Below, piece by piece: positions 1-64,000 of a DNA stretch of 64,000 nt. Origin of the DNA: an alpha proteobacterium HIMB59 (lineage in GTDB: Bacteria; Pseudomonadota; Alphaproteobacteria; HIMB59); the NCBI GenBank assembly GCA_000299115.1, contig CP003801.1:1054001-1118000 (forward strand), read 5' to 3'. The notes beneath the pieces are model-generated. The model was not told the DNA's origin. It saw only the letters and a program-made list of their open reading frames with translations, and did no database searches. Within the stretch, counting starts at the first letter, position 1; each line of letters starts with the position of its first letter. The position numbers and the translations under genes were made by a program.

Positions 1-282
1 GAAGATGAGCAAACAGAATTAAGCGCAAGCCTTGATAAAGAAAAAATCAAAGAAATTGAAATTTTATTTAAGAACTATGAAGGTTTAGTGCTTATTGACA
101 GCTATAATGACATTGGTTCTGCAAAGTTAATTACCAATAAAATTAGAAATTTAGGCCTTATATTCGAAGAAAATGAGAACCAAATCAATGTTTTTGCTGG
201 TCCTTTTGAAAAAAATGATATTAATCTAAAAATAGATTTTCTAATTAGAAATGGATACACGAATGCTCAAAAATACCCTTAA
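1..282 (+). CDS. rlpA: C-terminal end of an RlpA-like SPOR-domain protein (5' truncated by window edge)
   Basis: The frame is open from base 1 to the TAA at 280-282, so only the last 93 residues of a longer protein are visible. The final 70 or so residues look like a SPOR peptidoglycan-binding repeat: a short beta-alpha-beta layout ending in a VFAGPF strand motif and a GYTNA tail, which matches the usual VxVGPF...LxxxGY pattern. SPOR domains bind glycan strands stripped of stem peptides at the septum. In many alphaproteobacteria the gene before dacA is rlpA (septal lytic transglycosylase with a C-terminal SPOR domain), so RlpA is the best guess. The catalytic domain lies outside the window, so the name rests on the SPOR-like end and gene order. 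It overlaps the start of dacA by about 32 bases. Confidence 0.6.
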   Translation, partial: EDEQTELSASLDKEKIKEIEILFKNYEGLVLIDSYNDIGSAKLITNKIRNLGLIFEENENQINVFAGPFEKNDINLKIDFLIRNGYTNAQKYP

Positions 283-1393
283 TTCATTAATTTTATCGAT
301 TTCTCTAATATTTTTTACTTTTAATTCTAACGCTATTGAGAGTATCGCTAAAACAGCTCTGCTAATAGATCTTTCGACTGGCGAAGTGCTACTTGATAAA
401 AATTCTGAAGAGAGAACATATCCATCTAGTATGACTAAAATTATGACTGCTTTAATGGCTTTTGAAAAGATTAAGGATGGTACTTTGTCGATGGATCAAG
501 AGTTTCTAATAAGCAAAAAAGCATGGAAAATGGGTGGATCCAAAATGTTTATTGAAGTGGACAAAAAAGTAAAAGTCTCTGATTTGCTCCTCGGTGTCGT
601 GGTTCAGAGTGGCAATGATGCTTCAATTGCAATAGCAGAGGGTATCTCAGGTTCTGAGGAAACCTTTGCGATAGAAATGAATAATTTGGCAAAAAAAATT
701 GGCTTAAATAATTCTAATTTTGTTAATAGTAGTGGTTGGCCAAATGACAACCATTACACAACTGCTAAAGATTTAGCTAAAATTGCGGAATACACTCTCA
801 ACGAGCATCCAGAGCTTTATAAAATGTATGGAATAACTGAATTTACTTATAGTGGAATTAAGCAAGATAATCGAAATCCACTTTTATACTCTTTTGATGG
901 TGCAGATGGTTTTAAAACTGGTCATACCCAAGCTGCTGGATACGGTTTGGTTGGTTCTGCAGAAAGGGGAGGTCGAAGATTATTATTAGTTTTAAATGGT
1001 TTAGAGACTTCACGAGCTAGAGCGCAAGAGTCTTTGAGATTAATGGACTGGGGTTTTAATAATTTTCAATTAGTTGACTTTTATAAAGAGGGGGAAGTGG
1101 TGTTAGAAGCTTCAACTTGGCTTGGTAAACAAGAAAAGGTCAAACTATCCGCACAACAAGATATAAGTGTTAGTATTCCTAAAACCCACATCTCTGATAT
1201 GAAAGTTGAAATTCTTATTGAAGAACCTATACCAACTCCAATATCCATTAACGATCAGGTTGGTTTAGTTCAAATTTCTTATGCTGATAAAAAATTACAA
1301 TATCCATTATTAGCCTCTGAGAACATTGAACAAAAAGGTTTCTTTTCAAGAATTACCTCAGCTCTCTATTATTTGGTTTTAGGTTCTAACTAA
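251..1393 (+). CDS. dacA: D-alanyl-D-alanine carboxypeptidase (PBP5/6 family, peptidase S11)
   Basis: This is a periplasmic low-molecular-mass penicillin-binding protein that removes the terminal D-Ala from peptidoglycan stem peptides. All three serine-penicillin-recognition motifs are present: S60-M-T-K63 (nucleophile Ser60), S120-G-N122 and K222-T-G224. A hydrophobic signal peptide spans about residues 7-28, ending in NSNA. The region after about residue 275 fits the beta-rich PBP5 C-terminal domain, and a hydrophobic tail at about 365-377 could be the membrane anchor. The length (380) is typical. The start could be ATG 251 or ATG 263; both give a usable signal peptide and both lie inside the end of the SPOR gene, so the two are probably translationally coupled. 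Confidence 0.93.
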   Translation: MDTRMLKNTLNSLILSISLIFFTFNSNAIESIAKTALLIDLSTGEVLLDKNSEERTYPSSMTKIMTALMAFEKIKDGTLSMDQEFLISKKAWKMGGSKMFIEVDKKVKVSDLLLGVVVQSGNDASIAIAEGISGSEETFAIEMNNLAKKIGLNNSNFVNSSGWPNDNHYTTAKDLAKIAEYTLNEHPELYKMYGITEFTYSGIKQDNRNPLLYSFDGADGFKTGHTQAAGYGLVGSAERGGRRLLLVLNGLETSRARAQESLRLMDWGFNNFQLVDFYKEGEVVLEASTWLGKQEKVKLSAQQDISVSIPKTHISDMKVEILIEEPIPTPISINDQVGLVQISYADKKLQYPLLASENIEQKGFFSRITSALYYLVLGSN

Positions 1394-1401
1394 GCAGAAT
1401 A

Positions 1402-2001
1402 ATGAAAATAATTAGCTTTGAAGGCTTTGAATATTCTGGAAAATCTACACAAATAAAACTTTTACAAAATTATCTTAAGAAAAATAAAATCAAATCTACT
1501 TTTACTCGAGAACCTGGTGGAAACAAACAATTAGAAAAAATAAGAAAAATTATACTTCAGTCTGATTTTGACAATCTAAGTTTAATTTTATTTTTTTTTG
1601 CATCTCGTTTTTCTCTACTTTCATCAATGAAAACAAAAAATTTGGTTGTATTTGATAGATTTTTTGACTCCACTTATGCATATCAAAAAATTACAAGTAA
1701 AGATAAATTATTAATATTGAATTTAATCAATCAAATTGAAAAAAAATATATCCCGACAATTACATTTTACTTCAAAATTAATAAAAAAACTCTGCTAGAA
1801 AGAAAAAAAATGAGAGGCGAAAAGAATTTTTTTGATAAAAAATACTCTTCGCATTTTACACGTATTCAAAAAAATTATGATGAAATTGCAAAAATCAAAG
1901 TTGGTAAAAGAAAGTTTATTACTATAGATGCCGACAAGCCAAAAGATATTGTCCATAAAGAAATAATTGAAAATTTAAAAAGATGCAAATTGATAAGGTA
2001 G
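1402..2001 (+). CDS. tmk: Thymidylate kinase
   Basis: Phosphorylates dTMP to dTDP in the cytoplasm for DNA synthesis. Residues 8-16 form the P-loop (GFEYSGKST). A TREPGG motif follows at about residue 35, and a DRF motif (FDRFFDSTYAYQ) stands for the usual DRY/DRF substrate-binding stretch. The length of 199 is near the family norm of about 205-215. The gene starts 8 bases after dacA and its last 19 bases overlap holB, the same tmk-holB order seen in many proteobacteria. The usual DGAGKST loop is FEYSGKST here, an acceptable variant. No start ambiguity was noticed. Confidence 0.93.
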   Translation: MKIISFEGFEYSGKSTQIKLLQNYLKKNKIKSTFTREPGGNKQLEKIRKIILQSDFDNLSLILFFFASRFSLLSSMKTKNLVVFDRFFDSTYAYQKITSKDKLLILNLINQIEKKYIPTITFYFKINKKTLLERKKMRGEKNFFDKKYSSHFTRIQKNYDEIAKIKVGKRKFITIDADKPKDIVHKEIIENLKRCKLIR

Positions 2002-2777
2002 TAAGTTTTATAAAATCACAAAAAAATGGTTTTTTTTTAATTGAAATAAAAACTGATTATCAATCAGAAATTATAGAGAATTCTTTAAAAGAGATTTTTT
2101 TTCAAAAACAATATGAAGTCGATACATCTTTTTTTTCTATAAAACCAGAGGAAGCCTCTAAATCAATTAGCATTGAACAGATAAGAAAACTAAAGAAGGA
2201 ATTTCTTCATACTAATGTTTTAGATCTTTCTAAAATCATTTTTTTAAATGAAATTAATCTGCTTAATAATAATTCTATCAATGCTTTATTAAAAATTATT
2301 GAAGAAGTTCCTCAAAAAACTTACTTCATATTTTGTTCTCAAAACCTTTTAAAAGTTCCTGATACTATTTTATCAAGGGCAAGAATTATTAGAATTGAAG
2401 AAACTATTTCAAATACCACAACAAATCTAAAAGATTTATTGAATACGACAGTTGATCATAATCAAAATATTTCAGATGATATTATATCTTCTATTATTGA
2501 TCCATTTATCAATTTAAAAACATCAGATTTTTTTGAAAGTATGAAGCTTTTTGATAAAAATAATTTAAATTTACCATCTGAGATATTTTTAAAAGTTTTA
2601 AGTTTTTATTTAAATCAATCTTTGAATAATCAAAAACTTTTTAGATATCTAATTAAACTACATTCTGACTTTATTTATGATTTAGACGAAAGTATTAAAT
2701 TTAATACATTGACTAATGATTTAATTGCTATTTATTTTACCAGACTTAATTCAAACCTTATCAAATATGGAAAATAA
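1983..2777 (+). CDS. holB: DNA polymerase III delta' subunit (reduced form)
   Basis: Clamp-loader subunit that helps load the sliding clamp. The recognisable core is at about residues 75-135: NSINALLKIIEEVP matches the conserved ANALLKTLEEPP helix, and ILSRARIIRI matches the sensor region normally written SRC. At 264 residues it is shorter than most delta' proteins (about 320-370). I see no Walker A motif and no four-cysteine zinc module, and the SRC cysteine is Ala. Delta' is not the active ATPase in the loader, so loss of the P-loop is tolerable. Position between tmk and metG supports the call strongly. It overlaps tmk by 19 bases and metG by 11. Confidence 0.82.
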   Translation: MQIDKVVSFIKSQKNGFFLIEIKTDYQSEIIENSLKEIFFQKQYEVDTSFFSIKPEEASKSISIEQIRKLKKEFLHTNVLDLSKIIFLNEINLLNNNSINALLKIIEEVPQKTYFIFCSQNLLKVPDTILSRARIIRIEETISNTTTNLKDLLNTTVDHNQNISDDIISSIIDPFINLKTSDFFESMKLFDKNNLNLPSEIFLKVLSFYLNQSLNNQKLFRYLIKLHSDFIYDLDESIKFNTLTNDLIAIYFTRLNSNLIKYGK

Positions 2778-4284
2778 ATATTTTACTACACCCATTTATT
2801 ACGTAAATGACAAACCTCATATAGGTCATGCATATACGTCTATTTCTGTTGATGTTTTAAAGAGATTTTACAAATTACGTGGATATGGTTCTTATTTTTT
2901 AACAGGAACTGATGAACATGGGCAAAAAGTTGAAAAAGCAGCTTTAGATAAAGGAGTTGATCCCAAAAAGTTTACAGATCAGGTCTCTGAAAACTTTAGA
3001 GCGTTATCAGATATTTTAAATTTGGATAATGATGATTTTATAAGAACAACCGAAGATAGACACATAAAATCAGTTCAAAATTTATGGAATAGACTTCTAG
3101 AAAATGATGAAATTTACTTATCTAAATATTCTGGCTGGTATTCCGTCAGAGATGAGGCCTTTGTTGCTGAAAATGAAATAACTGAAAAGAATGGGAAGAA
3201 GTTTAATTCTTTTGGATCTGAATTAACCTGGGTGGAGGAGGAGAGCTATTTTTTCCGATTATCTAAATGGCAAGATCGATTATTAGAACTCTATGACTCA
3301 ATTCCAAATTTTGTTCATCCTAAATCTCGCTTAAATGAGGTAAAAAGCTTTGTTTCTGGAGGGCTTAAAGATCTATCTATTTCAAGAACAACTTTTAAAT
3401 GGGGGATAGATGTTCCTAATGATGATAAGCACATTATGTATGTATGGTTAGATGCATTAACAAACTACATATCCGCTCTAGGCTTTCCGGATCAAGAAAG
3501 TGAGAAATATAAAAAATTTTGGCCAGGTATTCATGTTGTTGGCAAAGATATTCTTAGATTTCACGCCGTATATTGGCCAGCATTTCTTATGGCAGCAGGT
3601 TTAAAACCCCCTAAACAGATCGTTGCACATGGTTGGTGGACTAACGAAGGTGAGAAAATTAGCAAAAGTCTAGGGAATGTAATCGATCCTATTGAATTAA
3701 TTAATGTTTATGGACTTGATCAAGTTAGATATTTCTTAATGAGAGAGGTTCCTTTTGGCAATGATGGTGATTTTTCAAAAGACGCAATGATCAACAGAAT
3801 AAATGGAGATTTATCTAATAATTTTGGAAATTTAATGCAAAGAGTATTAAGTTTTATATTTAAAAATTCAAATCAAACAATTGATTTTACAGATAAAGTT
3901 TTAAATTTTGATATTTATCAAAACATCATTTCATCACAAAACAATCTATTTGAAATGATGGATAAGTATAGTTTTGATGGTTATTTAAAAATTATTTTTG
4001 GCCATCTAAATGATTTAAACACCTATGTCGATAAATCAGCTCCTTGGGAGTTAAGAAAAACAGATCAAGCAAGAATGAAGGAGGTATTAGATCAAATATC
4101 TTTGTGTATTCTTAAAATCACTCAATATTTAGCTCCATTTATACCCAATGGTGCGGAAAAAGTTTACTCCACATTTGGACTAGATGGAACTTATCTTAGC
4201 TTTGATAAATTTGAAGAAATTTTAGAAAAAAAATCACTTAAAATATCAAAGCCCGAACCCGTATTTATGAGAATAGATGGTTAA
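2767..4284 (+). CDS. metG: Methionyl-tRNA synthetase
   Basis: Charges tRNA-Met (class I aminoacyl-tRNA synthetase). The HIGH motif is in PHIGHAYTS near residue 20 and the KMSKS motif appears as KISKS near residue 300. The anticodon-binding helical domain follows, with the conserved SAPWELRK stretch. With the ATG at 2767 the protein is 505 residues and begins MENKYFTTPIYYVND, the normal N-terminus; an in-frame ATG at 2725 would add 14 unrelated residues lying inside holB. There is no C-terminal tRNA-binding (OB-fold) extension and no obvious zinc knuckle, consistent with the short alphaproteobacterial type. The start overlaps the end of holB by 11 bases. Confidence 0.95.
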   Translation: MENKYFTTPIYYVNDKPHIGHAYTSISVDVLKRFYKLRGYGSYFLTGTDEHGQKVEKAALDKGVDPKKFTDQVSENFRALSDILNLDNDDFIRTTEDRHIKSVQNLWNRLLENDEIYLSKYSGWYSVRDEAFVAENEITEKNGKKFNSFGSELTWVEEESYFFRLSKWQDRLLELYDSIPNFVHPKSRLNEVKSFVSGGLKDLSISRTTFKWGIDVPNDDKHIMYVWLDALTNYISALGFPDQESEKYKKFWPGIHVVGKDILRFHAVYWPAFLMAAGLKPPKQIVAHGWWTNEGEKISKSLGNVIDPIELINVYGLDQVRYFLMREVPFGNDGDFSKDAMINRINGDLSNNFGNLMQRVLSFIFKNSNQTIDFTDKVLNFDIYQNIISSQNNLFEMMDKYSFDGYLKIIFGHLNDLNTYVDKSAPWELRKTDQARMKEVLDQISLCILKITQYLAPFIPNGAEKVYSTFGLDGTYLSFDKFEEILEKKSLKISKPEPVFMRIDG

Positions 4285-4289
4285 AAGTC

Positions 4290-5066
4290 GTGTTAACAGA
4301 CGCACATGTTAATTTTTCCCATAAAGATCTCATTAATTCTGTAGATCAAATAATAACTGAAGGAAGAGAAGGGGGAGTCTCGAGATTTTTAGCTGTGAAC
4401 TCTAATTTATATGAAATTGAAACTGACTATAATTTGGTAAAAAGTTATGATTTTATTGACCTTTCTATCGGTCATCATCCATATCTATGTAACGAGGTAG
4501 ATGAGGATAGCTTCAAAGTATTATTAGATAAACATATTGAATCTTATAAAACCAAGATAAAGGTTATTGGTGAAACTGGTCTTGATTTCAGTTATGATGT
4601 AAAACCAATAAATCAAATTAAATCTTTTAAATTACACATTGAATCAGCTATAAAAAATCATCTTCCAATTTTAATCCATGTTAGGGATGCTTTTGAGGAA
4701 ACATATAATATCTTATCTGATTACAAATCAGAGCTTAAGACAGTTTTAATCCATTGCTTTACCGGAGATGATAATTATGCCGAGAAATTTATGGAACTTG
4801 GGTGTTATTTTTCAATTACAGGCATAGTTACTTTCAAAAATGCTGATAAACTTAGAGAAACAATAAAAAAACTACCAAAAAATAAGATTTTTTTTGAAAC
4901 TGATTCCCCTTATTTGACACCAGTTCCTAGAAGAGGGGAAATCAACAAACCTTCCTTATTAAAGTATATAATTGAGTATTATTGTGAGCTTACAGGTGAA
5001 AATTTTACTGATATTGCTCATATTTCATCAAAAAATTATGAAAGATTCATATCATGTCAGCCTTAA
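4290..5066 (+). CDS. tatD: TatD family metal-dependent hydrolase, with an altered first metal motif
   Basis: TatD/YcfH-type TIM-barrel hydrolase; family members act as metal-dependent DNases or D-aminoacyl-tRNA deacylase-like enzymes. GTG is the start at 4290, five bases after metG. Visible family motifs are GETGLDF (Glu ligand), LIHVRDA (His), LIHCFTG (His) and ETDSPYLTP (Asp). The N-terminal H-x-H metal pair (usually DSHCHLD) is here D4-A-H6-V-N8-F, so the second histidine is Asn. Gene order after metG and the overlap with the next hydrolase gene are typical of alphaproteobacteria. Activity may be changed or lost at one metal site; the rest of the fold looks intact. Confidence 0.85.
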   Translation: MLTDAHVNFSHKDLINSVDQIITEGREGGVSRFLAVNSNLYEIETDYNLVKSYDFIDLSIGHHPYLCNEVDEDSFKVLLDKHIESYKTKIKVIGETGLDFSYDVKPINQIKSFKLHIESAIKNHLPILIHVRDAFEETYNILSDYKSELKTVLIHCFTGDDNYAEKFMELGCYFSITGIVTFKNADKLRETIKKLPKNKIFFETDSPYLTPVPRRGEINKPSLLKYIIEYYCELTGENFTDIAHISSKNYERFISCQP

Positions 5067-5839
5067 AAATAACTATATTGGGTTGCGGTTCTAGTTTTGG
5101 AGTCCCTTTATTTCATAATATTTGGGGTAAATGTGACCCAAAGGAGCCAAAAAATATAAGATCAAGACCATCTATTTTAGTTCAAAAAAACGGTAAAAAT
5201 TTACTCATAGACACTAGTCCGGACCTTAAACAGCAGATTTTAAGCAATAAAATAGAAAATATTGATGCTGTTTTTTACACCCATGAGCATGCAGACCATA
5301 CACACGGTATCAACGAACTAAGATCTATAAATCTTATTCATGGCAAGATTATTCCTTGTTATGGAAATGAGCAAACTATGGACAAAATAACTAATAGTTT
5401 TAATTATCTCTTTGAAAATACTGAGAAAAGTTATTATCCAGCAATACTCTCAAAAAATCTTTTTGTATCTAAAGAATTTGAAATTTTTGGAATAAATATA
5501 AAGCTTATAAGCCAAAATCATGGAGATATTGACTCAATTGGCTTCATTTTTGACAATAAAATTGCCTATAACTTAGATGTTAAATATTTCTATGACCAGG
5601 ATGAATACTTTAAAAGTATTGAAAATATTGATCATTGGATTGTCGGATGCTTAAGAATTGATCCACATATTTCACATGCTTCTTTATCAGAAGTAAAAGA
5701 GTGGTTAGATGTTGTTAAACCCAAAAATGCTTATTTAAGTCATATGACGGCTCATTTGGATTATAAAGATACATTAAATTATTTAGAGAACGAGAATTAC
5801 ATGCCAGCGTATGATGGTCAAATACTGGAAATAAAATAA
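5054..5839 (+). CDS. MBL-fold metallohydrolase (PhnP-like)
   Basis: Metallo-beta-lactamase-fold phosphodiesterase of the class close to PhnP (phosphoribosyl cyclic phosphodiesterase). The metal motif T-H-E-H-A-D-H is at about residues 74-80 (HxHxDH), with further likely ligands in SQNHGD, LDVKYF and the late SHMTAH stretch. The start GCGSSFGVP resembles the GTGTSxGVP opening of PhnP-like proteins. The gene overlaps tatD by 13 bases and ends the metG-tatD-MBL run. The substrate is unknown; no phn genes lie nearby, so a phosphonate role is not supported by context. Confidence 0.85.
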   Translation: MSALKITILGCGSSFGVPLFHNIWGKCDPKEPKNIRSRPSILVQKNGKNLLIDTSPDLKQQILSNKIENIDAVFYTHEHADHTHGINELRSINLIHGKIIPCYGNEQTMDKITNSFNYLFENTEKSYYPAILSKNLFVSKEFEIFGINIKLISQNHGDIDSIGFIFDNKIAYNLDVKYFYDQDEYFKSIENIDHWIVGCLRIDPHISHASLSEVKEWLDVVKPKNAYLSHMTAHLDYKDTLNYLENENYMPAYDGQILEIK

Positions 5840-5841
5840 AT

Positions 5842-5871
5842 TTGATATATGTATTTCCTATAATATATATT
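5842..5871 (+). promoter_or_regulatory. Possible sigma-70-type promoter for the YbaK-like gene
   Basis: TTGATA at 5842-5847 and TATATT at 5866-5871 are separated by 18 bases and sit just before the ATG at 5893. They lie in the 53-base gap after the MBL gene. In DNA this AT-rich such matches occur by chance, so support is weak. Confidence 0.3.
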
Positions 5872-5892
5872 ATGCAACAAATAGATGTATAA

Positions 5893-6354
5893 ATGTCAAT
5901 AAACTCCGTAACTAAACACTTATCAGAAATAGCCCCTGACCTAATTGTTATAGAGCATGAAAAAGAAACAGCGTCAGCAGAAGAAGCTGCAGAAGTTCAT
6001 GGTGTCTATGTTGGGCAAATAGTAAAAACCATGGCTTTGGTTGTAGAAGATCCGATTTTAGTGATGATAGCTGGTGACATGAAGCTGGATAATAAGAAAT
6101 ATAAAACCACCTTTAACAAAAAGGCGAAAATGCTGAATCCTGAAGATACCATGAAAATCACCTCCCACCCTGTTGGTGGAGTTTGCCCATTTGGCCTGCC
6201 AGAAAAGTTAAAAATATATGCAGATATAAGCTTAAATGACTATGAAAAGGTCATTCCTGCAGCTGGTTCTAGAAATAGTTCAGTTATAGTAGATAGAGCA
6301 AGACTCATAAGTCTGCTTGATGCCAAAATAATTGACGTTTCGGTAAAAAAGTAA
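5893..6354 (+). CDS. YbaK/EbsC-type aminoacyl-tRNA deacylase
   Basis: Free-standing editing-domain protein that hydrolyses mischarged tRNA (YbaK acts on Cys-tRNA-Pro; relatives have other targets). Conserved elements are the QIVKTM stretch carrying the catalytic Lys near residue 45, the GDMKLD segment, and the GGVCPFGL motif near residue 95. At 153 residues it matches the family. It is preceded by a 53-base gap and ends one base before the convergent gene at 6355-6624. A second deacylase of a different subfamily lies at 14074-14595. The exact tRNA substrate cannot be read from the sequence. Confidence 0.88.
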   Translation: MSINSVTKHLSEIAPDLIVIEHEKETASAEEAAEVHGVYVGQIVKTMALVVEDPILVMIAGDMKLDNKKYKTTFNKKAKMLNPEDTMKITSHPVGGVCPFGLPEKLKIYADISLNDYEKVIPAAGSRNSSVIVDRARLISLLDAKIIDVSVKK

Positions 6355-6624
6355 CTATTTTTTAAATAACTCTCTATTCACTACTCTAGGAGCAGCTGCA
6401 AACGTTGCTGCTGTCATAAAAGTGCCGAAAATCAATAAAAAATGGGCCGCCACAGTGATACCAAATACAATAAATGAACCAAAATATATTGAAAAAATGA
6501 TACACCACATCCAGGACAAGAGCTGCATTATAAGGTGTCTCATGGCTACACTAGGAATTGCTCTAAGAGGATTCCACTCTGCATCCATAATCCCATTGTA
6601 AATACTTAAGAAAAGATTTTTCAT
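6355..6624 (-). CDS. Small membrane protein of unknown function
   Basis: An 89-residue protein with two likely membrane helices (about residues 33-52 and 54-77) joined by a short turn. It has a polar N-terminus containing EWNPLRAIP and a basic C-terminus. I do not recognise the family. The stop codons of this gene and the convergent ybaK-like gene are adjacent. Its 5' side opens into the large AT-rich gap, so its promoter must lie there. The Trp/Met-rich hydrophobic sequence reads like a real membrane protein rather than a chance frame. Confidence 0.65.
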   Translation of the reverse strand: MKNLFLSIYNGIMDAEWNPLRAIPSVAMRHLIMQLLSWMWCIIFSIYFGSFIVFGITVAAHFLLIFGTFMTAATFAAAPRVVNRELFKK

Positions 6625-7393
6625 AGCTCTTATACATGCGACAGAATTGACCAGATCACAAAAATTTCAATAAATTAAACAATTATTTGAATAAATAGGG
6701 AATTTTCACAAAAACCTTGAAAAATATGGTTTTTTTAAATTATTATCAAAAAAAACTTGAATTCTTTATTTTTCTTTAATTTCTGTCCCCATTTAACTAT
6801 AAATTTTATACCAATAGACCCCCTTTTATTTCCATTTTTTTGCGTTTTTAGCTATATTGAAATAAGAAGGAGTATAAATCCTTATAAAAAAATGTTGAAT
6901 TTGCTATTGTTTTTTAAAAAAAAATAGCAATAATATTATGCTCAAATTTTCATTAATATTCTCTTTTTTATCAATTGTCGTAATTTGCGAAGCAAAAATT
7001 ATAGTTTTTTAGAGGATTTTGGCTTATTTGATTTATGACTCTATTAGATGGTGGCTCTATATTTATTAATTCTCAATCATTTATTAAAAAAATCATAAAA
7101 ACTATTATTGCACCCTAAAAAAATTCAAATAATAAAATAAAAATATGTCTTAAATTATGATTTAACTTATTAATAAGCATTTAAAGACTTAATTATTGCT
7201 GATTTATATAGTTTTTTATTAATTGGTTAAAAAGATCTATCCTTTGTATTTTTCTTAAATTTAATTTCTTTGATTAACTCATAAAAATCAAATTTTTAAT
7301 TCTTGAGTTATTTTGTATAACAAAAAAAAATTGTTTTTAAAATAATATAGTAAAAACAGTATTTTAATTTAAATATTTAATAATTTATTTAAT
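6625..7393. other. 769-base AT-rich intergenic region without a recognised gene
   Basis: This gap is about a third of all non-coding DNA in the window. It lies downstream of typA and upstream of the 89-residue membrane gene (both on the minus strand). It contains a near-perfect 30-bp palindrome (6901-6930), a small hairpin AAGGA/TCCTT (6867-6883) and a 24-codon frame with signal-peptide-like character (6938-7012). I see no tRNA, no tmRNA, SRP RNA or RNase P signature and no DnaA-box cluster. Confidence 0.7.
6901..6930. repeat. 30-bp near-perfect palindrome
   Basis: The left half TTGCTATTGTTTTTT and right half AAAAAAAAATAGCAA pair over 15 positions with one mismatch and no loop. It could extrude as a cruciform, bind a dimeric protein, or act as a weak bidirectional terminator. 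The outer TTGCTATT/AATAGCAA arms are the informative part, because the central A/T run is self-complementary by nature. Confidence 0.6.
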
Positions 7394-9211
7394 TTAAAAA
7401 TTTCCTGCTTTAGCAAATTTCTTTCTATCATTCGGGTCTAAAAATTTTTTTCTTAATCTTAGACTTATTGGCGTAACTTCTAATAATTCATCAGAATTGA
7501 TATAAGTCATCATTTCCTCTAAAGACATAATTTTGGGTGTTACCAGAGTTACAGCCTCATCTGATCCAGATGCTCTAACATTTGTCAATTGTTTGCCTTT
7601 TAGAACGTTAATTTCTAAATCATTATCTCTACTATGTTCTCCAACTACCATTCCTTGATAAACTGGAGTTTGATGTTTAATAAACATAACTCCTCTATCT
7701 TGTAATTTCCAAATAGCATAAGCAATGGCTTTACCATGACCTGTAGAAATGAGAGCCCCTGCTCTTCTTTCGGTAATTTCGCCTTTAAAAGGTTTGTATG
7801 AATGAAAAACTCTATTAATAACACCGGTTCCTCTTGTATCTGTTAAAAACTTACTTTGATAGCCTATGAGCCCTCTTGAAGGAGCAATAAACAATAATCT
7901 AGTCTTATCAACCCCAGACTGTCTCATATCTAACATTTCAGCTTTTCTTTGATTCATGCCATCAATCACAATACTTGAAAATTCCTCATCGACATCGATT
8001 GTGACCTCTTCATATGGTTCGCACTTAATTCCATCAATTTCTTTATAAACAACCTTTGGTCTGGATAGAGTTAGCTCAAACCCTTCTCTTCTCATAGTCT
8101 CTATCAAAACACCTAACTGCAATTCCCCTCTTCCGCCAATTTCAAATGAGTCTTTGTTCTCATTCTCAGAAAATGTGATTGCAACATTTGTTTCAGCCTC
8201 GGCCATTAAACGATTTCTTATTAATGTGGAGGTAACTTTTTTTCCTTCAGTACCAGCCAAAGGAGAGTCGTTAACCATTATATTGATTGACATTGTTGGC
8301 GGGTCAATTGGTGTTGATTTAATTGGTATTTTTACCTCAGGCGAGCAAATAGTATCTGCTACTGATGAAACAGAAAGACCAGCAATACAAACAATATCGC
8401 CAGTATTAACTTCATTAACAGGTATTTTTTTCATTCCTTCAAACTTAAGTAACTTCGTAAGTCTTCCAGTTTCAACTATTTGGCCTGAAAGATTTAACGC
8501 ATGGACACTGTCGTTTATTTTTGCTGAACCTTGCTCAACTCGTCCAACTAAACATCTTCCTAAGTAAGGATCTGAGTCCAAAAGCGTTGCTAGCATGGCA
8601 AAAGGTTTAGAATTATCAACATCAGGAGACGGTACATGAGAAATAACCTGATCTAATAGTGGTGTAAGATTATTTCTTTCATTATCAAGGTCAGTTACGC
8701 ACCAACCGCTTCTGCCAGAGGCATACAATACTGGAAAATCTAATTGATCAGAATTCGCATCAAGAGATACAAATAAATCAAAAACCTCGTTTAATACATC
8801 ATCAGGTCTTGCATCAGATTTATCAATTTTATTTATGACCACTATTGGCCGTAAACCTTGACTCAGAGCCTTTCCAAGAACAAATTTTGTTTGGGGCATT
8901 GGACCCTCAGAAGAGTCAATAAGCAAGATAACCCCATCAACCATAGATAAAACTCTCTCAACTTCCCCACCAAAGTCAGCATGACCTGGTGTATCAATAA
9001 TATTAATTCTCGTATCATTGTAGATAATAGAAGTTGGCTTCGCCAAAATCGTAATTCCTCTTTCTTTTTCTAAATCATTAGAGTCCATTACTCTTTCATT
9101 GACTTCTTGGTTATCGCGGAAGATACCGCATTGTTTTAATAAATTATCAATTAGGGTAGTTTTACCGTGATCAACGTGCGCAATTATAGCAAGATTCTTG
9201 ATGGTATTCAT
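7394..9211 (-). CDS. typA: Ribosome-associated GTPase TypA/BipA
   Basis: Translational GTPase related to EF-G that binds ribosomes and supports assembly or stress growth. The G1 motif AHVDHGKTT is at residues 11-19, G3 DTPGHADF is near residue 75 and G4 NKID is near residue 128. EF-G-like domains and the BipA-specific C-terminal domain follow (605 residues, the normal length). It is the last gene of a minus-strand chain (aminotransferase, msrA, J-domain protein, typA), with 27 bases separating it from the J-domain gene. The start MNTIKNLAIIAHVDH is standard. The 769-base gap follows its stop; I see no GC-rich terminator there. Confidence 0.96.
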   Translation of the reverse strand: MNTIKNLAIIAHVDHGKTTLIDNLLKQCGIFRDNQEVNERVMDSNDLEKERGITILAKPTSIIYNDTRINIIDTPGHADFGGEVERVLSMVDGVILLIDSSEGPMPQTKFVLGKALSQGLRPIVVINKIDKSDARPDDVLNEVFDLFVSLDANSDQLDFPVLYASGRSGWCVTDLDNERNNLTPLLDQVISHVPSPDVDNSKPFAMLATLLDSDPYLGRCLVGRVEQGSAKINDSVHALNLSGQIVETGRLTKLLKFEGMKKIPVNEVNTGDIVCIAGLSVSSVADTICSPEVKIPIKSTPIDPPTMSINIMVNDSPLAGTEGKKVTSTLIRNRLMAEAETNVAITFSENENKDSFEIGGRGELQLGVLIETMRREGFELTLSRPKVVYKEIDGIKCEPYEEVTIDVDEEFSSIVIDGMNQRKAEMLDMRQSGVDKTRLLFIAPSRGLIGYQSKFLTDTRGTGVINRVFHSYKPFKGEITERRAGALISTGHGKAIAYAIWKLQDRGVMFIKHQTPVYQGMVVGEHSRDNDLEINVLKGKQLTNVRASGSDEAVTLVTPKIMSLEEMMTYINSDELLEVTPISLRLRKKFLDPNDRKKFAKAGNF

Positions 9212-9238
9212 TTTGGATAGATGTCTTATAGAGTAAAA

Positions 9239-9901
9239 TTATTGATTTAAAAGTTTATTTTTGGCTTCAGTTATTAGATTAGAGAGATAATTGTTTCCGT
9301 CTTTATCTGGGTGGAATTTTTTCATTAAATTGTAATAAGATTTCTTAATTTCCTCGTCATTTGCCCCTTTTGAAAGACCTAAGATTGAGAGTGCCTCCTC
9401 TTCAGTCATTGAGCCTGAAGCTGATGATGATTGAGAGTTTTGGAAAGATTGGTTTATTAATAAATTTAAAATATTAAAACCTCGGGTATCGTTTGTTTTC
9501 AATTCACTCAATAATTCCTCTACTTGATTTTTAGTTAATTGAGTTAAATTTTTATCTTTGAATTTTCCATCGATTATTTCAATATTTGCGTTCCTACTTT
9601 GAATATTAATTTCAATATTCAAATATTTGGTTTTAATTTTTGGTTTAATCTTGCTTCCAAAAGAAGATCTTGAAAATAAATTAAACAAACTCAATAAAGA
9701 TGAAATTCTTCTAAAAAATAAAAGTGCAGGAGCCAATGCAACCGGTAAGAAATTTAGTTTTCCTGAAAAAATTAATAACAATCCAATCGCAACAATAAAA
9801 AAAATTATAAAATATTTCTTATATTCTTTAGATATTTTATTTCCAAAAAAGAAATAAATACACAAAGCTATTATAGATAGAAAAATTAAAATTTTGATCA
9901 T
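9239..9901 (-). CDS. Membrane-anchored J-domain protein
   Basis: Two hydrophobic segments lie at about residues 2-18 and 30-62, then a charged middle, and a C-terminal J domain at about residues 165-220. The HPD motif that triggers Hsp70 ATP hydrolysis is present (KKFHPDKDGN). Membrane J proteins with this layout are common in alphaproteobacteria and resemble the mitochondrial Tim14/Pam18 import-motor subunit; that resemblance comes from knowledge of the family, not a search. The gene overlaps msrA by 4 bases (ATGA). The DnaK partner is not in this window. The specific function is unknown. Confidence 0.8.
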   Translation of the reverse strand: MIKILIFLSIIALCIYFFFGNKISKEYKKYFIIFFIVAIGLLLIFSGKLNFLPVALAPALLFFRRISSLLSLFNLFSRSSFGSKIKPKIKTKYLNIEINIQSRNANIEIIDGKFKDKNLTQLTKNQVEELLSELKTNDTRGFNILNLLINQSFQNSQSSSASGSMTEEEALSILGLSKGANDEEIKKSYYNLMKKFHPDKDGNNYLSNLITEAKNKLLNQ

Positions 9902-10473
9902 CTGAGATTTATTCTCAATTGTTTTATTCTTTGTTCTCTTCCACAGCTATATTTATAATAATTATACCTAATAGGATTTTTCTTATAATAATCTTGATGA
10001 TAATCTTCGGCTAAGTAAAAGTTTTTAAAAGGCAAAACTAGGGTTTGTACTTTTTGATTATGATTATTTTCAATTTTTAAAATGTAGTCATTGATTATTT
10101 TTTTTAATTTTTCATCACTAGTAAAAAATGCACTTTTATAAGAATATCCTCGATCACAAAACTGACCACCTTCATCAAAAGGATCTATATTCAAAAAAAG
10201 CAGCTTAACTAATTGTTCTTCATTAACTAATGAACTATCGTAATTTATTTCTACAGCCTCAATATGACCTGTATTACCTAAAACAACTTCTTGATAGGTT
10301 GGATTTTCAACGTGGCCACCAGAGTAACCGGAATAAACACTTAATACTCCTTCTAGTTTTTCATAAACTTCTTCAACACACCAAAAGCAACCACCTGCTA
10401 CGTACATACTTTTTATGGATGCTTTGGAATTCGTAAATATCAGTGAGAAAATAATTATCAAAAAATACTTCAT
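9898..10473 (-). CDS. msrA: Peptide methionine (S)-S-oxide reductase, probably exported
   Basis: Repairs oxidised methionine. The catalytic GCFWC motif is at residues 28-32 (nucleophile Cys29), followed by the family stretch GYSGG...PTYQEV and the later EDYHQDYY motif. Residues 1-18 form a signal-peptide-like hydrophobic segment ending TNSKAS, which suggests a periplasmic enzyme. The ATG overlaps the stop of the upstream aminotransferase reading frame as ATGA, and its own stop overlaps the J-domain gene in the same way, so translation is probably coupled. Confidence 0.93.
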   Translation of the reverse strand: MKYFLIIIFSLIFTNSKASIKSMYVAGGCFWCVEEVYEKLEGVLSVYSGYSGGHVENPTYQEVVLGNTGHIEAVEINYDSSLVNEEQLVKLLFLNIDPFDEGGQFCDRGYSYKSAFFTSDEKLKKIINDYILKIENNHNQKVQTLVLPFKNFYLAEDYHQDYYKKNPIRYNYYKYSCGREQRIKQLRINLR

Positions 10474-11311
10474 ATTTGATTTATAAATTCATCTCTGAGG
10501 CGAAGTGTAATCTGACCTGGTTTTCCGTCAGAAATCTTATGTTTATCAACTTTTATTATAGGCATTACAAAGTTAGTTGCACTAGTCATAAAAACTTCAT
10601 CCGCACTCAATAGTGCTTTGATTGAAAATTTTTTTTCTTCAAATTTCAATTTTTTCTTCTTTACTATACCAATAAGCTTGTGACGAGTGCAGCCTTTAAG
10701 AATTCGATAATTTAAGGGATGAGTAATACATTTATTGTTTTTTATTATCCAAATACTAGAAGAATTCCCTTCTGTGATATAATTTTTTTCATCGTAAAGA
10801 ATTGCCTCATGATTTTTTTTTCTTTTGCATAATTAGCTGCCATTGAATTACCTAATAAAGAAATACTTTTAATATCTGAACGTAGCCATCGAATATCAGG
10901 ATAGAGAGATGTTGATACACCCCTTTTTGCATTGGAATTAATTTTTTTAAAATCTTTTGGGAGACTATAAATAATTATATTTGGTTTTAAGCCTTTTGGA
11001 TATTTGTGATCTCTTGGATATTGATTTCCTCTTGTTACCTGAATATAAATAATTCCATTATTGACATTATTTAATCTTTTTATTTTTTTTGAGATATTTT
11101 CAATTTGATTTTGCTTTAGATTAATTCTTATTTTCAATTTATTTAGTGAAGTCATCAGCCTTTTTAAATGAAGCTCCATATCAACAAATTTATTTTCATA
11201 GACTGCAATTACTTCATATATGCCGTCAGAGAATTGAAAACCTCTATCGGTAATACTAACTTTAGACTTTGAAATATCTTGATAGGTTCCGTTAATATAA
11301 CAAGTTGTCAT
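10470..11311 (-). pseudogene. D-amino-acid/branched-chain-type aminotransferase, frameshifted at a nine-A run
   Basis: Fold-type IV PLP transaminase (D-alanine/4-amino-4-deoxychorismate lyase/BCAT group). The first part runs from ATG 11311 in frame to about 10825, with the typical ITDRGFQFSDG start, LHLKRL and the GNSMAANYAKEK lysine-proximal region. At a run of nine A on the coding strand (about 10813-10821) the frame breaks and would stop at 10745. In the next frame the protein continues perfectly: YITEGNSSSIW, RILKGCTRH, VFMTSATNF and a GKPG end, stopping at TGA 10470-10472, which overlaps the msrA ATG. Ten A (or seven) would give one 280-residue enzyme. Possible explanations are a sequencing or assembly indel, a recent mutation, or productive slippage on the A run. 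Confidence 0.8.
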
Positions 11312-11340
11312 GTGAATATCTTTTTAAGTATAATATTATC

Positions 11341-12144
11341 ATGAATCTAAAAAGACGAGATTTTATTAAAAAATTTTCCTGTGCTTGTTGTGCTCCCTTT
11401 TTCTTATCGTCATGTACGGAAGTGGCTATTACTAATCGAAAGCAACTTTCATTTGTTTCAGAGGAGTCTATTAATAAACAAGCAAAACAAGCTTACGACT
11501 CTATAAAAAAAACAGAAAATATCATCAAATCAGGTAGTCAAGTAAGGATGCTAAATGAGGTAGGTAAAAAAGTAACTACATCAGTAGAGAGTTACTTCAA
11601 TGAAATGGGCCAATTCGAAACTCTCAAAAATTATGAATGGGAATATATACTCATTGATGACCCCGATACCCTTAATGCTTGGTGCATGCCCGGAGGTAAA
11701 ATAGCTTTTTATACTGGCATTCTTGATATTACCGAAAATGAGGATGGAATGGCCTCTGTCATGGGACATGAAATCGCTCATGCTGTCGCAAAACATAGCC
11801 TTGAAAGAGCAAGTCAATCATTAGCATTAAAAGTTGGAACAACTATATTGGATATTGCCCTTGAAGGCGCTCTTTCTAGTAGTTCTGCAGATGATTATTT
11901 GGTTAATCTTGGCCTCACCCTACCCTTTAATAGACTTCAAGAGTCCGAAGCAGATTATTTAGGCTTATCGTTCATGACAATGGCTCAGTATGATAATAAT
12001 GAGGCATACAAGGTTTGGGAGAGAATGCAAAAGGCTCAAGAAGGCAAATCTCCTCCTGAATTCTTATCTACTCACCCATCACCTAAAAATCGCATTGAAA
12101 AAATTAAAAATTGGATACCTGAGGTAAATTTACGCTTCTCTTAA
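11341..12144 (+). CDS. M48-family zinc metalloprotease, Tat-type lipoprotein
   Basis: Periplasmic peptidase of the LoiP/YcaL kind. Starting at ATG 11341, residues 4-10 give a twin-arginine signal (KRRDFIK) and residues 22-25 a lipobox LSSC, so Cys25 is the likely lipidation site. The zinc motif H143-E-I-A-H147 lies in MGHEIAHAVAKH, with the third ligand Glu about residue 203 in RLQESEADYLG. The C-terminal STHPSPKNRIE motif is typical of the family. A 12-residue upstream extension (from ATG 11305) would overlap the divergent aminotransferase start and spoil the signal peptide, so 11341 is preferred. 267 residues is a normal size. The gap to the divergent gene is only 29 bases, so the promoters overlap. 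Confidence 0.9.
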   Translation: MNLKRRDFIKKFSCACCAPFFLSSCTEVAITNRKQLSFVSEESINKQAKQAYDSIKKTENIIKSGSQVRMLNEVGKKVTTSVESYFNEMGQFETLKNYEWEYILIDDPDTLNAWCMPGGKIAFYTGILDITENEDGMASVMGHEIAHAVAKHSLERASQSLALKVGTTILDIALEGALSSSSADDYLVNLGLTLPFNRLQESEADYLGLSFMTMAQYDNNEAYKVWERMQKAQEGKSPPEFLSTHPSPKNRIEKIKNWIPEVNLRFS

Positions 12145-12185
12145 TTTACTCAGTTAATTCTTCATATTTATGATAATATTTAAAA

Positions 12186-12392
12186 ATGCCTACTGCTAAG
12201 AAAAAAGTCGTTAAAAAGAAGTCTACTAAAATAAATAAAAAGAGTGAAATCAAGAACTTAGAGAAAAAAATTGATATCCTTTATAATAGACTAGATGCTC
12301 ATATCAATAAAATTGATAACGTCTATGCTAGGTTAGAATCAAATTTTTCAGGAATAGAAAAATTACTCTCGTTTTTTAGACTTAAAAAATAA
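12186..12392 (+). CDS. Small lysine-rich coiled-coil protein, unknown function
   Basis: A 68-residue protein with a very basic N-terminal third (KKKVVKKKSTKINKK) and a heptad-like helix at about residues 20-60 (LEKKIDILYNRLDAHINKID). I do not recognise it. It starts 41 bases after the protease and its stop abuts the stop of the convergent SRAP gene. A basic tail plus coiled coil could suit a nucleic-acid-associated protein, but that is only a guess. Chance frames rarely show such a regular helix, so it is probably real. Confidence 0.6.
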   Translation: MPTAKKKVVKKKSTKINKKSEIKNLEKKIDILYNRLDAHINKIDNVYARLESNFSGIEKLLSFFRLKK

Positions 12393-12962
12393 TCATACAA
12401 TATCAGCAATCAATTCATTATCTGAACCGCCAAACAAATTAACAAATTCACTAGCAAACCATCTCTTTACATCTTGAAGGGTTAAAATTATTGGATTTCG
12501 ATGATGGATGTGTCCAATATGAGGGGCGCTTTTCTTTGTCAAAATAGAAAATGAAAGCTTCTCGTTAAAAATAGAATAGATACCTGCAAAAAAACATAAA
12601 TTTTGATTTGAATATACTTTGTATTTTTCTTTATTTGAGTCAGTAGATTTCCATTCAAAATAACTATTAAAAGGTATTAGGCATCTTGAAGTTTTAATTA
12701 GATTATTACTAAATGATTTTTCGAAAACTGTTTCTGAGCGAACATTGAATAATAATTTTCCTTTAGGTAACCAATCATATTCAAAACCCCATTTAGCAAA
12801 TTCAAAAATATACTGATCTTGTCTTTTAAAAATTATGGGATTAAAAGTTGATGGAGCAATATCATTGTTTACATAATCAAAAACTTTTGGATATTTTTCT
12901 ATAGTTTCTTTTTTAAAACTTGTCTTTGAAGAAGGTAAATCGAGTGAATATCTTCCACACAC
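12393..12962 (-). CDS. SRAP-domain protein (HMCES/YedK family, abasic-site processing)
   Basis: Forms a covalent link to abasic sites in single-stranded DNA to shield them. The protein begins MCGRYS, so Cys2 becomes the N-terminal nucleophile after Met removal. Other family landmarks are APSTFNP near residue 38, NVRSET near residue 75, the FNSYFEW motif with the catalytic Glu near residue 104 and HIHHRNPIIL with the active-site His near residue 153. At 189 residues it is slightly shorter than E. coli YedK (222). It lies 4 bases downstream of the TRAP binding-protein gene on the same strand and may be co-transcribed with it by readthrough. Confidence 0.9.
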   Translation of the reverse strand: MCGRYSLDLPSSKTSFKKETIEKYPKVFDYVNNDIAPSTFNPIIFKRQDQYIFEFAKWGFEYDWLPKGKLLFNVRSETVFEKSFSNNLIKTSRCLIPFNSYFEWKSTDSNKEKYKVYSNQNLCFFAGIYSIFNEKLSFSILTKKSAPHIGHIHHRNPIILTLQDVKRWFASEFVNLFGGSDNELIADIV

Positions 12963-12966
12963 TAAA

Positions 12967-14049
12967 TTATATTTTTCTGAAATTTAAATAATTTGAAATA
13001 TCAAAGTCACTATGCCCTCTCCTTAGATTAAGAAAACTCATATAACTATCTCTAATTTTAATTCCTAATTCATTGTCAGCATATTCATCAATAACAGAAT
13101 TAACATTTTTACTAGCTTGGATAACTATATCGTCAGGGACTTTTTTGAATTTAACATCTAAAGATTTTAATTTTTCAATAGCTTTTACCTCTTTAAACAT
13201 AAAATCAGATAACATTTCTTGATTTTCAGATTGGCATGCGTACTCAATTACATCTTTGGTATGAGTATCAAATGAATTCCATCTATCTAGGTTCATTCCC
13301 ATAGAGATAGAAACAGTTGGTTTCTTAAAGTCTGGATAGTAACAATAATCAGCAACTTTATAAAAACCAAAAGCTAAATCCATTACAGGATTAGACCAGT
13401 CTGATGCATCAATAGCACCACTTGCAAGAGCTTGAAGTATTTCTCCTCCTGGTATGTTAATTGGAGTCGCTCCCATTGTTTTTAAGAGATCTCCACCAAA
13501 TCCCGGACTTCTGATCTTAATTTTAGAGAGATCATCAACACTATTGATTTCTTTTTTAAACCATCCAAACAATGTTGCGCCTGTATTTCCAACGAGAAAA
13601 TGCTTGAGATTAAAATTAGAACCTAACTTATCCCACAATTCCTGACCGTCAGATTGATAAATCCATGAATTAAATTCCTCTGCAGTCATCCCAAAAGGCA
13701 CTGATGCAAAAAATGGATAAGCTCTACTTTTTCCGCCCCAGTAAAATTCTGCAGAGTGATATAAGTCAGCTGTTCCAGAAGAAACAGCGTCAAAAACTCC
13801 AAATGGAGGAACTAATTCTCCGGCAGAATAAACTTTAACTTTGATTTGATTGTTAGAGAGTTTTTCTATTCTTTGAGCCAGACGATTTGCTCCGAGGCCA
13901 ATCCCTGGTAAATTTTTTGGCCATGACGTAACCATGCTAAGCTCTTTAACGGTATTGGCATTGACATTAAAAGGTGCAATTGAAGCTGCACCAATAATAG
14001 GCAAAGAAGCTTTTTTAATAAAACTACGTCTATTGATTTTATTCTTCAT
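12967..14049 (-). CDS. TRAP transporter solute-binding protein (DctP family), orphan
   Basis: Periplasmic binding protein of a tripartite ATP-independent transporter. The N-terminus carries a twin-arginine signal (NRRSFIKKA) and a hydrophobic stretch to about residue 31. After that come WPKNLPGIGLGANRLAQRIE and GTADLYHSAEFYWGGKS, typical of the TakP/alpha-keto-acid-like branch, and the IKIRSPGFGGDLLKTMGATP stretch with the conserved ligand-binding Arg. No dctQ or dctM membrane genes lie beside it, which is unusual because the three are normally an operon. The ligand is unknown; 2-oxo acids are the family guess. Confidence 0.88.
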   Translation of the reverse strand: MKNKINRRSFIKKASLPIIGAASIAPFNVNANTVKELSMVTSWPKNLPGIGLGANRLAQRIEKLSNNQIKVKVYSAGELVPPFGVFDAVSSGTADLYHSAEFYWGGKSRAYPFFASVPFGMTAEEFNSWIYQSDGQELWDKLGSNFNLKHFLVGNTGATLFGWFKKEINSVDDLSKIKIRSPGFGGDLLKTMGATPINIPGGEILQALASGAIDASDWSNPVMDLAFGFYKVADYCYYPDFKKPTVSISMGMNLDRWNSFDTHTKDVIEYACQSENQEMLSDFMFKEVKAIEKLKSLDVKFKKVPDDIVIQASKNVNSVIDEYADNELGIKIRDSYMSFLNLRRGHSDFDISNYLNFRKI

Positions 14050-14073
14050 ATATATTAGTTATCTTATCCATCA

Positions 14074-14595
14074 ATGATGAAATTTGAAGCCGAAAATTTT
14101 TTAAGCCATCTGGATAGCAATAAGATTGAGTATAAGTTATTTGAACATGCGGCGTTTTTTACAGTCGAAGAGTCAAGTCAATTAAAAACTGATCTCGATA
14201 TGCAAGGAGCACATACTAAAAATCTTTTTTTAAGAGATAAAAAAAGAAATTTTTTTTTAATATCTTGCCTTGATACACAAGAAGTAGATTTAAAAGAAAT
14301 TAAAAATTACATATCTGCTCAAGGAAACCTCTCATTTGGTAGTCCTGAATACCTTGATGAAAAACTTGGTGTTAAACCGGGTTCTGTTAGTCCTTACTCT
14401 TTAATAAATAATACAGACAAAGATGTTAATTTTTTTCTAGATAAAGAAATCCTTGATTTTGATTTGTGTAATTTTCACCCTTTGATAAACACAAAAACAA
14501 TTCAAATGAAAACAAATGACTGTGTTGATTTTTTAAAAAGCTTGGTAAAAGTTAATATTATAAATTTTAAAACGAAAGAAATTACTAGTCTCTAA
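14074..14595 (+). CDS. ProX-type prolyl-tRNA editing protein (Ala-tRNA-Pro deacylase)
   Basis: Free-standing INS-like editing domain that clears Ala-tRNA-Pro. Conserved stretches are HTKNLFLRDKK near residue 48, GVKPGSVSPYSLINN near residue 105 and NFHPLINTKT near residue 140, matching the ProXp-ala/PrdX group rather than YbaK. Length is 173. Two ATGs occur in tandem at 14074 and 14077; either may be used. The gene is divergent from the TRAP binding protein (24-base gap) and its last 11 bases overlap the convergent yajQ end. Confidence 0.88.
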   Translation: MMKFEAENFLSHLDSNKIEYKLFEHAAFFTVEESSQLKTDLDMQGAHTKNLFLRDKKRNFFLISCLDTQEVDLKEIKNYISAQGNLSFGSPEYLDEKLGVKPGSVSPYSLINNTDKDVNFFLDKEILDFDLCNFHPLINTKTIQMKTNDCVDFLKSLVKVNIINFKTKEITSL

Positions 14596-15070
14596 AATTT
14601 TGATATTGAAGTGGTATCTTTAAATCACTTTGATTAAGCAGTTCCATCATTGACTGGAGATCGTCTCTTTTTTTTCCAGTAATCCTTACCTCATCTCCAT
14701 TAATAGAAGCTTGTACTTTCATTTTTGATGATTTAACCAAGGTAGTAATTTTTTTAGCATCTTCTTTTGAGATACCATTGAGAATTTCAACCATTTGTCT
14801 AATTCTATTTCCAGAGGCATTTTCAGTAGATTTAACATGAATGAATTTAGGGTCAATTTTTCGACGAACAATATTATTTTTTAAAATTTCATTAAACTGA
14901 TTTAACTTAGTATTATCGGTTGTTTCAATTGTAATAGAGTAATCTGATCTCTCTATAGTTGAATTTGTATTTTTAAAATCAAATCGATTATCAACTTCTC
15001 TTTTTGTATTATTAATGGCATTATCGATTTCCTGTAAATCAGGAGATGAGACAACATCAAAAGAAGGCAT
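14585..15070 (-). CDS. YajQ-family nucleotide-binding protein
   Basis: Starts MPSFDVVS, the hallmark of YajQ, and continues with the two ferredoxin-like halves, ending in LQSMMELL and PLQYQNFRD, also characteristic. Length 161 is standard. Some homologues bind cyclic di-GMP, but the role here is unknown. Its ATG (15070) is two bases from the TTG start of the divergent transporter gene, so each gene's upstream control sequence lies inside the other's coding region. The 3' end overlaps the ProX gene by 11 bases. Confidence 0.94.
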   Translation of the reverse strand: MPSFDVVSSPDLQEIDNAINNTKREVDNRFDFKNTNSTIERSDYSITIETTDNTKLNQFNEILKNNIVRRKIDPKFIHVKSTENASGNRIRQMVEILNGISKEDAKKITTLVKSSKMKVQASINGDEVRITGKKRDDLQSMMELLNQSDLKIPLQYQNFRD

Positions 15071-15072
15071 AA

Positions 15073-15942
15073 TTGAATTCTACAATATTTTTATTTATTG
15101 CAACACTATTATGTTGGGGTCCAACTTGGTATGTCATAAAATTTCAACTTGGAATTGTTGACCCAATGGTTTCAGTGTTTTATCGATTTTTTCTTGCCTC
15201 TCTAATTATTCTTTTAGCATGTGTTATTAAAAAACTTCCTCTTAGGTTTTCACTTAAAGAACATTTCTATATCGCAGTTCTTGGCATTCTATTATTTAAC
15301 ATAAATTATGTGATCTTTTATATGTCTACCCAATATCTTATAAGCGGATTTGTTGCTCTTTGCTTTTCTTCAATTTTATTTATGAATGTGATTAATAATA
15401 TAATCTTTCATCAAAAATCCCCAAAAATAATGACGATCCTAGGTGGTATTATTGGAACTTTAGGTTTAATTGTAATTTTCTTTGATGAAATAGTATCGTT
15501 TGAATTCTCTAGCAAAACTAGCTATGGAATATTTCTAGGAATTATCGCTACTTATTTTGCATCACTTGGTAATTTAGTTTCCGCTCATACCTCAAAAATA
15601 AATTTAAATGTGATTTCTGTAACAGGATATGGGATGCTCTATGGATCGCTAAGTTTGTTTGTTTACCTCTTATTCATAGGCACGCCCTTTTCTTATGAAT
15701 TTACATTATCCTATAGTGTTTCTTTATTATATTTATCAGTATTTGGGAGCGTCTTTGGATTTAGTTTATATTTAAGTTTAATTAAAAAGATTGGAGCCAA
15801 TGAAGCAGCCTACGTAGCGATAATCATGCCTTTAATTGCCCTAGGCGTCTCTACCATATTTGAAAATTTAATCTGGACTTTGAGTTTATTTATAGGGGCT
15901 GCCCTTATAATTCTAGGTAATTTTCTTATTTTAAAAAGATAA
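15073..15942 (+). CDS. EamA/DMT-family transporter
   Basis: Inner-membrane protein with about ten hydrophobic helices and the internal duplication of EamA (drug/metabolite) transporters; substrate unknown. TTG at 15073 is the only sensible start: an in-frame TAA sits at 15070-15072, and the next Met would delete the first helix. An AGAAGG Shine-Dalgarno-like hexamer ends about six bases before the TTG and lies within the antisense start of yajQ. Length 289 is typical. It is convergent with the MFS gene. Confidence 0.85.
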   Translation: MNSTIFLFIATLLCWGPTWYVIKFQLGIVDPMVSVFYRFFLASLIILLACVIKKLPLRFSLKEHFYIAVLGILLFNINYVIFYMSTQYLISGFVALCFSSILFMNVINNIIFHQKSPKIMTILGGIIGTLGLIVIFFDEIVSFEFSSKTSYGIFLGIIATYFASLGNLVSAHTSKINLNVISVTGYGMLYGSLSLFVYLLFIGTPFSYEFTLSYSVSLLYLSVFGSVFGFSLYLSLIKKIGANEAAYVAIIMPLIALGVSTIFENLIWTLSLFIGAALIILGNFLILKR

Positions 15943-15952
15943 TTCTAAATAT

Positions 15953-17089
15953 TTATAATTCTTTTTTTTTGAACATTAAAACCAATGTTGAAAGAATAAA
16001 TAATATTACAATCGGAAGGTATACGTACTGTATTCCAATAATATTAGCTGTGTATCCTAAAATAGGAGGCGCTATCATGAAATCACCATATACTGCAATT
16101 GTTATAACAGTAATACCTATCGTCGGGTTAATATTTTTAATGGAGGAAGCTAGCGTATAACAAATCGGTATAACGGAAGATACACCAAGACCGGCTATGA
16201 CAAATCCAATAATTGAAAGCAGAACTACTTTACTAAATAGAACAACAGCCACTCCTATCAAAGAACATACAATGGATAAAAATAAAAATTGTTGAATACC
16301 AAATAATGCTTTTAATTGATCTCCTGTTAATCTTCCTATTACCATAGCGCCATTAAACGCAATTGCTGCTAAACCGACATTAAAACCTTCTGCTTGAAGA
16401 TAATCTCTCATATATAAAGCACCCCATGAGTCTGTGCCTCCCTCTAAAAAAACTGCAGTAATAGACAGCAATACCAAGATGAGAAGAACAGTTGGCCATT
16501 TAAAAAATATCCCTGCAAAAGATTGTTTTTCAGCATCATTCTTTTTGAGTGTCATACTGCTTAAAAAAATAAGAGGAAATAAAATAATAATGTAACAAAC
16601 AGAATTAATCAGAAAACTAATATTATATTCTAAAAAGATACTCGTAATAAAAGACCCACTCAAAAGACCAATACTCCAAAAAGCATGAAATCCTGACATC
16701 ATGGGTTTGTCATATTTTTTTTCAAGATTTGTAGCTTGTAAATTTAGAACAACTTCAAAAATTCCATAAGCACAACCAAATAAGAAACTTAAAAAGGCCA
16801 TTTGAAAAAAAGCAGAAACGAACGGAACAAATAACCAAAGAAATGAAATAATACTTCCGGAAATCAAAACAATGATCTTAGACGAAAAATTTTCTATAAT
16901 TTTGGGAGCTACTATCATCGTTACAATGGAACCAAGAGAAAAAATAACAAAAAGATAACTCATTCCTGAGTAGTCAGTAGAAATTTGATCTTTGATATCA
17001 GGAATACGGATAGTCCATAAACCCACAAAAAAAGAAATTGAAAAAAATAAAGACTTACAAGCGTAAATTTCTTTTTTTTCTAATAACAA
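15953..17089 (-). CDS. Major facilitator superfamily transporter (FucP/YbjJ-like)
   Basis: A 378-residue membrane protein with around twelve hydrophobic helices. The GLWTIRIPDIKDQ opening and the GGTDSWGALYMRDYL loop near the middle resemble the YbjJ/fucose-permease branch of the MFS. The substrate cannot be read from the sequence; neighbours do not help. It is followed by the thioesterase gene upstream on the same strand (17-base gap) and faces the EamA transporter at its 3' end. Confidence 0.82.
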   Translation of the reverse strand: MLLEKKEIYACKSLFFSISFFVGLWTIRIPDIKDQISTDYSGMSYLFVIFSLGSIVTMIVAPKIIENFSSKIIVLISGSIISFLWLFVPFVSAFFQMAFLSFLFGCAYGIFEVVLNLQATNLEKKYDKPMMSGFHAFWSIGLLSGSFITSIFLEYNISFLINSVCYIIILFPLIFLSSMTLKKNDAEKQSFAGIFFKWPTVLLILVLLSITAVFLEGGTDSWGALYMRDYLQAEGFNVGLAAIAFNGAMVIGRLTGDQLKALFGIQQFLFLSIVCSLIGVAVVLFSKVVLLSIIGFVIAGLGVSSVIPICYTLASSIKNINPTIGITVITIAVYGDFMIAPPILGYTANIIGIQYVYLPIVILFILSTLVLMFKKKEL

Positions 17090-17106
17090 TTAATTCAAGA
17101 GCAGGC

Positions 17107-17544
17107 TTACCAGCCGCCATCATCCTTCAGTATTTTATCTTTTACCGATTGGACATTTTTCCAATTAGCAGATTTCCAGATGCCACTACCTGATACTATT
17201 AAATTATCTTTAGAAAAAACTTCACATTTTACAAAAGAAAGAGTTTTAGTTCTTTTTTCAATAATTGGTTGTGCGATAAGTTCGTCCCCTGCTGATGCAG
17301 ATTGTGTGAAATGAGTTGTCATTGAGATAGTAACACAAGGATTATTGTCAAAGCTTTTAAAGGCAGCATTACCCATGACATTATCAAGAAAAGACATCAA
17401 AAAACCACCATGTGCAAAATTCCCAGAATTTAAATGAGACTCAGACACTATCATACGATAATAGTCTTTATCGTTTTCTCTTTTAGTCTCAAGAGACCCT
17501 AAAAGCTTTGAATATTGGGAATTTGAAATTGACTTCCAACTCAT
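17107..17544 (-). CDS. PaaI-type hotdog-fold thioesterase
   Basis: Cytoplasmic acyl-CoA thioesterase-like protein. The hotdog signature is visible as NSGNFAHGGFLMSFLDNVMG near residue 42 of this start, with TTHFTQSASAGDEL further on. The ATG at 17544 gives 145 residues and fits the family. A longer frame to 17637 would add 31 unrelated residues that overlap the divergent glutathione reductase gene, so it was rejected. The gap to gor is 34 bases. Substrate unknown. Confidence 0.85.
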   Translation of the reverse strand: MSWKSISNSQYSKLLGSLETKRENDKDYYRMIVSESHLNSGNFAHGGFLMSFLDNVMGNAAFKSFDNNPCVTISMTTHFTQSASAGDELIAQPIIEKRTKTLSFVKCEVFSKDNLIVSGSGIWKSANWKNVQSVKDKILKDDGGW

Positions 17545-17578
17545 GTATGACTTTATAGACCAATCTATCAAAAAATAA

Positions 17579-18913
17579 ATGAAATATGACCTTATAGTAA
17601 TCGGTGCTGGATCAGGTGGTGTTAGAGCTGCCCGCATTGCAAGCGTCCATGGAGCAAAAGTTGCTATTGTAGAAAATAATCGTTTTGGGGGTACTTGTGT
17701 GAATGTTGGTTGTGTCCCAAAAAAGCTTTATTACTACTTATCACAACTCAATAAAGATATTGAAAATTATAAATCTTATGGATGGTCTATTCCCAAGCCC
17801 TCTTTGAATTGGAAATTATTTATTAAGAAAAAAGACCAGGAAATATCAAGATTAAATAAGATTTATGAGGGAATATTAAGCAGAAATAAAATTGATATCA
17901 TTAATGGAACTGCACAATTTTTAAATTCGCAAAAAATTAAAGTAGGTAAAAAAACTTACCAAGCAAAAAAATTTATTATTTCGACTGGAGGAAAACCAAG
18001 AATTCCAAATATCTCCAAAAATACAAAATTAATTAATACTAGCGATGATATCTTTTCATTAAAAAAACTTCCAAAAAGAATGGTGATTGAAGGTGGTGGA
18101 TATATTGCTATTGAATTTGCTTTTATATTTGCAAATTTAGGGGTCAAAGTAGATTTGGTTTATCGAGGAAAACAAATTTTAAAATCTTTTGATAGTGAAA
18201 TAGTAGATTTTTTAATTCAATCAACACCTAAAGGCAAAATTAAATATCATTTAGAGTCCCAAATAGAAAAAGTAGATAAATCAAAAAATGACTTAATCAT
18301 TAATTTGACTAACAAGAAAAAGATATCAAGTGATTATATTCTTTCTGCTATAGGAAGAGTGGCAAACACAGAAAATCTAGGATTAGAAAATACAAATGTG
18401 CAACTAAATGAAAATAAATCGATAAAAGTAAATAGACATTTTCGAACTAATGACTCTAATATCTATGCAGTTGGCGATGTTATTGATTATGTCAATTTAA
18501 CCCCGGTTGCTATCAGACAAGGTCATTTTTTAGCTGATAAATTATTTAATAACAAAAAAACCATTGAATATGATTTTGCCAACATTCCTACTGCCGTTTT
18601 CACCTCTCCTCAAATAGGAACGGTAGGTTTAACTTTAGAAATGGCTAAAAAAAATAAAATAGATGCCTATGAACTCACTACAAACTTTAAATCTATGAAA
18701 AAGACATTTTCAAAAACAAATAAAGATACTTTTTATAAACTCGTAATTGATAAAAAAGATAAGACTATATTAGGAATTCATATTATCTCAGATGATGCTG
18801 CAGAATTAATACAAATACTGGCAGTTAATGTTGTTGCAGGAAATTCTCTGGATGAGTTTAGAAAAACCGTTGCCGTTCATCCAACTTCATCTGAAGAGAT
18901 TATAACTATATAA
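17579..18913 (+). CDS. gor: Glutathione-disulfide reductase
   Basis: FAD/NADPH oxidoreductase keeping glutathione reduced. The FAD-binding GAGSGGVRAAR motif starts at about residue 9, the redox-active disulfide is in GGTCVNVGCVPKK near residue 40, the NADPH-binding GGGYIAIEFA motif near residue 170, and the C-terminal HPTSSEE motif with the catalytic His ends the protein. 444 residues is typical. Its TAA overlaps the ATG of the gamma-glutamyltransferase gene (TAATG), linking two glutathione-related genes. Confidence 0.92.
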   Translation: MKYDLIVIGAGSGGVRAARIASVHGAKVAIVENNRFGGTCVNVGCVPKKLYYYLSQLNKDIENYKSYGWSIPKPSLNWKLFIKKKDQEISRLNKIYEGILSRNKIDIINGTAQFLNSQKIKVGKKTYQAKKFIISTGGKPRIPNISKNTKLINTSDDIFSLKKLPKRMVIEGGGYIAIEFAFIFANLGVKVDLVYRGKQILKSFDSEIVDFLIQSTPKGKIKYHLESQIEKVDKSKNDLIINLTNKKKISSDYILSAIGRVANTENLGLENTNVQLNENKSIKVNRHFRTNDSNIYAVGDVIDYVNLTPVAIRQGHFLADKLFNNKKTIEYDFANIPTAVFTSPQIGTVGLTLEMAKKNKIDAYELTTNFKSMKKTFSKTNKDTFYKLVIDKKDKTILGIHIISDDAAELIQILAVNVVAGNSLDEFRKTVAVHPTSSEEIITI

Positions 18914-20664
18914 TGAATAATCGAGCATTTAGAGTAGATGATAACTCTATAAATAGCTTTACACCTAGTTATGCGGGCACCCACGGTGCTATAGCTACCC
19001 ACTCTAATCTTTCAGCTACAACTGCGCATTCCATCTTAAAAGAAGATAAAGGAAATGCTTTTGATGCAGCTGCAGGAGCAATGCTTGTCGAGAGCTTGGT
19101 TAATCCTCAAATGTTTGGTATGGGAGGAGAAGGAGTGATGATCCTTAAACCCTCATCAAAATCCCCTATTGTTCTTAATGGTAACACTATATCTCCGAAC
19201 AATTTTAATTTTTTGAATTTAGTAACTAAAGGACATCGAGAAATTCCAGATCAAGGAATTTTAACTGCAGGTGTACCTTCTGCTTTTTCTTCTATCTTCA
19301 GGTTACTACAACACTATGGCAAATTAGATTTTCGAACTATCGCCAAATATGCAAAATCATATGCACAAAATGGTTTTCCAATCCACTATGGAATAGTGAA
19401 CCAAAAAAAGTTTGGATTAAATGATTTAAGAGTAAAATTTAAAAATGAGTGGACTAATTCACATAAGCTATACATTAATAAAAAAATTCCCGAAATAGGT
19501 TCTCTATTTAAAAATAAAAAGTTTGGTGACCTTTTAGATTATCTATCTAACTATGAAAAAAAATTAACAGGAAATCGGAATAATAGATTTAATAAACTTC
19601 ATGATGCTTTTTATAAAGGAGACATCGCTCAAACCATTATAAAGCATTCTAATCGAAGAAATGGATTACTTCAAAGACAGGACTTTGATAATTACTCTGC
19701 TACCTTTGAAAAAACAGTCTTTGAAAACTTTGGTGATTATCAAATTCATAAAACTGATATTTGGGGTCAAGGGTTAACTTCTTTAATGATGATGAAATTA
19801 TTTGAAAAGCAAAAATTGAAGAATTTAACTAATGAGAATGAAGTACACCATTTTGTTGAATCTTTAAAATTAACTTTTGCTGACCGTGAAATGTATTTCA
19901 CCGGTCAAAAAAAACCACAAGTCACTGCTCATCATTTACTCAATAGTCAATACTTGAACAAAAGATTAAAACTAATCTCCCCCAAAGCTATAGAGTCTAT
20001 CATTCCAGGCGATCCAATTGAAAGTAAGGTTCTTTTGCCTATTGATAATGAAATTCAACCTTGGGGAGCAGGAACAGTTCATATTAGCATTATCGACAGT
20101 GAAAATAATGCTATTTCATGCACCCCGAGTGGTGGATGGATTAGATCGAATGAAGTAATCAAAGATTTAGGCTTTCCTTTAGGAAATCGTTTAATGACCT
20201 TTTATTTATCCAAACCTGGTCATGTTAACTTTATAGCACCTAACCAACAACCAAGAACTACTCTAAGCCCAACCATGATTATCAATAAAAAAGAAAAAGA
20301 AATTTTATCATGTGGAACGATGGGCGGAGACGCTCAGGATCAATGGCAAGCACAGTTTTTAATTCATTATATTTTTTCACAAAAACCAATTGATATTGCT
20401 CTAAATGAACCAAGAGTATCATCAGAACACCTACCAGCCTTTTTTCATCCTCATGATCCAAATAAAAAACAATTATTAGTTGAAGAAAGACTTTCTGGTT
20501 TAATTCCTAAACTGAACAAAAGAGGACATAAAGCTTTATCAGTCACGGATTGGAGTGAGGGCTTTATTTTATGTGCTCGAAAGAAAAACAATATTTATGA
20601 TGCATATGCTGATATTAGAAGCTATAAAAGTCAGATATTTCAGGCACAAGCAGTAGCATGGTAA
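18913..20664 (+). CDS. Gamma-glutamyltransferase family protein
   Basis: N-terminal nucleophile hydrolase family that cleaves or transfers gamma-glutamyl groups, usually of glutathione. The N-terminal GNAFDAAAGAM and NPQMFGMGGEG motifs are present. The predicted self-cleavage and nucleophile Thr is T388 in AGTVHISIID, where classic enzymes have TTH. The later GGDAQDQ...QF segment is also conserved. There is no signal peptide, so this member may be cytoplasmic, as in the YwrD-like branch. 583 residues is normal. The gene is coupled to gor and overlaps mazG by 7 bases. Confidence 0.87.
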   Translation: MNNRAFRVDDNSINSFTPSYAGTHGAIATHSNLSATTAHSILKEDKGNAFDAAAGAMLVESLVNPQMFGMGGEGVMILKPSSKSPIVLNGNTISPNNFNFLNLVTKGHREIPDQGILTAGVPSAFSSIFRLLQHYGKLDFRTIAKYAKSYAQNGFPIHYGIVNQKKFGLNDLRVKFKNEWTNSHKLYINKKIPEIGSLFKNKKFGDLLDYLSNYEKKLTGNRNNRFNKLHDAFYKGDIAQTIIKHSNRRNGLLQRQDFDNYSATFEKTVFENFGDYQIHKTDIWGQGLTSLMMMKLFEKQKLKNLTNENEVHHFVESLKLTFADREMYFTGQKKPQVTAHHLLNSQYLNKRLKLISPKAIESIIPGDPIESKVLLPIDNEIQPWGAGTVHISIIDSENNAISCTPSGGWIRSNEVIKDLGFPLGNRLMTFYLSKPGHVNFIAPNQQPRTTLSPTMIINKKEKEILSCGTMGGDAQDQWQAQFLIHYIFSQKPIDIALNEPRVSSEHLPAFFHPHDPNKKQLLVEERLSGLIPKLNKRGHKALSVTDWSEGFILCARKKNNIYDAYADIRSYKSQIFQAQAVAW

Positions 20665-21434
20665 AAAAAAATCAGAAAAATTTACAAGATATAATTGACG
20701 TTGTTCAACGACTAAGACATCCAAAAAAAGGTTGCCCTTGGGATATTGAGCAAACCTCTAAGTCCCTATCCAAGTATACATTAGAAGAAGCTTATGAAGT
20801 TGTTGAGGCAATTGAAAAAAATAATTACACCGAATTAGAAGATGAACTGGGAGATTTATTGCTTCAAGTGATTTATCACTCAGTCATAGCAGCAGAAAAA
20901 AAGAAATTTAATATTTTCAATGTCATCGATAAAAGTGTTCAAAAGATGAGATCAAGGCATCCTCATATCTTTTTAAAAGACAGTTCGATTAAATCTATCG
21001 AAGATGTAAATAATTTTTGGGAACAACAAAAGAAAAAAGAGAGAAAAAAGAAAGGCGCCAACTCAATTCTTGATGGTGTCAGCGTCTCCCTCCCCGCAGT
21101 CACTAGGTCTTTAAAACTGCAAAAAAGAGCTGCTAAAGAAGGTTTTGATTGGAAAAAACCTGAAGATACTTTGAAAAAAGTTAAAGAAGAATTAAATGAA
21201 TTGTCGGTTGAAATGAAGGCTAAAAATAAAAAGAAAATACGTGAAGAATTGGGCGATCTTCTTTTTTCATGCATTAATTTATCTAGAAAGTTAGGAATGG
21301 ATACTGAGACAGTAATAAGAGAGTCAAATCGAAAATTTGAAAAAAGATTTAAAAAAATGGAAAAGCAAATGAATAAAAAAAGTTTAAAATGGGAGCTTAA
21401 AAATTTAGAAAAAGAATGGCAAAACTCAAAATAA
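20658..21434 (+). CDS. mazG: Nucleoside triphosphate pyrophosphohydrolase MazG
   Basis: Hydrolyses NTPs to NMPs (house-cleaning). There are two MazG domains: the first has GCPWDIEQT, EEAYEVVEAI and ELGDLLLQVIYH, and the second has KEELNELSVEM and EELGDLLFSCIN, so both EExxE...ExxD metal sites are visible. Length 258 matches E. coli MazG (263). The region between them is very lysine-rich. It overlaps ggt by 7 bases and the tolC-like gene by 19. Confidence 0.94.
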   Translation: MVKKNQKNLQDIIDVVQRLRHPKKGCPWDIEQTSKSLSKYTLEEAYEVVEAIEKNNYTELEDELGDLLLQVIYHSVIAAEKKKFNIFNVIDKSVQKMRSRHPHIFLKDSSIKSIEDVNNFWEQQKKKERKKKGANSILDGVSVSLPAVTRSLKLQKRAAKEGFDWKKPEDTLKKVKEELNELSVEMKAKNKKKIREELGDLLFSCINLSRKLGMDTETVIRESNRKFEKRFKKMEKQMNKKSLKWELKNLEKEWQNSK

Positions 21435-22687
21435 TATTTCTATCTATTGCTTTTTGTTGGTCAATACCCCTTCAAGCATACAATATTGATGAATTAGTAA
21501 AAATCTTAATTGATAAAAATGAAAATAACTCAGCATTTAAATATGATGATCAAATCGATGATATCTCTTTAGATAACGCTGATAAAATTTATATCCCACA
21601 AATTGACTACACGTATAGTTTTTCCAATACAACTTCTTCAACAACCTCCACTTCGACTGTTAATTCAAATACCAACACTATCAGTGCAACGGTGAATTTA
21701 TATAATGGTGGGTTTAGTCAACTAAATTTGATAGCAACGCAGACTAGAAATCAAGCTTTAGACTATTTACGACTGTATCAAAAGGAATTACTGATCAAAG
21801 AATTGATTAATGGCTATAACACCTTACAAGGATTAATCATAAAAAAGAACAACCAACAAAAAAATCTTAATTTTTATGAGAGAAAAGTACAAGAAGCAGA
21901 AATTTTATTTCAAGCGAATAGAATTACAAAAACTGACCTTCTTGACTTTCAAAATGAATTAATTGCTGCTGAGTCACTGCTTCTAGACTATGACAGACAG
22001 ATTGATAACTTAATGCTTCAAGTCAATAAACTCCTAGACATGGAACTAGAAGATGAAGATGTTGATTTTAATAGAGTAATTGAAATTCCTGATCAATTAG
22101 TGGAAAAGAAGTTATTTTCTGAATTAATGAACTCTTCTTACGGACAATACCTGACATATATTGAGCAAACGTATATGCCCGAGTTAGAAATGAATAAAAA
22201 AGATCTTAAACCTTCGGTTGATCTTACCTATTCCCTATCTGACTCTGATAAATTTTCAAGCAGTGTAGATCATCGTAGAAGTTCATCATTATCTTTAACA
22301 TTATCAGTTCCTATTTATGATGGATATAAAGATGAAAATAATTTTGATATTGAAAAATACGAATATCAAAAGAAGCTTTTAACTCAAAAAGATCTCAAAA
22401 AAGACTTACTCAATACCTATCTTGAGTCATGGAATAATTATAATTTTTACTTACAAAAAATTGAAAATCAAAATGCGATCATCGAGACATTAAATTTAAA
22501 ACTTAAAGGTAATGAAATTCTTTATAAATCACAAAAAATAAGTGTTACTCGATTAATTGAAACACAAAACGACTTAAATAATGCCAATAATATTCTCTTA
22601 GACCTTATCACTCAAAAAAAGTATTATTTAATGGATATTTTAATTTTAAATAACGATTTAGCAAAAATAACAAATGGATTGGGATAG
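21416..22687 (+). CDS. TolC-family outer-membrane channel protein
   Basis: A signal peptide ends at about residue 20 (SIPLQA). The rest consists of long alpha-helical coiled stretches with a beta-prone Ser/Thr-rich part (about residues 75-95), and the LYNGGF and VPIYDGYKD motifs that mark the outer-membrane beta-strand turns of OEP repeats. At 423 residues it fits type I secretion/efflux TolC proteins. No inner-membrane pump or adaptor gene lies beside it, so the partner system must be elsewhere. It overlaps mazG by 19 bases and lysR by 14. Confidence 0.85.
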   Translation: MAKLKIIFLSIAFCWSIPLQAYNIDELVKILIDKNENNSAFKYDDQIDDISLDNADKIYIPQIDYTYSFSNTTSSTTSTSTVNSNTNTISATVNLYNGGFSQLNLIATQTRNQALDYLRLYQKELLIKELINGYNTLQGLIIKKNNQQKNLNFYERKVQEAEILFQANRITKTDLLDFQNELIAAESLLLDYDRQIDNLMLQVNKLLDMELEDEDVDFNRVIEIPDQLVEKKLFSELMNSSYGQYLTYIEQTYMPELEMNKKDLKPSVDLTYSLSDSDKFSSSVDHRRSSSLSLTLSVPIYDGYKDENNFDIEKYEYQKKLLTQKDLKKDLLNTYLESWNNYNFYLQKIENQNAIIETLNLKLKGNEILYKSQKISVTRLIETQNDLNNANNILLDLITQKKYYLMDILILNNDLAKITNGLG

Positions 22688-23567
22688 ACTTAAAACTTTT
22701 TATCACGTCGCAACTGCGGGGAGTATCTCTAAGGCCATGGGGACCATTCATTTAAGTCAATCCGCTATTACTAGACAAATTCAATCTTTAGAGCACAGCC
22801 TTAAAACAAAATTATTCAAAAGACATACCAAAGGTATAACGTTAACCGAACAAGGCTCTTATTTATTTGAGGAAACGGAAAAAATTTTTGCTGATTTAAG
22901 TTCTATTGAAAAGAAAATCATTGAATTTAAATCAACTCCTACCGGAAACTTATCAATTAACACTACTGTTGGTTTTGGCTCTATGTGGTTAAGCCCGCGT
23001 ATAAACGAATTTATCAATGAATATCCAGAAATTAATTTGAAATTAAATTATTCTGAAGACGAACAAGATATGCTACGTCAAAATTATGATATCGGCATTT
23101 GGATGAGAAGACCTAAACACTTAGATCTCGTTTCAAAACATATAGCAACTATTAAGTATCACATTTATGGATCAGGTAATTATATCAATGAAATGGGGAT
23201 GCCAATCAGAAGATCAGAGCTATCTAATCATCGTTTAATTACTTACGGGACAGGAAAGCCCTCCCCTTTATCTGATACAAACTGGATCTTAACGACGGGA
23301 CAAAAGAAGAATTCTAAGCCTAGAAAACCTCACGTTACTATTAATAATTTATATGGATTATTGGTGGCCGTAGAAACTGGCGCTGGACTAGCCGCTTTAC
23401 CTGATTATATGGTACAACATAAAGCGCATTTAGTGAAAGTTTTACCAGAAATAGAAGGACCCAGTTATGAGGTTCACATGGTTTATCACGAAAACCTCAA
23501 AGGAAGTTCTAAATTAATTGCTTTTAGAAACTTCTTAACTACTAAAATTAAACAATGGAGATTTTAA
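22674..23567 (+). CDS. LysR-family transcriptional regulator
   Basis: An N-terminal winged helix-turn-helix at about residues 5-62 (FYHVATAGSISKAM, SQSAITRQIQSLEH, LFKRHTKGITLT) and a C-terminal periplasmic-binding-like effector domain. Length 297 is standard. It ends the gor-ggt-mazG-tolC chain with a 14-base overlap and sits 45 bases before argD. LysR proteins usually regulate a neighbour; here a divergent target is lacking, so its regulon is unknown. Confidence 0.92.
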   Translation: MDWDRLKTFYHVATAGSISKAMGTIHLSQSAITRQIQSLEHSLKTKLFKRHTKGITLTEQGSYLFEETEKIFADLSSIEKKIIEFKSTPTGNLSINTTVGFGSMWLSPRINEFINEYPEINLKLNYSEDEQDMLRQNYDIGIWMRRPKHLDLVSKHIATIKYHIYGSGNYINEMGMPIRRSELSNHRLITYGTGKPSPLSDTNWILTTGQKKNSKPRKPHVTINNLYGLLVAVETGAGLAALPDYMVQHKAHLVKVLPEIEGPSYEVHMVYHENLKGSSKLIAFRNFLTTKIKQWRF

Positions 23568-23578
23568 TTAAATCTTCT

Positions 23579-23602
23579 TTAATTTTACTAAAATAAAATT
23601 AA
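23579..23602. repeat. AT-only inverted repeat between lysR and argD
   Basis: Nine bases (TTAATTTTA, 23579-23587) pair perfectly with 23594-23602, with a 6-base loop, just before the argD ATG at 23613. It could be a weak terminator for lysR or an operator. In DNA this AT-rich a chance origin is possible. Confidence 0.3.
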
Positions 23603-23612
23603 TTTCTAGATA

Positions 23613-24779
23613 ATGAATAAACTTTTAAAGACATATAATTTTTCTAATTTTAAAATTACCAAAGGTAATGGAAGTTATCTTTACACCTCTAAAAATGAAA
23701 AATTATTAGACTTTTCTGCGGGCGTTGCGGTTAATTCTCTGGGATATAATCATCCAATCATTAAAAAAAGTTTAAAAGATCAAATCAAAACAGGGATATC
23801 TCATTTATCAGGTTCACAAATTCATGAGTTTAAAATCAAACTTTCAGAACTTCTCTCTAAAGAAAGTAATAAAGGTGATGTCTTTTTCTCCAATTCCGGT
23901 GCAGAAAGCATTGAAGCGGCGCTTAAAGTTGCAAGAAATTATGGAAATAAATATAAAAAAGATGAAATCATAGCGATGACTTCTTCTTTTCATGGAAGAA
24001 CTATTGGCGCTCTTTCTGTGGGGAGTAATAAAAATTATAAATCTCATATTGGTCCTGTACCGGGGAAAGTTAAATTTTGTGAGTTTAATAATTCAAAACA
24101 TTTAAAAAAGCTTATTAATAAAAAAACTGTCGCTATTATCATTGAATTTGTTCAAGGCGATGGAGGTATCAATATATGTACAAAAGAGTTTGCAAAGACT
24201 ATTAAAGAAATATGTAAAAAAAGAAAAATCTTATTAATCGCTGACGAAATCCAAGGTGGAATAGGAAGAACGGGTAAAATATTCGCCTATAAACATTATG
24301 GGGTATCTCCAGACATCATTACATCAGCTAAAGGATTAGGTTCAGGAATACCTATTGGAGCAACAATTGTTAAAAAGGAGATATCAAAGAATATCAATAT
24401 TGGCTTTCATGGTTCTACTTTTGGTGGTGGGATGCTTCAAACAAGAGTTGCCTATAATGTCTTTAAAACAATCAATAAAAATAGTTTTTTAAACAATGTC
24501 AAATCTAAAGGATTCCTATTAGAACAATTATTAAATAAGCTCCATTCCAAACATGATTTAATTAAAGAAATTAGAATTAAAGGTCTAATGGCAGGTATTG
24601 AATTTAAAAATAGTGAACTAGCTTTAAAAATTTACAAAGAAACATCTAATCAGGGCTTAGTGACAACCTTAGTCAAAGGAACAACCATCAGAATTACCCC
24701 TCCTCTAATTATAAAAACCGATGAAATAAAAAGAGGTATTAAAATTATTTCTGACTGTTTAGATAAAACTAAAATTTAA
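23613..24779 (+). CDS. argD: Acetylornithine aminotransferase
   Basis: PLP class-III transaminase of arginine (and possibly lysine) synthesis. The PLP-phosphate-binding NSGAESIEAALKVAR motif is near residue 95, LIADEIQGGIGRTG near residue 210, and the Schiff-base Lys is K240 in SAKGLGSG. The end RITPPLII is conserved. Length 388 fits ArgD. The last 4 bases overlap the stop of convergent argB. The pathway assignment is strengthened by argB and argC next door; it could also serve as succinyl-ornithine transaminase. Confidence 0.9.
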   Translation: MNKLLKTYNFSNFKITKGNGSYLYTSKNEKLLDFSAGVAVNSLGYNHPIIKKSLKDQIKTGISHLSGSQIHEFKIKLSELLSKESNKGDVFFSNSGAESIEAALKVARNYGNKYKKDEIIAMTSSFHGRTIGALSVGSNKNYKSHIGPVPGKVKFCEFNNSKHLKKLINKKTVAIIIEFVQGDGGINICTKEFAKTIKEICKKRKILLIADEIQGGIGRTGKIFAYKHYGVSPDIITSAKGLGSGIPIGATIVKKEISKNINIGFHGSTFGGGMLQTRVAYNVFKTINKNSFLNNVKSKGFLLEQLLNKLHSKHDLIKEIRIKGLMAGIEFKNSELALKIYKETSNQGLVTTLVKGTTIRITPPLIIKTDEIKRGIKIISDCLDKTKI

Positions 24780-25627
24780 TAATCTAAAGACTGTTTTTGA
24801 AAAACTGTACCAATACCCTCTTCTGTTTCTAGTTCAGTCAATAGAGCATTTTTAATTTCACCACTTATAATATGTATTTTTTGAACTCCTTGGTTAAGAG
24901 CTTTTAAAGAATTTTCTACTTTCACAACCATTCCATCAGAAATGATTTTTTCATCAAAAAGTTTTTTTGCCACATTTTCGTCAACAGAAGAAATACGTTC
25001 ACCATTTAAATCTTTTATATAAGGGACATCAGAAATAAAAATTAACTTACTAGCTGATAAATTCACGGCCAATTCAGTAGCGATGGTATCAGCATTCACA
25101 TTTAACACATCGGCTGTATTTTTATCTAAAACAAGACTAGGCATAATAATCATATCGTGTTCTTTAAATAATTTTTGTATTTCTAATGCATCCACTGATA
25201 CAACGTCCCCTACTTGACCAAAATCAATTCCATCAACAACATCTCTTTTTTTGGCCGCGATAAAGTCTTTTTTAGAAATAGGAATAGGAAAATTTCTAAT
25301 ATTATAACGAGAACTGAGGCTGAAAATATCGATTAAAATTTGACCTGAAATTTTCTTTGCTGCTTCGATATCATCTTGAGAGGTAATTCTTCGACCATTA
25401 ACCTTTTTAGGCTCAATTTGATGAACGTTTTTCATGTAATGATCTAATTGTCTGCCAAAACCAAAAACAAGCACGACTTTTAGCTTTGATATTGTTGATA
25501 AAAGCTCTTTTATATCCCCTATAACATTTTCGATACTTTGTTGATTATCACAAATTTTACCACTGACTTTGACCACTAAAGTCGAGTTTTGAAGAATAGA
25601 TTGATAAAAAGATTGAGTTTTACTCAT
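24776..25627 (-). CDS. argB: N-acetylglutamate kinase-like amino-acid kinase, divergent
   Basis: Amino-acid kinase fold catalysing the second step of arginine synthesis. Supporting segments are NVNADTIATELA near residue 177, the KLIFISDVPYIKD stretch, SDGMVVKVENSLKAL and TELETEEGIGTVF at the end. Two glycine-rich loops deviate from classic ArgB: the usual KxGG is K20-V-S-G-K, and the GGG loop is G56-F-G58. This resembles the more divergent kinases seen in Xanthomonas-type enzymes, but there is no fused acetyltransferase domain (283 residues). It overlaps argC by 4 bases (ATGA) and faces argD. Confidence 0.85.
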   Translation of the reverse strand: MSKTQSFYQSILQNSTLVVKVSGKICDNQQSIENVIGDIKELLSTISKLKVVLVFGFGRQLDHYMKNVHQIEPKKVNGRRITSQDDIEAAKKISGQILIDIFSLSSRYNIRNFPIPISKKDFIAAKKRDVVDGIDFGQVGDVVSVDALEIQKLFKEHDMIIMPSLVLDKNTADVLNVNADTIATELAVNLSASKLIFISDVPYIKDLNGERISSVDENVAKKLFDEKIISDGMVVKVENSLKALNQGVQKIHIISGEIKNALLTELETEEGIGTVFQKQSLDY

Positions 25628-26619
25628 AGATATAAAGGTAAAATTTCTTTTAAACCCAATGACTGGTCTTCAGAAAACATTAGGTTCATACACTCAACTG
25701 CATTACCAGAAGCGCCTTTAATAAGATTATCAATACAAGTCTCTACTACAAAATTTTGATTATCCTTAACGGAAATTGAAATGTCACAGTAATTAGATCC
25801 CACAACATTGGATAACTTGTTTTGAGATTGAACTCTTACAAAAGGCATATTGGAATATTTATTTTTTAATAATTCATTTAACTTATCTGCATTAATATTT
25901 TCTTTGGATTGAATATGAGCCGTTACATAAATACCTCTCGTAAAAGGTCCAGACAATGGAACAAAAGATAATTTATCTCCTAAAGATGGAAAAGATTGAT
26001 AAATCTCAGCTAAATGTCTGTGTTGGTTCACATTATAAGAAAAAACATCTTTGGAACGAATAGAATGATGGTTCTTAGAAGTTGGAGCCTTACCTCCTCC
26101 ACTAGAGCCAGTAATGGCAGTTATAGAAATATTATTAATGAGCGACTCAAAAGGCAGAATAGCTAATTGAGAAGCTAAAGCAAAACAACCAGGATTTGCA
26201 ACGTTTTCAGATTTTTTAATATCATCTAATTTTGACTCAATGAATCCATAAGTAAAATTATTTTGTAAATTAGCATCAAATGAGGATTTATAATATTTCT
26301 CATAGGATTGAGCATCACTTATTCTATAATCGGAACTCAAATCAATAATTTTAACCTTTCCTATCAATTCATTAACATATTCCTCTGCAGAACCATGTGG
26401 TAAAGCTAAAAAAACACAATCTAAATTATGAAAATCACCTAGATTAGTTGTTTGAAGTTCAGACAAGTTCAAAGATGAAAGATGAGTAAACTCATCATCA
26501 ATATCATTTTCTCTTTTTAAAATCTTTTGAACGGATACCTTCGGATGAATAGAAAGAATTCTTAATAATTCTAGCCCTAAAAAACCATTAGCTCCAATAA
26601 TCCCAACTTTAATCATCAC
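25624..26619 (-). CDS. argC: N-acetyl-gamma-glutamyl-phosphate reductase
   Basis: NADPH-dependent reductase, third step of arginine synthesis. The N-terminal GIIGANGFLGLELLRIL dinucleotide-binding motif, DLSSDYRI near residue 94, the catalytic Cys in NPGCFALA near residue 144, and the GSSGGGKAPTSKNH stretch are typical. Length 331 fits the common bacterial type. It lies between argB and the P-loop gene, overlapping the former by 4 bases and the latter by 11, so the three genes are a tight operon. Confidence 0.92.
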   Translation of the reverse strand: MMIKVGIIGANGFLGLELLRILSIHPKVSVQKILKRENDIDDEFTHLSSLNLSELQTTNLGDFHNLDCVFLALPHGSAEEYVNELIGKVKIIDLSSDYRISDAQSYEKYYKSSFDANLQNNFTYGFIESKLDDIKKSENVANPGCFALASQLAILPFESLINNISITAITGSSGGGKAPTSKNHHSIRSKDVFSYNVNQHRHLAEIYQSFPSLGDKLSFVPLSGPFTRGIYVTAHIQSKENINADKLNELLKNKYSNMPFVRVQSQNKLSNVVGSNYCDISISVKDNQNFVVETCIDNLIKGASGNAVECMNLMFSEDQSLGLKEILPLYL

Positions 26620-27652
26620 TAATCCTATTGATCATTTTAGCAAATACATTGACATGATTGGCAGAATTATAAATATTTAAAAAGTCTAAATTTTTAAACT
26701 TAAATTTACTAATAGACTGATTGAAAGCAGATACATTATTAGTAACAGGACCACTAATAATTAGTAGCTTTTCCTCTAGTCCATTTTGTTCAAGATTTTC
26801 AATTATATTGACTGCACCAGAAATATCATAAGCACAAATAACAATCACTTTAATGAGTTTGGTAATATCTTTATTTTGAATAATTTCTTTTGTTCCATAG
26901 TCACCATGATAACCATCACCTAATTCCATCAGAACTACATCGGCATCTTTACTCACATGATCTATAACTGATTTAGAGCATTCTTGAATGGTGTCTTTAT
27001 CATTCATACAAGTGCTAGGAAGTCCGTAATCAACAAAATCAGATGTTAAGTTGGCACCATTATCTTCATAAGAATAAAGATCCTTTTGAGATGCGGTTCC
27101 AGCTAATTTGCAGGCATTAATTTTTGTAAAGTATTTACTCAGAGTTTTTATAATAAAAGAAGAAACGGTAGTTTTTCCTGAGTCGATACCAGTTCCTATT
27201 ACAGCGATGGATGAGACGTTGTTTGATAAAGGAGATTTTTTTACTTTAGCTAAATCTTTAAGGTTTAATTGTTTGTCATCTCTAACAATGGAACCTACAA
27301 CTTCACATTCTGTTGCCGGTCCTAAAAGAATATTAAAATCTTTACAATTTCCAATAACACCACCTAGGTTTAAAATATGAATTTTATCATGTTTGTTTAA
27401 TTCATCAGGAACAGAGCCAGTCATACCTGAAGATGCTATTCGATTACCTAAAGCCCCAAGAATGATATCACCCTCTGTTAATTCGGTAATTCTTCCTGAT
27501 ATTAATTCTAATTTATTATAATTGGGATTAACCGATATTACTTTAACCGCAATCAACTGCCCTTCTTGAGCATTGATTTTATCATCAAGTTCTAAGTCTT
27601 CAGATATTTGAAGATTTTTAAGAACAGACCCAATTTTCTTTGTATTAATCAT
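26609..27652 (-). CDS. Uncharacterised P-loop protein coupled to argC-argB
   Basis: I do not recognise this 347-residue protein. Residues about 25-135 look like an all-beta module (GQLIAVKVISV, GRITELTEGD, IHILNLGGVIG). Residues 153-162 form a Walker A loop, GTGIDSGKTT, followed by a cofactor- or acyl-transfer-like P-loop domain with ACKLAGTAS near residue 181, DFVDYGLPST near residue 204 and VVLMELGDGYHGDYG near residue 240. The layout distantly recalls DUF1611/DgcN or dethiobiotin-synthetase-like proteins, but I cannot confirm homology. It overlaps argC by 11 bases and is first in the operon, so a role in arginine synthesis or its supply is an inference from context. Confidence 0.75.
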   Translation of the reverse strand: MINTKKIGSVLKNLQISEDLELDDKINAQEGQLIAVKVISVNPNYNKLELISGRITELTEGDIILGALGNRIASSGMTGSVPDELNKHDKIHILNLGGVIGNCKDFNILLGPATECEVVGSIVRDDKQLNLKDLAKVKKSPLSNNVSSIAVIGTGIDSGKTTVSSFIIKTLSKYFTKINACKLAGTASQKDLYSYEDNGANLTSDFVDYGLPSTCMNDKDTIQECSKSVIDHVSKDADVVLMELGDGYHGDYGTKEIIQNKDITKLIKVIVICAYDISGAVNIIENLEQNGLEEKLLIISGPVTNNVSAFNQSISKFKFKNLDFLNIYNSANHVNVFAKMINRISDD

Positions 27653-27721
27653 TAAGCTAGGTTTTATATAATTATCAAAGATATTCGCAATGATTTATTT
27701 GAATAGGTTTGGTGATTATAC

Positions 27722-28909
27722 CTATTTTAGTAGATTTCTTATATTTTTGGCTGCTTGTCTAATTCTTTGTTCGTTTTCTACCAGTCCTATTCGAACAAAT
27801 CCTTCTCCATATTCACCAAATGCAACTCCAGGAGAAACCGCAACATTTGCTTTAGTCATTAAATCTCGGGCAAATTTTAAAGATCCTTTGTTTTGGTACT
27901 TTTTGGGTATCGGTGCCCAAGCAAACATACTCGCTTGTGGAATAGGTATTTCCCATCCTGCTCTAGCCATAGACTCAATCAAAACGTCTCGACGACTTTG
28001 ATAGATGGAACGAATTTCTGAAACACATTTTTGAGATCCGTTTAAAGCTGTAGCTGCTGCTACTTGAACGGGTGTAAAAGCACCATAATCTAAATATGAT
28101 TTAATTTTTGTTAAAGCAGCAATCAATTTAGGATTTCCGACAGCATAACCTATTCTCCAGCCGGCCATTGCATAGGTTTTCGACATTGAGGTAAACTCCA
28201 CTGCTATATTTTTTGCCTTAGGAACTTGCAAAATAGAAGGTGGTGGGGATTTATCATAATAAATTTCTGCATAAGCTAGATCAGATAAAACATAGACTTG
28301 ATGCTTGAGAGCAATCTTCACTACTTCTTTATAAAAGTTTAAATCGACAACTTGAGCAGTTGGATTTGAGGGAAAAGAAACAATCAATGCAACTGGTATA
28401 GGTGTGCTATGACGTATAGAGCGATCTAATCTTTCTAAATACACATCGGGATCAAATTTACCTTCAAACATCGTCGGTAAATGTCTAAGAGAAGCGCCAG
28501 CAATAATAAATCCATAAGGATGAATTGGGTATGATGGATTAGGTGAAATAATAATATCTCCTGGAGAAGAAATCGCTTGAGCTAAATTTGCAAGTCCCTC
28601 TTTCGAACCTAAGGTAACAATAACTTCATTTTCAGGATTAACTTTAACTCCAAATCTTCTAGCGTAATAATTTGCCTGAGCCTTTCTTAAACCCAGAATA
28701 CCTTTACTTACTGAATATCTTCCAACTCCTGGTTTATCGACAACTTCTTTTAATTTATCTCGAATATGTTTAGGTGTTGGCATATCGGGATTACCCATCC
28801 CAAAATCAATAATATCATTTCCTTTTTTTCTCAGTTTTGCTTTTAGTTGATTAATTTCTGCAAAAACATAGTTGGGTAATAAATTTATTCTAGAAAATTC
28901 AGATTTCAT
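27722..28909 (-). CDS. AlaC-like class I aminotransferase
   Basis: PLP-dependent aminotransferase of the AlaC/LL-diaminopimelate aminotransferase-like group. The GMGNPDMPTP opening, PNPSYPIHPYGF near residue 125, SFPSNPTAQVV near residue 175 and the PLP-Lys region SMSKTYAMAGWRIG near residue 243 are all present. Length 395 is usual. AlaC makes alanine from pyruvate and glutamate; the precise substrate is not certain. It lies 69 bases upstream of the P-loop/argC/argB operon on the same strand. Confidence 0.87.
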   Translation of the reverse strand: MKSEFSRINLLPNYVFAEINQLKAKLRKKGNDIIDFGMGNPDMPTPKHIRDKLKEVVDKPGVGRYSVSKGILGLRKAQANYYARRFGVKVNPENEVIVTLGSKEGLANLAQAISSPGDIIISPNPSYPIHPYGFIIAGASLRHLPTMFEGKFDPDVYLERLDRSIRHSTPIPVALIVSFPSNPTAQVVDLNFYKEVVKIALKHQVYVLSDLAYAEIYYDKSPPPSILQVPKAKNIAVEFTSMSKTYAMAGWRIGYAVGNPKLIAALTKIKSYLDYGAFTPVQVAAATALNGSQKCVSEIRSIYQSRRDVLIESMARAGWEIPIPQASMFAWAPIPKKYQNKGSLKFARDLMTKANVAVSPGVAFGEYGEGFVRIGLVENEQRIRQAAKNIRNLLK

Positions 28910-28953
28910 CGAGAATCAATGTAATACAATTATTGAGATATAAAAGAATTCTA

Positions 28954-30180
28954 TCATGTATGCTGTCCTGCCACATATCCTGAGGACCATGCCCATTGAA
29001 AATTATAACCACCTAAATGCCCTGTCACATCAACTACCTCACCTATAAAAAACAATCCTGGGTGTTTTACTGACATCATAGTTTTTGATGAAATTTCTTT
29101 AGTATCAACCCCTCCAAGCGTAACTTCTGCAGTCCTATAGCCCTCGGTACCCATGGGAGTAAGTTGCCAAGAATTAATAAATAAAGATAGTTTATTTAAT
29201 AGTTTATTTGAAATATCTATAATTTTTCCTCTTACATTTAGATTATCACAGATGATTTGCGATAATCTCTTGGGTATAATCTCTGATATAGCGGATTGCA
29301 CATCTTGTTTAGAATTAGATGATTTCTTTTGAAGTAAAAATTTATAGACATCAATATCTGGAGATAAATTAATCTGTATCTCATGCTTTAACTTCCAATA
29401 AGAGGATATTTGTAAAATTGAAGGACCACTCAGACCTCTATGGGTGAATAACATACCCTCTTGAAAAAGGGTTTTGCCAAAAGACACGACAGCATCTACT
29501 GATAATCCAGTTAATTCCTTACAAATTTTAAGAATATCTTCGTTAAATGTTAAAGGAACTAATGCTGGAGATGTCGAAATAACATTTAAACCAAATTGTT
29601 TAGCAATATCGTAACCAAATTTATTTGCCCCTATTTTAGGAATAGAAAGACCACCGGTGGCAATAACAAGAGATTGGCAAGATAGAAGATGATCAACAGA
29701 TTTTACGTTATATAATTCATTAGAATGACAGATGTCCTCAACAATAAATTCTTTACTAATTCTAACTTGATACTTTTCACATTCGGATAAAAGCAAATCA
29801 ATAATTTGTTGAGAGCTTTCATCACAAAATAGTTGACCTAATTTTTTTTCATGAAACTTAATATTATAAGACTCAACTAATTTCATAAAATCATACTGAT
29901 CATATTGATTTAAAGCAGAAATCATAAATTTAGGATTTTCGGAAATAAATTTCGATGGATGAGTATTTAAATTAGTAAAATTACACCTTCCGCCACCAGA
30001 AATTCTTATTTTTTCTCCTATTTTTTTAACATGATCTAGAACTAGAACTTTTTTATTTCTCTTTGCTGATTCTATAGCGCACATTAGTCCTGCTGCACCT
30101 GCGCCTATCACTATAACATCAAATGAATTATTCAAAATAAAGTCAGACTTTTTGGGCCAAGCAATAATAACCCATAACAT
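28954..30180 (-). CDS. NAD(P)/FAD-dependent oxidoreductase, YhiN/HI0933 family
   Basis: Flavoprotein of unknown substrate, common in bacteria. The FAD dinucleotide fold is at DVIVIGAGAAGLMCAIE, followed by the family signature GEKIRISGGGRCNFTN, and the C-terminal FFIGEVVDVTGHLGGYNFQWAWSSG motif is diagnostic. The ATG at 30180 gives 408 residues but its first 13 codons overlap the end of the upstream methyltransferase. A TTG at 30135 (beginning MNNSFDVIV) would fit homologues better and leave a 7-base gap. I list the longer frame; the true start is uncertain. Confidence 0.88.
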   Translation of the reverse strand: MLWVIIAWPKKSDFILNNSFDVIVIGAGAAGLMCAIESAKRNKKVLVLDHVKKIGEKIRISGGGRCNFTNLNTHPSKFISENPKFMISALNQYDQYDFMKLVESYNIKFHEKKLGQLFCDESSQQIIDLLLSECEKYQVRISKEFIVEDICHSNELYNVKSVDHLLSCQSLVIATGGLSIPKIGANKFGYDIAKQFGLNVISTSPALVPLTFNEDILKICKELTGLSVDAVVSFGKTLFQEGMLFTHRGLSGPSILQISSYWKLKHEIQINLSPDIDVYKFLLQKKSSNSKQDVQSAISEIIPKRLSQIICDNLNVRGKIIDISNKLLNKLSLFINSWQLTPMGTEGYRTAEVTLGGVDTKEISSKTMMSVKHPGLFFIGEVVDVTGHLGGYNFQWAWSSGYVAGQHT

Positions 30181-30781
30181 TTTTTTTAGTCATATAGTCT
30201 TTTTTTTCAAAATTAATTACTTTAATCAAACCTTCTTTTTCCATAAGAGGAATTTTTTTATCAAATTGATAATCTTTATAAACACCTTCGTTTATTGTAA
30301 ATATAATAAAACCATTTTTTTTGGTTATTCGAATTAATTCATCTAAACCATTTGAATTTACATGACCGTGGGTAAAGACTCCCACACAGAACACAGCATC
30401 ATAAGCATTGTCTTCATAAGGAAGTTTATTTTGTAGACTGCCTACGGACAGATGATGATATCCTCTTGATTTAGCTATTTCGAGCATCTCTTCAGAAATA
30501 TCAAGTCCGTCGTAATACAAATAACCTTTAGTTTGAAGGAATTTTCCAACTAGGCCAGTACCACAACCTATATCAACAATTTTAAGATTTTTATCATTTG
30601 TATGATTGTTGAGTAAATCAACAGAATTAGGTTGGGATACGGTACCTAATAAATCATCGTTATCTGTATCATATTGGCCTGCCCAATCTTGATAAACTTT
30701 CTTTATTTCATCATCGTTTTGAGATTTATCTAAGCTTAAATCTTTATAAAATTTTAGCCCTTCTTCTTTGTCATTAGACAT
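30143..30781 (-). CDS. Class I SAM-dependent methyltransferase
   Basis: Rossmann-fold methyltransferase: motif I VDIGCGTGLVGKFL is near residue 69, a DGLDIS acidic loop follows near residue 91, and YDAVFCVGVFTHG near residue 127 fits motif IV. The N-terminus with VYQDWAGQYD resembles the METTL27/WBSCR27-like group. Length 212. The substrate is unknown. The gene starts 2 bases after ppnP and overlaps the YhiN gene. Confidence 0.85.
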   Translation of the reverse strand: MSNDKEEGLKFYKDLSLDKSQNDDEIKKVYQDWAGQYDTDNDDLLGTVSQPNSVDLLNNHTNDKNLKIVDIGCGTGLVGKFLQTKGYLYYDGLDISEEMLEIAKSRGYHHLSVGSLQNKLPYEDNAYDAVFCVGVFTHGHVNSNGLDELIRITKKNGFIIFTINEGVYKDYQFDKKIPLMEKEGLIKVINFEKKDYMTKKNVMGYYCLAQKV

Positions 30782-30783
30782 GA

Positions 30784-31095
30784 CTAATCAATATAAGAAC
30801 AACAATAATTAGTTATTTTAATTACTTTTACTTTAAATGAACTGTTTGCAGGCACATCAAAAGAAGTATTCTCTGTAAAAGTTTGCCATTCAGAAGAGCC
30901 TGGTAATAAAACGTGCATTTCACCTGAAGTTACTTCCATAATTTCTTTTTTGGCGGTATTGAATTCATACTCACCCTCAAGCATCACACCTAATGTTTTT
31001 AAAGATCCATCTGAAAATTTAATATTTCTACTTGTAACCCTACCTTCAAAATAAGTATTTGATTTTAAATCAACTGATACGTTATGAAATTCCAT
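30784..31095 (-). CDS. ppnP: Pyrimidine/purine nucleoside phosphorylase PpnP (YaiE/DUF1255)
   Basis: Small cupin-like enzyme that phosphorolyses several nucleosides to free bases and ribose-1-phosphate. The protein matches E. coli YaiE along its length: NTYFEGRVTS, LGVMLEGEYEFNTA, SGEMHVLLPG, FDVPANSSFKVKV and the C-terminal YCCSYID. Start choice: ATG 31095 gives 103 residues with a GGGG tract about 7 bases upstream; an in-frame ATG at 31107 adds 4. With the BMP importer and guaBA it fits purine salvage. Confidence 0.9.
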   Translation of the reverse strand: MEFHNVSVDLKSNTYFEGRVTSRNIKFSDGSLKTLGVMLEGEYEFNTAKKEIMEVTSGEMHVLLPGSSEWQTFTENTSFDVPANSSFKVKVIKITNYCCSYID

Positions 31096-31448
31096 GTATT
31101 TCCCCATTTAGATAAACATAATTGAAATATTTTAATTAGCAAAATTATTTTTAATCAACTATTTCAACTCAACTGTAATAAGTATGTAAGTTATTGATCT
31201 TTATCATATTATTTTTAAGTTTCTAACTAATTTCGAATTTTAGATGGAAATCTACATATGTACTGTAAGCAACACTTTAGCAAAACAGTAATGTGAAATT
31301 CTCTAACCATTATATATGAGTCTCACACAGTCAGCATCACTATCTCTCTAAAATAATTTCGACTGTATAAAAATGTATGATTTTGAATCATTATAAGGTT
31401 TATTTAAAAAAGAAGCGTTAAATCAAAACGGCTATTTATGTAAAGGCA
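31096..31448. other. 353-base intergenic region, no gene seen
   Basis: Lies between ppnP and the FkbM-type methyltransferase (both minus strand). I found no open frame of useful length, no tRNA and no riboswitch-like structure. The only notable element is a short inverted repeat ATGATT-TTG-AATCAT near 31377-31391. Such a long gap is rare here and may mark a gene insertion or loss next to the FkbM gene. Confidence 0.6.
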
Positions 31449-32204
31449 TCAACCTTCTTTAACGAAAAAATAATTATTTGAGTTATTTGCACCATCAATT
31501 TGATTGAATCCAAAATCTACAAGTAGGCTAAAAACATCATTCTTATTTCTACTGACCTCAACCATCAAAGCATTTACATTTTTTAGAGTGTTAGACGCAC
31601 CTTTAAGAACATCATACTCAGCTCCTTCAACATCAATTTTGATGAAATTTGGCATAAAATTATTTTGGCTACAGATATTATCAAGTGTATCCGTTTCAAC
31701 TAATACTGAACTTACATTTGATGGCACATTCTGAGACGCTATGAGTGAATCATTATTCGATAATGTAAATTCTTCGACTAATGAATTGGTGAATCCACCA
31801 AACTCCTCAACGAAAAACCTTGCTTGACCATTTTTAGATGAAGCCGCTTTTTCGATCACAGTGGTATTTGAACGTACATTTTTCTTTAAGTAACGAAGAC
31901 TACTTTGAGTTGGCTCCACTGCAAGAACACGACCCTCTGATCCAACTAAATCTTCAAAATACTGTGTCAAATATCCAATATGCGTTCCCACCTCAAGCAC
32001 ACAAGAGTCTTTCAATATTAATTTTTTAAAGAAATATAACTCTTCCTTTTCTCTTTTTTTTCCATAGAACCAATAACCTTTGTGGTCAAATAACTTAAGA
32101 TAAAATGGTCTTTTAGTGATGTCGTGCTTCCATTTAAATTCAAAATTAAATTTTTTCAGCAATGGAATAAAAATTAATCTAAGTATGCGAATTTTTGCAA
32201 TCAT
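31449..32204 (-). CDS. FkbM-family methyltransferase
   Basis: SAM-dependent methyltransferase of the FkbM type, usually O-methylating sugars or secondary metabolites. Motif I CVLEVGTHIGYLTQYF is near residue 68, AVEPTQSSLRYL follows, and the FIKIDVEGAEYDVLKGA signature is near residue 186. Length 251. The hydrophobic N-terminus may only be a helix. It sits alone between a 353-base gap and guaA, with no sugar-synthesis genes near, and could be an acquired accessory gene; that is an inference from isolation only. Confidence 0.87.
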   Translation of the reverse strand: MIAKIRILRLIFIPLLKKFNFEFKWKHDITKRPFYLKLFDHKGYWFYGKKREKEELYFFKKLILKDSCVLEVGTHIGYLTQYFEDLVGSEGRVLAVEPTQSSLRYLKKNVRSNTTVIEKAASSKNGQARFFVEEFGGFTNSLVEEFTLSNNDSLIASQNVPSNVSSVLVETDTLDNICSQNNFMPNFIKIDVEGAEYDVLKGASNTLKNVNALMVEVSRNKNDVFSLLVDFGFNQIDGANNSNNYFFVKEG

Positions 32205-32236
32205 TCTTTATTTATCAATCACTTACAATGTATGAA

Positions 32237-35244
<3,008 letters not shown>

Positions 35245-35271
35245 TCAAAATAAAATCAAGAAGTGAAGAAC

Positions 35272-35613
35272 TTAAAGTTTTCGGCCATCAAAAGCTATAG
35301 CATCATACTCAGTTGCATCTAATTCCTCTATACAACCTAAGTTAACACCCATTCCATTAGGGTCAGACTTTCTATTATGATGAGTATAAATTCCACATTT
35401 CTTACAGAAATAATGTTTAGCGACTTTAGAGTTAAATTGATATAGAGCTAAATCACTCTCTCCTTTAGTTAAAGTAAAATTTTCTTTAGGAACCATAATC
35501 ATTTTTGCATTTCTTCGAATACAAATTGAGCAATTACATTGAGCTATTTTTTCAAGATTAGTTTCAACTTCAAATTCGATATTTTTACAATGACAAGATC
35601 CTTTATATTTCAT
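35272..35613 (-). CDS. GFA/CENP-V-domain zinc protein
   Basis: Small zinc-binding protein of the glutathione-dependent formaldehyde-activating (GFA) superfamily. Zinc ligands are visible as SCHC (Cys7, Cys9), CNCSIC and CKKCGIYTHH. Length 113 is typical of the short members. These proteins are often misnamed formaldehyde-activating enzymes; the real function is unknown. It sits directly after the alpha/beta hydrolase gene (adjacent bases) in the metY-guaA chain. Confidence 0.85.
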   Translation of the reverse strand: MKYKGSCHCKNIEFEVETNLEKIAQCNCSICIRRNAKMIMVPKENFTLTKGESDLALYQFNSKVAKHYFCKKCGIYTHHNRKSDPNGMGVNLGCIEELDATEYDAIAFDGRKL

Positions 35614-36414
35614 TTAACTGTTCTCCTTAAAAAATGTTTTTAGTAAATTTTTAGTATCACTAGCGGTTTCTAAAATAGACATGTGACCTGAATCTTCAAT
35701 TATGACTTTTTTTGAATTTTTAATTTTACTAGCAAGTTCTAATCCAACTTTTTTAGGGGTCATTCGATCATGTTTGCCAATAATACATAAAGTTGGATGA
35801 TTTATATCTGAGGCTGCTTTTTCCCCGTTCTCATATTGATCACATGCATTAAAGTCAGCACCCAGTGCTCCATTATTATTAGAACTAACTAATTGATTTC
35901 CCATTCCGATATGACTTAACCCAGGTACGGGATGACCTCCCACTTGACCTAGAGGACCATGAACCCAATCCATCATTAAATCGACTGCTTTATGATTTTT
36001 ATTTTGAGCTAGTTGTAGAAGTTCAGGATTCATCTTCATAGAAAGACTTCCATTTATAAGAGCCAATAATTCAAGTTTATCAGCATGGCGATGAGCAAAT
36101 TCTAAACCAATAAGACAACCTTGAGAATGTCCAACATAAGAAGCTTTCTTAATTTCTAAAACATCAAGAAGTTCAGCTATCCAATCTGCCATCTCTTCAA
36201 TTGATTTTAAGGGTGGGCCCTCTGAATCACCGTGTCCTGGTAAATCGACCGCTATTGTATTGTATCCATGAAAAGCAAAGTAACGAGTCTGTAAAACCCA
36301 TGTCACATGAGTAAGACCACTTCCGTGAACAAAAATTATTGTGGGTTGATCTTTAACAATTTCTCTCCCACTAGTGGTAAAATAAGCTTCTTTTCCGTTT
36401 ACTTTTAACTTCAT
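35614..36414 (-). CDS. Alpha/beta-hydrolase
   Basis: Esterase-like hydrolase: oxyanion motif FVHGSGL near residue 29, nucleophile elbow GHSQG near residue 98, acid IIGKHDRMTP near residue 214 and His in EDSGHMSI near residue 242, giving a full Ser-Asp-His triad. Length 266. The ATG overlaps the metY stop as ATGA. It is not homoserine O-acetyltransferase (MetX), which is about 100 residues longer with a different elbow. The substrate is unknown. Confidence 0.87.
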   Translation of the reverse strand: MKLKVNGKEAYFTTSGREIVKDQPTIIFVHGSGLTHVTWVLQTRYFAFHGYNTIAVDLPGHGDSEGPPLKSIEEMADWIAELLDVLEIKKASYVGHSQGCLIGLEFAHRHADKLELLALINGSLSMKMNPELLQLAQNKNHKAVDLMMDWVHGPLGQVGGHPVPGLSHIGMGNQLVSSNNNGALGADFNACDQYENGEKAASDINHPTLCIIGKHDRMTPKKVGLELASKIKNSKKVIIEDSGHMSILETASDTKNLLKTFFKENS

Positions 36415-37724
36415 CTAGAAGCTACTAGACGTGGTTTTTGGGAAGCTCTGAAGCCATTATTAAAGTCATTAATAATATCGTCCATATCTTCTAATCCGAC
36501 AGAAAATCTAATCATGTCATCAGTTAAACCAGCTAATTCAAGAGACTTTTTATCCATTTGTGAGTGAGTCGTGGAAGCTGGATGGATTACTAAAGATTTA
36601 GCATCACCGACGTTTGCCAAATGAGAAGTCAGTTTCATTGCATTGATAAAAGCTTGTCCCGCTTCTCTTCCACCTTTTATTCCAAAAGCTATCATTGAAC
36701 CTTGACCCTTAGGCATTAATTTTTTTGCTACTTCATGATCTGGATGATCAGGTAGACTTGGATGATTTACCCAAGTAACATTTTCATTGTTGGATAAGTA
36801 ATCAACCATAATGGCTGTATTGGAAATGTGCTTGTCCATTCGAAGAGAAAGAGTTTCAATGCCAGTTAAAATATTAAAAGCATTAGTTGGACTCATTGAA
36901 GGTCCAAAATCTCTCATTCCCTCAGCTCTAGCTCTCATCGTAAAAGCAGCTGGGCCAAATTCTTCAGCAAATGATAATCCATGATAACCTTCATAGGGTT
37001 CAGTCATGGTTGGAAACTTGGTTCCTTGTTTCCAGTTGAAGTCTCCTTTTTCAACAATACAACCACCCATCGACGTACCATGACCAGCCATCCATTTAGT
37101 TAAAGAATGAACGATGATATCTGCACCTAAGTCAAATAAATTACATAGGTAAGGAGTATTAAAAGTTCCATCTATAATGACAGGAATACCTGCATCTTTA
37201 GCAATCTTTGATACTTTAGGTAAATTCATAATTTCAATACCTGGATTGCCAATTAATTCTCCGAAAATACACTTTGTGTTCGGCTTAATTGCTTTTTTAA
37301 ATCCTTCAATATCTCTTGGTTTAACAAAAGTAGTTTCAATACCAAATCGAGGTAAAGTTAATCTTAATAAATTAAAACTACCTCCATAAAGTTGAGAAGA
37401 GGCAACAATATGATCACCAGCACTACATATTGTTAACAGAGATAACATCATTGCACTCATACCCGAGGCAGTAGCTAGGGCCGCAGCACCACCTTCTAAA
37501 GCAGCCACTCTTTCTTCTAATACAGAAACAGTAGGATTTGAAATTCTTGAATAAATATGTCCACCCTCTTCTAAATTAAATAGAGCAGCGGCATGATCAG
37601 TATCTTGAAATAAATATGAGGTTGATTGGTAAATGGGGACAGCACGTGAGCCGTAGTTCTTATCGGGTTGATGGCCACTGTGCAAAGTTTTGGTATTAAA
37701 CTTGTATGTTTTTGGATCTGCCAT
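36411..37724 (-). CDS. metY: O-acetylhomoserine sulfhydrylase (aminocarboxypropyltransferase)
   Basis: PLP enzyme joining O-acetylhomoserine with sulfide (or methanethiol) to give homocysteine (or methionine). The MetY-type start TKTLHSGHQPD, the YSRISNPTVSVLEERVAALEGG region, and the PLP-Lys in HSLTKWMAGHG near residue 210 are clear. 437 residues suits MetY rather than the shorter MetB/MetZ (about 390). Upstream, 54 bases away, lies a homocysteine methyltransferase gene, giving the two last steps of methionine synthesis together. I saw no SAM riboswitch in the short gap. Confidence 0.92.
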   Translation of the reverse strand: MADPKTYKFNTKTLHSGHQPDKNYGSRAVPIYQSTSYLFQDTDHAAALFNLEEGGHIYSRISNPTVSVLEERVAALEGGAAALATASGMSAMMLSLLTICSAGDHIVASSQLYGGSFNLLRLTLPRFGIETTFVKPRDIEGFKKAIKPNTKCIFGELIGNPGIEIMNLPKVSKIAKDAGIPVIIDGTFNTPYLCNLFDLGADIIVHSLTKWMAGHGTSMGGCIVEKGDFNWKQGTKFPTMTEPYEGYHGLSFAEEFGPAAFTMRARAEGMRDFGPSMSPTNAFNILTGIETLSLRMDKHISNTAIMVDYLSNNENVTWVNHPSLPDHPDHEVAKKLMPKGQGSMIAFGIKGGREAGQAFINAMKLTSHLANVGDAKSLVIHPASTTHSQMDKKSLELAGLTDDMIRFSVGLEDMDDIINDFNNGFRASQKPRLVASR

Positions 37725-37778
37725 AATTACTTATACCAAAATGAAAAAACTATGAAAGAAAAAGCGAAATAGATAATT

Positions 37779-38711
37779 TTAAAATAAATTCTCTTTCAAA
37801 TACTTTATGTGTTCAGGCCCAGTACCACAGCAGCCTCCAATGATATTAATCCCTTTTTTTAACCATCTATTGCAATAATTAAAATAATCTTTAGGAGAAA
37901 TTACTTCATCAAAGGTCCATTCCATTTGGATATCATCACCTGAGTGAGCATAAACACCAACTAATCCATCCCAATTATTTTTCACGATATCTAAGCATTC
38001 ATCGATATATCCTACATCTGTATGCATGATATTTATTAAAGGAATGTTTTGATCTTTAAGTGATAAAATTGCTTCTTCTAAGGTCTCACCTACTCTTGAA
38101 TTGGGAGAACTATCAACTAAGTCTTTTTGACCAGATAACAATCTCATAACTCCTTTATCATCTGGCTCGCATGAGAGTCCGACCCATACAGGAAGATCTG
38201 AGTTTCTTACACCCTTAAGCACAGATGACATTCTTGGAATATCAATCATCATTTCTAGTAAAATTAAATCAGCACCTGCATCTTTCATAATAATCGCCTG
38301 TTCTGATGCGCCCTCTTCTAAATCTTTCAAGGAAGGGAGTTTATTAGTAAAAGACCAATGAGAAATTCCACCAGCTACTAATACCTCATCTTTTTTAAGA
38401 TCATTTCTGGATTCAACGGCTAACTCAACGCTACGTTTGTTAACTAATTCAAAATCATTTAGACAGTCGGCATCTTTCATTAAATGCTTATAAGTTGCAA
38501 AAGTGTTTGAAATAATTATTTCTGCACCCTCTTTAATAAAATCTGTGTGAATTCCTTTTATAATATCAGGATGGGTTAAAGCACCTCCAGCATTCCAAGC
38601 ATTTTTCAATTGAGGAACACCTCTTCTTTCAACTTCAGTACCTGTACCACCATCAATTAAGATTTTATCACCTTTTAATAGGCGAGATAAAAATTTTTCA
38701 TAACGATTCAT
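37779..38711 (-). CDS. Homocysteine S-methyltransferase family protein
   Basis: Zinc-dependent methyltransferase (BHMT/MmuM type) using betaine, S-methylmethionine or similar as methyl donor to make methionine. ILIDGGTGTEVERRG near residue 17 and the zinc-Cys pair in IIGGCCGTGPEHI near residue 291 are conserved. Length 310. Lacks the cobalamin-binding parts of MetH. SAR11-type bacteria use a betaine-dependent enzyme next to metY, so betaine is a reasonable guess here, but the donor cannot be read from the sequence. First gene of the chain down to guaA; 46 bases from the tRNA-Arg gene. Confidence 0.88.
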   Translation of the reverse strand: MNRYEKFLSRLLKGDKILIDGGTGTEVERRGVPQLKNAWNAGGALTHPDIIKGIHTDFIKEGAEIIISNTFATYKHLMKDADCLNDFELVNKRSVELAVESRNDLKKDEVLVAGGISHWSFTNKLPSLKDLEEGASEQAIIMKDAGADLILLEMMIDIPRMSSVLKGVRNSDLPVWVGLSCEPDDKGVMRLLSGQKDLVDSSPNSRVGETLEEAILSLKDQNIPLINIMHTDVGYIDECLDIVKNNWDGLVGVYAHSGDDIQMEWTFDEVISPKDYFNYCNRWLKKGINIIGGCCGTGPEHIKYLKENLF

Positions 38712-38757
38712 TGAAAATCAACCTTAAATATAATGATGTAATTATAAAGAGGATAAA

Positions 38758-38834
38758 TGGCGCGCTCTGCAGGATTCGAACCTGCGACCCTCTGCTTAGA
38801 AGGCAGATGCTCTATCCAGCTGAGCTAAGAGCGC
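38758..38834 (-). tRNA. tRNA-Arg (anticodon TCT)
   Basis: A 77-nt cloverleaf on the minus strand. The acceptor arms GCGCTCT/AGAGCGC pair perfectly, the D-arm is GCTCAGCTGGATAGAGC, the anticodon stem TCTGC/GCAGA encloses a loop with TCT, and the T-arm carries GGTTCGAATCC. Discriminator G and an encoded CCA (38758-38760) complete it. It reads AGA codons, frequent in such AT-rich genomes. Confidence 0.97.
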
Positions 38835-38895
38835 ATAAAACAGATATTTATCACTTCAATTTTATATTTTCTACCTTATTATTCACTAATTTTGG

Positions 38896-39672
38896 ATGAG
38901 TAAAAATCTTATAAAAGTTGAGTCTGTTGTAAAGACCTTTGGAGGTTTAAAGGCCTTAAATGACTGTTCTTTAGAAATCAAAGAAAAATCTATAACTGGT
39001 ATAATTGGGCCTAACGGTTCAGGTAAATCAACTTTGTTTAATGTAATTACAGGCAATCTCAAACCTGACAGCGGGAAAATTACTTATAATGATAACGAAA
39101 TAACAAATAAAGAGTCACATGAGCTTTTTCATCAAGGTATTTTAAGAACTTTTCAAATAGCTCATGAATTTACCAACATGACTGTAATTGAAAATCTAAT
39201 GGTAGTACCAGGAAATCAAAAAGGTGAAAGCCTGCTCTATGCCCTCATGAACAAGAAAAAAATTGATAAAGATGATGAAATCATAAAAGAAAAGGCAATA
39301 GAAGTTCTTCAATTTCTTAAAATTGAACATTTAAGAAATGAAAGAGCGGGTAATTTATCAGGTGGTCAAAAAAAACTTTTAGAATTAGCGAGAACGATGA
39401 TGGTGGATGCAAAAATTGTATTTTTAGATGAAGTTGGAGCTGGCGTTAATAAAACATTACTTAACGATATAAGTGACTCCATATTAAGACTCAATAAAGA
39501 AAAAGGATATACATTTTGTATGATTGAGCATGATTTTAATTTTATAACTAAATTATGTGATCCTATTATTGTACTAGCAGAAGGATCAGTTTTATTTAAA
39601 GGCACAGCTGAAGAAGTGAAGAAAAATGAAAAAGTAATTGAATCCTATCTTGGCAAGGGAGTGAGGAAATAA
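38896..39672 (+). CDS. livG: ABC transporter ATPase, LivG type
   Basis: ATP-binding subunit of a branched-chain-type amino acid (HAAT) importer. Walker A GPNGSGKST is at about residues 36-44, the signature motif LSGGQKKLLELAR is near residue 153, and Walker B is IVFLDEVGAGV near residue 174. The LivG/BraF-specific RTFQIAHEF segment is near residue 86. Length 258 is standard. It starts the livG-F-H-M operon, with 61 bases between it and the divergent tRNA-Arg. Confidence 0.92.
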   Translation: MSKNLIKVESVVKTFGGLKALNDCSLEIKEKSITGIIGPNGSGKSTLFNVITGNLKPDSGKITYNDNEITNKESHELFHQGILRTFQIAHEFTNMTVIENLMVVPGNQKGESLLYALMNKKKIDKDDEIIKEKAIEVLQFLKIEHLRNERAGNLSGGQKKLLELARTMMVDAKIVFLDEVGAGVNKTLLNDISDSILRLNKEKGYTFCMIEHDFNFITKLCDPIIVLAEGSVLFKGTAEEVKKNEKVIESYLGKGVRK

Positions 39673-40373
39673 TGTATTTCTCAGCTTCTAAATTAACTGG
39701 AGGTTATGGTGGTGTTAATATTATTGAGAATTGTTCATTTAATGTGAATAGAGGTGAAATAGTTTCCATTCTTGGGCCAAATGGTGCTGGAAAATCAACA
39801 GCCATGAAAGCAATGCTAGGCATTCTTGATTTAAATTCAGGTGTTATTAATTTAAATGGTCAAGATATTACAAAGTTTAAAACTCAAGATAGAATTAAAT
39901 TAGGTATCTCTTTTGTCCCTCAAATAAAGAATATATTTACAGAACTTACTGTAGAGGAAAATCTAGAAATGGGAGCGTTTTTAAATGAAGATGATATTCA
40001 ACTTCAAATTGAAAAAATGTTCGATTTATTCCCAATTATTAAAGAAAAAAGGAAACAAGCAGCTGGAGAATTATCAGGTGGTCAAAGACAACAAGTAGCT
40101 ATAGCGAGAGCGTTAATGACTAATCCAACAGTACTAATGTTAGATGAACCAACAGCAGGAGTTTCTCCTGTAATAATGGATGAAATTTTTCAACATATTT
40201 TGAATATTAAAAAACAAAATATAGCAATTTTAATGGTTGAGCAAAATGCTCGCCAAGCTTTAGAGATATCTGATAGAGGATATATTCTGGTTACTGGAAA
40301 AAATGCTTATGAAGGAGATGGTGACTATCTTCTAAATGATAAAGAAATAAGAAAGTCTTTTTTAGGTGGTTAA
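39672..40373 (+). CDS. livF: ABC transporter ATPase, LivF type
   Basis: Second ATPase of the same importer. Walker A GPNGAGKST is near residue 37, the signature LSGGQRQQVAIARAL near residue 135, and Walker B VLMLDEPTAGVSP near residue 155. The 233-residue length fits LivF/BraG. The ATG overlaps the livG stop by one base (TAATG), so the pair is co-translated. Confidence 0.92.
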   Translation: MYFSASKLTGGYGGVNIIENCSFNVNRGEIVSILGPNGAGKSTAMKAMLGILDLNSGVINLNGQDITKFKTQDRIKLGISFVPQIKNIFTELTVEENLEMGAFLNEDDIQLQIEKMFDLFPIIKEKRKQAAGELSGGQRQQVAIARALMTNPTVLMLDEPTAGVSPVIMDEIFQHILNIKKQNIAILMVEQNARQALEISDRGYILVTGKNAYEGDGDYLLNDKEIRKSFLGG

Positions 40374-41384
40374 ATGGATTTTTTAAACGCAATCATTCTT
40401 ATTTCAAACTTTATTATTGTACCTGCTATAACATATGGATCTCAACTGGCACTAGGAGCAATAGGTGTAACTCTAATCTATGGAGTATTGCGGTTTGCTA
40501 ATTTCGCTTATGGAGACCTTATGGCATTTGGAACTATGATTGTAATTTTATTTACTTGGTACCTTCAATCAAAAGGAATTACCTTTGGGCTCTTACCAAC
40601 GGCACTTTTGGCGTTGCCGATTGGAATACTGTTCACCATAGCGATCAGCTTATTCTTCGACAAAACTGTTTTTGAGTATTACAGAGAAAAGAAAAGCAAT
40701 CCTGTAACTTTTATTGTAGTTAGCCTAGGTATTATGTTTGTTTTGAACGCAGTTGTTCGAATAATAATTGGACCCAATGATATAAATTTTATGGATGGAC
40801 ATAAGTTCATCATGAAAGCTCGAGAATTCAAACAATTAACGGGCTTAAACGAAGGACTAGCTATTAAATCAACTCAAGTTATTACTTTAATAACTACGAT
40901 CATTACTTGTTCACTCCTTTTTTATTTCTTAAATAAAACAAAAACTGGTAAATCAATGAGAGCATACTCTGATAATGAGGATTTGGCCCTGCTATCTGGA
41001 ATAGATCCAAAAAAAATAATCCTTCTTACTTGGGTAATAGTATCAATTTTAGCAACAGTAGCTGGAACTCTTTACGGATTAGATAAAAGCTTTAAACCTT
41101 TTACTTACTTCAATAACCTTTTACCTATATTTGCTGCCACAATCGTAGGTGGAATTGGCAATCCACTAGGCGCTTTTTATGGAGGGTTTTTAATTGCATT
41201 TTCTGAAATCGCTTTAACGTATGCTTATAAGAAGTTTTTCAAATACCTGCTTCCAGAAAGCCTAGAACCTAATACCCTCATTCAATTTATTTCTACAGAT
41301 TATAAATTTGCAATTTCATTTGCTATTTTAGTAGTTGTTTTAATTTTTAGACCAAATGGAATATTTAAAGGAAAAGTAATTTGA
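40374..41384 (+). CDS. livH: ABC transporter permease, LivH type
   Basis: Inner-membrane permease with about eight to nine helices. Family landmarks are GVTLIYGVLRFANFAYGDLMAFG near the N-terminus (shown here in part), MRAYSDNEDLALLSGID near residue 195, and the GGIGNPLGAFYGGFLIA loop near residue 258. It starts directly after the livF stop. Length 336 is normal. Confidence 0.9.
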   Translation: MDFLNAIILISNFIIVPAITYGSQLALGAIGVTLIYGVLRFANFAYGDLMAFGTMIVILFTWYLQSKGITFGLLPTALLALPIGILFTIAISLFFDKTVFEYYREKKSNPVTFIVVSLGIMFVLNAVVRIIIGPNDINFMDGHKFIMKAREFKQLTGLNEGLAIKSTQVITLITTIITCSLLFYFLNKTKTGKSMRAYSDNEDLALLSGIDPKKIILLTWVIVSILATVAGTLYGLDKSFKPFTYFNNLLPIFAATIVGGIGNPLGAFYGGFLIAFSEIALTYAYKKFFKYLLPESLEPNTLIQFISTDYKFAISFAILVVVLIFRPNGIFKGKVI

Positions 41385-42751
41385 TGAAGAACTTCGATAT
41401 TAAAATTTCTTTTTCTATAATGGCACTTCTTATAATTTTAGTTGGGTTATTTCAATCTTGGGGAGTAGCTTTATCAATTTTAAATCTATGTCTTATTTCA
41501 GCTGTAATGTCGATGGGTGTTAATATTCAATGGGGTTTTGCTGGACTGATAAATTTTGGTGTTATGGGTTTTTTGGCTATCGGCGGACTAGCGACAGTTT
41601 TAGTATCTGTTCCTCCGGTAATTGAGGCCTGGTCTACTGGTGGTATGGGTATACTTGTATCTGGAGCATTTATAATTGCAGTAGTTTTTATTCTCTTTTT
41701 CATAAATAAAAAATTAAGCGATTATAAATACAAAAACTATTTAATTTTCTTAATAATTATTTTATCTATTCCTCTACTTAAATTCATTTCAGGACCATCC
41801 ATAAGTAAAATTGAATCTATAAATGCTGCGACTTCTGGTTTTTTAGGCGGCATGAATTTACCTATTATCTTCTCTTGGTTTTTTGGTGCTTTATTATCAG
41901 CAGGTGTGGCTTTTGTCATAGGTAAAGTATGCCTAGGCTTAAGATCTGATTATTTAGCTATATCAACTCTATTAATATCAGGAATCATAGTATCAATTGT
42001 TAAACATGAAGAATGGTTATCTAGGGGTGTTAAAAATGTAATAGGTTTAAAAAGACCGGCACCTTATGAGGTAGATTTACAAAGCTCTGATTGGTTTATC
42101 AGATTAATTGAATTTTTGAATACTTCAAAATTATCGAAAATATTAAATAGCGTTGAAAGGCAGGATCTTTTATCACAGCTTGTTATTAGCGCTTCAGGTG
42201 TATTTGTAAAATTATGTTTTACTTTAATTTTTTTAATTGTTGTTTGTTCATTGCTTTATTTTTCAGAAAAAGCACTCAAGTCTCCTTGGGGTCGTATGAT
42301 GAGAGCAATAAGAGATAATGAAGATGCTGCAAAAGCAATGGGAAAAAATGTAGTAAAACAACATTTGTTTATTTTCATGTTAGGTTCAGCAATCATTGGC
42401 TTTGCAGGCGCTATGTTAGTTACCTATGATGGTTTGTTTACTCCATCTAGTTATCAACCACTTCGTTATACTTTTTTAATTTGGGTTATGGTTCTTTTAG
42501 GTGGAACAGGCAACAACTATGGAGCTATACTTGGTGCTTTTGTCGTGTGGTTTATATGGATACAATCTGCACCTTTTGCACTTTATATTATCAATATTTT
42601 TACTACACACCTTGATGATACAAATGCAATAAAAACACATTTGATCAACAGCATTCCTTATTTTAGATATCTTATGATGGGTATCGGATTATTAGCTGTT
42701 ATGAGATACAGACCTATGGGATTATTGCCAGAAAAAATTTTAAGAAACTAA
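41381..42751 (+). CDS. livM: ABC transporter permease, LivM type
   Basis: Second permease. NIQWGFAGLINFGVMGF near residue 48, GLRSDYLAISTLL near residue 186, the GRMMRAIRDNEDAAKAMG coupling segment near residue 303 and VLLGGTGNNYGAILGA near residue 370 are typical. 456 residues is at the long end of the family; extra hydrophobic and linker sequence lies at about residues 105-160. It overlaps livH by 4 bases (ATGA) and ends at the shared terminator hairpin. Confidence 0.9.
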   Translation: MMKNFDIKISFSIMALLIILVGLFQSWGVALSILNLCLISAVMSMGVNIQWGFAGLINFGVMGFLAIGGLATVLVSVPPVIEAWSTGGMGILVSGAFIIAVVFILFFINKKLSDYKYKNYLIFLIIILSIPLLKFISGPSISKIESINAATSGFLGGMNLPIIFSWFFGALLSAGVAFVIGKVCLGLRSDYLAISTLLISGIIVSIVKHEEWLSRGVKNVIGLKRPAPYEVDLQSSDWFIRLIEFLNTSKLSKILNSVERQDLLSQLVISASGVFVKLCFTLIFLIVVCSLLYFSEKALKSPWGRMMRAIRDNEDAAKAMGKNVVKQHLFIFMLGSAIIGFAGAMLVTYDGLFTPSSYQPLRYTFLIWVMVLLGGTGNNYGAILGAFVVWFIWIQSAPFALYIINIFTTHLDDTNAIKTHLINSIPYFRYLMMGIGLLAVMRYRPMGLLPEKILRN

Positions 42752-42755
42752 AGTT

Positions 42756-42782
42756 AGCTCCCTACAAGAAAAGCAGGGAGCT
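42756..42782. terminator. Bidirectional hairpin terminator between livM and the binding-protein gene
   Basis: A perfect 8-bp stem AGCTCCCT (42756-42763) and AGGGAGCT (42775-42782) with an 11-base loop. It is strikingly GC-rich for this genome and sits in the 41-base gap between two convergent genes, where one hairpin can serve both transcripts. The downstream tails are A/T-rich rather than clean U runs. Confidence 0.8.
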
Positions 42783-42792
42783 TAAAATAAAA

Positions 42793-43968
42793 TTATCTTT
42801 GTGCTACGTCAGTAAAAGATCCACCGTCAATGCCTTTTTCAATAAATGCACCAAAAGCTTCACCTACTTCAGTAAAATTAACATCTGTTGCGCCATCATA
42901 GTCAACAGCAAAACCTGCAGATGCCAATTCAAGTCCTTTTGCTAATTCACCAGCATAAATTTTTGTCCCTGGACCATTAGCTACTTTCATAATATTAGCC
43001 GCTACAGTTGCACTATCATCAGAACCACCTAAAGCCATCGCTAGAACGATCAATGCTGCAGCATCATATGACTCACCTACATAAACAGAAGGGTTTACAC
43101 CGTTAGCTTCAGCATATGTTTTGAACTTTTGCGCACCAGCACCAAGAGAACCTGGCATAGAACCAAATGAACCATCAATATCAGATCCAAAAGTATCTGT
43201 TAAAGAGTCACCGATCATACCATCTGAAAGTACAAAAGTATCAAATGCACCACTATCTAAAGAACCTTGAATAATTTGATTACCACCCTGGTCTAAGTAT
43301 CCAATAACAACTAAGGCATCACCGCCAGCTGATGATAAAACACCAACTTCAGCACTGTAGTCAGCTTTGTCACCCTCGTGGGCGGTCTTAGCTGTAACAT
43401 CAATACCTCTTGCAATTGCGGCAGCTTCATAAACATCAGCCAAACCTACACCGTAGTCAGTGTTGACATATGTTATTGCAACACTTGAAATACCCCTGTC
43501 CGAAGTAATATCAGCCAAGACTTCTCCGCCTCTTGCATCAGATGGAGCTGTTCTAAAAAACAATCCATTATCCTCAGCTGTAGTTAAAGCTGGTGATGTT
43601 GCAGAAGGTGAAATCATTGGAACACCATTTGGAACTGCCACGTTTGATAAAACCGCACCTGTAACACCAGAGCAGTCTGCGCCCATGATTGCAGTTACAC
43701 CCTGGCTCACAAGACCCTCAGCAGCAGAAGTTGCAGCAGCAGAGTCAATACATGTAGAGTCAGCTCTAATAACGTTAATTGTTGATCCGTTTAAAAGTTT
43801 TCCAGAGTCTGAAGCTTCAGAAAACGCTAATTCAGCACCTGCAGCCATATCTGGGGTAAGAGATTCAATTGGACCTGTGAATCCAAGAATTATACCTACG
43901 TTAACAGTTTTTGCATGAGAAGTGCTAAAAGCAAAAATTGTCAATAAGGTCGCTATGATTTTAATCAT
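42793..43968 (-). CDS. Branched-chain-type amino acid ABC transporter substrate-binding protein
   Basis: Periplasmic type-1 binding protein (LivJ/LivK-like, Peripla_BP_6). A signal peptide ends at about residue 19 (STSHA). The NVGIILGFTGP start, MGADCSGVTGAV and MISPSATSPALTT segments are typical of ligand-binding loops. 391 residues. The gene is visibly more GC-rich and alanine/glycine-rich than its neighbours, fitting strong expression. It is convergent with livM rather than in line with it, but pairing with livGFHM is the natural reading. The ligand (amino acid, amide or other) is not determinable. Confidence 0.9.
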   Translation of the reverse strand: MIKIIATLLTIFAFSTSHAKTVNVGIILGFTGPIESLTPDMAAGAELAFSEASDSGKLLNGSTINVIRADSTCIDSAAATSAAEGLVSQGVTAIMGADCSGVTGAVLSNVAVPNGVPMISPSATSPALTTAEDNGLFFRTAPSDARGGEVLADITSDRGISSVAITYVNTDYGVGLADVYEAAAIARGIDVTAKTAHEGDKADYSAEVGVLSSAGGDALVVIGYLDQGGNQIIQGSLDSGAFDTFVLSDGMIGDSLTDTFGSDIDGSFGSMPGSLGAGAQKFKTYAEANGVNPSVYVGESYDAAALIVLAMALGGSDDSATVAANIMKVANGPGTKIYAGELAKGLELASAGFAVDYDGATDVNFTEVGEAFGAFIEKGIDGGSFTDVAQR

Positions 43969-43973
43969 ATTTT

Positions 43974-43979
43974 CCTCCT
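43974..43979 (-). promoter_or_regulatory. Strong Shine-Dalgarno of the binding-protein gene
   Basis: AGGAGG followed by five bases and the ATG at 43968, a perfect ribosome-binding site. Most genes in this window lack such a clear site, which agrees with high expression of a periplasmic binding protein. Confidence 0.8.
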
Positions 43980-44042
43980 AATTAATTAAAGTCTGTAGAT
44001 AATATATTGAAAAAAGTGAAATTTAAATAAATTTAGAAATAA

Positions 44043-44351
44043 TTAATGAGTCCAAGAAGTTCTTCTAGCACTAGAAAAGTTGCTAGAATAACTTTTAGGC
44101 TTTAAAGATTTATAAGATTGATCTTCAACCTCGTATGATAAATTATTTTTTAAACACCAGGATTTAGCATCATCTAAATTTGGAAATGAGAGTTTTATTT
44201 GTTTGTTAGTGTTATTAGAACTATTCCAACCCATCAAAACATCTTTTTTTAAAGTGGAGTCAAATTGAAATTCAACAATCCAAGATTTAGTCTTTTTTAG
44301 ACCGGATTGCATATTAGTTTTACAAGGTTTTTTAATTAAAGCTTTTTTCAT
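44043..44351 (-). CDS. NDUFS4-type complex I accessory subunit (ETC complex I conserved region)
   Basis: Homologue of the mitochondrial complex I subunit NDUFS4, found in alphaproteobacteria. The conserved pattern is TNMQSGLKKTKSWIVEF near residue 13, LMGWNSSNNT, FPNLDDAKSWC and the C-terminal PKSYSSNF...RRTSWTH. Length 102 from ATG 44351. A longer open frame to 44474 runs through the tRNA-Pro gene and was rejected. The gene begins 7 bases after the tRNA-Pro 3' end on the same strand, so the tRNA and this message are probably transcribed together and separated by tRNA processing. Confidence 0.9.
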   Translation of the reverse strand: MKKALIKKPCKTNMQSGLKKTKSWIVEFQFDSTLKKDVLMGWNSSNNTNKQIKLSFPNLDDAKSWCLKNNLSYEVEDQSYKSLKPKSYSSNFSSARRTSWTH

Positions 44352-44358
44352 AATTAAG

Positions 44359-44435
<77 letters not shown>

Positions 44436-44486
44436 AGTATTGAATATATATACTTTTGTCTTATAAATAGTCAAACGGTAAAAGCG

Positions 44487-45062
44487 ATGCAGATAGTAAA
44501 AAAGGTAAAGAAAATCTCTCTTTCAAAAAGCTTTTTTCCATTTTGGAGATACCAATTTTTAATCAAAAGTTTAAATAAAAAAATTAAACCTTACAAAATC
44601 AACCGTGAAATACTTGGGATTGGTGATGTTGTATTTGCTCTTTGTTATTCCCCAGAAGAAAAAAAATTTTATTTAATAAAACAATTCAGACCTTTTTATT
44701 ATGTAAGAAAAGAAAAGTATAAATTTGAGCTTGTAGGTGGATTAGTGGATGAAGGAGAAACTTTAACTAAGGCTTTGAAAAGAGAAATAAAAGAAGAAAT
44801 TGGGGTTAAAACGCTAAAACTAAAAAAGTTAACAAAATATTGTCCAGTACCTGGATATTCAGATGAAATTGTTCATGTGTATTATGCAGAAGTTGAGAAG
44901 ATTAAAGACTCCCATTTATATAACAAGTTTGAAAATGAAGAGATAAAAGTTTCTAAATTAACTCTTAATCAAATAAAAAAAATTAACTCTAGTGAGCAAA
45001 TACAAAATGTGCTCACTAAAGTTTCAATATATGAATATTTAAATAAAATTAAAAAGAGTTAA
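44487..45062 (+). CDS. Nudix hydrolase, ADP-ribose pyrophosphatase-like
   Basis: The complete Nudix box is present near residue 95: GGLVDEGETLTKALKREIKE followed by EIGV (pattern GX5EX7REUXEEXGU). After the box comes CPVPGYSDEIVHVYYAE, as in NudF-type ADP-ribose pyrophosphatases. ATG 44487 gives 191 residues; the open frame further upstream runs antisense through the tRNA-Pro gene and is not coding. The N-terminal 40 residues are basic. The last 14 bases overlap the convergent serA end. Confidence 0.87.
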   Translation: MQIVKKVKKISLSKSFFPFWRYQFLIKSLNKKIKPYKINREILGIGDVVFALCYSPEEKKFYLIKQFRPFYYVRKEKYKFELVGGLVDEGETLTKALKREIKEEIGVKTLKLKKLTKYCPVPGYSDEIVHVYYAEVEKIKDSHLYNKFENEEIKVSKLTLNQIKKINSSEQIQNVLTKVSIYEYLNKIKKS

Positions 45063-45990
45063 CATTGTTAACTATTTTATTTTCTTTTAAAAAATCTGCT
45101 ACTTGATTAGCTACATCAATCGCAACATTAGATTGAGCTTCTTTAGATGATGCTCCAAGATGTGGAGTTAAAAGTAAATTCTTAGCACCAAACATAACAT
45201 TTTCAGTAGCAGGTTCAGTTTCATAAACATCAATTGCAGCACCAGCGATCACATCGTTATTTAATGCATCTTTTAAATCAGATTCATTAATTAGACCACC
45301 TCTAGCACAATTAATAATAACAGAACTGCTCTTCATCGTAGCTATGCTTTCTTTATTAAGCATATTTTTTGTTTGATCATTCAGTTTTGTATGTAATGAA
45401 AGTATATCTGATGAAGATATTAACTCTTCTGTCGAAACTTTCTTTGCACCAAAGCTATTTAGAACTTCGTCGCTAGCAGAATTAGAATTTGTTAAAATTT
45501 GCATACCTATTACTTTACAAATTTCCGCAACTCTTTGGCCAATATTACCAAATCCTACAATACCTAAAGTTTTTCCCTTTAGCTCTGTACCCATAAATTT
45601 AGCTTTTTCCCATTTTCCTTCGTGGGTAGAAGCGTTAGCATTATGAATATGTCGATATAAAGAAAACATTAAACCTACTGTAAGTTCAGCAGTTGCTTCC
45701 AAATTTCCCAAAGGGGTATTCATCACTAGAATTTTATTTTTTGTAGCGATATCCAAGTCAACATTATCAACCCCAACACCTGCTCTACCAATAACCTTAA
45801 GATTAGAACAGTTTTCTAATATATCAGCTGTGAGTTTTGTTGCAGATCGAATAAGAATTCCATCGTAGTCATCTATTATTGATTTGAGTTCATTTGGTTC
45901 TAACCCTATTTTGATGTCATAATCAATTGATTTAGATTTCAATACATCTTCAACCTTGTTACTCATTTTATCAGAAATTAAAATTTTCAT
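45049..45990 (-). CDS. serA: D-3-phosphoglycerate dehydrogenase, short form without regulatory domain
   Basis: NAD-dependent first step of serine synthesis. The N-terminal substrate-binding RSATKLT and GRAGVGVDNVD segments, the NAD-binding GIVGFGNIGQRVA near residue 145, and the catalytic Arg (INCARGGLINE), Glu (DVYETEP) and His (LTPHLGASS) are all visible. It ends at VNNVNSF, just after the catalytic domain: the ASB and ACT serine-feedback domains of longer SerA proteins are absent (313 residues). Co-linear with serC, sharing one base (TAATG). Confidence 0.88.
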   Translation of the reverse strand: MKILISDKMSNKVEDVLKSKSIDYDIKIGLEPNELKSIIDDYDGILIRSATKLTADILENCSNLKVIGRAGVGVDNVDLDIATKNKILVMNTPLGNLEATAELTVGLMFSLYRHIHNANASTHEGKWEKAKFMGTELKGKTLGIVGFGNIGQRVAEICKVIGMQILTNSNSASDEVLNSFGAKKVSTEELISSSDILSLHTKLNDQTKNMLNKESIATMKSSSVIINCARGGLINESDLKDALNNDVIAGAAIDVYETEPATENVMFGAKNLLLTPHLGASSKEAQSNVAIDVANQVADFLKENKIVNNVNSF

Positions 45991-47150
45991 TATTTATACC
46001 TTTCTAATGTTTCAAAAAATGCCCACTCAATCCATGGAAGTAATTTGTCAATATCACTAGACTCAACAGTAGCCCCACCCCATATTCTGATACCCGCTGG
46101 GGCATCTTTATAAGCATTAATATCATAACCTGCTTCTTCCTGCTCAATAATAGAACAAACTTCCTTTACTAACTTCTTTTTATTATCATCATCTAATTTT
46201 TCAAAATCAGGATGAGTAAATTTAAAACAGATACTTGTAGAAGAGTAAGTATTTGGATCTTTAGCTAGAAAATCAACCCAATCTCTTGCATCTATCCAAT
46301 CTTTAACAGATTGAAGATTTTTTTTAGATCGATTGATTAATTCTTTCTGTCCTCCAATACTTATGCACCAATTAAGAGCATCCAAAGCATCCTCTGCGGC
46401 TAACAAAGAAGGAGTGTTAATAGTAGCACCTTCAAAAATTCCTTTATCAAATTTTTTATTTTTCGCTAATTGGAAAATCTTAGGCATAGGCCAAGAAGGC
46501 TCATATGTTTCTAATCTTTCCACAGCCCTTGGAGATAGCGCTATCATTCCATGTGCAGCCTCACCACCTAAAACTTTCTGCCATGACCAAGTAACTACAT
46601 CCAATTTAGTAAAATCCATATCCATGGCAAAAACTGCCGATGTTGCATCACAAATGGCTAAACCTTTGCGATCGTTAGGTATCCAATCAGCATTAGGCAC
46701 ACAAACGCCAGAGGTAGTACCATTCCAAGTAAATACCACATCATTATCAAAATTTACTTTTGATAAATCAGGTAGCTCTCCATAGTCTTTAATATCGTGA
46801 ATAGTTACATCGTTAAGTTTCAATTGTTTTGTTATATCTTTTACCCAGGTTAAGCCGAAAGACTCCCATCCACAAACATCTACTCCTCTTTGACCTAATA
46901 AGCTCCACATCGCCATTTCAATAGCTCCAGTATCAGATGCGGGAACGATGCCTACAAGATAATCATCAGGTAATTCCAATAGTTCTTTTGATTTTACGAT
47001 TACTTCGTTTAATTTTGCTTTACCACTTTTTGCGCGATGCGATCTGCCAAGAAAAGCATTATTAAGAGCTTCTAAATTCCATCCAGGACGCTTAGAACAA
47101 GGTCCAGATGAGAAGAAAGGATGATTGGGTTTAACTTCTGGTTTTTGCAT
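45990..47150 (-). CDS. serC: Phosphoserine aminotransferase (alphaproteobacterial type)
   Basis: PLP enzyme converting 3-phosphohydroxypyruvate to phosphoserine. The protein shows the alphaproteobacterial SerC subtype: [13 protein letters not shown] start, [40 protein letters not shown] and the PLP-Lys in [13 protein letters not shown] near residue 197. Length 386. Linked to serA downstream (shared base) and to a DUF1015 gene upstream (29-base gap), a neighbourhood recurrent in many bacteria. No serB is visible in the window. Confidence 0.93.
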
Positions 47151-47179
47151 TAATTGTTTTTACTCCTTAATTATTAGTT

Positions 47180-48322
47180 TTAGTCAATAATGTTATAAAA
47201 AAATAAACCATCTAGTGGTTTAGGTTCAAACCAAGTAGCTTTGGGAGGCATAAATTTTTGATTTTTAGAATAATCTATAACTAAATCCATACTAACTGGT
47301 CTCATTAAAGTAGACAAATCTGTTATACCCGTATCAACTTGATTTATCAAATAATCAGTTCCTAAAGTCGGAGGAACAAACTCTACTCTATCGTCTGATG
47401 TTTCATCAAATATCTGTAATATTTCTTTCAATATAAATTCACCAAAATCAATACAATCAGCACCAAGCGAAGTGTAATCTTTTTTTAGGTCAATTTTCAA
47501 AAATTTACCCTGAAAATAGATAACAAAAAATCTATCTATGTTTTCATGATATTTTAGCTCATCTACAACAAAATATTTTTGTAAATCGTTCAAAAAATTA
47601 TCCTTAGCGTAATTATCTGGAAATTTAACTGATCTATTATATGCAAGATTAGAGCATTTCGATTTTGGGAATATGATAGCCATAAATTTTGTATCTTTTT
47701 TTACATCTAATTGAGCGAAACCTTCTATTCTATGATGGCCATCAGCTACAAAAAGCTCTTTAAAATTTATACTTGAGAAATCTGATTGTGTTTTATAAAT
47801 GGAATGAACATATTTCCCAGATTTAAATTTTATAATTGGTTTTTTTTCATGGTGAATTTCTAGATCTAGGTCTATATTTTGATCGTCATAAAATAGGTAA
47901 ATAGGGCATAGCTGAAATTTAACTTTGGATAGTTGTTCTGCTCGCTCCTTCCCTTTACTAACTAAAATTTTTTCATGAGGCTTAATATTGTTATTTAAAT
48001 AATCTTGAATATTTAAAAGAGAGATCAAACCTGTTTGAGAATGATCCTCAGAATCAATTCGATATAGATAGTAGTCAGTGTCAGATTTATAAATTATTTG
48101 ATCATTAATAAGTTTTTGATAATAGTTTCTGGATAAATCATAAAATTCCTCTTCACTTAATCTTTTATTAAAATAAATATCCGGTCTTAATATTTGAAGA
48201 AGATTAAGTTTATGTATTTGGTCTGGAGTAAAATTATAATCTATAATGTCAGTACTTGGTGAAAGTATAGATTGAAGATACTTATTGTTAATCACATAAG
48301 TATTTGGTAATAATGGCTTCAT
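47180..48322 (-). CDS. DUF1015-family protein
   Basis: Family of unknown function. Diagnostic stretches are ELFVADGHHRIEGF near residue 190 and the C-terminal MPPKATWFEPKPLDGLF motif. DGHHR resembles the active-site motif of ParB/Srx-fold nucleotide enzymes, including serine kinases, which is suggestive because DUF1015 genes often lie beside serA/serC, as here. 380 residues, a little shorter than usual (about 400-420). The gene starts 2 bases from the ATG of a small divergent membrane frame at 48325. Confidence 0.88.
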   Translation of the reverse strand: MKPLLPNTYVINNKYLQSILSPSTDIIDYNFTPDQIHKLNLLQILRPDIYFNKRLSEEEFYDLSRNYYQKLINDQIIYKSDTDYYLYRIDSEDHSQTGLISLLNIQDYLNNNIKPHEKILVSKGKERAEQLSKVKFQLCPIYLFYDDQNIDLDLEIHHEKKPIIKFKSGKYVHSIYKTQSDFSSINFKELFVADGHHRIEGFAQLDVKKDTKFMAIIFPKSKCSNLAYNRSVKFPDNYAKDNFLNDLQKYFVVDELKYHENIDRFFVIYFQGKFLKIDLKKDYTSLGADCIDFGEFILKEILQIFDETSDDRVEFVPPTLGTDYLINQVDTGITDLSTLMRPVSMDLVIDYSKNQKFMPPKATWFEPKPLDGLFFYNIID

Positions 48323-48324
48323 CT

Positions 48325-48414
48325 ATGACGAATAATAAAGTTCCATATTACTTAGCATTAATAATAGCTTTAATTTTTTTTCTATATGGAATATTTTCAG
48401 TCCTACTTCACTAG
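48325..48414 (+). CDS. Candidate 29-residue single-pass membrane peptide
   Basis: A short frame: a polar start MTNNKVPYY, a continuous hydrophobic helix over about residues 10-28, and a His end. It begins 2 bases from the start of the divergent DUF1015 gene and its TAG overlaps the stop of the convergent 100-residue gene by 4 bases, filling an otherwise empty 88-base gap exactly. Such peptides are often small subunits of membrane complexes, but I do not recognise this one. No clear ribosome-binding site is seen. Support is composition and fit only. Confidence 0.5.
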   Translation: MTNNKVPYYLALIIALIFFLYGIFSVLLH

Positions 48415-48713
48415 TCTTCTATTGTTGTCGAGTTAGGTAAGCTTTTTTCCTCATACCAAACAGCTTTGTCAGGGATATTTCCATCCCATAAGTAATTTTC
48501 ATAATCAAATTTTGGCATTCCTTTATCAGAACGCTCATAATAAAGCCCAAACTCTCTGCAGTATTCAGATAATTGATCAGCTTCTAATTCCAAAATGTTC
48601 AATTTTTCCCATTTTTTACTAGAGGGCACCCATTTAAAGCCTTTAGATTTAAGCCAATCTTTATGATAATAAGTCTCAGATCCAGATACTGAGAATGTTA
48701 TGTTTTCACTCAT
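48411..48713 (-). CDS. Hypothetical 100-residue protein
   Basis: I do not recognise this protein with certainty. The N-terminal half (TYYHKDWLKSKGFKWVPSSK then KWEK) resembles the short modules in which a Gly-aromatic-Trp pattern follows an alpha helix (as in DUF5710-like domains: KxLGAKWDPxxKxWY). The C-terminus is acidic with several aromatics and no hydrophobic segment. It overlaps the Gfo/Idh-like gene by 8 bases (ATGAGTGA), so the two are probably co-translated. Likely cytoplasmic. Confidence 0.65.
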   Translation of the reverse strand: MSENITFSVSGSETYYHKDWLKSKGFKWVPSSKKWEKLNILELEADQLSEYCREFGLYYERSDKGMPKFDYENYLWDGNIPDKAVWYEEKSLPNSTTIED

Positions 48714-49530
48714 TTATTAAAACCTCTTGAAATAATTTGAACGGATAATATTGAAAATCAGACCTATTATCAAAGGGTTTTTTTTTAATAAACTGAAATA
48801 ATTCGTCTTTATTAACTAAATCCTCTGAAATGGTGGAATTTGAAGAAAAGAATTCACAATAATGTGAATTTTTAGGATCTCCATTATCTAAAATTATTTG
48901 AAGAATCTTTTCTTTTTCAAAATCAATCACACAAGACAAGAATGAGATCTTTTTAGTAATTTTATCTGTTTTAATGATGAAAGATTTAAAAGCTGGTTTT
49001 AATTGTTTGTACTGGTCTATAAAAAAAAACAAATCAGGAGTAAGGTCAAATAAGATATCTTGACTTGATAAATTATTATATTGATCTTGTTTAAAAGTTA
49101 AAAGATATGAGATAAATTTTTTATTTTTGCTGTCATTATAAAATTTTTTAAAGTTTTGATCATCAATCAAAAATAAATTAGACATTATGCCCAAATCTTT
49201 TAACTCTTGATAGCTCGTCAATTCATTTTGATTACTAATTATTGGATAATTTGTAATAATTTTTTTATTTTTTTTTAATGCTAAGTATGTGTATTCAAAT
49301 TTTATCCCTGTAGGTAAGAAATTAACGATATATTCTATATTACTATCTTCAATTAAGTCCTCATAAGAACCATAATATTTTTCAAAACCATTATTTTCTC
49401 TAAAGATTTTAGCATCATCAGTATTTCTTGAAGAATTGGCATAAAGATTACAAAGATCTTGCAAATTATTATTTTTGATAAACTGAATAGTTTTGTTATC
49501 AGAACTAAGAACAGCTAAATTGCTTTTCAT
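48706..49530 (-). CDS. Degenerate Gfo/Idh-like oxidoreductase
   Basis: The N-terminal half follows the Gfo/Idh/MocA pattern: YGSYEDLIEDSNIEYIVNF near residue 52, then the TGIKFEYTYLALKKNKKI helix and TNYPI, where active members have an EKP motif with the catalytic Lys. No clean GxGxxG loop is seen at the N-terminus (NLAVLSSDN). At 274 residues it is shorter than the usual 320-380. It may have lost dehydrogenase activity. Neighbours (100-residue protein, DUF1015, serC-serA) suggest a place in the same operon-like run. Confidence 0.65.
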   Translation of the reverse strand: MKSNLAVLSSDNKTIQFIKNNNLQDLCNLYANSSRNTDDAKIFRENNGFEKYYGSYEDLIEDSNIEYIVNFLPTGIKFEYTYLALKKNKKIITNYPIISNQNELTSYQELKDLGIMSNLFLIDDQNFKKFYNDSKNKKFISYLLTFKQDQYNNLSSQDILFDLTPDLFFFIDQYKQLKPAFKSFIIKTDKITKKISFLSCVIDFEKEKILQIILDNGDPKNSHYCEFFSSNSTISEDLVNKDELFQFIKKKPFDNRSDFQYYPFKLFQEVLINE

Positions 49531-49550
49531 AAATTTTTTAATATAATCCC

Positions 49551-49979
49551 GTGATGAAACAAGTCTTTTTAAGCTATCATGATATTCATACAGATTGTAT
49601 AGAATTAGCTAAAATCATAAAAAAAAAGTTTAAACCTGAAAAATTAATTTTAATTTCTAGAGGAGGATTAATTCCTGGTTCAATAATTGCAAATTATCTT
49701 GGCATTCAAGATATTGATGTCATTGCAATGAAAACATACTCCAATAGAAAAAGAACAAATAAAATAGAGATTTTTAAAAGAATTAAATCTCAAAAAAAGC
49801 TTGTAGTAATTGACGATTTAGTAGACAGCGGCGAAACAGCTAAAATAGTTAAGTCTATGATGCCCAATTCAAAGTTTGTCACTCTTTATGCTAAAACCTC
49901 AGGAAAAAAACAAGCCGACCTTCATCTCTATGATTTTAAAGACTCAGATTGGCTCGTTTTTCCTTGGGAACAAGACTAA
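49551..49979 (+). CDS. Purine-type phosphoribosyltransferase (Gpt-like)
   Basis: Transfers ribose-5-phosphate from PRPP to a nucleobase. The PRPP loop VVIDDLVDSGETAK is near residue 85, SRGGLIPGSIIANYLG near residue 36 is the loop II region, and the C-terminal DSDWLVFPWEQD resembles xanthine/guanine phosphoribosyltransferases. 142 residues, close to E. coli Gpt (152). It faces the nucleoside-importer operon (8-base gap) and would process imported bases. Two Met codons are possible starts (49551, 49554). Confidence 0.87.
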   Translation: MMKQVFLSYHDIHTDCIELAKIIKKKFKPEKLILISRGGLIPGSIIANYLGIQDIDVIAMKTYSNRKRTNKIEIFKRIKSQKKLVVIDDLVDSGETAKIVKSMMPNSKFVTLYAKTSGKKQADLHLYDFKDSDWLVFPWEQD

Positions 49980-49987
49980 TTAATATT

Positions 49988-51058
49988 TTATTGAGGTATA
50001 TCTCCGTCAATACCCTGAACATAAAACATCATTCCAGCTAGCATTCCGTCATCTGCCACTTCGCCTTCTGGTACAACTAGCTCTCCAGCCTGATTATAAA
50101 TTGGACCTTCAAAAGAATGAAAAGATCCATCTTCAATAGCTGCTTCCATCGCCTTAGCTTCAGCAATTAAATCAGCTGGTAATAAATTTTCATTGTAAGG
50201 AGACATTTCAACCATACCTTCTTTAAAACCATGCCAAGTATCTTCAGATTTCCAAGTTCCATCTAAAACAGCTTGTGCTTTAGCAGCATAGTAAGGTCCC
50301 CAAATATCTTCAATTGCGGTCATATGCGCGTTTGGGCAAAATGCTTCTTGATTTGATGCTTGACCAAAAGCTAGTACACCTGCTTTTTCAGCAGCTTGAC
50401 AAGGAGCATAAGAGTCAGTGTGTTGAACTATGATATCAGCACCTTGATTAATAAGAGTATTGGCTGCATCAGCTTCTTTTCCTGGATCGTACCATGAATA
50501 AACCCAAATAATTTTTATTTTAACATCAGGATTCACCTTAGAAGCAGCTAAATAAAATGCATTAATACCCCTAATAACTTCAGGGATTGGGAAGGATACA
50601 ATATATCCAATTGTGTTTGTTTCAGTCATTTTTCCAGCGATGTGTCCAATGACGGATCTTCCTTCATAAAATCGGGCAGAATAGGTTGAAACGTTATCTA
50701 ATCTTTGAAATCCAGTGGCATGCTCAAATTTTACATCAGGAAACTCCTTTGCAACTTCTAGAGTTTGATCCATGTAATTAAAAGATGTGGTGAATATTAA
50801 GTCATGACCTGATTGTGCCAATTTTCTAATAGATCTAACCGCATCAGCATTTTCAGGGACATTTTCAATGTATGTAGTGCTGATAGAGTCTCCTAGCTTT
50901 TCTTCCATATATTTTCTGCCTACATCATGCATGTATGTCCACCCGTGATCACCCGGGGGTCCGATATATATAAAACCAATTTTTTTATCTGCAGCATTCA
51001 GTTGAGATATGGAAAAAATTGATAAAACTGAGAGAATTGAAAGTATTTTTTTAATCAT
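49988..51058 (-). CDS. BMP-family ABC transporter substrate-binding protein
   Basis: Periplasmic binding protein of the BmpA/PnrA/Med type, usually binding purine nucleosides. A signal peptide ends near residue 22 (SQLNA). The GFIYIGPPGDHGWTYMHDVG segment near residue 27, IFTTSFNYMD, IGYIVSFPIPEVIRGINAF and the QHTDSYAP loop are typical. The mature protein is not a lipoprotein (no lipobox), as expected for a Gram-negative. 356 residues. It lies downstream of the permease and ATPase genes in the same direction, with a 151-base gap that may let it be expressed more strongly. Confidence 0.9.
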   Translation of the reverse strand: MIKKILSILSVLSIFSISQLNAADKKIGFIYIGPPGDHGWTYMHDVGRKYMEEKLGDSISTTYIENVPENADAVRSIRKLAQSGHDLIFTTSFNYMDQTLEVAKEFPDVKFEHATGFQRLDNVSTYSARFYEGRSVIGHIAGKMTETNTIGYIVSFPIPEVIRGINAFYLAASKVNPDVKIKIIWVYSWYDPGKEADAANTLINQGADIIVQHTDSYAPCQAAEKAGVLAFGQASNQEAFCPNAHMTAIEDIWGPYYAAKAQAVLDGTWKSEDTWHGFKEGMVEMSPYNENLLPADLIAEAKAMEAAIEDGSFHSFEGPIYNQAGELVVPEGEVADDGMLAGMMFYVQGIDGDIPQ

Positions 51059-51209
51059 TTTTATCCTAACTTTATTTTAAATATTAACTGACATTAAACC
51101 CAAGCTAATATTTTAGTTAATGAATCTATTCAATATCAATTATGTAATAAATTAATGACAAATCAAAATGAGATATTAAGAGATTTGTAAATATTTAGTG
51201 GATAAACTA

Positions 51210-52076
51210 TTAATTCTTTTCAAAAGGAATATTGAGAGAAGAAGGTGCGCTAAGCTTTAACCTCAATTTGTTAGAAGAGATAAATACCAAAACAATTAAA
51301 GTAGCTACATATGGCATCATGGTAAATATTTGACCTGGCAATTTTACCCCAAATGCTTGAAGATTCATTTGCATAATTGCTACTCCTCCAAATATATATG
51401 CGCCGACAAGTAATCGATATGGTTTCCAAGTTGCAAAAACAACTAAAGCTAAAGCTATCCAACCTCGTCCAGCAGTCATCCCCTCCTGCCACATTGGAGC
51501 ATAACATATCGAAATATAAAATCCTGCTAAAGAACTCATTACGCCACCAAATATAATAGTTAGGTATCTTGTCTTGATGACATCATACCCTAAAGCAAAT
51601 GAGGAATGATGATTTTCCCCAACTGATCTGACAATTAATCCTATTCTTGTTTTGTATAAAATATGATGAACCAAAATTACAATTAGAAAGGAACCGGTTA
51701 TAAAGTAATAAGGGCTCAGGCCATCAATGGGTGTGCCACTAAATTTTTTGCCAAGCATTGCACTTAACCCAATACCAAAAATAGTTAGAGCTAGACCTGT
51801 GGCTATTTGATTTGTTAATAAATTTAAAACAAAAAAAGCAAAAATTAATGACAAAACTATGCCTGAAAAAATAGATGCAAAAAAAGAAAAAAAATAATTA
51901 CCTGTGAGTACCAATACAATAAAACCTGAGACGGCACCCATAAGCATTAAGCCCTCTAAGCCTAAATTAAGTACACCACTCTTTTCTGTAACTAGCTCAC
52001 CTATGCCAGCAAAAACTAAAGGAGTCGTTGAAATTAAGACAATATTTAAAATACCTATGATAAGTTCAATGTTCAT
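51210..52076 (-). CDS. ABC transporter permease (BMP/nucleoside type, second permease)
   Basis: Inner-membrane permease of the branched-chain permease superfamily as found with BMP proteins (YufQ/NupQ-like). The GIGELVTEKSGVLNLGLEGLM region near residue 25, VRSVGENHHSSFALGYD near residue 151, and GGVMSSLAGFYIS near residue 177 are characteristic. 288 residues, about eight helices. The start overlaps the preceding permease by 4 bases (ATGA). Confidence 0.9.
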   Translation of the reverse strand: MNIELIIGILNIVLISTTPLVFAGIGELVTEKSGVLNLGLEGLMLMGAVSGFIVLVLTGNYFFSFFASIFSGIVLSLIFAFFVLNLLTNQIATGLALTIFGIGLSAMLGKKFSGTPIDGLSPYYFITGSFLIVILVHHILYKTRIGLIVRSVGENHHSSFALGYDVIKTRYLTIIFGGVMSSLAGFYISICYAPMWQEGMTAGRGWIALALVVFATWKPYRLLVGAYIFGGVAIMQMNLQAFGVKLPGQIFTMMPYVATLIVLVFISSNKLRLKLSAPSSLNIPFEKN

Positions 52077-53149
52077 TTAATTACTACTTTATATTTATTT
52101 AAAAAATCAGCACCTAGTAAGAAAAATAAGACTAAACCCTGAAAAACAAAACCAACTGAAGAGGGAATTTTTAAAAATAATTGTGCATCTTCTGCTCCTA
52201 AATAAGTTAGAGCAATAATGAGGGAGGACAAAACTATACCTATTGGATTTAGCCTTCCTAAAAAAGCGACTATAATTGCTGTAAAGCCATAATTTGGAGA
52301 GATATCACGGTAAAGCAAGCCGATAGGTCCTGATACTTCAAAAATACCAGCTAAACCTGCGCAAGCACCACTAATCAAAAAGGTAAAAATAATTAGTTGG
52401 CTGCTTTTAAAACCTGCATACTTAGAAGCTTTGGAGCTAAAACCTGTTACTTTTAATTTGTAACCAAAAAGTGTCTTATTGAAAACATAGTAAGAAATAA
52501 CTGCAATAAAAATTGAAAAATAAACCCCTATGTGTGCCCTCAAGCCATCAATTAACACGGGTAGCCTTCCAGACTCAGGAAAGGGTCTTGACTTAGGAAG
52601 GCCATAACTTGCAGGATCCTTCCAAGGACCAACTACTAAATAATCTAATATTAGAATTGCGATATACGTCAGCATCAAACTTGTTAAAATTTCATTTGTA
52701 TTAAATTTTGTTTTTAAAATAGCTGGTATTAATGCCCACAAAGCACCCCCTATGCCCCCAAATAAAATCATAGCTGGCAATAAGAGAAAACTATCTGAGT
52801 TATAAAATAATATTCCTAACCCTCCACCAAATATAGCGCCCATTGTTAGTTGTCCCTCAGCGCCAATATTGTAGATATTGTTTTTGAAACAATAAGAAAG
52901 GCCAAGTGCAATTATAGCAAGTGGGGTAGCCTTAACTAAAAGCTCAGACAAACCATATGAGTTTGAAATTGGGCTAATAAAGAAAATTTTAAAAGATTCA
53001 AAAGGATTCAAATCTAATAGTAAAAAAATTAAGGAACCAAATAATAAAGTGGCAAAAACAGCCACTAATGGAGATAAATAAAAAATCATATTTGATTGAG
53101 TTGGTCTTTTAATTAATTTAATCAAACATCCCCCCCATATACTTTCCAA
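52073..53149 (-). CDS. ABC transporter permease (BMP/nucleoside type, first permease)
   Basis: Permease similar to YufP/NupP: NIYNIGAEGQLTMGAIFGGG near residue 90, TNEILTSLMLTYIA near residue 149, FLGRLNPIGIVLSSLIIA near residue 297. About nine to ten helices. The frame listed starts at ATG 53149, overlapping the ATPase gene by 32 bases; a TTG at 53125 preceded by a GGGGGG tract would shorten it by 8 residues and reduce the overlap to 8 bases, and may be the true start. Confidence 0.88.
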   Translation of the reverse strand: MESIWGGCLIKLIKRPTQSNMIFYLSPLVAVFATLLFGSLIFLLLDLNPFESFKIFFISPISNSYGLSELLVKATPLAIIALGLSYCFKNNIYNIGAEGQLTMGAIFGGGLGILFYNSDSFLLLPAMILFGGIGGALWALIPAILKTKFNTNEILTSLMLTYIAILILDYLVVGPWKDPASYGLPKSRPFPESGRLPVLIDGLRAHIGVYFSIFIAVISYYVFNKTLFGYKLKVTGFSSKASKYAGFKSSQLIIFTFLISGACAGLAGIFEVSGPIGLLYRDISPNYGFTAIIVAFLGRLNPIGIVLSSLIIALTYLGAEDAQLFLKIPSSVGFVFQGLVLFFLLGADFLNKYKVVIK

Positions 53150-54620
53150 GTTGTGTCATATCTATATTTTCTGTAGTTAGTGATTTGGAAATTTTACCTT
53201 GATAAATAACAGTAATTTGATGACATAGCTCAATTAACTCTTCTATATCGTGCGAGATAATTAATATAGATATTCCCTTTTCTGATAATTCTAATAAGGA
53301 CTTCCTAATAAAAGACTCTGATCCAACATCAATGCCCCAAGTTGGCTGAGATAATATTAATAAATCTGGATTTGAAAGAATTTCTCTTCCAATAATAAAT
53401 TTTTGAAGATTTCCACCAGATAACTCTCCAGCCTTAGAAATAGACGAAGGTGCACTTACGTTGAATTCTTTGATAATTTTTTTTGTATAATCAGAGATAT
53501 TATTAAAATTTATTAAATTATTTTTTGTAAATTCACTTTTGAAATTCAAGCTTAATAGAACATTTTCTTCTAGTGTCATTTCAGGAACTGCGCTGTGTCC
53601 TAATCGTTGTTCAGTCACAAAAGATATTGATAGTTTTCTTCTTTCGTATGTAGATAATTTTGAGATATTAATGTTTTTAAAAATTATTTCTCCTTGAAAA
53701 TTTTCATCAGACTCATTTGTTAAAATATCCATTAATTCATTTTGACCATTGCCAGCTACTCCGGCTATACCCATAATTTCACCTTTTTTTATCTGAAGAT
53801 TAATATCTTTTAAATTTACAGAAAAAGGATCATTGTTAATTGTTGATAAGTTTTTTATTTCAAATGTTGGTTTTTTAGAATTGATAGATTGTTTTTTATC
53901 TAAAGCAGGAACCTCATAACCCAACATTTTATAGCCAAGTGAGTCTGGACTTTCTTTGTGAGTTTCATAAGTGCCAACAACTTTACCAGAACGCAAAATA
54001 GTCACATAATTAGTGAGATTTATTATTTCTTCTAACTTATGAGATATAAACAAGACAGTTAAGCCATCTTTAACTAATGTTTTTATAATTTTAAAAAGCC
54101 TCTCAATTTCAAATGGTGTCAAAACAGAGGTTGGTTCATCTAGTATTAATATTTTAGGTTTATTAAGTAAGGCTCTAACGATTTCGACTGTTTGTCTTTC
54201 ACCTACTGATAAAGAACTAACTGGAGAGTCTAAATTTAAATTAAAGCCATATTTAGTGCAAATCTTTACCGTATTTTCTTTTAATTCTTTAAAAGAAAGA
54301 CTTTCATCAATACCTAAAATTAAATTTTCATAAACACTTAATGATTCAAATAAACTGAAGTGTTGAAAAACCATATTGATGCCAAGTTTTTTAGCATCAA
54401 ATGGATTTCTAATTTCTACATTTTTTGAATTAATGAGTATTTGACCAGAGTCTTGTGTGGAATGCCCATATAAGATTTTAACTAATGTTGATTTACCTGC
54501 ACCATTTTCACCTAAAATTGCATGAATAGATTGTTGTTTAATTGAAAAGGAAATATCGTCATTGGCAATAACCCCAGGATAAAATTTAGAAATATTTAGA
54601 AATTCAATAATGTTACTCAT
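53118..54620 (-). CDS. ABC transporter ATPase with two nucleotide-binding domains (BMP/nucleoside type)
   Basis: Tandem ABC protein of the YufO/NupA/RbsA kind. Domain 1: Walker A GENGAGKST near residue 37, signature LSVGERQTVEIVRAL near residue 138, Walker B ILILDEPTSVLTP near residue 158. Domain 2: degenerate P-loop GVAGNGQNE near residue 287, signature LSGGNLQKFIIGRE near residue 402, and LLILSQPTWGID (usual DEPT replaced by SQPT) near residue 424. Asymmetric domains of this kind are normal in the family. 500 residues. It begins the minus-strand importer operon. Confidence 0.92.
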   Translation of the reverse strand: MSNIIEFLNISKFYPGVIANDDISFSIKQQSIHAILGENGAGKSTLVKILYGHSTQDSGQILINSKNVEIRNPFDAKKLGINMVFQHFSLFESLSVYENLILGIDESLSFKELKENTVKICTKYGFNLNLDSPVSSLSVGERQTVEIVRALLNKPKILILDEPTSVLTPFEIERLFKIIKTLVKDGLTVLFISHKLEEIINLTNYVTILRSGKVVGTYETHKESPDSLGYKMLGYEVPALDKKQSINSKKPTFEIKNLSTINNDPFSVNLKDINLQIKKGEIMGIAGVAGNGQNELMDILTNESDENFQGEIIFKNINISKLSTYERRKLSISFVTEQRLGHSAVPEMTLEENVLLSLNFKSEFTKNNLINFNNISDYTKKIIKEFNVSAPSSISKAGELSGGNLQKFIIGREILSNPDLLILSQPTWGIDVGSESFIRKSLLELSEKGISILIISHDIEELIELCHQITVIYQGKISKSLTTENIDMTQLGKYMGGMFD

Positions 54621-54666
54621 TCGACGAAATAAATATAAATAAACTAATTTGCATTATTGGGAATAG

Positions 54667-55257
54667 TTAAAGATATAAAGGTTCAGAGTCATAAGAAGAC
54701 CACAAATACCAAGTAACAATAGTTGAATAATTTGACCAATTTTTTGAATTTTTATCTAATTTCTCTAAATTTTTATCATTATAGTATTTCTTATAAGCAT
54801 TAATGAAACCAAGATCACCTTTAGGCATAATATTAGAAATACCTAAATGAAATATGCTAAACATTTCAACTGTCCATGGCCCAATTCCAAAGATTTTAGT
54901 TAATTCATATGGTGGCCTAGATTCATATGAATGATCAAATTTAATAGACTTAACTAATTGATAATTTTCAATAAGTGAAATTATAGACTTCTTTTTATTT
55001 TTGCTTAGAGGTAAATCCTCTATCAATTCTTTTTGATTTTTAAAACTATTATAATTAATAGAGCCCATAATTTTTTTTGATTTTTGGTATATAGACATAG
55101 CGGCAGTAACAGAAATTTGTTGTGAACAAATTGATTTAAATAGAATATCAAATTTGTTTTTATTCAGTTTTAAAAAATGACTCTTATTATAATATTCTTT
55201 AAAACAAGGATCGTTCTTGAGTAAATAATTACAACCTTTTTTCCAATATGATATCAA
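54667..55257 (-). CDS. HhH-GPD DNA glycosylase, AlkA/3-methyladenine type
   Basis: Base-excision repair glycosylase. ICSQQISVTAAMSIYQK near residue 44 matches the conserved SICxQQIS helix; the helix-hairpin-helix LTKIFGIGPWTVEMFSIF is near residue 122, and the catalytic Asp is in MPKGDLGF near residue 149. Length 196 is that of the short single-domain AlkA-like proteins. It is 3 bases downstream of the dehydrogenase gene on the same strand. Confidence 0.87.
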   Translation of the reverse strand: MISYWKKGCNYLLKNDPCFKEYYNKSHFLKLNKNKFDILFKSICSQQISVTAAMSIYQKSKKIMGSINYNSFKNQKELIEDLPLSKNKKKSIISLIENYQLVKSIKFDHSYESRPPYELTKIFGIGPWTVEMFSIFHLGISNIMPKGDLGFINAYKKYYNDKNLEKLDKNSKNWSNYSTIVTWYLWSSYDSEPLYL

Positions 55258-55260
55258 TTT

Positions 55261-56130
55261 TTAAATGAAAGTTTTAACTAAGCTAGAAGTATCTTGAATT
55301 CTATATTTAGTATTAATTAGTTTTTTATATTTCTGATGAACCTTTTTGGTAAGTTTCAAATTTAATTTTGATTTTTTTGATTGTTTTAATACATATCTTA
55401 AATCTTTTTCCATCAGTTCAGTTGAGAAACCAAAATTAAACTTATTTTTAATTAGAGTCATATATCTATTACTAAATTGCCAAGAACCTGCAGCACCATT
55501 TTTAATAACATCATATAACTTATTTTGATTTAATTTATGATGTTTACTAAAAATAAATGCCTCTGAAATAGAGTAAAGAATTCCACAAATTAAAATTTGA
55601 TTAGTAAATTTAGCAAGTTGGCCAGATCCCGTATTACCCATATGAACAACACTCTTTGAATAAGTGTTAATAATAGGAAGAGCTAATTTGAATTTAGAGG
55701 GATTGCCCCCTACCATCACAGATAATTTACCATTTTTAGCACCTTCTTCACCGCCAGTAACTGGGGCATCTAAAAATTTTATTTTATTGTTATTGAGTAA
55801 ATTATTTAAATTTTCTACTTGTGATAAAGAGATTGTGGAATGATCAATGAAAATAGTATTTCTATGAAAACATGCAGATTTTAATAAATTTTTTGTTACT
55901 TGATTGATGGATTGGTCATCTTTTAAGCAAGTAATAATTATGTCAAACTTTAAGTTAATAGAATTTTTAAAATCAAATTTTTTAGCTTTATAAGACTTTA
56001 ACCAATTGTTTTCTTTTTTTTTTGATCGATTGAAGATAAATAATTCAATATTTTTAGATTTTGATAAATGAGCTGACATATGAAATCCCATTCGACCAAG
56101 ACCTAAAAATAAAACTTTAGATTTTGGCAT
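55261..56130 (-). CDS. 3-hydroxyisobutyrate dehydrogenase-family NAD(P)-dependent oxidoreductase
   Basis: Beta-hydroxyacid dehydrogenase family (HIBADH, tartronate semialdehyde or glyoxylate reductase group). N-terminal cofactor loop FLGLGRMGFHM near residue 8, substrate-binding FLDAPVTGGEEGAKNG near residue 114, and the catalytic Lys in TGSGQLAKFTNQ near residue 165. Length 289. Which acid it reduces is not determinable. It overlaps the inositol-phosphatase-like gene by 14 bases. Confidence 0.87.
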   Translation of the reverse strand: MPKSKVLFLGLGRMGFHMSAHLSKSKNIELFIFNRSKKKENNWLKSYKAKKFDFKNSINLKFDIIITCLKDDQSINQVTKNLLKSACFHRNTIFIDHSTISLSQVENLNNLLNNNKIKFLDAPVTGGEEGAKNGKLSVMVGGNPSKFKLALPIINTYSKSVVHMGNTGSGQLAKFTNQILICGILYSISEAFIFSKHHKLNQNKLYDVIKNGAAGSWQFSNRYMTLIKNKFNFGFSTELMEKDLRYVLKQSKKSKLNLKLTKKVHQKYKKLINTKYRIQDTSSLVKTFI

Positions 56131-56833
56131 AAAAAATAATTTTCTTATTTAAAATATTAAAATCAAAATCAAAAGTCTTAAGATTGCTTTTAAAATTTAA
56201 GTTTTTTAAAAATGACATGGCAGGAAACAAATCCCAAATTTTGGAACCGTATATGGTCATAAAAGTTCTATCGCCTTCTAAAATTTCAATTACATCGTAA
56301 CCTATAGATCTAGATCTCTTTTTTTCAGTATAATCAGAGATTTCATTTTTAAAAAAATCTTTGGCATGGGATCCAAGAAAACCAATGTGGTGATAATATT
56401 TTTTTGGGGAAATATGTTTATGATTTTTAAATATTTTATTTTCGAAAGAGTGATAAAAATTATTTTTTATTGGATCGTATATAATCGAGAATATACTTTT
56501 GTTGTCATTTATAAAAGAAACCATAATTACAACTTTATTAATACCATTAATAAAGTTTCTAGTTCCATCAATTGGATCTATTGTTAAATAATGATTATAG
56601 TCATGCAGATCAGAATTATTTTCTTCGGAAATGATATTATCAAAACCTTTTTCCTTAAAGTATTGAATAAGTTCATTTTCAATTATTAAATCGAAATGAG
56701 TAACTAGTGAATGATCTGATTTTTCAGATACCTGATCTTTTTCTAAATTACCTAAATTAGGTAGTAAATATTCTTTAGATACATCTTTAAAAAAATTATG
56801 AGTTTGATTAAAAAAATTTATATCAATAATCAT
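56117..56833 (-). CDS. Inositol monophosphatase-family phosphatase
   Basis: Lithium-sensitive, Mg-dependent phosphatase superfamily. The metal site is visible as ISEENN near residue 63 and IDPIDGTRNFING near residue 79. The later WD motif (IWDLFPAMSFL, near residue 202) holds the last metal Asp. 238 residues, somewhat short. Members hydrolyse inositol phosphates, histidinol phosphate, PAP or NADP; the substrate is unknown here. It overlaps trkA by 11 bases. Confidence 0.83.
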   Translation of the reverse strand: MIIDINFFNQTHNFFKDVSKEYLLPNLGNLEKDQVSEKSDHSLVTHFDLIIENELIQYFKEKGFDNIISEENNSDLHDYNHYLTIDPIDGTRNFINGINKVVIMVSFINDNKSIFSIIYDPIKNNFYHSFENKIFKNHKHISPKKYYHHIGFLGSHAKDFFKNEISDYTEKKRSRSIGYDVIEILEGDRTFMTIYGSKIWDLFPAMSFLKNLNFKSNLKTFDFDFNILNKKIIFYAKI

Positions 56834-58151
56834 TGATATATTTTTCTAGTATATGAGAATTCTTAGCTTCAACGAGCAATATTAAGACATCATTATTTAC
56901 AGGTATATGATCATCGTTTGAGAGCTGAATATTTTCTTTTGATATAGTGCAAATATGCTTAATTTCATTTGATTTTTTAATATTTTCAAAAAGTTCATTT
57001 CTATATTTTACTTCATATAAAAGGAAATTATCTCTTAATATTGAATGATAAGATAAAAGAGAACCTTCTGAAATTTTTTCAATTATTCTTGAAGTTGTCA
57101 ATTCTCTGGGATTAATAATAACATCTATTCCTAAGTCATTTGCAAAAGATGAAAATGATTCATTATTAACAACCGCAAATACAGACTTTGACCCTCTTTT
57201 TTTTGAAATTATTGATAAGATAGTATTTATTTGGTCATTATCAGTGACGGTTATAACTAAATCAGAAGTATTTAATTTAACTTCATCATATAAAGATTGA
57301 TCTAGTGCGTCTCCATGGAAAATAGAAGTGTTTTTTAGACTACTAGCTAAAAAATCACATCTCTCTTTATCATACTCTAAAATTTTAAGATTAATTTGTT
57401 GTTCATCTTGCTCAATTAATTTAGATAAATTTTGACCAATATTACCACCGCCTATAATTAAAATATCAAGTACGTAATCCTTATAGCCAAAAAATTTAAT
57501 TAATTTTTTTAAATATTCTTTTTTAATAAGTAAATAAAGTTGATCAGACTTTGAAATACTTTTGAAATCAAAAAATGATTCATCTTCAAAAGTGTGGCCG
57601 ATATAACATAAATTATTTAAAGAGAAAAAATTTTTGATCTCTTCAAATGATTGATGTTTAAATAGATCAGATGACTGCATACCAATTAATAAATAATTTT
57701 TAGAAATTAAGGACTCACTAAAAAAAGCACCTGGCATATGTATTTTTTCAAAAATATTATTTGCAACTTCCCACTCTGGTGAAATTATATGATCTAAGAA
57801 AGAATTAGAGTCTATGAGGAGTGATTTATTTTCATCAGATATTAAATTCTGATTTCTAATTCGAGCAATAGTTTTATCTACCTTTAAGAATTCTTTTGCA
57901 AATTTACATGTAATAATATTTTTTTCATCACTTTTTGTAACCGCAATAAAATAATCTATTTTAGTTTTGAAGTTTGAATAGAATGTTGGATTTAAGGGAT
58001 CTTCAAATATTGTTTTAATATCATATCTCTCAGAAAGTCTTTTTAATTCAGAAGCATCATCATCTAATAAAAATACACTTTTTCCTTGTTCGGATAGCTT
58101 ATTTGCAAGATTAGCCCCAACAATACCAGATCCCAAAATTAGAATATTCAT
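56823..58151 (-). CDS. trkA: Trk potassium-uptake regulatory protein TrkA
   Basis: Cytoplasmic NAD-binding regulator of the TrkH/TrkG potassium channel. Two TrkA_N (RCK) domains: the first begins NILILGSGIVGANLANKL, the second begins near residue 225 with DILIIGGGNIGQNLSKL, each followed by a TrkA_C-like part. Length 442 matches TrkA (458). Following ntrX, as here, is its classic alphaproteobacterial place. No trkH is in the window. Shares one base with ntrX. Confidence 0.9.
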   Translation of the reverse strand: MNILILGSGIVGANLANKLSEQGKSVFLLDDDASELKRLSERYDIKTIFEDPLNPTFYSNFKTKIDYFIAVTKSDEKNIITCKFAKEFLKVDKTIARIRNQNLISDENKSLLIDSNSFLDHIISPEWEVANNIFEKIHMPGAFFSESLISKNYLLIGMQSSDLFKHQSFEEIKNFFSLNNLCYIGHTFEDESFFDFKSISKSDQLYLLIKKEYLKKLIKFFGYKDYVLDILIIGGGNIGQNLSKLIEQDEQQINLKILEYDKERCDFLASSLKNTSIFHGDALDQSLYDEVKLNTSDLVITVTDNDQINTILSIISKKRGSKSVFAVVNNESFSSFANDLGIDVIINPRELTTSRIIEKISEGSLLSYHSILRDNFLLYEVKYRNELFENIKKSNEIKHICTISKENIQLSNDDHIPVNNDVLILLVEAKNSHILEKYINDY

Positions 58152-59398
58152 TAGTCTAGTTTAATATTAAGCGATTTTATTTTTCGATAAAGAGATACTC
58201 TATCTAAATTCAACATTTTTGATGTTAAAGTCATATTCCAATTATTATTCTTTAATTTTTGAACTAAAAAATCTCTTTCAAATTTCTCTTTTGCTTCTTT
58301 ATAATTCATATCATAAAGATGAGAATTACCTGGAGAATTATCAAGTATTTCTTTGATTTCATCAATTTTCACAATATCAGGTGGTGATACTAGATTATTT
58401 ATAAGATTTTGCGCCAAATTCATTATTTCAAACACATTTCCTGGCCAGTTATGTTTAGTAAGTAAATTCTCAATAGAGGGATCAATTTCTATTATTTTTT
58501 CAAACTTTTTTTGAGAGAACGTTTCAAAGTAGTATTGAAATAATTTCATAATTTCATTCTTACGTTCCATTAATGGTTTGAAGTGAAATTTATAATCAAT
58601 TTTCTTTAACATTATGTCATCTAAATCTGGGTTTTTTGAGTCTAAAATAATTGAGGCATTGATCTTATTTTTTTTTACTAAATCAAAATAATTCAATAGT
58701 TCTAAGTTATTAAACTTTTCAAAATCATTAAAATAAATTGTAAAATAGCTATGTAGAGAAGAAAATTTAAGAAAATCATTCTCATTCATCAAATTTTCAT
58801 TCATATTTATAAATGTATCTGGGTTATTTGAAGATAATGTCATATGAATAAAATTTGCTGTATAATTTTTACCTATACCACTGGGGCCATATAAAAGTAT
58901 TGATGAATTTGATTTTATTTTTTCTATCTTATCAAAATAATTATCAATAATTTCACTAAAACCAATTTTATTAATTTTCGAATGAAATGAAATTTGATTA
59001 CGATAATTATTAATTGTAACTTTTTGTTTTAACTCCAGAAGATTTTTTTGAATTATATGAAGAAGTTTTTTAGTTTCAAATGGTTTCTCTATAAAATCAT
59101 TTGCTCCTGCCTTGACAGACTCTATTGCATTATCAATATTCGCATGACCGCTAAAAGAAATAATTACAAGATCATTATAATTCTTTTTTAATTCATTAAT
59201 TATATCTATGCCTTGTTTTGAACTATTTTTTAACCATAAATCGACTAAAACTAAATCAAAATCAAAATTTTTTTTATGTAGATTTATAAATTCTTCATAA
59301 GAAGTTACATATGTGCTGTTAAAATCATTTTTATTTAAAATTAAAGAAACTTGTTTACAAATTTCTAGCTCATCATCAATTATTAAAATTTTAGACAT
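58151..59398 (-). CDS. ntrX: NtrX-type response regulator with a degenerate AAA+ domain
   Basis: Partner of the NtrY kinase in nitrogen/redox and envelope control. Receiver domain at residues 1-120 has the acidic pair D8-D9, phosphoacceptor D53 and Lys in FIEKPFE. The central domain keeps a Walker A (G171-PSGIGK177) but the Walker B region reads TIYFNDFEKF instead of the usual LFLDEI, and no GAFTGA sigma-54 loop is visible; the domain is also shorter. A Fis-type helix-turn-helix ends the protein (NMTLTSKMLNLDRVSLYRKI). 415 residues versus about 455-470 commonly. It overlaps ntrY by 8 bases. Confidence 0.9.
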   Translation of the reverse strand: MSKILIIDDELEICKQVSLILNKNDFNSTYVTSYEEFINLHKKNFDFDLVLVDLWLKNSSKQGIDIINELKKNYNDLVIISFSGHANIDNAIESVKAGANDFIEKPFETKKLLHIIQKNLLELKQKVTINNYRNQISFHSKINKIGFSEIIDNYFDKIEKIKSNSSILLYGPSGIGKNYTANFIHMTLSSNNPDTFINMNENLMNENDFLKFSSLHSYFTIYFNDFEKFNNLELLNYFDLVKKNKINASIILDSKNPDLDDIMLKKIDYKFHFKPLMERKNEIMKLFQYYFETFSQKKFEKIIEIDPSIENLLTKHNWPGNVFEIMNLAQNLINNLVSPPDIVKIDEIKEILDNSPGNSHLYDMNYKEAKEKFERDFLVQKLKNNNWNMTLTSKMLNLDRVSLYRKIKSLNIKLD

Positions 59399-61415
59399 TT
59401 AATTTAATTTCAACTTTAAAACCAGAATAGTTATTAGTTTTTATTTTCAAATTGCCATTATTGTCTCTAATGATTTTATCTATTAAAGGCAAACCAAGCC
59501 CTGATGAGTTTTTAGTTGAAAAATATGGTTTAATTAAATTTTCAACATCACCTTCATAACCTGGGCCATTATCAAAGAAAGAAAATAAAATATGATTTTC
59601 GTAATTATTTAAGGAAATTTCAATTATAGGATTAGAAGAGCCTTCTAAAGCTTCTATAGAGTTTTTAAAAAGATTATTTAGTATTATATCAATATAGGAT
59701 TGATCAAATTTTATATATACTTCATTTTGAATAGACTGATTAAATGAAATATTAGGATAGTTTCTTTTATATTCATCAATATAAATTAACAATATTTCAG
59801 AAAAATTAATTTTTTTATTAATAGCTTTAGGCAAACGTGCAAAATTTGAAAATTCATTTACAAGGTTTTGTATTAAAAAGATCTGTCTTTTGATTGAAAG
59901 TATAGAGTTCTTTAGTTCTTCATCGTCAATTTGAGTTTCCAGAAATTCTGTAGAAAGAAGCATAGGAGTTAAAGGATTTTTAATTTCATGTGAAATTTTG
60001 CGTGCTAATTCAGCTATTGCATTATTTTTTTCGGCAGAAATAAGATCTGTATAATCATTAAATATAATTAATTGATCAAAAAGAGAGTTATTAGCTATGT
60101 GAACAGATTTTATAAAAAAAGTTTTTTCAATTTTATTAATAAATATTTTAATATTTTTTTCAAAAATTTTATCTTCTATAGAAATATTATTATCAAAATT
60201 TTTATTAATTAATTTTTTAAGGTTCTCAAAAGAACTCAAATTATCTTGAGATAAAATTTCAGATGCTGTGTTTTGAAAAATAAGATCATTTTTATTTAAA
60301 ACAAATACACCATTCGGTGAATTTTCAATAATATTATTAATAAAATTTAATTGATCATTAATAGTTATATTTGTTTTTTCTAAATTTAATCTCTGATTTA
60401 TGATTGTATTACTCATACTATAAAAAGAATTAGTTAATTGCGAAATATCATCTTTTTCTTCAATTTTTGAAATTCTTAAATTATTAAAGTTTCCTTTTTT
60501 TAAATCGTTAATTGATGAATTTAAATCTCTGATAGGTCTTGCTAATTTGAAACTGAAATTTGTTCCAATAATAATAAAAATTAAAATTAGACTTGTAGAT
60601 AAAATTAAATAAATAGTAAAAAAAGTAATCTGTATATTTTTTTTATTTTGATCAATTGAATTAATTGCATTGTAAGACTCAACAATATTTTGATAGTAAT
60701 TTAGTAATTCTAAATCTATAGATTTTAATAATACCAAATAATTATTTCTTGAAAGATTTATCTTAGAGAAAAGCTGATTATTTTGGTAAAAAATAGTTAT
60801 ATCGTCATCAGTAATTTCAGATACTAGACTTAAATTTTTTTCAGTTAACTCAATTTTATCCTCTGTGAAATGTTCTATGTATTTTTGGTTATTTACAAAA
60901 TTATAAACCGAAATAATATCGAAACGTTGGATGATATCTCTATCTATTAGTCTTTCTGCCATAACATAATTCCTAATAAACTTAGAGTCCGTAATTAAAT
61001 TTTTTTCAGTTTGATCAATGTATTTTTGAGCTAACTGATAAGAATTATTTACAGTTGATTTGAAAGCTGGGCCTAACCAAGTACTCATTTCAATGTTAAA
61101 AAAAATTGCTGAAACTAATAGTATTATACCGCTTGGTATAATTGAAAATAATCCAAAAAATAAAAAAAACTTATTAAATAGCCTTAAACCAACTACTTCT
61201 CTTTTTCTTGATTTAATATAATTTATTAAAAGTATCGATAAATAAATCAATAAAATTAAAAGAAATGTAAAATCAGCTATAATTAAATACTGAATTAACT
61301 CTGCATCTCTTACAATTTCATTTGAAGCAATAAGGGAATATACAGTTAAAGAAAAAAGAATTATAAATATTACTAAAAGTATAAAGGCTGAAAATTTATT
61401 AAAATATTTTGACAT
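59391..61415 (-). CDS. ntrY: NtrY-type membrane sensor histidine kinase
   Basis: Four hydrophobic helices near the N-terminus (about residues 10-30, 40-65, 85-110 and 268-290) bound a periplasmic or extracytoplasmic sensing loop (about 110-265). A HAMP segment (ARPIRDLNSSINDL), a PAS-like domain (about 355-455) and the phosphoacceptor H476 in KISHEIKNPLTP follow. The ATPase domain has NNLFKNSIEAL, FFDNGPGY and SGLGLPLIDKII. 674 residues (typical about 730-770). Its ATG overlaps the start region of divergent ispDF. Confidence 0.93.
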   Translation of the reverse strand: MSKYFNKFSAFILLVIFIILFSLTVYSLIASNEIVRDAELIQYLIIADFTFLLILLIYLSILLINYIKSRKREVVGLRLFNKFFLFFGLFSIIPSGIILLVSAIFFNIEMSTWLGPAFKSTVNNSYQLAQKYIDQTEKNLITDSKFIRNYVMAERLIDRDIIQRFDIISVYNFVNNQKYIEHFTEDKIELTEKNLSLVSEITDDDITIFYQNNQLFSKINLSRNNYLVLLKSIDLELLNYYQNIVESYNAINSIDQNKKNIQITFFTIYLILSTSLILIFIIIGTNFSFKLARPIRDLNSSINDLKKGNFNNLRISKIEEKDDISQLTNSFYSMSNTIINQRLNLEKTNITINDQLNFINNIIENSPNGVFVLNKNDLIFQNTASEILSQDNLSSFENLKKLINKNFDNNISIEDKIFEKNIKIFINKIEKTFFIKSVHIANNSLFDQLIIFNDYTDLISAEKNNAIAELARKISHEIKNPLTPMLLSTEFLETQIDDEELKNSILSIKRQIFLIQNLVNEFSNFARLPKAINKKINFSEILLIYIDEYKRNYPNISFNQSIQNEVYIKFDQSYIDIILNNLFKNSIEALEGSSNPIIEISLNNYENHILFSFFDNGPGYEGDVENLIKPYFSTKNSSGLGLPLIDKIIRDNNGNLKIKTNNYSGFKVEIKLNV

Positions 61416-62542
61416 TAAAATTATCTAACATTCATATCGTACTACTTGCAGCGGGCAAAAGCACAAGATTTAAAGCAAAAGAGAATAAGCTTTTATCAAA
61501 ATTAAATGACAAAACCATTATTGAACATAGTATAGAACAATTAACAAAAATAGGGTTTAAAAAAATCACTTTAGTTATTAGTAATAATAGTATTTTAAGA
61601 GATATTAAGGAAAAAGATATTGAACTCATAAAAGGCGGAAAAACAAGGACATTAAGTGTTAAAAATGCACTTACAAAATCAAAAATTAAAGCAAAATATA
61701 TATTTATCCATGATGCTGCTAGAATATTAGCATCAGAAAAAATTTTAAAGAAATTAGTTAAGGAAACTTATAAAGATAAATATGACTGCATTATTCCATT
61801 TTCTAAATGTGCCGATACTGTTATTAAAAATCACACAAATTTAAAAAGAGAAGATCTTAAATTAATTAAAACTCCTCAAGTTTTTTTAAAGAAAAAAATT
61901 GTTCAATTACATGCAATCAATAAAAATTATCAATTAACAGACGATAGCATCTTGATGAGAAATAATCCTAAAGAATTCAAAATTAAATATCTCCTCGATA
62001 ATTCTTTAAATTTTAAAGTAACTTATAAAGAAGATTTAGAAAATTTAAGTATTAAGCATAATCAAAAGCAAAGAGTTGGATTAGGATATGATATTCATAA
62101 AATTCAAAAAATTAATAGATATAATAAAATAAAATTAGGTGGTATTAGCATAAAATCAAAAGTTAAAGTTATTTCTCATTCTGATGGCGATGTCATATTG
62201 CATGCAATAACTGATTCAATTTTAGGAGCTTTATCCTTAAGGGACATAGGTACGTATTTTCCTAATAATAAAATTAATGAAAATAGAAATTCAAAAGAAT
62301 TTTTGGATTTTGCCCTTACAAAATTAAAAAATAAAAATTTTAAAATAAATAATATTGATTTAATGATTGTATCAGAAATACCAAAAATAAATCCCTATTA
62401 TGAGAAAATGATAAAAAGTTTAATTCGAATATTGCAAATAGATAAAAATCAAATAACTATAAAAGCAACTACAAATGAAAAATCTGGACTTATAGGCAAA
62501 AGTGAGTTTATTGCGTGTTGGTCTAATTTATCTATTTATTAA
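61409..62542 (+). CDS. ispDF: Bifunctional IspD/IspF enzyme of the MEP isoprenoid pathway
   Basis: N-terminal IspD (residues about 1-210) makes CDP-methylerythritol: LLAAGKSTRFKAKENKLL is the CTP-binding loop, and HDAARILAS the second motif. C-terminal IspF (about 218-377) makes the cyclodiphosphate: GLGYDIHKI with the zinc His/Asp, SHSDGDVILHAITDSILGA and KATTNEKSG are clear. The fusion is a hallmark of alphaproteobacteria and a few others. The start is TTG 61409; an in-frame TAA lies three codons upstream. Its start region overlaps that of divergent ntrY. It ends 1 base before convergent lipA. Confidence 0.94.
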   Translation: MTLKLSNIHIVLLAAGKSTRFKAKENKLLSKLNDKTIIEHSIEQLTKIGFKKITLVISNNSILRDIKEKDIELIKGGKTRTLSVKNALTKSKIKAKYIFIHDAARILASEKILKKLVKETYKDKYDCIIPFSKCADTVIKNHTNLKREDLKLIKTPQVFLKKKIVQLHAINKNYQLTDDSILMRNNPKEFKIKYLLDNSLNFKVTYKEDLENLSIKHNQKQRVGLGYDIHKIQKINRYNKIKLGGISIKSKVKVISHSDGDVILHAITDSILGALSLRDIGTYFPNNKINENRNSKEFLDFALTKLKNKNFKINNIDLMIVSEIPKINPYYEKMIKSLIRILQIDKNQITIKATTNEKSGLIGKSEFIACWSNLSIY

Positions 62543-62543
62543 A

Positions 62544-63449
62544 TTAAATAGCTCTTTTTAATTTAATAAAATCCTCATCAGCATGATAGCTAGATCTAGT
62601 TAAAGGTGAGGAAGAAACCATTTTAAAACCAATCTCAATACATTGATCATACAAAAACTTAAATTCATCTGGAGTATAAAATTTATGAACTTTTTCATGG
62701 TGGATTGAAGGTTGAAGGTATTGACCAATAGTAACAAAGTCTACTTTATGATCTCTTAAATCTATTAAAAGTTCTTGAATGTCATCTAAAGACTCGCCTA
62801 AACCAACCATTAATCCTGACTTTGTGAAGATATCTGAATTGTATGATTTGACTGATTTTAAAAGATTTAAACTTTCTTTATAAATAGCCCCAGGACGAAT
62901 GGTTTTATATAGCCTACTTACTGTCTCAATGTTGTGATTAAAAACATCAGGCTTTGAGTCAACAATAGATTTATAAACTTCACCTTTTCTTAAAAAATCA
63001 GGAGTTAAAATTTCTATCGTGGTTTGAGGGGAAAGTTCTTTGATATATTTAATTGTGGATATGAATTGGCCCGCTCCACCATCTATTAAATCATCTCTAT
63101 CAACACTGGTTATAACAACATGTTTTAAGTTTAAAGCAGATACGGATTTTGCAACATTTAATGGCTCTAAAGGGTCTATAGAAAAAGGTTTTCCTGTTTT
63201 GACATTACAAAAGGAACAAGCTCTAGTACAAGTATCACCAAGTATCATAAATGTTGCATGTTTTTTAGACCAACACTCACCTATGTTAGGACAAGCTGCC
63301 TCTTGGCATACTGTGTGTAAATTATATTTTTTTACTAAATTGAGAGTGTCAATATATCGTTTCGATGTTGGTGCTTTTACTTTTATCCAATTAGGTTTTT
63401 TTAATTCTGTAGGATTATTTCTTTTAACTTTCTCTGGGTGGCGTATCAT
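62544..63449 (-). CDS. lipA: Lipoyl synthase
   Basis: Radical-SAM enzyme inserting sulfur into protein-bound octanoate to form lipoate. Both [4Fe-4S] motifs are present: CX4CX5C in [12 protein letters not shown] near residue 48 and the radical-SAM CxxxCxxC in CTRACSFC near residue 74. The C-terminal [13 protein letters not shown] holds the conserved Ser ligand. Length 301 fits. Next to lpdA (6-base gap), consistent with supplying lipoate to the pyruvate/2-oxoglutarate complexes. Confidence 0.96.
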
Positions 63450-63455
63450 TAAAAT

Positions 63456-64000
63456 TTAAAAATGAAGTGGTTTTCCAAAAGCAGATAAAACACTTTCGTG
63501 AATAGACTCAGAAAGAGTTGGGTGAGCAAATACTGTGTTGATAAATTCGTCTTCAGTAGACTCGGAAGATATAGCTAAGCCAAAAGTTGATATCATTTCC
63601 GTTACATCTGGGCCAATTAAATGAGCGCCCAAAAATTCACCCGTTTCAGAGTTAAACAAGGTCTTAACAAAACCAAAAGTGTTGGACATTGTTTGTGATT
63701 TACCATTAGCTAGAAATGGGAAATTTCCTTTTTTAAAAGGTATGCTCAGTTCTTCTAATTGTTGTTCGGTATAACCAATAGTTGCTACCTGGGGCAAACT
63801 ATAAATACATCCAGGTATATGATGGGTTTTGGGTTTGTGAGTATTTTGACCTGTAGAAATACGCTCAACACAATTAATAGCATCATGCATTGCTTTATGA
63901 GCTAGCCACGGGCCACCTATTATATCTCCTATAGCAAATAAGTTTGCTGTATTTGTTTCATAATTATCATTTGTTTCGATATAACCAGCTTTATCAAGTT
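63456..64000 (-). CDS. lpdA: Dihydrolipoyl dehydrogenase, C-terminal part (5' end outside window)
   Basis: E3 subunit of 2-oxo acid dehydrogenase complexes. The reading frame is open to the right edge. Visible are the FAD-region YETNTANLFAIGDIIGGPWLAHKA near the edge, the dimerisation domain GCIYSLPQVATIGYTEQQ, and the catalytic HPTLSESIHE (His-Glu pair) near the end. About 180 of some 465 residues are present. The ATG at 63890 is internal, not the start. In alphaproteobacteria lpdA often precedes lipA, as here. Confidence 0.93.
   Translation of the reverse strand, partial: LDKAGYIETNDNYETNTANLFAIGDIIGGPWLAHKAMHDAINCVERISTGQNTHKPKTHHIPGCIYSLPQVATIGYTEQQLEELSIPFKKGNFPFLANGKSQTMSNTFGFVKTLFNSETGEFLGAHLIGPDVTEMISTFGLAISSESTEDEFINTVFAHPTLSESIHESVLSAFGKPLHF

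Follow-up and report, generated by a model that had tools for sequence, protein, structure and literature searches.

A dethiobiotin synthetase-like P-loop protein leading arginine genes in the HIMB59 lineage is a predicted N-acylglutamate synthase

The stretch of DNA analyzed here (the window, 64,000 nucleotides) belongs to a complete genome of 1,410,127 bases (1.41 Mb) from the order of strain HIMB59. It encodes a protein of 347 aa, hereafter P (26609..27652, minus strand, ATG start), that we predict to be an N-acylglutamate synthase or synthetase. Downstream on the same strand are argC, encoding N-acetyl-gamma-glutamyl-phosphate reductase (25624..26619), and a gene for an ArgB-like amino acid kinase of 283 aa, identified by NCBIfam matches and lacking a GNAT domain (24776..25627). 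On the plus strand, argD (23613..24779), for a transaminase of the acetylornithine/succinylornithine type, converges on argB with a 4-base overlap. A class I/II aminotransferase of the LL-diaminopimelate aminotransferase/alanine transaminase type is encoded on the minus strand, 69 bases upstream of P (27722..28909). By its TIGR01850 score (297.5 bits against a cut-off of 233.6), ArgC is of the ordinary N-acetyl type. The first-pass annotation of the window gave an 11-base overlap between P and argC, which is correct for the called GTG start of argC at 26619. However, almost all relatives have an overlap of 8 bases, matching an ATG of the window at 26616; this ATG is thus the likely start, and the true overlap is probably 8 bases. 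The 4-base overlap of argC with argB (25624-25627) is as described there.

The best NCBIfam match of the ArgB-like kinase is to the kinase-like domain of ArgA (142.9 bits), and its score against the ArgB model TIGR00761 (122.8 bits) falls below the cut-off of 151.3. The GGG motif reads GFG, and the kinase positions K20, N178, D180 and K236 look kept. Fusion of a GNAT domain to ArgB is known as the Xanthomonas or Maricaulis type. Such a fusion was ruled out here as the first-step enzyme, given the 283 aa length of the protein and the lack of any GNAT match. An ordinary OTC is encoded at L133 7537-8415, which implies that deacylation precedes carbamoylation.

Intact homologues of P occur in about 40 genomes at 62-95% identity, and internal stop codons are absent from all but one frameshift-ridden assembly. 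In that metagenome-assembled genome (G116, L033 3357-8446), P, argC, argB and argD are all frameshifted, most likely through sequencing error of the assembly. Given the intact homologues and a conserved gene order, the P coding sequence is real and not a chance reading frame.

The sequence and a structural model divide P into a beta-rich N-terminal part (approximately residues 1-140) and a P-loop domain resembling dethiobiotin synthetase, BioD (approximately residues 145-347). The Walker A loop GTGIDSGKTT is read at residues 153-162 (27167..27196, minus strand), as in the first-pass annotation, and its lysine, K160, is invariant in 17 of 17 aligned members. The AlphaFold2 model, built from 39 close relatives (mean pLDDT 76, pTM 0.75), has an alpha/beta P-loop domain preceded by a module made mostly of strands, as had been read from the sequence, with parts of residues 72-104 at pLDDT below 50. 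The earlier view that this layout fits no recognized arginine enzyme holds, in that no Pfam or NCBIfam model scores above its cut-off against P. NCBIfam gave no match, the score against Pfam AAA_26 (PF13500) is 21.6 bits (under the cut-off of 27), P alone as query retrieved nothing reliable from the PDB sequences and a PHROGs search gave no useful match.

The structure and profile comparisons that had been proposed against the dethiobiotin synthetase fold did find it. The best PDB fold for the model in Foldseek is dethiobiotin synthetase 3of5 (E=5.5e-6, TM by target 0.57), followed by other P-loop NTPases (e.g., HypB and SRP-type GTPases), and a profile of 17 members of the P family matched BioD 3fgn (E=5e-4). 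Alignment of P with E. coli BioD by hhalign spans 101 columns and pairs BioD K15, K37, D54 and E115 (mature protein numbering, counted by hand), which we take to be the catalytic residues, with K160, K182, D191 and E243 of P. All four are invariant in the 17-member family alignment. The hhalign probabilities are low (19%) because the alignments are shallow. The N-terminal part contributes two more invariant residues, R54 and R71, and the two halves of P thus evolve as one enzyme. Modeled fold and aligned active-site residues thus both place dethiobiotin synthetase as the closest match of P. The two proteins share the P-loop fold, the profile matches and the four active-site equivalents, whereas P adds an N-terminal beta domain of about 140 aa, is encoded in arginine operons rather than in a biotin-gene context, scores below the PF13500 cut-off and lacks an NCBIfam match.

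A distant relationship of P to the DUF1611/DgcN proteins had been suggested from the sequence of the window. DgcN is a DUF1611 D-glutamate N-acetyltransferase (Yu et al. 2023, ISME J 17:537, as cited in PMC12363236), classified as EC 2.3.1.312 (PMC11747546). P has no match to PF07755 at E values up to 1; one distant orthologue (L109) scores 20.9 bits, under the cut-off of 25. We compared P with eight plasmid-borne DgcN/DUF1611 proteins, several of them encoded beside dgcA; these were retrieved with a consensus sequence as bait, and the comparison itself used the real annotated proteins. The hhalign match of P to the DgcN profile is confined to 37 columns around the P-loop (probability 19%), and alignment A3 against A6 gave a probability of 0.4%. 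DgcN is like P in having an N-terminal module joined to a P-loop domain, in its similar length, in the weak PF07755 signal of one P orthologue and in having glutamate as substrate, as is predicted for P. In contrast, the N-terminal domains are not alignable, and DgcN has TGQTG where P (KLxGT) and BioD have a conserved lysine (K37). Unlike DgcN, which is often encoded beside dgcA, P has no dgcA racemase gene next to it; its neighbors are argC, argB, an aminotransferase or an M20 hydrolase. Membership in DUF1611/DgcN was thus rejected as unproven by Pfam, BLAST and the eight-protein profile. P may work like DgcN, acylating glutamate, without demonstrated membership of the family. With the exception of the distantly similar DgcN, we know of no enzyme with the fold of P that acylates glutamate.

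The association of P with arginine genes extends well beyond the window. In the family of the window genome (f1), the order aminotransferase-P-argC-argB with a convergent argD is conserved wherever the contig is long enough. In a distantly related alphaproteobacterial order, which includes family f137 (the second order), all 30 fetched loci have argC immediately downstream of P; the adjacency to the aminotransferase, conserved in f1, was not seen there. The two second-order loci that were fully read (L109 and L110) carry contiguous P-argC-argB-argD-argF. L109 also has argG and argH downstream, with other genes in between, leaving only step 1 and the deacylation (step 5) of arginine synthesis without an enzyme. 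Three loci of family f178 have the order argG-argH-P-argC-argB. An M20 hydrolase is the upstream neighbor of P in 12 of the 30 second-order loci, and the two neighbors tested are of the TIGR01891 type. The role of these hydrolases is not certain, as the M20 genes of L109 (10839-12032) and L110 also adjoin peptide-transporter genes. The neighborhood survey proposed earlier thus found P upstream of argC in two orders, and more distant paralogs outside arginine clusters.

A profile of P was run over 385 genomes of the class. Close relatives were confined to f1 and the distant family f137, and the weaker matches are paralogs at 23-29% identity. Within the HIMB59 order, 42 of the 52 f1 genomes have P, and the 110 genomes of f2, its sister family, have none. 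The pattern for ArgJ (PF01960) is the reverse, with none in the 52 f1 genomes and 82 in the 110 of f2; this contrast represents one evolutionary event rather than 162 independent ones. A close form of P occurs in 38 of 142 second-order genomes, and the single genome of the 142 with ArgJ lacks P. The second order provides a second event, one that is not fully independent because P may have moved between the two orders. ArgJ was found in none of the 80 P-bearing genomes, which include HIMB59 itself by PF01960 search; G477 and G396 likewise have arg-linked P and no ArgJ. Genomes with only non-arg paralogs of P encode ArgJ in 14 of 14 cases. These genome-wide checks combined profile searches with sampled stretches. 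The first-pass annotation had named, as the outcome that would count against its proposal, an argJ or argA elsewhere in the genome together with a lack of arg linkage in relatives; what we found is the opposite, with arg linkage in two orders and no ArgJ alongside P.

The f1 genomes without P are mostly incomplete. G125 was dismissed as a counter-example, as its contig ends inside argB (an assembly break). The sampled stretches of G139 did not contain the P region. A large part of the second order has neither P nor ArgJ, and one possible reason is auxotrophy. Such a state is reported for Micavibrio aeruginosavorus (PMC3189940), a predator that may or may not belong to the second order.

Most paralogs of P outside arginine clusters adjoin ABC transporter genes, some together with hydrolases. 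Examples are L112, L113, L114, L120, L121, L122, L124 and L233, some of which also carry an alpha/beta hydrolase. In a phylogenetic tree the arg-linked P proteins group together (support 91/64, with long-branch warnings), and the paralogs nearest to them, L118 and L234, each have an M20 hydrolase nearby. At L118 (9330-11704) the paralog overlaps, by 4 bases, the gene for a glutamate carboxypeptidase-type M20 hydrolase. L234 (2724-11412) is a cluster on a Priestia megaterium plasmid that encodes the paralog, an OTC-like protein, two ATP-grasp proteins, halves of a TPP-dependent enzyme, a TIGR01891 M20 hydrolase and a PEP mutase family protein; from its gene content it looks like a phosphonate-type biosynthetic cluster. 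The M20 genes beside P in 12 of 30 loci and beside both nearest paralogs suggest a recurrent pairing in which one enzyme protects an amine and the other deprotects it.

We predict that P is a previously unrecognized N-acylglutamate synthase or synthetase that replaces ArgJ and ArgA, a reading that we consider probable from gene context and sequence, as P leads the arginine genes just where the usual glutamate-acylating enzymes are absent. The assignment to this functional class draws on two findings, the arg-operon linkage and the absence of ArgJ. The earlier proposal that P supplies the N-acylglutamate of the pathway thus gains from the linkage in two orders and the mutual exclusion with ArgJ, and loses its basis in the DUF1611/DgcN family. 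P would place an N-acyl group on L-glutamate, the committing step, and so feed ArgB, ArgC and ArgD. The P-loop domain would bind a nucleotide, K182, D191 and E243 may help to activate a carboxyl donor, which the amine of glutamate would then attack, and the family-specific N-terminal domain, with R54 and R71, may help to bind substrate. The donor could be acetyl-CoA or a free acid used together with ATP, and the acyl group either acetyl or succinyl. That P is a BioD-like P-loop synthetase, in which ATP activates a free acid that is then ligated to glutamate, is a tentative assignment and somewhat doubtful. P has no match to PF01960, to GNAT models or to any NCBIfam model, and so differs in sequence model from ArgJ and from the ArgA and GNAT N-acetylglutamate synthases, whose step P is predicted to share. 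The N-acylglutamate synthases of the Cabys_1732/BT3761 type (PMC7311316) also act at the step predicted for P; the comparison of P with known enzymes of this step covered the PF01960, GNAT and NCBIfam models. We found no literature report on P or on arginine synthesis in HIMB59.

The route of deacylation bears on whether P has a single role. In the second order, N-acylornithine is probably deacylated by the neighboring M20 amidohydrolase. A step-5 enzyme was not found in f1, where DapE is the only M20 protein in most HIMB59-lineage genomes (in L107, 4554-6549, dapE adjoins dapD); deacylation there could be carried out by another enzyme, by DapE or by P itself. HIMB59 has a second M20 protein (L135 6395-7603), an unlikely arginine deacylase in that it is of the hydantoinase/carbamoylase type, lies beside a peptide transporter and is absent in most relatives. 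With steps 1 and 5 thus both lacking an enzyme in the HIMB59 lineage, which has no ArgJ and mostly DapE as its sole M20, and with no P in any tested genome of the two orders that has ArgJ, P might be an ArgJ-like bifunctional transferase that passes the acyl group of N-acylornithine on to glutamate, besides or instead of making new N-acylglutamate. We regard this as unlikely: the neighboring M20 of the second order can perform step 5, and the Walker A loop and intact BioD-like active site favor chemistry with a nucleotide or CoA over a ping-pong transfer.

The first step could instead be performed by a short GNAT encoded elsewhere, with P an accessory of the operon (a chaperone, a regulator or an enzyme of a side reaction). 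Short N-acetylglutamate synthases (S-NAGS) are known (PMC3827942), and a second small GNAT of about 142 aa, besides RimI, was detected with PF00583, the model used for this search, in most f1 genomes, including ones in which P was not found. An unassigned GNAT of approximately 142-149 aa (L128 1456-1905) is present in most of the genus. The genome check for ArgJ or a GNAT-type NAGS therefore turned up no ArgJ, but did turn up this 142-aa GNAT, which matches no NAGS model, has only weak RimI and AAC(6') matches and lies beside cysE rather than arginine genes. This explanation also leaves unaccounted for the tracking of ArgJ-less arginine operons by P in two orders, and we find it quite improbable. 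Still further from what we expect is that P makes some other modified glutamate by BioD-type chemistry (e.g., ATP-driven N-carboxylation or carbamoylation) and that the pathway uses this protected intermediate. The invariant equivalents of BioD K15, K37, D54 and E115 and the hydantoinase/carbamoylase-type M20 of HIMB59 would suit such a route, which is nevertheless very improbable given that this M20 is not conserved in the lineage, that most genomes have one M20 and that ArgC is of the ordinary N-acetyl type.

The entry step of arginine synthesis is performed by several unrelated enzymes, and annotation tends to report a gap in genomes without a known one. Should P turn out to fill this step, members of the HIMB59 lineage, which live in the ocean, and many members of the second order may be arginine prototrophs that have been misread. 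A P that uses ATP and a free acid would open a new class of N-acylglutamate synthetase, distinct from the acyl-CoA- or acylornithine-dependent enzymes known for step 1. The family of BioD-like P-loop proteins to which P belongs would gain its first predicted substrate; under the ATP-dependent reading, the paralogs with M20 partners would form a wider amine-protecting family, one member of which is encoded in a plasmid cluster with phosphonate-type genes.
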